Assembly: GCA_003645975.1 (NCBI GenBank)
Contig: QNDP01000005.1
Location: 1-17,688 of the forward strand
DNA from: Candidatus Hydrothermota bacterium
GTDB taxonomy: Bacteria > Hydrothermota > Hydrothermia > B15-G9
Reading direction: 5' to 3'
Length of the DNA stretch: 17,688 bases
This document shows positions 1 to 17,688 of the stretch, piece by piece (the first letter of the stretch is position 1; the number at the start of each line of letters is the position of its first letter). The position numbers and the translations under genes were made by a program. The notes below the pieces were generated by a model. It searched no databases. It was not told the origin of the DNA and saw only the letters and a program-made list of their open reading frames with translations.

Positions 1-2319
1 AGAGGCGGTCAGCTCCAAGCGATCAACATGATTTTATGGGGACATGACATTCTCGGTCTTTTCCCGACTGGATACGGTAAGTCGCTGATTTACAGAACAT
101 TATCTTTGATGCTCGATGGGATCACGCTCGTCATTTCACCGCTTATTTCGCTGATGAAAGACCAGACCGAGTTCGCTATGAGGATCGATCCTCGTTGGGC
201 GACATTCATCAACAGCACATTGACACCTGATGAGCGGCGGAAAAGGCTGTGGCAGGCCGTTCATGGCGAGTTTAAGATGGTTTACATTGCGCCAGAACGA
301 CTTAGGATGAGGGATTTCAGGACAGCTTTGAGGATGTTCGACTTTTCGCTTTTGGTGATAGACGAAGCCCACTGCACGGTCATGTGGGGCTACGATTTTC
401 GGCCAGATTATTTGAAAATCAAGGATTTGGGGGGATATGCCGCTAATATCCTTGCACTTACAGCGACGGCCACGCCGTCGATGGCTCAGGAAATCGTCAA
501 ACTTCTCGGTGGAAACATGCGGATACTGCGGGCACCTTCTCTGATAAGGAAAAACATTGCGCTTAAGGTGATTCCAGTTCGTGATGTCCACGATAAGTTT
601 TTGCATTTGAGGGAATTGTTGAAAAGCGGGCGTCAGACCATCGTCTATGTGGCAACGCGTCGCGACGCAGAACTTGTCGCCGATTTCGCGAAATCCATAG
701 GCCTGAAAGCCGCTTCCTACCATGCTGGTCTTTCCAATGCGATGAGGACTGAAAGGCAGAACCTTTTTATGGACAACGGGATAGATGTCCTCGCCGCTAC
801 AAGCGCCTTTGGCATGGGCATCGACAAGCCCGACATCAGGCAAATTGTCCATTGGTCGATTCCAGAGTCGATTGAGGCTTACTATCAGGAAGTTGGGCGT
901 GCAGGCCGAGACGGGCTTCCAGCCGATGCGGTGCTCCTGTTCTCGATGGACGATGTCGAACTGCGCAAGTTTATGATCTCCAATTCGATAGTTGATGTGG
1001 ACTTGGTCGTTAAAGTGTTCGATTTGATCTCAAAAGCCGCAGGAGAACGGCGGGAGGTCTATCTGCCGATGGACGAATTTTTGTCAAAGACGGATGCCGA
1101 TGAGACCGAGATAAATGTTGCGATAAGTGTGCTGGAAAGAGGTGGCTTGATAGCTCGCAAGCCCGACCTGACTGAGGAACTTGTTGGGAGCGATGCAACA
1201 CATAAATTTGCCATCAGGCCGCTCGATGCGCTCGGTGTCCTCCCCTCAGAGGTCGAGGATGCCATTTGGGACGCACATTTTCGCCATAACCTTAACATCC
1301 ACAAGGTCGGCCGCACATGGATGACATTTGAAATCAGGAATCGACTGAGTCCCAAGATGTTGCAGAAGATCGAAGTGTCTATCGAACGGATGAGGCGGTG
1401 GAAACTAAAGGCCTTTGAGCGGATGCTGAATGAGTTTGTGGGGTCAAGTGGATGCAGAGAGGCCGCTGTGGCTCAATATCTCGGAGAAAAGCATTCCGAA
1501 AGGTGCGGACGATGCGACAGATGCGGGACAGAAGGCTGCGGAATCCAAGAGAAACTCTTTGTCAGGATGCAATTGTTCAAAATTAGGGATGGCTCTGAGG
1601 TCGAAAAGTGGGCTGCCGCTGAGCTTTTGAGTAACGGACTTGTTCGTTTGGACGGCGACTCTTTCGAGTTAACCGACAGAGGGACAGCACTTTTGAACGG
1701 CGACATGGATGTCCAACTCGACGCTCATTTCAGACTGAGCCCGACCAGAACACATGCTTTTTGGAATGCATTCCTCGATGTGAACTCATTTTCAGCCCGT
1801 TTCGACAACAAAATTGTTCGAAACTTTTGGTCAAAGCTGTGGAAACCGGCCTTTCCAAAGGACCAAACGATAGACGATTTCCTCAAAATGCCTCACCCCA
1901 TAAGGTTTGGAGGAGAGCGCTTTGAAGGGGTCGCCCTCGATTACTTTCGGCGACCCGAAGATAGAAGGTTCAGCGACAAGTTCCTGACACTCAGACTGTT
2001 GGAGAGAGGTAGGGCACAATGGAACTACGATCTGCTTGCTCGTGAATTGACCGAACTTGTCGAAAACGAAGGCTGGACATTCAATTTTGTAACGGCCTAT
2101 GCCGAAGCGGTCGATCAGCTCGTCGTCAAAAGGATCTCAAAACGCATAGCAAAGATGACAGGCGCTAAACCTGCGGACATCTCCGTTTGCTTTTCCCAGA
2201 GCTTGTTGGTAGTGGCCGATGTGTTCACAGGAAAGAACTTCTTGAGATGGGTTTCACAGAGGAAAATCGGACGAAATTGCAAACTTTTTGTCGCTGCCGT
2301 CGTTTACAGGTCTCGCTGA
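1..2319 (+). CDS. recQ: RecQ-family ATP-dependent DNA helicase, 5' end outside window
   Basis: 3'-5' DNA helicase of the RecQ family, acting in DNA repair and recombination. The frame is open from base 1, and the nine codons before the first ATG (position 28) read RGGQLQAIN, which matches the Q-motif, so ATG 28 is internal and the gene is partial. Counting from that Met: Walker A PTGYGKS (13-19), DEAH (112-115) followed by WGYDFRP, motif III TATATP (145-150), motif V GMGIDKPD (262-269), motif VI QEVGRAGRD (287-295). Cys476, 493, 496 and 499 have the 17-3-3 spacing of the RecQ zinc site. About 180 residues separate motif VI from the first zinc Cys, including a winged-helix-like stretch (around 322-398). 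This is the layout of Bacteroidetes-type RecQ proteins rather than the E. coli one. A second winged-helix-like stretch (around 525-560) and a tail of about 200 residues follow. No HRDC domain is recognisable. Confidence 0.93.
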   Translation, partial: RGGQLQAINMILWGHDILGLFPTGYGKSLIYRTLSLMLDGITLVISPLISLMKDQTEFAMRIDPRWATFINSTLTPDERRKRLWQAVHGEFKMVYIAPERLRMRDFRTALRMFDFSLLVIDEAHCTVMWGYDFRPDYLKIKDLGGYAANILALTATATPSMAQEIVKLLGGNMRILRAPSLIRKNIALKVIPVRDVHDKFLHLRELLKSGRQTIVYVATRRDAELVADFAKSIGLKAASYHAGLSNAMRTERQNLFMDNGIDVLAATSAFGMGIDKPDIRQIVHWSIPESIEAYYQEVGRAGRDGLPADAVLLFSMDDVELRKFMISNSIVDVDLVVKVFDLISKAAGERREVYLPMDEFLSKTDADETEINVAISVLERGGLIARKPDLTEELVGSDATHKFAIRPLDALGVLPSEVEDAIWDAHFRHNLNIHKVGRTWMTFEIRNRLSPKMLQKIEVSIERMRRWKLKAFERMLNEFVGSSGCREAAVAQYLGEKHSERCGRCDRCGTEGCGIQEKLFVRMQLFKIRDGSEVEKWAAAELLSNGLVRLDGDSFELTDRGTALLNGDMDVQLDAHFRLSPTRTHAFWNAFLDVNSFSARFDNKIVRNFWSKLWKPAFPKDQTIDDFLKMPHPIRFGGERFEGVALDYFRRPEDRRFSDKFLTLRLLERGRAQWNYDLLARELTELVENEGWTFNFVTAYAEAVDQLVVKRISKRIAKMTGAKPADISVCFSQSLLVVADVFTGKNFLRWVSQRKIGRNCKLFVAAVVYRSR

Positions 2320-3879
2320 TTATCCCTGCTTTTGGATCAACTTTTCACGATATTCCGCCAATCCGGGGATCGGGAGGACGATGTGAAGTCCTTTGTTGCC
2401 ATGGAATTGGCATGCGATCTCACATGCAAGGCACTCGGTGCATTTGCCTTTTTTGACATCTTCTGGCTCGAGAGCGATGACCGGCTTGCCATCCTCGAGC
2501 TTTAAGACACCGGCCGCACACGCTTCGATGCACGGTTTGGACTCGCATTTTTCACAGGCCGCATGGTCTATCCAAATCTTGCCTGTCAGGGTCTCGATAA
2601 GATATTCGCCCTCTTTGGGTTGATATTCCTTGTGAGGCACGACCTTGTGAAGTTTTCGGCCGTTCTCCTCGACCAACTTTTTGAGCCTTTCGGCACAGAA
2701 GTCAGGCGAATCGTCCTTGCCATAGCCTTCGACTTTGCCCGGAATGTCCTTGAGATAGGTGTGAAGCAATTCGATGGCCTGCTCCTCCATGTTTCCGCCG
2801 ACGCGAAGGACGGCAGGGATCTCGATGTTGTCCTCAAGGAAGGCTTTGATGAGGCCTCTTGCAAGGTTGGTCTGTTCCTGAGAGGCAAGTCCTGAGCCCG
2901 AAGCGAAATATCCGACGATGTTCGGCTGCGAAAGGATGATCTTGGCGGCGCGATAGACCTTTGAGGCGGGCGGATTGCCGCTCGTGTCAGTGAAATTGGC
3001 AGGTTTAAATCCCTTGTTGATAACGGCATCCATAGACATCATCGAACCACCGCCACCACCGCCGTGAAATCCGATATGTTTTCCATCCGGTGGAACATCG
3101 AGCACCATCTGAATGAAGTAAAAAGTGCCACGATAATCGTCTTTTTCGACATTGAAAGCGATCTTTTCGAGTTCCGTAGCCGGGCGCGGCAGTTCGCGCG
3201 CAATCTCGATGTCGAGATCGGGATGTCGATAGACCGCATAATCGTCGATCACGATATGTGCATCGAGTGCAACAACTTCTCCGTCTTTTGTCAGGGCGAG
3301 CGGGTTTGTCTCAAGCGAACGGGCGTCATACATCACCATAGCCTTGTAAAGTTTGGCCAACGCATCTCCAATTTTGATCAACAATTTGCCTTTAATTCCG
3401 GCCTGTCTTGCAAGTTCGCGTCCCTGATAGCTGTAAAAGCCTTTGACCGGGTTGATGTGGGTCTTCGCTACGGCTTCAGGATGCTCTCGTGCGATCTCCT
3501 CGATGCCGACGCCGCCTATCGAGCTGAAGATCATCAATGGGCGCGCCTCAGCATCATCGACGATGATTCCAGCGAAAAACTCACGCTCAATTTCGAGTTT
3601 CTTTTCGACAAGCAACGCCTCGACGGTGAACTCGCCCCAGCGCATTCCGAGCATCTCGCCTGCCGCTTTGCGCACCTCGTCAGCGTTCTCGGCGAACCGC
3701 ACGCCGCCCTTGCCCGTCCGTCCAGTCTCCCAAATCTGAACTTTTAACACCACCGGATAGCCTATTCTCTCAGCAATTTCCACCGCTTCATCAACACTCC
3801 TTGCAACGCCGCCCTCTGGAATCTTTATCCCGACCTTTTTGAGGATTTCTTTTGATTGGTATTCAAAAAGTCTTGCCAT
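2320..3879 (-). CDS. Succinyl-CoA synthetase beta-like ATP-grasp protein fused to 2x[4Fe-4S] ferredoxin domain
   Basis: A 519-residue protein. Residues 1-210 match the ATP-grasp half of SucC: LFEYQSKEIL at the N terminus, GGV at 58-60, and ETNPL (190-194) where SucC has EINPL. Residues 262-380 match the CoA-ligase half: MSMDAVINKGFKPANF (281-296), AAKIILSQPN, VLRVGGNMEE. The usual GAGL-type loop is replaced by six glycines (273-278). A ferredoxin-like domain follows, with Cys442/445/450/454 (CX2CX4CX3C) and Cys480/483/486/490 (CX2CX2CX3C), enough for two [4Fe-4S] clusters. Standard SucC is about 390 residues and lacks it. The alpha partner, which carries the phospho-histidine in this family, is not in the window. 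The real substrate is unknown; a redox-linked acyl-CoA ligase in an anaerobe is inference. ATG 3879 is preceded by GGAGGA (3884-3889) with 4 nt spacing. The stop codon abuts that of recQ. Confidence 0.85.
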   Translation of the reverse strand: MARLFEYQSKEILKKVGIKIPEGGVARSVDEAVEIAERIGYPVVLKVQIWETGRTGKGGVRFAENADEVRKAAGEMLGMRWGEFTVEALLVEKKLEIEREFFAGIIVDDAEARPLMIFSSIGGVGIEEIAREHPEAVAKTHINPVKGFYSYQGRELARQAGIKGKLLIKIGDALAKLYKAMVMYDARSLETNPLALTKDGEVVALDAHIVIDDYAVYRHPDLDIEIARELPRPATELEKIAFNVEKDDYRGTFYFIQMVLDVPPDGKHIGFHGGGGGGSMMSMDAVINKGFKPANFTDTSGNPPASKVYRAAKIILSQPNIVGYFASGSGLASQEQTNLARGLIKAFLEDNIEIPAVLRVGGNMEEQAIELLHTYLKDIPGKVEGYGKDDSPDFCAERLKKLVEENGRKLHKVVPHKEYQPKEGEYLIETLTGKIWIDHAACEKCESKPCIEACAAGVLKLEDGKPVIALEPEDVKKGKCTECLACEIACQFHGNKGLHIVLPIPGLAEYREKLIQKQG

Positions 3880-3929
3880 GACATCCTCCAGTTTCTAAGT
3901 CTCAAATACCTACAACGGAAAGCGGTTCA

Positions 3930-3958
3930 ATGATAAGCTATGAAAACGGGCAATTCAA
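3930..3958 (-). promoter_or_regulatory. Putative sigma-70-type promoter of the ATP-grasp/ferredoxin gene
   Basis: On the minus strand TTGAAT (3953-3958) and TATCAT (3930-3935) are separated by exactly 17 bp. The expected transcription start leaves a leader of roughly 45 nt that contains the GGAGGA ribosome binding site. The -10 hexamer is identical to that of the divergent promoter at 4272-4277, which supports both calls. Confidence 0.5.
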
Positions 3959-3980
3959 AAGCGGCTGAGCTCATCGGTAA

Positions 3981-4091
3981 TCTCCCCCAGAGGGGGGGAG
4001 GAGAATTTTGCCCCCATCCTGACCTTCCCCCAGAGGGGGAAGGAACATTCTCCCCCTCGCCCTTGAGGGAGAGGGGGTTGGGGGATGAGGG
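3981..4091. repeat. G/C-tract palindromic repeat (REP-like), with G-quadruplex motif
   Basis: Three palindromes in a row: 3982-4000 (C5 and G7 tracts around AGA); 4023-4043, a perfect 9-bp stem CCTTCCCCC/GGGGGAAGG with a 3-nt AGA loop; and 4052-4077, an imperfect stem. The first two share the core CCCCCAGAGGGGG. At 4067-4091 the plus strand has four G tracts (3, 5, 5 and 3) with loops of 3, 2 and 4 nt, which is a G-quadruplex consensus. Tracts of this kind, flanking phrases such as CCCTCATCCCCCAACCCC, occur as dispersed intergenic repeats in many bacteria, so it is probably multicopy. Only one copy lies in this window. Confidence 0.7.
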
Positions 4092-4248
4092 TGTAAGTCC
4101 ACATTCACGAATAACTTTCGACATTGATGGCGATGAGACTGGATGACTGTCGAGATGATGCGTTACAAAGGAATTGGAGAGGCTATTTCGCTGAAAATCC
4201 GACAATTATCCCAACACCACGAACTAAATAACTAACAGCTTTGCTCTT

Positions 4249-4277
4249 TTGACGCTTATCCGCTGTTTCCATATCAT
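4249..4277 (+). promoter_or_regulatory. Putative sigma-70-type promoter for the NYN-murF-mraY-murD-ftsW unit
   Basis: TTGACG (4249-4254) and TATCAT (4272-4277) are 17 bp apart, 5/6 and 5/6 to consensus. Transcription should start near 4284, only a few bases before the ATG at 4288. No Shine-Dalgarno sequence lies between, which points to a leaderless or near-leaderless mRNA. The TTG at 4249, a possible start codon, is part of the -35 box. Confidence 0.6.
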
Positions 4278-4287
4278 ATTTGCCGCT

Positions 4288-5898
4288 ATGGATGCCAAAA
4301 TTGAGAAAATTTTGAAGAATTTCAAAGAGTCGTGGGACGCATATCCTATTGTGCGATGCATGTTTACACGCACAGAAATGATCGAAATATTGAGCCACAG
4401 TGGAATAACGCCTCGAGGCGGTAGAAGATTTTCCAATTTCCCGACTTCCGATTTGGCACTCGCAGTCTCAAATGTCATGGATTCTATGAGCAACAAGGAA
4501 CTACGCCACATTCTCAGCTCTTTCGTCAGGAAAAACAGCGACTTGATAGAGCGTTATTCAAAGATGTCCGTGTCGAAAATGCAGCAGTATCTCAACGGAA
4601 TTGTCCTTAAAGATGTGAATCCAAAGGAACTCGTCGCGATACTTTTTGCGGTTGTTATGGACAATCGAAAGAGCTTTAACGCTCTGAAGTCCAGGGTGTT
4701 AGCACTTGTCGAGGCCAAAACGCTGGACATGGACAAGGTTTGGGAAATAGGAAAAAGCAAGCCGCCTGTGAAGGAAGAGATCACTAAAACCGCATTGACT
4801 TCACTTTCACGCTTACAGACAAAATCCCAATCTCGCTCAACGAAGTCGGTGCTCGAAATAGAAAAGGAGATTGAGAAGTATCGAGAGAAGATCGAGGAAT
4901 ATCGTCGAAAATGCGATGATCTTATGCGCGAAATCGGACGCATTCGATCCAGAACGCAATCGATGCGCAAGCATGTCGATGAGATCAAAATGGAGCTTAA
5001 GGAGCTGCGAAGGCGAGAAGCAGAACTTATCCAAAAGAACAAGAAACTCGAACGCGAAAATCAGGAGCTTAAAGAACGCCTGAAAGCCCTTCAGCAACAG
5101 CAACCACCTTCGGAAACCGAACTTATGCTCAGATTGGAAAAACATATCCGAAAGTTGAGAGACTCTATGGACTACTATGTCCAAAAGTTGGGTTCTATCG
5201 AGGAACAGCATGCGCATGATGTCCAGAACATCCTGAACGAAATCTCTAAGCTGAAATCACATGTTATCGAAGTCCAAGAGTCTGCCGCTCAGGGGTTCGA
5301 TGCACAAAAAGATGCTCTACTGACCCTGTCAAAAGAACTTTCGGACCTCAGACACTCCGTGAACCGACTCGCTCATTCGATTGAGCGTGTCGAACACAAA
5401 GAACACAGAGAGACCACAGGCGGAAATCGGATAGGTGTGTTCGTAGATGTTCAAAATCTCTATTACGCTGCAAAGGATATGGGCGGCAAACCCGACTATC
5501 GGAAGCTCAAAGATTTCATCCTGAGCGGGCGCCGTCCGGTTGGACTTTACGCCTATGTCGTGATCAACCCTTCAACACCTGATCAAGAGCGGTTCCTGCA
5601 CTTCCTCGAAAACGAAGGGTTCACAGTTAAGTCCAGATTTGTCAAAAAGTTCTTCGATGGAAACATGAAAGGAAACTGGGACCTTGGGATCGCCGTCGAT
5701 ATGATCGAGCAGGCGGAGAAGATGGACATCGTGGCGCTTGTGTCAGGAGATGGGGATTTCGCCCCTGTCGTCAGAATGCTTCAAAGGATGGGTAAGAAAG
5801 TCGAGGTCTATTCGTTTGAAAACACAATTTCAAGCGAACTTAGGGAAGCAGCCGATATGTGCAAACTTTTGGATTTCAGCTTCATTATTCCGGAGTGA
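4288..5898 (+). CDS. Coiled-coil protein with C-terminal NYN (LabA/DUF88-type PIN-like) domain
   Basis: Predicted 536-residue cytoplasmic protein. Residues 1-180 are a helical region I do not recognise. Residues about 189-269 are a long, highly charged coiled coil, a Q/P break follows, and a second helical segment runs about 277-370. The C-terminal 155 residues are an NYN domain of the LabA/DUF88 group: GVFVDVQNL (Asp387), GNWDLGIAVDM (Asp465 and Asp471) and SGDGDF (Asp488 and Asp490). These acidic residues form the metal site in this PIN-like nuclease fold, so RNase activity is likely but the target is unknown. I chose ATG 4288 over an in-frame TTG at 4249 because that TTG lies in the -35 box. 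The gene is first in the unit and its stop is 7 nt before murF, whose ribosome binding site lies in its last codons. Its link to cell-wall synthesis is positional only. Confidence 0.82.
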   Translation: MDAKIEKILKNFKESWDAYPIVRCMFTRTEMIEILSHSGITPRGGRRFSNFPTSDLALAVSNVMDSMSNKELRHILSSFVRKNSDLIERYSKMSVSKMQQYLNGIVLKDVNPKELVAILFAVVMDNRKSFNALKSRVLALVEAKTLDMDKVWEIGKSKPPVKEEITKTALTSLSRLQTKSQSRSTKSVLEIEKEIEKYREKIEEYRRKCDDLMREIGRIRSRTQSMRKHVDEIKMELKELRRREAELIQKNKKLERENQELKERLKALQQQQPPSETELMLRLEKHIRKLRDSMDYYVQKLGSIEEQHAHDVQNILNEISKLKSHVIEVQESAAQGFDAQKDALLTLSKELSDLRHSVNRLAHSIERVEHKEHRETTGGNRIGVFVDVQNLYYAAKDMGGKPDYRKLKDFILSGRRPVGLYAYVVINPSTPDQERFLHFLENEGFTVKSRFVKKFFDGNMKGNWDLGIAVDMIEQAEKMDIVALVSGDGDFAPVVRMLQRMGKKVEVYSFENTISSELREAADMCKLLDFSFIIPE

Positions 5899-5905
5899 AC
5901 TTTTC

Positions 5906-7285
5906 ATGAGGTACACAGTCGAGGAATTAGCCCGTGCAGTTGATGGAGAGGTCTTCGATGTCGAAGAATCCGCTACGGTTACGGGTGTTTCCACAGATTC
6001 GCGCCATGTAAAAACAGGAGACGCCTTTGTCGCAATCAAAGGGGATAAATTTGACGGACATGATTTCACAGGCTCCGCCATCGTGAATGGAGCCGTAGTC
6101 TGCATCGTCGAAAGGGGACGCCGCTATTACGGACTTCCGCGAATCGAGGTCGCAGATACGCTTATAGCTCTTGGCCATCTGGCAAAGTTCCACAGAATCC
6201 GAACTGCACCACATGCCAAAGCGATAGGCATCACCGGTTCGGTCGGCAAAACTACAACCAAGGAACTGATAGCGCTGGTGTTGGAAAGGAAGTTCAATGT
6301 AACAAAAAGTCCGAAAAGTTTTAACAACGCAGTCGGTCTGCCTCCGACCCTGCTCAGGGTGTCGGAAACGACAGAGTTCATCATCTCCGAAGTAGGGACA
6401 AATCACCCCGGTGAAATAGCTTATCTTGCGGCAAGGCTTCGGCCGGATGTTGCGGTTTTGACACGGATAGGCTATGCACACATAGGTTTCTTTGGCTCCA
6501 CCAAAGCAATTGCACATGAAAAGGCCGATCTTTTCAGAATCCTGCCTTCAGGCGGCCTCGCCGTCCTCAACGCTGAGTCTCCGCATATCGATGTTTTTAA
6601 GAAAAGCATCCCCGAAGGCGTGGAGATCATGACTTACGGCCTTTGTAAATCGGTCGATGTAGCGGCGGAGGCTGTCGAACCTCTCGGTTTCAACATCACT
6701 AAGTTCAGAGCACTTGGAGTCGATTTCAAAGTGAATTTGCCTCTCTCTTTGATCGAAAATGCATTGGCTGCGATCGCCGTCGGACATGCACTTGGAATAC
6801 CTGTCGAAGAGATTCGAGATGCCTTATCGGAGTTCAAAGGTATGCCCATGAGGATGGAAATCACTGAAATAGAGGGCGTTACCATCGTAAATGATGCATA
6901 TAACGCAAATCCTGATTCGATGACCGCACTTTTCAGGACATTCAGCGCACATCCGAACAAGGACAAACTTATCTTTGTGTTGGGCGACATGTTGGAACTG
7001 GGCGATTTCAGCGAGCAGTTGCATCGAGAAGTCGGACGCGCTTTTGTGGATGCCGGATTCAAAAGACTCGTGGCGGTTGGCAAACAAGCGCGTTTTATTG
7101 CAGAGGAGGCCATGCTTGGCGGTGCAAAAGTGTTTTACTTTGAGAAGGTTGACGATGTTGCAGACCTGTTGGTGGCAATGCTGAGGCAAGGGGATACGCT
7201 GGTGCTAAAGGCTTCGAGGAGGATGCAACTCGAAAAAATAGTGGAGGAATTGAAAAATGCTTTACCATCTGCTTTATCCGCTTAG
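5906..7285 (+). CDS. murF: UDP-N-acetylmuramoyl-tripeptide--D-alanyl-D-alanine ligase MurF
   Basis: ATP-dependent Mur ligase that adds D-Ala-D-Ala to UDP-MurNAc-tripeptide in the cytoplasm, giving the pentapeptide precursor. It has 459 residues, normal for MurF. Visible motifs: STDSR (29-33) in the UDP-binding N-terminal domain, P-loop TGSVGKTTT (110-118), SFNNAVGLP (138-146), EVGTNHPGE (162-170), K206 in AHEKAD where Mur ligases carry the carbamylated lysine, NDAYNANPDSM (329-339) and VLGDMLELG. ATG 5906 is preferred over upstream in-frame starts inside the NYN gene because GGAG (5892-5895) sits 10 nt before it and the protein then begins exactly where MurF does. Its last 29 bases overlap mraY, so translation is probably coupled. 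murE, the usual left neighbour, is absent. Confidence 0.96.
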   Translation: MRYTVEELARAVDGEVFDVEESATVTGVSTDSRHVKTGDAFVAIKGDKFDGHDFTGSAIVNGAVVCIVERGRRYYGLPRIEVADTLIALGHLAKFHRIRTAPHAKAIGITGSVGKTTTKELIALVLERKFNVTKSPKSFNNAVGLPPTLLRVSETTEFIISEVGTNHPGEIAYLAARLRPDVAVLTRIGYAHIGFFGSTKAIAHEKADLFRILPSGGLAVLNAESPHIDVFKKSIPEGVEIMTYGLCKSVDVAAEAVEPLGFNITKFRALGVDFKVNLPLSLIENALAAIAVGHALGIPVEEIRDALSEFKGMPMRMEITEIEGVTIVNDAYNANPDSMTALFRTFSAHPNKDKLIFVLGDMLELGDFSEQLHREVGRAFVDAGFKRLVAVGKQARFIAEEAMLGGAKVFYFEKVDDVADLLVAMLRQGDTLVLKASRRMQLEKIVEELKNALPSALSA

Positions 7286-8369
7286 AGACATCTTCTTTGG
7301 CTTCAATGTGTTTCGATACATAACATTTCGGGCAGCATACGCTGCAGTCGTGGGGTTCATTGTGACTGTGTGGCTTGTGCCCAAGATCATAAAGTGGAGC
7401 GAGCGACATGCACTCAAGGAGCGCATATCCGAAGACGTCCCGGAACGCCACCGTGTGAAGGAAGGAACGCCGTCTTCGGGCGGACTTGCATTCATCGCTG
7501 GCGTAACAATTGCGGTAGTCCTTTTTGCGAAATTGACCAATCCGTTTATATGGGTCGCTCTTGGAACAACTATCTATTTGGGAATCATGGGATTCATCGA
7601 TGACAAAATCAAGCTGATGGGACACAAAAAGCGCGGGATGTCCAAAAGGTGGAAATTGATCTTGCAATCTGTGTTGGCGCTCGCTGTGTTCGCTTTCATC
7701 TTTCTGAAATACCCTGAAGGTGTCAAATTTAACGGAGAAATCGTTGATGCACGGACAGTTATACACAGCTTGTTTTTCAAAAGGGTGTGGATCAACCTAT
7801 CGTTTTTTTACCCCATTTTTCTCCTTTTTGTGTTTGTCGGCACGACCAACGCCGTGAACCTGACCGATGGCCTTGACGGACTTGCGGCTGGAGCCGCCCT
7901 ATCGCCCATAGCCGCCTTCACAATAGTTGCCTATGTCGAGGGACATGTGAAGATAGCACACTATCTCCATGTCCTTTTTATTCCGGGAATCGGCGAACTC
8001 TCGGTGTTCGGGGCAGCATTTTTCGGCGCTTTGCTCGGATTCCTTTGGTATAACTGCCATCCAGCCGAGATATTCATGGGCGATACTGGGTCGCAGGCGC
8101 TCGGCGGCGCTCTGGCTATCATGGCGATACTCACCAAGCAGGAAGTCCTGCTTGCAATAGCCGGTGGCCTTTTCGTCATAGAGGCCGTTTCCGTGATAAT
8201 CCAAGTTATCTATTTCCGCAGAACCGGCGGCAAAAGGTTCTTCCTCAGAGCGCCGATCCATCACCATTTTGAACTCAAAGGATGGCCTGAACCGAAGATC
8301 GTGGTCAGATTTTGGCTGATCTCACTGATATTTGCACTTTTCGCCATATCGACTTTGAAAGTGAGGTGA
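7257..8369 (+). CDS. mraY: Phospho-N-acetylmuramoyl-pentapeptide transferase MraY
   Basis: Integral membrane enzyme that transfers phospho-MurNAc-pentapeptide from UDP to undecaprenyl phosphate, making lipid I on the cytoplasmic face. The 370-residue protein has about ten hydrophobic segments and all family signatures: KEGTPSSGGL (68-77), the catalytic Asp pair in GFIDDKIKL (Asp115/116), NLTDGLDGLAAG (201-212), the catalytic-loop Asp in FMGDTGS (Asp276) and PIHHHFELKGW (333-343) with the HHH motif. The ATG lies inside the end of murF, with GGAGG (7243-7247) 9 nt upstream. This overlap and the gene order match the dcw cluster. Confidence 0.97.
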   Translation: MLYHLLYPLRDIFFGFNVFRYITFRAAYAAVVGFIVTVWLVPKIIKWSERHALKERISEDVPERHRVKEGTPSSGGLAFIAGVTIAVVLFAKLTNPFIWVALGTTIYLGIMGFIDDKIKLMGHKKRGMSKRWKLILQSVLALAVFAFIFLKYPEGVKFNGEIVDARTVIHSLFFKRVWINLSFFYPIFLLFVFVGTTNAVNLTDGLDGLAAGAALSPIAAFTIVAYVEGHVKIAHYLHVLFIPGIGELSVFGAAFFGALLGFLWYNCHPAEIFMGDTGSQALGGALAIMAILTKQEVLLAIAGGLFVIEAVSVIIQVIYFRRTGGKRFFLRAPIHHHFELKGWPEPKIVVRFWLISLIFALFAISTLKVR

Positions 8370-8376
8370 ATTTTTC

Positions 8377-9735
8377 ATGGATGTCGATTTTTTGAGGGAA
8401 CTTAAGGGCAAAAAAGTTACTGTTTTGGGAGGCGGAAAGTCGGGACTGGCGGCTGCTAAGCTCCTGAGAAGGCTCGGCGCAGAGGTGTTCCTGTCGGACA
8501 TCGCCCCACTTCCTGACGAGGTGAAGTCAAAATTGGACGAAATGGGAGTCCGTTTTGAGGATGGTGGTCACACGGAGCTCGCACTCGAAACCGAGATGAT
8601 CATCACAAGCCCCGGCGTCCCAATACATTCCGACATCATAAAGAAAGCAAAAAGCAGAGGGATCAGGGTCATCGGGGAGTTGGAACTTGGATTTCGAGCC
8701 ATAGACGGGACCGTCGTTGCGATCACCGGCACCAACGGAAAGTCCACTGTTTCCAGTTTGATAGCGCATATTTTGCGAAAACGGAATGTGTTTTTGTGCG
8801 GCAACATAGGAAATCCACTTTCGGAGTTCGCATTTAAAAAGGGCATCTTTGTTCTTGAAGTCTCAAGTTTTCAACTGACCACGATTGAGGAGTTCAGGCC
8901 TGCAATAGCGGCCATCCTGAACATCGCAGAAGACCACACAGATTGGCACGGTTCGTTTGACGAATATGTCCGTGCAAAGAGGATGATCACGAAAAATCAG
9001 CGCTCAAACGACCATCTGATTCTGAATTTCGACGAGCCGCTGGTGAGGGACACAGCGCTTGAGACATCCGCTAAGGTGCACTTTGTCAGTTTGAAAGAGG
9101 CTGTCAACGGCGCATTTTTCATGGACGGCGCACTGCTTGTGGAGTCGGATAACTATCATAAGGTGCTGTTGCAGGCAATCGACATGAAAATCAAAGGGTT
9201 ACACAACATCCAAAACGCACTGTTTGCGGCGGTCGCCGCAAAACTTGCAGGCGCTGACTTCGACGAGATCCGAGAGGGACTCCGAACCTTTGAAGGGTTG
9301 CCGCACAGACTCCAATTTGTGGATGTGATAAACGGCGTCGAGTTCATAAACGATTCCAAAGGGACAAACCCTCACGCCGTTGAATGGGCGCTTAAGGGGT
9401 TCAAAAAGAAGGTGATTTTGATAATGGGCGGCGAGGACAAAGGCGTTGATTTCACGCCGCTGGTCAATTCGGTTTGGCATAAAGTTAAACTTTTGATAGT
9501 CATGGGAAAAGCGAGACGGAAACTGAAGCGCGTTTTTGCCAACATCGTGCCCACAATAGAAGCTCAGAACATGGATGACGCCGTTCTGAAGGCCTATCGC
9601 GCCGCAGATCCAGGAGATACCGTCCTTTTGTCGCCGGGATGTGCGAGTTTTGACATGTTCAAAAACTACAAGGAAAGGGGGGAGAAGTTTGTCCATGCGG
9701 TCAAATATCTTAAGGCTCAAGAGGAGGGCGTATAG
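8377..9735 (+). CDS. murD: UDP-N-acetylmuramoyl-L-alanine--D-glutamate ligase MurD
   Basis: Cytoplasmic Mur ligase that adds D-Glu to UDP-MurNAc-L-Ala. It has 452 residues. Motifs: LGGGKSGLAAAKLL (17-30) in the Rossmann-like UDP-binding domain, ITSPGVP (76-82), P-loop ITGTNGKST (116-124), GNIGNPL (142-148), EVSSFQL (161-167), NIAEDHTDWHG (182-192), K201 at the carbamylated-lysine position, then GLPHRLQ, NDSKGTNPHA and a C-terminal SPGCASFDMFKNYKERG block. The gene starts 7 nt after mraY, and its ribosome binding site GAGGTGA (8363-8369) includes the mraY stop codon. Its end overlaps ftsW by 41 nt. It lies in its standard place between mraY and ftsW. Confidence 0.97.
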   Translation: MDVDFLRELKGKKVTVLGGGKSGLAAAKLLRRLGAEVFLSDIAPLPDEVKSKLDEMGVRFEDGGHTELALETEMIITSPGVPIHSDIIKKAKSRGIRVIGELELGFRAIDGTVVAITGTNGKSTVSSLIAHILRKRNVFLCGNIGNPLSEFAFKKGIFVLEVSSFQLTTIEEFRPAIAAILNIAEDHTDWHGSFDEYVRAKRMITKNQRSNDHLILNFDEPLVRDTALETSAKVHFVSLKEAVNGAFFMDGALLVESDNYHKVLLQAIDMKIKGLHNIQNALFAAVAAKLAGADFDEIREGLRTFEGLPHRLQFVDVINGVEFINDSKGTNPHAVEWALKGFKKKVILIMGGEDKGVDFTPLVNSVWHKVKLLIVMGKARRKLKRVFANIVPTIEAQNMDDAVLKAYRAADPGDTVLLSPGCASFDMFKNYKERGEKFVHAVKYLKAQEEGV

Positions 9736-10843
9736 CGCAAGGTTCGACCCGTTCATAGCCGTTCCCGTAGCTGTGCTGACCGTCATAGGGATAGTCGTGG
9801 TCTATTCGTCATCGTTCTACATATCCGCAAGGGAGTTCGGCATGGGGACAACGCATTTTTACTTCCTAATGAGGCACATAACCGCTTTGCTTGTCGGCGT
9901 TGTCGCCTTGTTCGTCCTGAGTGCGATTCCATCCGAAGAACTTCTGAAATGGTCTCGAATGCTCATCGTCATGTTGATAGGTTCGGTAATAGCGCTGCTC
10001 CTTTTTGGAAAGACAGTTGCAGGTGCAAAAAGATGGTTCAGGATAGCATCTTTTGGATTTCAACCCTCTGAGTTGGCAAAGGTCATTCTCGTTCTGTATC
10101 TTGCAGATTACATCGGCCGAAAACAGGTGATCGCATCCTTCAAAAAGGAGCTGCTCCCTCCACTCATAGTCATCCTCATGGTCGTAGTGCCTGTGGCATT
10201 TCAACCGAGTGTCTCGATGGCGTTTCTCCTTATGGCCATATCGCTTACGACACTGTTTTACGGAAATCTAAAGTTGAGATACATCTTTGTGCTTTCGCTG
10301 ATTGTGGCAGCGTTTTTCATCCTTCTTTACAAAACTTTTCCGCATGCCCGCATGAGACTCCACATGTTTTTGGGCGAAAAACCGTATCAGGTTAGGCAGG
10401 CGATGGCGGCTCTGGCCGAAGGTGGAATTTTCGGAGTCGGCGTAGGAAAGGGCATAATGAAATTCCTCTACCTCCCGACTCCCCACACCGACTTCATCTA
10501 TGCCGTCATAGGCGAAGAAATGGGGTTTGTGGGATCGTCAATCGTCGTTTTGATGTTCGCACTCATAGCGATGAGGGGATACAGGCTGGCTGGTGAACTG
10601 ATGTTGTTCGGCAGGAGATACTTGGCTGATTCGGTTCTGGCGTTCGGCCTTACAACGGCCATCGTTCTGACCGCATTCATCAACATTTCCATAGTGCTCG
10701 GAAAACTTCCGCCGACAGGGATCCCAATGCCCTTCATAAGTTACGGCGGATCAGCAGCTTTGGCCAACTTTTCCGCCGTCGGAATACTCCTATCACTCTC
10801 CTCAAAACTCAATCGATTGAAGGCTGAAAGACTTCCTGTCTGA
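9695..10843 (+). CDS. ftsW: SEDS peptidoglycan glycosyltransferase FtsW
   Basis: Polytopic membrane glycosyltransferase of the SEDS family, which polymerises lipid II at the septum with its partner class B PBP. It has 382 residues and about ten hydrophobic segments. Motifs: KRWFRIASFGFQPSELAK (112-129), PTPHTDFIYAVIGEE (261-275) with the conserved Asp266 thought to be catalytic in SEDS enzymes, and TGIPMPFISYGGSA (341-354). FtsW rather than RodA is inferred mainly from its place right after murD. ATG 9695 is chosen over an in-frame GTG at 9641 because a G-rich ribosome binding site (9677-9684) precedes it at 10 nt. An oddity is QPSVSM at 170-175, where many family members have QPDLGT. The usual downstream murG and murC are replaced by an opposing gene. 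Confidence 0.93.
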   Translation: MRSNILRLKRRAYSARFDPFIAVPVAVLTVIGIVVVYSSSFYISAREFGMGTTHFYFLMRHITALLVGVVALFVLSAIPSEELLKWSRMLIVMLIGSVIALLLFGKTVAGAKRWFRIASFGFQPSELAKVILVLYLADYIGRKQVIASFKKELLPPLIVILMVVVPVAFQPSVSMAFLLMAISLTTLFYGNLKLRYIFVLSLIVAAFFILLYKTFPHARMRLHMFLGEKPYQVRQAMAALAEGGIFGVGVGKGIMKFLYLPTPHTDFIYAVIGEEMGFVGSSIVVLMFALIAMRGYRLAGELMLFGRRYLADSVLAFGLTTAIVLTAFINISIVLGKLPPTGIPMPFISYGGSAALANFSAVGILLSLSSKLNRLKAERLPV

Positions 10844-10852
10844 GAAGCGACA

Positions 10853-10866
10853 TGGATTCAAATCCA
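10853..10866. terminator. Small inverted repeat between convergent ftsW and peptidase genes
   Basis: TGGATT and AATCCA form a short stem around a tiny loop, followed on the plus strand by a weak T-containing run. It lies between the stops of two convergent genes, where a bidirectional terminator is expected. The stem is short and not GC-rich, so this is a weak call. Confidence 0.25.
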
Positions 10867-10876
10867 AAATTTTCAA

Positions 10877-12103
10877 TCAAACACATCTCAACGATTTTGT
10901 TCGGCAGTATTCAAGCACTTTTTTCCTAATTCTGGGTGGGATTTCCCGTTTGAAAGGCATCTTTTTGGCAAAACCGAACTTAAGGATGAGGTTATGGGCT
11001 AATTTGAGGACAGGCTCTATGCCTTTCTCGGTTATCCAAGCGACTCTGTCCCCATCGGTGTGTCCAAGAGCGGACGGCAACCCGCCGACTCTGGCAAGGT
11101 TGATCGAAGGTATCCCTCTGAGACCAAAAGGGATGCAGTCGCTGCTATAAATCCCCTGTGATGCGGAAATGGACATCTGCAGTTCCTTAGCTGCTTTGAG
11201 GACAAAGCGTTTTAACTCGTAATTTCCAAGAATCACCGCTCTGTTCTGACCGAAGGTGTCCCCAACGACATCGATATTTATCTGGATGTCGATGAGTCCC
11301 AACATGTCCTCATGCTTCATAGCGTATTCGTAGCTTCCCACTAAACCTAATTCCTCACCGCTGAACCAGATAAATCGCACCTTCCTGTTCAGGCTCGGCC
11401 TCAGAGACTTCAACGAACGCGCAAGTTCCACGAGGACGGCAGTGCCACCGCCGTTGTCCGATGCACCGGGCGAAAATGCAACTGTGTCATAGTGAGCTGT
11501 TACGAGGATCTCATGTCGCCTGTTTCCGTAAACTGCAACTATGTTGTGTCCTGTGGACTTCTTTTGTTTGTATTCGCCATGAATTCGGACAAACTTGGCC
11601 ATCGATCGAAAGAGTTTGTAGCCAGTTTCATAGGAGATAGAGACTGCTGGCAGAACTTTGCCCATCTCTACGGCCTTGTAGGGCAGATGGTTTGTGGAAA
11701 TTCCACGCATCGGACCGGAGATCCTGATAAATCCTTTGGCACCATAAGACATCAATTTGAGAAGCTCTTTGGGAAGTATCGGTGAATAGGTCAAGACGAT
11801 TTTGTCCTTAACATCTTTTTCACGGGCAAATTTGACGGATTCCACAAAGGCTATTTTGCCCTCGACATCGAACGGCTTGGTCAACGAGAAAGGGCGTGCT
11901 GGATGGCGCTGTCCCTCAAACTCAATCCAGCCATCTCCTCGTTCAAATGTCAGGAGATCAAATTCCTCGACTTGTGGGTCATAACCCGCCTGTCGCAGTG
12001 CCGAGAGGATCAAATCCATAGCCTTCTGTTCTTCCGGACTGCCAGCAGTCCGCTCGAAATCAATTGACTGCAAAAACTCTAACGCCCTTTTTGAAGAGAG
12101 CAT
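10877..12103 (-). CDS. M28-family zinc metallopeptidase (aminopeptidase-like)
   Basis: A 408-residue di-zinc exopeptidase of the M28 family. All expected metal and catalytic positions are present: His204 and Asp206 in TAHYDT, Asp216 in ASDNGGG, the Glu pair 250/251 in SGEELGLVGS, Asp278 in NIDVVGD, and His348 in LGHTDGD. A protease-associated-like insert (about 83-175, with a GAKGFI segment) precedes the catalytic domain, as in many M28 proteins. No signal peptide or membrane segment is visible, so it is probably cytoplasmic, unlike many secreted M28 enzymes. ATG 12103 has a GGAGGAGG-type site (12111-12118). It lies 21 nt downstream of rsmE and is likely co-transcribed with it. The substrate is unknown: aminopeptidase is the family default, and a carboxypeptidase or amidohydrolase role is possible. 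Confidence 0.9.
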   Translation of the reverse strand: MLSSKRALEFLQSIDFERTAGSPEEQKAMDLILSALRQAGYDPQVEEFDLLTFERGDGWIEFEGQRHPARPFSLTKPFDVEGKIAFVESVKFAREKDVKDKIVLTYSPILPKELLKLMSYGAKGFIRISGPMRGISTNHLPYKAVEMGKVLPAVSISYETGYKLFRSMAKFVRIHGEYKQKKSTGHNIVAVYGNRRHEILVTAHYDTVAFSPGASDNGGGTAVLVELARSLKSLRPSLNRKVRFIWFSGEELGLVGSYEYAMKHEDMLGLIDIQINIDVVGDTFGQNRAVILGNYELKRFVLKAAKELQMSISASQGIYSSDCIPFGLRGIPSINLARVGGLPSALGHTDGDRVAWITEKGIEPVLKLAHNLILKFGFAKKMPFKREIPPRIRKKVLEYCRTKSLRCV

Positions 12104-12124
12104 CGTGCACCTCCTCCGTGCTTT

Positions 12125-12841
12125 TTATGACTTTTTTGACTTTGCAAACCACACTGCGAGCGCCACAATAGCGGCGGTCTCAACTCTCAACACCCTCACG
12201 CCCAAGTTAAAAAATGTAAAATTATGATTTTCAAGCAGATCCTTTTCATCGTCTGTAAATCCGCCTTCCGGTCCCACAACGATGGCAGCTCTTTCCTTCA
12301 GATTCAGTTCGATCAAGTGGGGTTCCGCATCGGGGTCGGCTGCGAGTTTCAACTCACAATCGGCCACGAGTTTTAGAGCATCTTCAAGGGAGGTTGTGCT
12401 GTAAATTTTTGGGATGGAAGCTCTTCCACATTGTTTGGATGCGGATATTGCGATTTTTCTCCACCGCTCGGTTTTCCCCGAAAGGGTTCGCTCGGTTCGA
12501 TTAAATCTAACGGGTATTATCCGATCAACTCCTATCTCAGTGGCTTTTTCTACCAAGAAATCCATTCTGGCGGGACGAGGGACGGCTGTAATGAGCGAGA
12601 CTTTGAGCTCAGGGTCTGCTGCCCAAGTGGTTTCAAGGACTTCTAAATATGCCTTTTGTCCTTTTAAATCGATTTCTTTAATTCTTGCGATGAATGCATG
12701 TCCTTCGCCGTCAATAATTCTTATCAGGGAACCGATTTTCAATCTGAGAACATGGACGGCATGATGAAACTCGTCTCCAACGAGTTGAGCGGATTTCAAA
12801 TTTCTTGAGAACAAATCATTTGGGACAAAGAAAGTGCGCAT
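12125..12841 (-). CDS. rsmE: 16S rRNA (uracil1498-N3)-methyltransferase RsmE
   Basis: SPOUT-class methyltransferase that makes m3U1498 in the decoding centre of 16S rRNA, using S-adenosylmethionine. It has 238 residues, typical of RsmE. Residues 1-70 are the PUA-like RNA-binding part, with the HHAVHVLRLKIG segment (26-37). The trefoil-knot SAM site is shown by VEKATEIGVDRIIPV (97-111), RWRKIAISASKQCGR (126-140), VVGPEGGFTDDE (188-199) and LGVRVLRVETAAI (213-225). The start at 12841 has no Shine-Dalgarno sequence. A TAAAAT hexamer at 12848-12853 sits 6 nt before the ATG, so a leaderless transcript is possible, although no good -35 box is seen. The gene lies 46 nt downstream of the tRNA operon on the same strand. 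Confidence 0.95.
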   Translation of the reverse strand: MRTFFVPNDLFSRNLKSAQLVGDEFHHAVHVLRLKIGSLIRIIDGEGHAFIARIKEIDLKGQKAYLEVLETTWAADPELKVSLITAVPRPARMDFLVEKATEIGVDRIIPVRFNRTERTLSGKTERWRKIAISASKQCGRASIPKIYSTTSLEDALKLVADCELKLAADPDAEPHLIELNLKERAAIVVGPEGGFTDDEKDLLENHNFTFFNLGVRVLRVETAAIVALAVWFAKSKKS

Positions 12842-12875
12842 GTCGATATTTTATGGCTTTTGTGTGGAATTGGGT

Positions 12876-12886
12876 AAAAAAAGAAA
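12876..12886 (-). terminator. T-rich tract after the last tRNA gene
   Basis: Reading on the minus strand, TTTCTTTTTTT begins one base after the discriminator of tRNA-Pro. There is no separate hairpin; the tRNA's own GC-rich acceptor and T arms would be the only preceding structure. It may end or attenuate the tRNA transcript before rsmE. Confidence 0.35.
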
Positions 12887-12887
12887 G

Positions 12888-12962
12888 TCGGGGCGAGTGG
12901 ATTTGAACCACCGACCTCTTGGTCCCGAACCAAGCGCGCTAACCAAACTGCGCTACGCCCCG
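12888..12962 (-). tRNA. trnP: tRNA-Pro (anticodon CGG)
   Basis: A 75-nt cloverleaf. The 7-bp acceptor stem is CGGGGCG/CGCCCCG. The anticodon stem CTTGG/CCAAG encloses loop TTCGGGA with anticodon CGG, reading CCG. The T arm has TTCAAAT. The discriminator is A and the CCA tail is not encoded. It is last in the five-tRNA unit, at the place where tufB stands in the equivalent E. coli operon. Confidence 0.96.
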
Positions 12963-12990
12963 ACGTGAGAGACCATTTTGATGGAGGGTA

Positions 12991-13063
12991 AGCCCACGCC
13001 CGGATTCGAACCGGGGACCTCTTCCTTACCAAGGAAGTGCTCTGCCTCCTGAGCTACGTGGGC
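12991..13063 (-). tRNA. trnT: tRNA-Thr (anticodon GGT)
   Basis: A 73-nt cloverleaf. The acceptor is GCCCACG/CGTGGGC. The anticodon stem CTTCC/GGAAG encloses loop TTGGTAA with anticodon GGT, reading ACC and ACU. The T loop is TTCGAAT. The discriminator is T and no CCA is encoded. It corresponds in position and anticodon to E. coli thrT. Confidence 0.97.
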
Positions 13064-13074
13064 GAAAAGACAAG

Positions 13075-13148
13075 AGCGGGAGACGGGATTCGAACCCGCG
13101 ACACCCAGCTTGGAAGGCTGGAACTCTACCAGGCTGAGTTACTCCCGC
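13075..13148 (-). tRNA. trnG: tRNA-Gly (anticodon TCC)
   Basis: A 74-nt cloverleaf. The acceptor is GCGGGAG/CTCCCGC. The anticodon stem CCAGC/GCTGG encloses loop CTTCCAA with anticodon TCC, reading GGA and GGG. The T loop is TTCGAAT. The discriminator is T and no CCA is encoded. It lies 11 nt upstream of tRNA-Thr(GGT) in the transcript and corresponds to glyT of E. coli. Confidence 0.97.
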
Positions 13149-13161
13149 TCGTTTTGACAAA

Positions 13162-13243
13162 TGGAGGGGGGAGGATTCGAACCCCCGAAGGCTAAGCCAG
13201 CGGGTTTACAGCCCGCCCCCTTTGGCCGCTTGGGTACCCCTCC
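13162..13243 (-). tRNA. trnY: tRNA-Tyr (anticodon GTA)
   Basis: An 82-nt tRNA with the long variable arm typical of bacterial tRNA-Tyr. The acceptor is GGAGGGG paired with CCCCTCC. The anticodon stem GCGGG/CCCGC encloses loop CTGTAAA with anticodon GTA. The T loop is TTCGAAT. The discriminator is A and no CCA is encoded. It corresponds to tyrU of E. coli. Confidence 0.97.
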
Positions 13244-13252
13244 GTATTTAAA

Positions 13253-13325
13253 AGCTGGCGGAGGGATTTGAACCCCCGACCTGGTGATTACAAATCACCT
13301 GCTCTACCGGCTGAGCTACGCCAGC
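13253..13325 (-). tRNA. trnT: tRNA-Thr (anticodon TGT)
   Basis: A 73-nt cloverleaf. The acceptor is GCTGGCG/CGCCAGC. The anticodon stem GGTGA/TCACC encloses loop TTTGTAA with anticodon TGT, reading ACA. The T loop is TTCAAAT. The discriminator is T and no CCA is encoded. It is first in the transcript, about 40 nt downstream of the predicted start, and corresponds to thrU of E. coli. Confidence 0.97.
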
Positions 13326-13371
13326 CCATATCCTTACAATCTTTTCAAAGAGTTTTGTTAAAGGGGCTAAT

Positions 13372-13400
13372 AATTTAGCGCCACCTAAATTAACTGTCAA
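13372..13400 (-). promoter_or_regulatory. Promoter of the five-tRNA operon
   Basis: On the minus strand a perfect TTGACA (13395-13400) and TAAATT (13372-13377) are 17 bp apart. The expected start is near 13365, leaving a leader of about 40 nt before tRNA-Thr(TGT). This is the strongest promoter match in the window, fitting for a stable-RNA operon. Confidence 0.75.
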
Positions 13401-13414
13401 GGTGTTCAGTTAAT
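13389..13414. repeat. Perfect 8-bp inverted repeat overlapping the tRNA -35 box
   Basis: ATTAACTG and CAGTTAAT are separated by 10 nt. On the minus strand the repeat begins one base after the lipoprotein stop codon (13416-13418), and its second arm shares TGACA bases with the -35 box. It could be an operator for the tRNA promoter, or an AT-rich hairpin ending the upstream transcript. The sequence alone does not decide. Confidence 0.5.
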
Positions 13415-13415
13415 G

Positions 13416-14771
13416 TTAGTTAGAACAGGTGAGTGGAATTTGTGCCATGATTTCAAACACATCCGTGTCAGTCCACTCGTTTAGGGCATCATCAAGCGCA
13501 GCTTCATAAGGGATCCCGTCAACAGCGGATGAGTTCTCCAACCCACCAGCAACCCAACATTTTATGTTGATGACATCGGTCTGTAGCATCCCGCCTATCA
13601 TGTCCCAAGGGATAGCTATCTCGATGGCCGCCAATCCGTTGCGCTGATCACCGGTGAACGCATATTGGCTGTTCTGTAAGTCATGATACTCCCATCCTCC
13701 GGCTGTGAATTCACATAGCTGTGCAGCACCTATATCCGCAGTCTCCGCATTCCACCAGAAATAGACTTCGTAATCCACACCGACGCCCGAAAATCCTATC
13801 AGCCGGTTCCAGCAATCGACTGTGTCATCCTCGAAGCCGCCGTCTCGAATGTCCAACGCAATACCATAGGCCAACTCCCAATTGGACAGGTTGTAGGTCG
13901 AGATGGCTATGTAGAGGTTTTGGTCATCGTAAGCTGCATAAAGCCCATGAAGGTTGGCGCCTTGCAAATCAGGAGATGAGATCTGCGATGTGTCAATAAG
14001 TTGCCATCCCTCAGATAGATCTATCACGCCATCCAAGACGATGCCTCCGGTGGTGGGTTCAAGTCGGAGGATGACTTCTGTCGTTTCACCCTGAGCAACA
14101 AAGACATCGAAAGCGGTATCCGAGACATATCCGGAAGCCGCTGCGATTACAGTGTAAGTTCCTTCACTTAGTCCGGTAAACTCGAAGTCGCCGTCAAGCG
14201 TATCCGAAGTCGTTGATTTTACCAAACTACCAGAGGTGTCAAGCAGGCTGACAGTAGCTGTCGGATAGGGTGGGGAGTCGATATCCGTAAATTCAACAGT
14301 TCCGATAATGACTCCGCCAAGCTCCTGTTGGACCAGCTCAAACTCATAATAGAGTGTGTTTTCGTTAAAAGTTACCCTCCAGAGACCGGATTGTGGAATG
14401 GAAACCTCTATATGCTGACCGAGTCCGCTGGCGTTTGGAACAGCATATCCTGTCAGACTATCGGGTTTAACCACATGGGTATCGCCGTAAGCCACTTCCC
14501 AATTTCCGTTTGGAACAAATTTGAACTGAACCATTCCTTCTGTGAGCCTTTGTTCGGTCTGCCAAGTCCAGTCGTCCACGAGTTCCATCAACGGGGCGTT
14601 CTCCAGATCCCAATCGTTGAAACTCCCGACAAATTGCATCTTTTGCCAGTTGGTAAGGAATCGTCCTCCCGGTGGACTGAAATCCGGCTCGTTCAGCTCC
14701 TTGCATCCCTCGAACAAAAGAGCTGAGAGTGTCAACACACTGAGCAACACATATAAAATTTTGCGGTTCAT
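13416..14771 (-). CDS. Predicted multidomain lipoprotein: CBM48/E-set-like, carboxypeptidase-regulatory-like, DOMON/CBM9-like
   Basis: A 451-residue protein of unknown function. It has a positively charged N terminus and hydrophobic stretch ending at Cys23 (LLFEGC), a plausible but non-ideal lipobox because of Glu at -2. Residues about 45-145 resemble the glycogen-binding E-set fold, with VGSFNDW and VQFKFVPNGNWEVAYGD. Residues about 152-240 resemble a carboxypeptidase-regulatory beta-sandwich, with GTVEFTD, GDFEFTGLSEGTYTVIA and ASGYVSDT. Residues about 243-440 look like a DOMON/CBM9-type sandwich, with LDGVIDLSEGWQL, LYAAYDDQNLYIAI and AAIEIAIPWDMIG. The whole suggests an outer, ligand-binding envelope lipoprotein. 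Strong AGGAGGA site (14777-14783). It lies 30 nt downstream of the small membrane protein, last in its unit. Confidence 0.72.
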   Translation of the reverse strand: MNRKILYVLLSVLTLSALLFEGCKELNEPDFSPPGGRFLTNWQKMQFVGSFNDWDLENAPLMELVDDWTWQTEQRLTEGMVQFKFVPNGNWEVAYGDTHVVKPDSLTGYAVPNASGLGQHIEVSIPQSGLWRVTFNENTLYYEFELVQQELGGVIIGTVEFTDIDSPPYPTATVSLLDTSGSLVKSTTSDTLDGDFEFTGLSEGTYTVIAAASGYVSDTAFDVFVAQGETTEVILRLEPTTGGIVLDGVIDLSEGWQLIDTSQISSPDLQGANLHGLYAAYDDQNLYIAISTYNLSNWELAYGIALDIRDGGFEDDTVDCWNRLIGFSGVGVDYEVYFWWNAETADIGAAQLCEFTAGGWEYHDLQNSQYAFTGDQRNGLAAIEIAIPWDMIGGMLQTDVINIKCWVAGGLENSSAVDGIPYEAALDDALNEWTDTDVFEIMAQIPLTCSN

Positions 14772-14801
14772 CTTGATCCTCCTAAAGCAAGTTAAATCTT
14801 C

Positions 14802-15221
14802 TCAACGCATTTGCAACCCTTCTGTCACCTCTTTTTTCGCCTGCTTCAACATTGTCCTCCTGTCCCAAAAGATCAGGGTTATCACGGCGACCACCAAAGT
14901 CGTAAAGACTCCGGTCAGGGCCAGAAGTATCGAGTAAAGCCGATCAAATTGAGCGTCTATCTCGTCAAACCTTTGTTCAATAGCTTCAAAGCGTCGATCG
15001 ATGGCCTCGAAGCGCTGCTGGTCGATTGATTTGAACTTTTCATCGTGCTGTGCAAGTTTGAGTTTTATCTCCATCAGCTCACGATAGAGCATCTCATTGG
15101 TAACCTTGAAGTTGGGCATTGGCACACTTATGGCCGATGTGCCAGGGCTATCCAAATTTTTGGCGCCCAAAGTCGAGACACTCAAAAGCATCACCATCAA
15201 TACCAACAGACTCACCCTCAT
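14802..15221 (-). CDS. Small exported coiled-coil protein with C-terminal membrane anchor
   Basis: A 139-residue protein I cannot name. An N-terminal signal peptide probably ends near LGA (18-20). Residues 41-95 form a coiled coil that ends in four 7-residue repeats of the type RFEAIDR, RFEAIEQ, RFDEIDA, QFDRLYS (70-97). A hydrophobic span (98-118) and a basic tail (RRTMLKQAKK) follow. The charge pattern predicts an extracytoplasmic coiled coil held in the inner membrane, tail inside. The ATG at 15221 has GGGGAA 4 nt upstream, in the 12-nt gap after the propeller gene, so the two are almost surely co-transcribed. Similar short coiled-coil/TM proteins are common and poorly characterised. Confidence 0.7.
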   Translation of the reverse strand: MRVSLLVLMVMLLSVSTLGAKNLDSPGTSAISVPMPNFKVTNEMLYRELMEIKLKLAQHDEKFKSIDQQRFEAIDRRFEAIEQRFDEIDAQFDRLYSILLALTGVFTTLVVAVITLIFWDRRTMLKQAKKEVTEGLQMR

Positions 15222-15233
15222 AATTTCCCCAGT

Positions 15234-17688
15234 TTATTTCGATTCTCCGAACACCGAGTTTCCAATGGTAATGGACGATGTTGACAAAGGGAAATCCCAC
15301 AGAAGGCTACCTCCCTTAAATACTTGCTGTTTGCCGTGAGACGAGGAGTTTATAGAATTTAAAAGGAATTTTTCGAGTTCGCTGAACATCACAACCCCAT
15401 TAGAATCAATGTCGGCTTCCCCTTTAAGACCTTTCATAGTCCGCTCCGCAAAGAGAGTAGTCTTTCCATCCGAGGATATTATCGACACCGATTGTCCCGC
15501 CGTGGAGACGAGTAATCTTATCCGTCTATGCCCATATTCAAGAGGAACAGTGGAAAGCAGTCGATTCAAGGATAATGCGATATCGCTTTTGTCCAAACTT
15601 ATGTTTTTGTAGAAACTTTTGACATTTTCTACCGCAGTTGGATTAACTGCATCCACTATCATGCAAATATTCGGCGGAAATGACAGAGGGGTAAGTAGTT
15701 TCATAACTGTCCTCAAGGATAGACTTGTGCTTGATAAGTTGCTCATTCGCGTATCACTGGTCAAAAAGTAAATATCATCATTGTAGGTAGGTTCATAAAA
15801 TGCTTGGCCGAAATATACAAACAATACACTGCTGTTATATGCGTTTTGAGCCTTTATAGCTATCCTTCTAATTTCGGCCTCGATTTGTTCAGATGTCGCT
15901 TCAGTGCCTATGAGCAACACGATGTTCTCAATGGGAATGTTAAGTGTATTTATCAAAGTCTGATAGAATTCCCGTGCTGCATCGATAGCATAATCTGTCG
16001 GGATAATCCCGCCGTCACGGTAACTTCTATCAACTCCAATAATCACAACAAAAAGTTTGTCGAGTTCACCCTTCTGAACAATGAATTTTCGTTCAAAAAT
16101 GAACCGGGGGAAGTCTTTGACCTTTAGTGTGATGATGTAAAGCCCGTCCTCATCAAGATTTGGTACAGAAAGCTTAAAATAGAACACTTGCTTTCCCTCA
16201 AATTCTCCTTTTGGCACGAGGCTGTCTGGTCTTATGAGGGTAAATGGGGACTCGTTATGACCACCAACTGGTTGCACTTTTATCCAGAAATCCAATACGC
16301 TATTTTGCGCTGATACATATCCCTCAAGCCAAAGTGTTCCATCAGGTGGTATTCTAATGATTCCCCCCGAAATTTCAGGACTTATGATCTCTATGCCAAG
16401 TGGGGGGACACTCCTAAAGTTGAGAGCGCTATGGCTATCAACTTGATTGGGATAGCTGCTGCTCGATGTGGTGACCACGATGTCGTCAGTTCTCTTTGGA
16501 GTGTTGTTTGTGATAACTTTCGAGGTATCCCGAACCCTCGCGATGTTCGAAGAAGCGGTGTCTTGAGGAACAACAGGCTCAGCATGGTCAACCTCATCGA
16601 CATCGATAGGATGACTTGACTCTGTATCGGTAATTTCGACCTCGTGGAAGTCGGCGAATTCGGGGCTTTTCTGCTCTGGGAGCTGTGCTCCATAAGGTGC
16701 CACTTCCGGATACGAGACCTCGATTGTATAAACCACGCCGGGATAGGCGCCCACCACGAGTTTCGAGCCGCTCAGATCCATGCCCCTGATAGGCGTAGGA
16801 AATCTCAAGGAATCGGTGAGCTGTAACAGAACAGTTTGAGGCAGTGCATATTCCGGGGTGATGGTCGCATTCACCCGATACGCCCTCACCTTATGGACAG
16901 TTGCGACAAGGAGCCAAAGGCCGTCTTCGGAGAACTTCAGGGAAGTTACAGGCTCCAAAAATTCTTCTGTCAAAATCAGTTCGTCCTCCTTATCCGCATT
17001 CTGCTTCAAAAAATACAGTTTTCCTCCATCTGTGCCGACAAAAATTGCCCGATCGTCAGGCGAAACGGCGACAGCGGTAACACGCCCGTCGAGCTTGTGC
17101 CTCTTTATTTTTCGCTGGGGGCTGAACATGTTTTCGATTTTGTAAACGCATGAATCCTCTGTGCCCAGAATCACCCATTGGTCTGAGCCGCCGAAATCGA
17201 TCGACAAAACGGCTGCGTCTCCCAAATCAAAAGAAGCGGCTTTGGTAAGATCACCTGCATTGAGGATCAAAACCTTCCCTTCATAACCTGCAATTCCTAT
17301 GTATCTTTTGCTCTTGCTGTATCTCAGGGTCTGAATGAAAAAATCCTGTTTGTATCTGCGGCCAGAATAGGTTCCGTTCTGTAACCTAAATTTTATCAAG
17401 CTGCCGAGAGAAGTGCCGCCGACAACCTCCTTTTCATCGAAGTCTCTGTCAAAGGTCGTAACGAATTCCTCCCTAAGTTCCTCAAGCACCTCGATTATCC
17501 CGATTTTTTTGAAAGGGTTCATGTCCCAAAGCTGTATTTCGCCCAGAGGCGTAGCCACAAAGATGTGCTGTGGGGTTGCACCGAATGAGATGGAACTTAT
17601 GTCATTGGTGAACAATGGCTTGGACTCTATCTCGTAATTTTTACTGACAGAATCTATCAGGAAAGTCAAAAAGTTAGCCTCATCTCCC
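15234..17688 (-). CDS. Beta-propeller protein with Ig-like and catalytically dead caspase-like domain, 5' end outside window
   Basis: The frame is open to the window's right edge (upstream codons read GDEANFL), so the gene is partial; the TTG at 17669 is used only for numbering (811 residues from there). Residues about 20-320 contain WD40/beta-propeller repeats (GEIQLWD, GYEGKVLILNA, VTAVAVSPDDRAIFVGTDGGKLYF, VTSLKFSEDGLWLLVAT). A Ser/Thr/acidic linker follows (about 325-420), then an Ig-like sandwich (about 425-530). Residues 537-775 have the caspase fold: KLFVVIIGVDRSY, TDYAIDAAREFYQTL, VLFVYFGQAF, DDIYFLTSD, NICMIVDAVN and LLVSTAGQ. The catalytic His position holds Gln622 (FGQA for SGHG) and the Cys position holds Val675 (DAV for DAC). 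Residues 753-764 form an EF-hand-like loop, DIDSNGVVMFSE. First gene of a three-gene unit; function unknown. Confidence 0.78.
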   Translation of the reverse strand, partial: GDEANFLTFLIDSVSKNYEIESKPLFTNDISSISFGATPQHIFVATPLGEIQLWDMNPFKKIGIIEVLEELREEFVTTFDRDFDEKEVVGGTSLGSLIKFRLQNGTYSGRRYKQDFFIQTLRYSKSKRYIGIAGYEGKVLILNAGDLTKAASFDLGDAAVLSIDFGGSDQWVILGTEDSCVYKIENMFSPQRKIKRHKLDGRVTAVAVSPDDRAIFVGTDGGKLYFLKQNADKEDELILTEEFLEPVTSLKFSEDGLWLLVATVHKVRAYRVNATITPEYALPQTVLLQLTDSLRFPTPIRGMDLSGSKLVVGAYPGVVYTIEVSYPEVAPYGAQLPEQKSPEFADFHEVEITDTESSHPIDVDEVDHAEPVVPQDTASSNIARVRDTSKVITNNTPKRTDDIVVTTSSSSYPNQVDSHSALNFRSVPPLGIEIISPEISGGIIRIPPDGTLWLEGYVSAQNSVLDFWIKVQPVGGHNESPFTLIRPDSLVPKGEFEGKQVFYFKLSVPNLDEDGLYIITLKVKDFPRFIFERKFIVQKGELDKLFVVIIGVDRSYRDGGIIPTDYAIDAAREFYQTLINTLNIPIENIVLLIGTEATSEQIEAEIRRIAIKAQNAYNSSVLFVYFGQAFYEPTYNDDIYFLTSDTRMSNLSSTSLSLRTVMKLLTPLSFPPNICMIVDAVNPTAVENVKSFYKNISLDKSDIALSLNRLLSTVPLEYGHRRIRLLVSTAGQSVSIISSDGKTTLFAERTMKGLKGEADIDSNGVVMFSELEKFLLNSINSSSHGKQQVFKGGSLLWDFPLSTSSITIGNSVFGESK

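Follow-up and report, generated by a model that had tools for sequence, protein, structure and literature searches.

The closest described counterparts of the protein studied here are pseudo-orthocaspases, bacterial p20-domain proteins that are thought to derive from active relatives and whose YS form has an N-terminus resembling an export signal (PMC6426788, PMC8283722). The catalytic His-Cys dyad is missing from 28% of 473 cyanobacterial orthocaspases (PMC8283722) and, by an earlier survey that PMC6426788 cites, from 16% of prokaryotic p20 sequences. The cyanobacterial pseudo forms carry YS, YN and 16 other dyads, and those listed include none with Val in place of Cys or Pro in place of His (PMC8283722). 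Pseudo-orthocaspases have been linked to phototrophs in an article that, in discussing the role of Asp95 of the substrate pocket, describes both pocket aspartates (Asp95/Asp211) as conserved in the cyanobacterial pseudo forms (PMC6426788). Most of these proteins have no partner domains: WD40 repeats accompany 1 of 133 cyanobacterial pseudo-orthocaspases and 82 of 340 true ones (PMC8283722), and among putative bacterial metacaspases 10.9% have them (PMC3501461). Knockout of a Synechocystis pseudo-orthocaspase is described as raising oxidative stress tolerance (PMC7889975), a phenotype which indicates that such proteins can matter.

The window, by which we mean the whole 17,688-nucleotide stretch of DNA analysed, encodes a protein in which a WD40 propeller, a low-complexity linker and an Ig-like sandwich precede a C-terminal p20 domain (Table 1). 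The candidate phylum that it comes from, WOR-3, is non-photosynthetic. The frame runs off the window, which ends where the contig ends (17,688 bases), and the true start of the protein is therefore missing. An earlier note on this DNA counted residues from a TTG codon, so that its Gln622 and Val675 are Gln628 and Val681 here. WD40 is the only Pfam model above cut-off in the window protein and, together with the Foldseek matches, it confirms the propeller which that note had described; in full-length homologues, Pfam propeller matches extend over two regions N-terminal to the linker. The Ig-like sandwich is a feature of the models only, as the Pfam search of the window protein gave no Ig family up to an E value of 1. 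Recovery of the 5' end, which had been suggested, did not succeed: searching the window's genome with the full-length relative P0002 returned nothing but the window gene itself and, on a different contig, a single weak match to WD40.

Table 1 Coordinates of the pseudo-p20 gene, its parts and the adjoining gene in the window
Feature	Position	Strand	Residues	Basis or remark
WD40 / Ig-like / pseudo-p20 gene	15234..17687	-	817 codons + stop	Open frame; Pfam, profile HMM, structure models
WD40 beta-propeller part	16713..17630	-	about 20-325	PF00400 30.6 bits, cut-off 27; Foldseek matches to WD40 proteins
Low-complexity linker	16404..16700	-	about 330-428	pLDDT <50 across most of it
Ig-like beta-sandwich	16068..16400	-	about 430-540	Strands in both models; Ig-fold chains among weaker Foldseek matches
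Caspase-fold p20 domain	15279..16064	-	about 542-803	
Ala570 at S1-pocket Asp position (Asp95 of TbMCA2)	15978..15980	-	570	Column comparison
Former catalytic-His loop	15765..15827	-	621-641	Without His; Gln628 or Ala629 in His column
Asp679, kept pocket Asp (Asp211 of TbMCA2)	15651..15653	-	679	D in 124/124 intact and 6/6 pseudo rows
Val681 replacing catalytic Cys (DAV for DAC)	15645..15647	-	681	Column C in 124/124 intact, V in 6/6 pseudo rows
EF-hand-like loop	15378..15413	-	759-770	D-I-D-S-N-G-V-V-M-F-S-E; helix-loop-helix in models
Next gene	14802..15221	-	139 aa	Starts 12 bases past stop; signal-peptide-like start, coiled coil

The caspase fold proposed for the C-terminal domain was borne out by profile scores and by predicted structures. 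Against a profile built from 124 rows of intact p20 sequence the domain scored 98-102 bits, compared with 3.2 bits for the best of 500 composition shuffles, and against the first seed profile of intact p20 domains it scored 103.8 bits. The structure models, whose input alignments included intact caspases, have the caspase-hemoglobinase alpha/beta fold. Curated models alone miss the domain, which scored 12.6 bits with Pfam Peptidase_C14 (curated cut-off 21.4) and 17.3 bits with NCBIfam caspase_w_EACC1 (cut-off 140), whereas the intact-p20 profiles detect it clearly.

Both catalytic residues of this domain have been replaced. Across 131 aligned p20 rows, the His column holds H in 124, P in five, Q in one and E in one, and the Cys column holds C in 124, V in six and N in one, shares that are uninformative about the general frequency of dyad loss because the rows came mostly from a search with an intact paralogue. 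The row with E and N is a different protein (P0125); all other exceptions are the window protein and members of its clade. The homologue alignment therefore upholds the earlier claim that both residues are lost, in the window protein and in four further clusters of the clade, and that DAC reads DAV. As for the reading of SGHG as FGQA, the loss of His and the codon were correct, but the register may be off by one: MAFFT put Gln628 in the His column in three alignments and Ala629 in a smaller one, a profile HMM also placed Ala629 there, and an ungapped comparison with the intact WOR-3 relative L084 (YFAQHG) favours Ala629. The S1 Asp column holds D in 123 of the 124 intact rows (the remaining one is a gap), A in the window protein and S in the five other pseudo rows. 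Measured against an active orthocaspase, the window protein lacks the His-Cys dyad and keeps one of the two S1-pocket aspartates; a p20 domain with a substituted HC dyad makes it a pseudo-orthocaspase. Another His/Cys pair in the active site, named in the earlier note as evidence that would count against its reading, was considered and rejected, as sequence inspection revealed none near the site in the window domain: the only histidines after residue 517 are H720 and H784, and the sole Cys of the p20 domain, C675, lies six residues N-terminal to Val681. The window p20 domain is very probably not a conventional protease.

We searched 60 related genomes and obtained a match in six. In each of three other genomes of the family, the best match was a frame 1109-1144 residues long in which the domains follow in the same order, and the reverse search from these relatives recovered the window gene. 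A protein search added four clusters to the clade: P0005 is the protein of genome G001, P0006 and P0008 are near copies of those of G002 and G003, and P0007 is a separate record. Each of the four carries FAP in the His loop and D(A/G)V at the Cys position; in the profile HMM alignment P0007 is displaced by a gap, so that its His column shows I, not P. In a p20 tree the five clusters (the window protein and P0005-P0008) lie on one side of a branch with support 90/96, and they do so again after masking of the dyad columns (96/89). The tree program warned that long branches meet there, and the window branch is long; with the clade relatives left out, the window protein had no firm place, so that independent losses of the dyad keep a residual probability. 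Identity of the window protein over the alignments is 19-24% to the clade relatives and 26% to the intact protein P0014, which by this measure would bring it no closer to the former than to some intact p20 domains. Searches with window residues 425-817 and with residues 790-1143 of P0002, in which candidates had to share words with the query, returned nothing beyond the window protein and the four clade clusters. The clade profile, built from four rows, matched in 17 of 147 genomes of the phylum. Of 54 p20 rows read from outside the clade, 53 hold H and C and the remaining one ends before the Cys; several of these rows are one gene in overlapping loci, and profile matches without a locus are excluded from the count. 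As far as these sequences indicate, the dead-site group found so far is confined to one WOR-3 family and protein records closely resembling its members.

Purifying selection maintains the dead p20 domain in the sister genus. Between the relatives P0002 and P0003, rather than on the window's own gene, we obtained an omega of 0.070 for this domain at a dS of 0.34, with 0.092 for the Ig-like part, 0.145 for the propellers and 0.25 for the linker; the p20 domain of an intact paralogue in the same two genomes gave 0.051. The best-conserved 21-mer of 1138 residues among P0005, P0007 and P0008 is GDTGlVIVGlFAPaiiDPQNP, the former catalytic-His loop, with 16 of 21 positions invariant, compared with 13 in the next-best stretch lying 15 or more residues away and an overall fraction of 0.23. 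In the sister genus, constraint on the protein is thus strongest where catalysis was lost. Relatives read FAPxxxDPQNP where the window protein reads GQAFYEPTYND, and this constraint therefore applies to the sister genus and is not extended to the window.

Given the fold, the loss of the dyad, the lack of a substitute pair and the lack of decay, the binding or scaffold role advanced in the earlier note is the most sensible reading. We consider it fairly probable, for the statement as a whole with export, loop binding and bridging included, that the gene encodes a pseudo-orthocaspase serving as an exported WD40 / Ig-like / p20 adaptor which no longer cuts proteins in the usual way. Within one protein group, Cys has been replaced by Val and both His and the substrate-pocket Asp by other residues. 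The remodelled catalytic loop would then provide a binding surface, and the propeller and pseudo-p20 domain would bridge a pair of partners, or a partner and a ligand, on the cell surface or within the periplasm. A hydrophobic, signal-peptide-like N-terminus is present in all four homologues with complete starts, according to a simple and crude hydropathy scan, and also in both intact siblings tested and 89 of 116 related intact proteins. The N-termini of the four homologues make export likely for the window protein, whose own start is missing. More tentatively, a propeller-borne orthocaspase might have been turned into an extracytoplasmic receptor or adaptor, its His, Cys and S1 Asp replaced and a new ligand site formed at the protease site, a proposal in which the rebuilt loop is taken as the most constrained part of the 1100-residue protein. 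These observations point to one short loop as the place to look for a binding function of the dead p20 domain.

The protein encoded by the next gene is a possible partner of the pseudo-p20 protein. Relatives of this coiled-coil protein occur in six of 41 genomes searched, scattered in WOR-3, with three matches in the window's genome; a p20 gene lies beside them (within about 1.5 kb on each side) at only one of the 12 loci read, the window's own, so the link by position holds in the window's genome only. Read from its sequence, the 139-residue protein has RFE-x-I repeats, one hydrophobic segment near the C-terminus and a WDRR motif. In G001 and G002 the pseudo gene faces, tail to tail, a gene of the outer-membrane efflux (OEP) type and lies near an NFACT-type gene; a conserved neighbourhood was rejected, because the neighbours differ between the window and these two genomes. 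Elsewhere in the window, positions 13416-14771 (minus strand) encode a 451-residue lipoprotein-like protein with a CarboxypepD_reg match of 46.9 bits and carbohydrate-binding matches under cut-off, the gene possibly forming one operon with the two genes upstream of it. At 2320-3879 (minus strand) lies a succinate-CoA ligase beta-like ATP-grasp protein of 519 residues (SucC 264 bits, cut-off 370), the C-terminal segment of which has two Cys-rich clusters and weakly matches a 4Fe-4S model (Fer4_9, 21.1 bits; cut-off 27). The gene at 4249-5898 (plus strand), whose product is a long coiled coil ending in an NYN domain (116.6 bits), lies upstream of genes that read as MurF-, MraY-, MurD- and FtsW-like.

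Three p20 proteins that retain both His and Cys (L024, L025 and L068) are encoded on other contigs of the window's genome, two of them with propeller-type repeats. By analogy with c-FLIP(L) and caspase-8, the dead p20 domain could regulate such siblings by heterodimerizing with an active one or blocking it. We regard this as unlikely: the fold match is uninformative about pairing, as many caspases score alike, the intact siblings lie on other contigs, and it has been argued that pseudo-orthocaspases of prokaryotes are most probably not regulators of their active relatives (PMC6426788). Two intact siblings match a PADLOC 'caspase' model, while neither the window protein nor P0005 nor the 139-residue neighbour matched anything in the defence-system library. 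Among other p20 proteins, the Gly after the catalytic His has become Ala (AMHA) in the sibling L026 (G003:C71), with His and Cys kept, and L062 and L068 form a diverged pair (ATHG, DAC) from two genera, grouped at 99/99 on long branches.

The earlier note had also suggested calcium responsiveness from the EF-hand-like loop, which it placed at residues 753-764 (759-770 here). The loop is indeed intact, and all six pseudo rows match the strict pattern between two helices seen in the models, as would suit a sensor in which bound Ca2+ alters the binding state of the p20 domain. However, the strict pattern also occurs in 79 of 124 intact rows, where the first Asp is D in 112 and the last Glu is E in 114, and the Pfam EF-hand model gave 11.8 bits on one homologue, under its cut-off of 25.9. 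The loop is therefore a family trait, possibly structural, that does not single out the dead form as a calcium sensor; calcium responsiveness gains no specific support from it, and we think such a sensor quite improbable. Catalysis taken over by another residue is less credible still: strong conservation around the site in the sister genus speaks for it, but all six rows have Val in place of the nucleophile and P, Q or A in place of the base, the S1 Asp has been lost and the window sequence offers no alternative Cys/His pair close to the site. Gene decay or an assembly artefact, to which the frame's contact with the contig end and the long window branch might point, was rejected as highly improbable, since full-length relatives in three other genomes and separate protein records share the same kind of dead site, purifying selection is seen between two of the relatives and the frame is open over 2.4 kb without stops, in agreement with the earlier judgement that this is not decay.

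A search of titles and abstracts found no description of the WOR-3 dead-p20 clade and no paper naming WOR-3 and caspase together. Nearest in layout are the intact WD40 orthocaspases (L025, L021 and P0009-P0013), in which a hydrophobic N-terminus, propeller, linking segment and C-terminal p20 domain with an EF-hand-like loop follow in similar order; unlike the window protein, they keep H, C and the S1 Asp. Among eukaryotic proteins, the pseudo-caspase c-FLIP(L) and the pseudo-metacaspase TbMC4 work with active partners and have partner domains other than those of the window protein. They likewise retain a dead caspase fold for a role tied to other proteins (PMC6426788). The paracaspase MALT1 is active and eukaryotic, and the window protein has none of the Pfam Ig domains beside p20 by which paracaspases are recognized in PMC6426788. 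Like the pseudo-orthocaspases of cyanobacteria and Rhizobiales, with their YS, YN, YA, FS and rarer dyads, the protein is a bacterial p20 with a replaced dyad (PMC6426788, PMC8283722), but its clade has Pro-Val or Ala/Gln-Val, dyads absent from the 18 that PMC8283722 lists for cyanobacteria. The clade has also lost the Asp95-like residue, in contrast to the cyanobacterial forms, which are described as keeping both pocket aspartates (PMC6426788), and thus departs further from the enzyme. Its p20 domain is fused to WD40 and Ig-like parts, whereas a single one of the 133 cyanobacterial pseudo-variants has WD40 (PMC8283722). Pseudo-orthocaspases are an established kind of protein; the propeller-fused, family-wide form in which the dyad and the S1 Asp are all replaced is new. 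A conserved group of this form in WOR-3 suggests that dead bacterial caspases can persist for a different binding task, which bears on the origin of pseudoenzymes and on the non-cutting roles of bacterial caspase folds.
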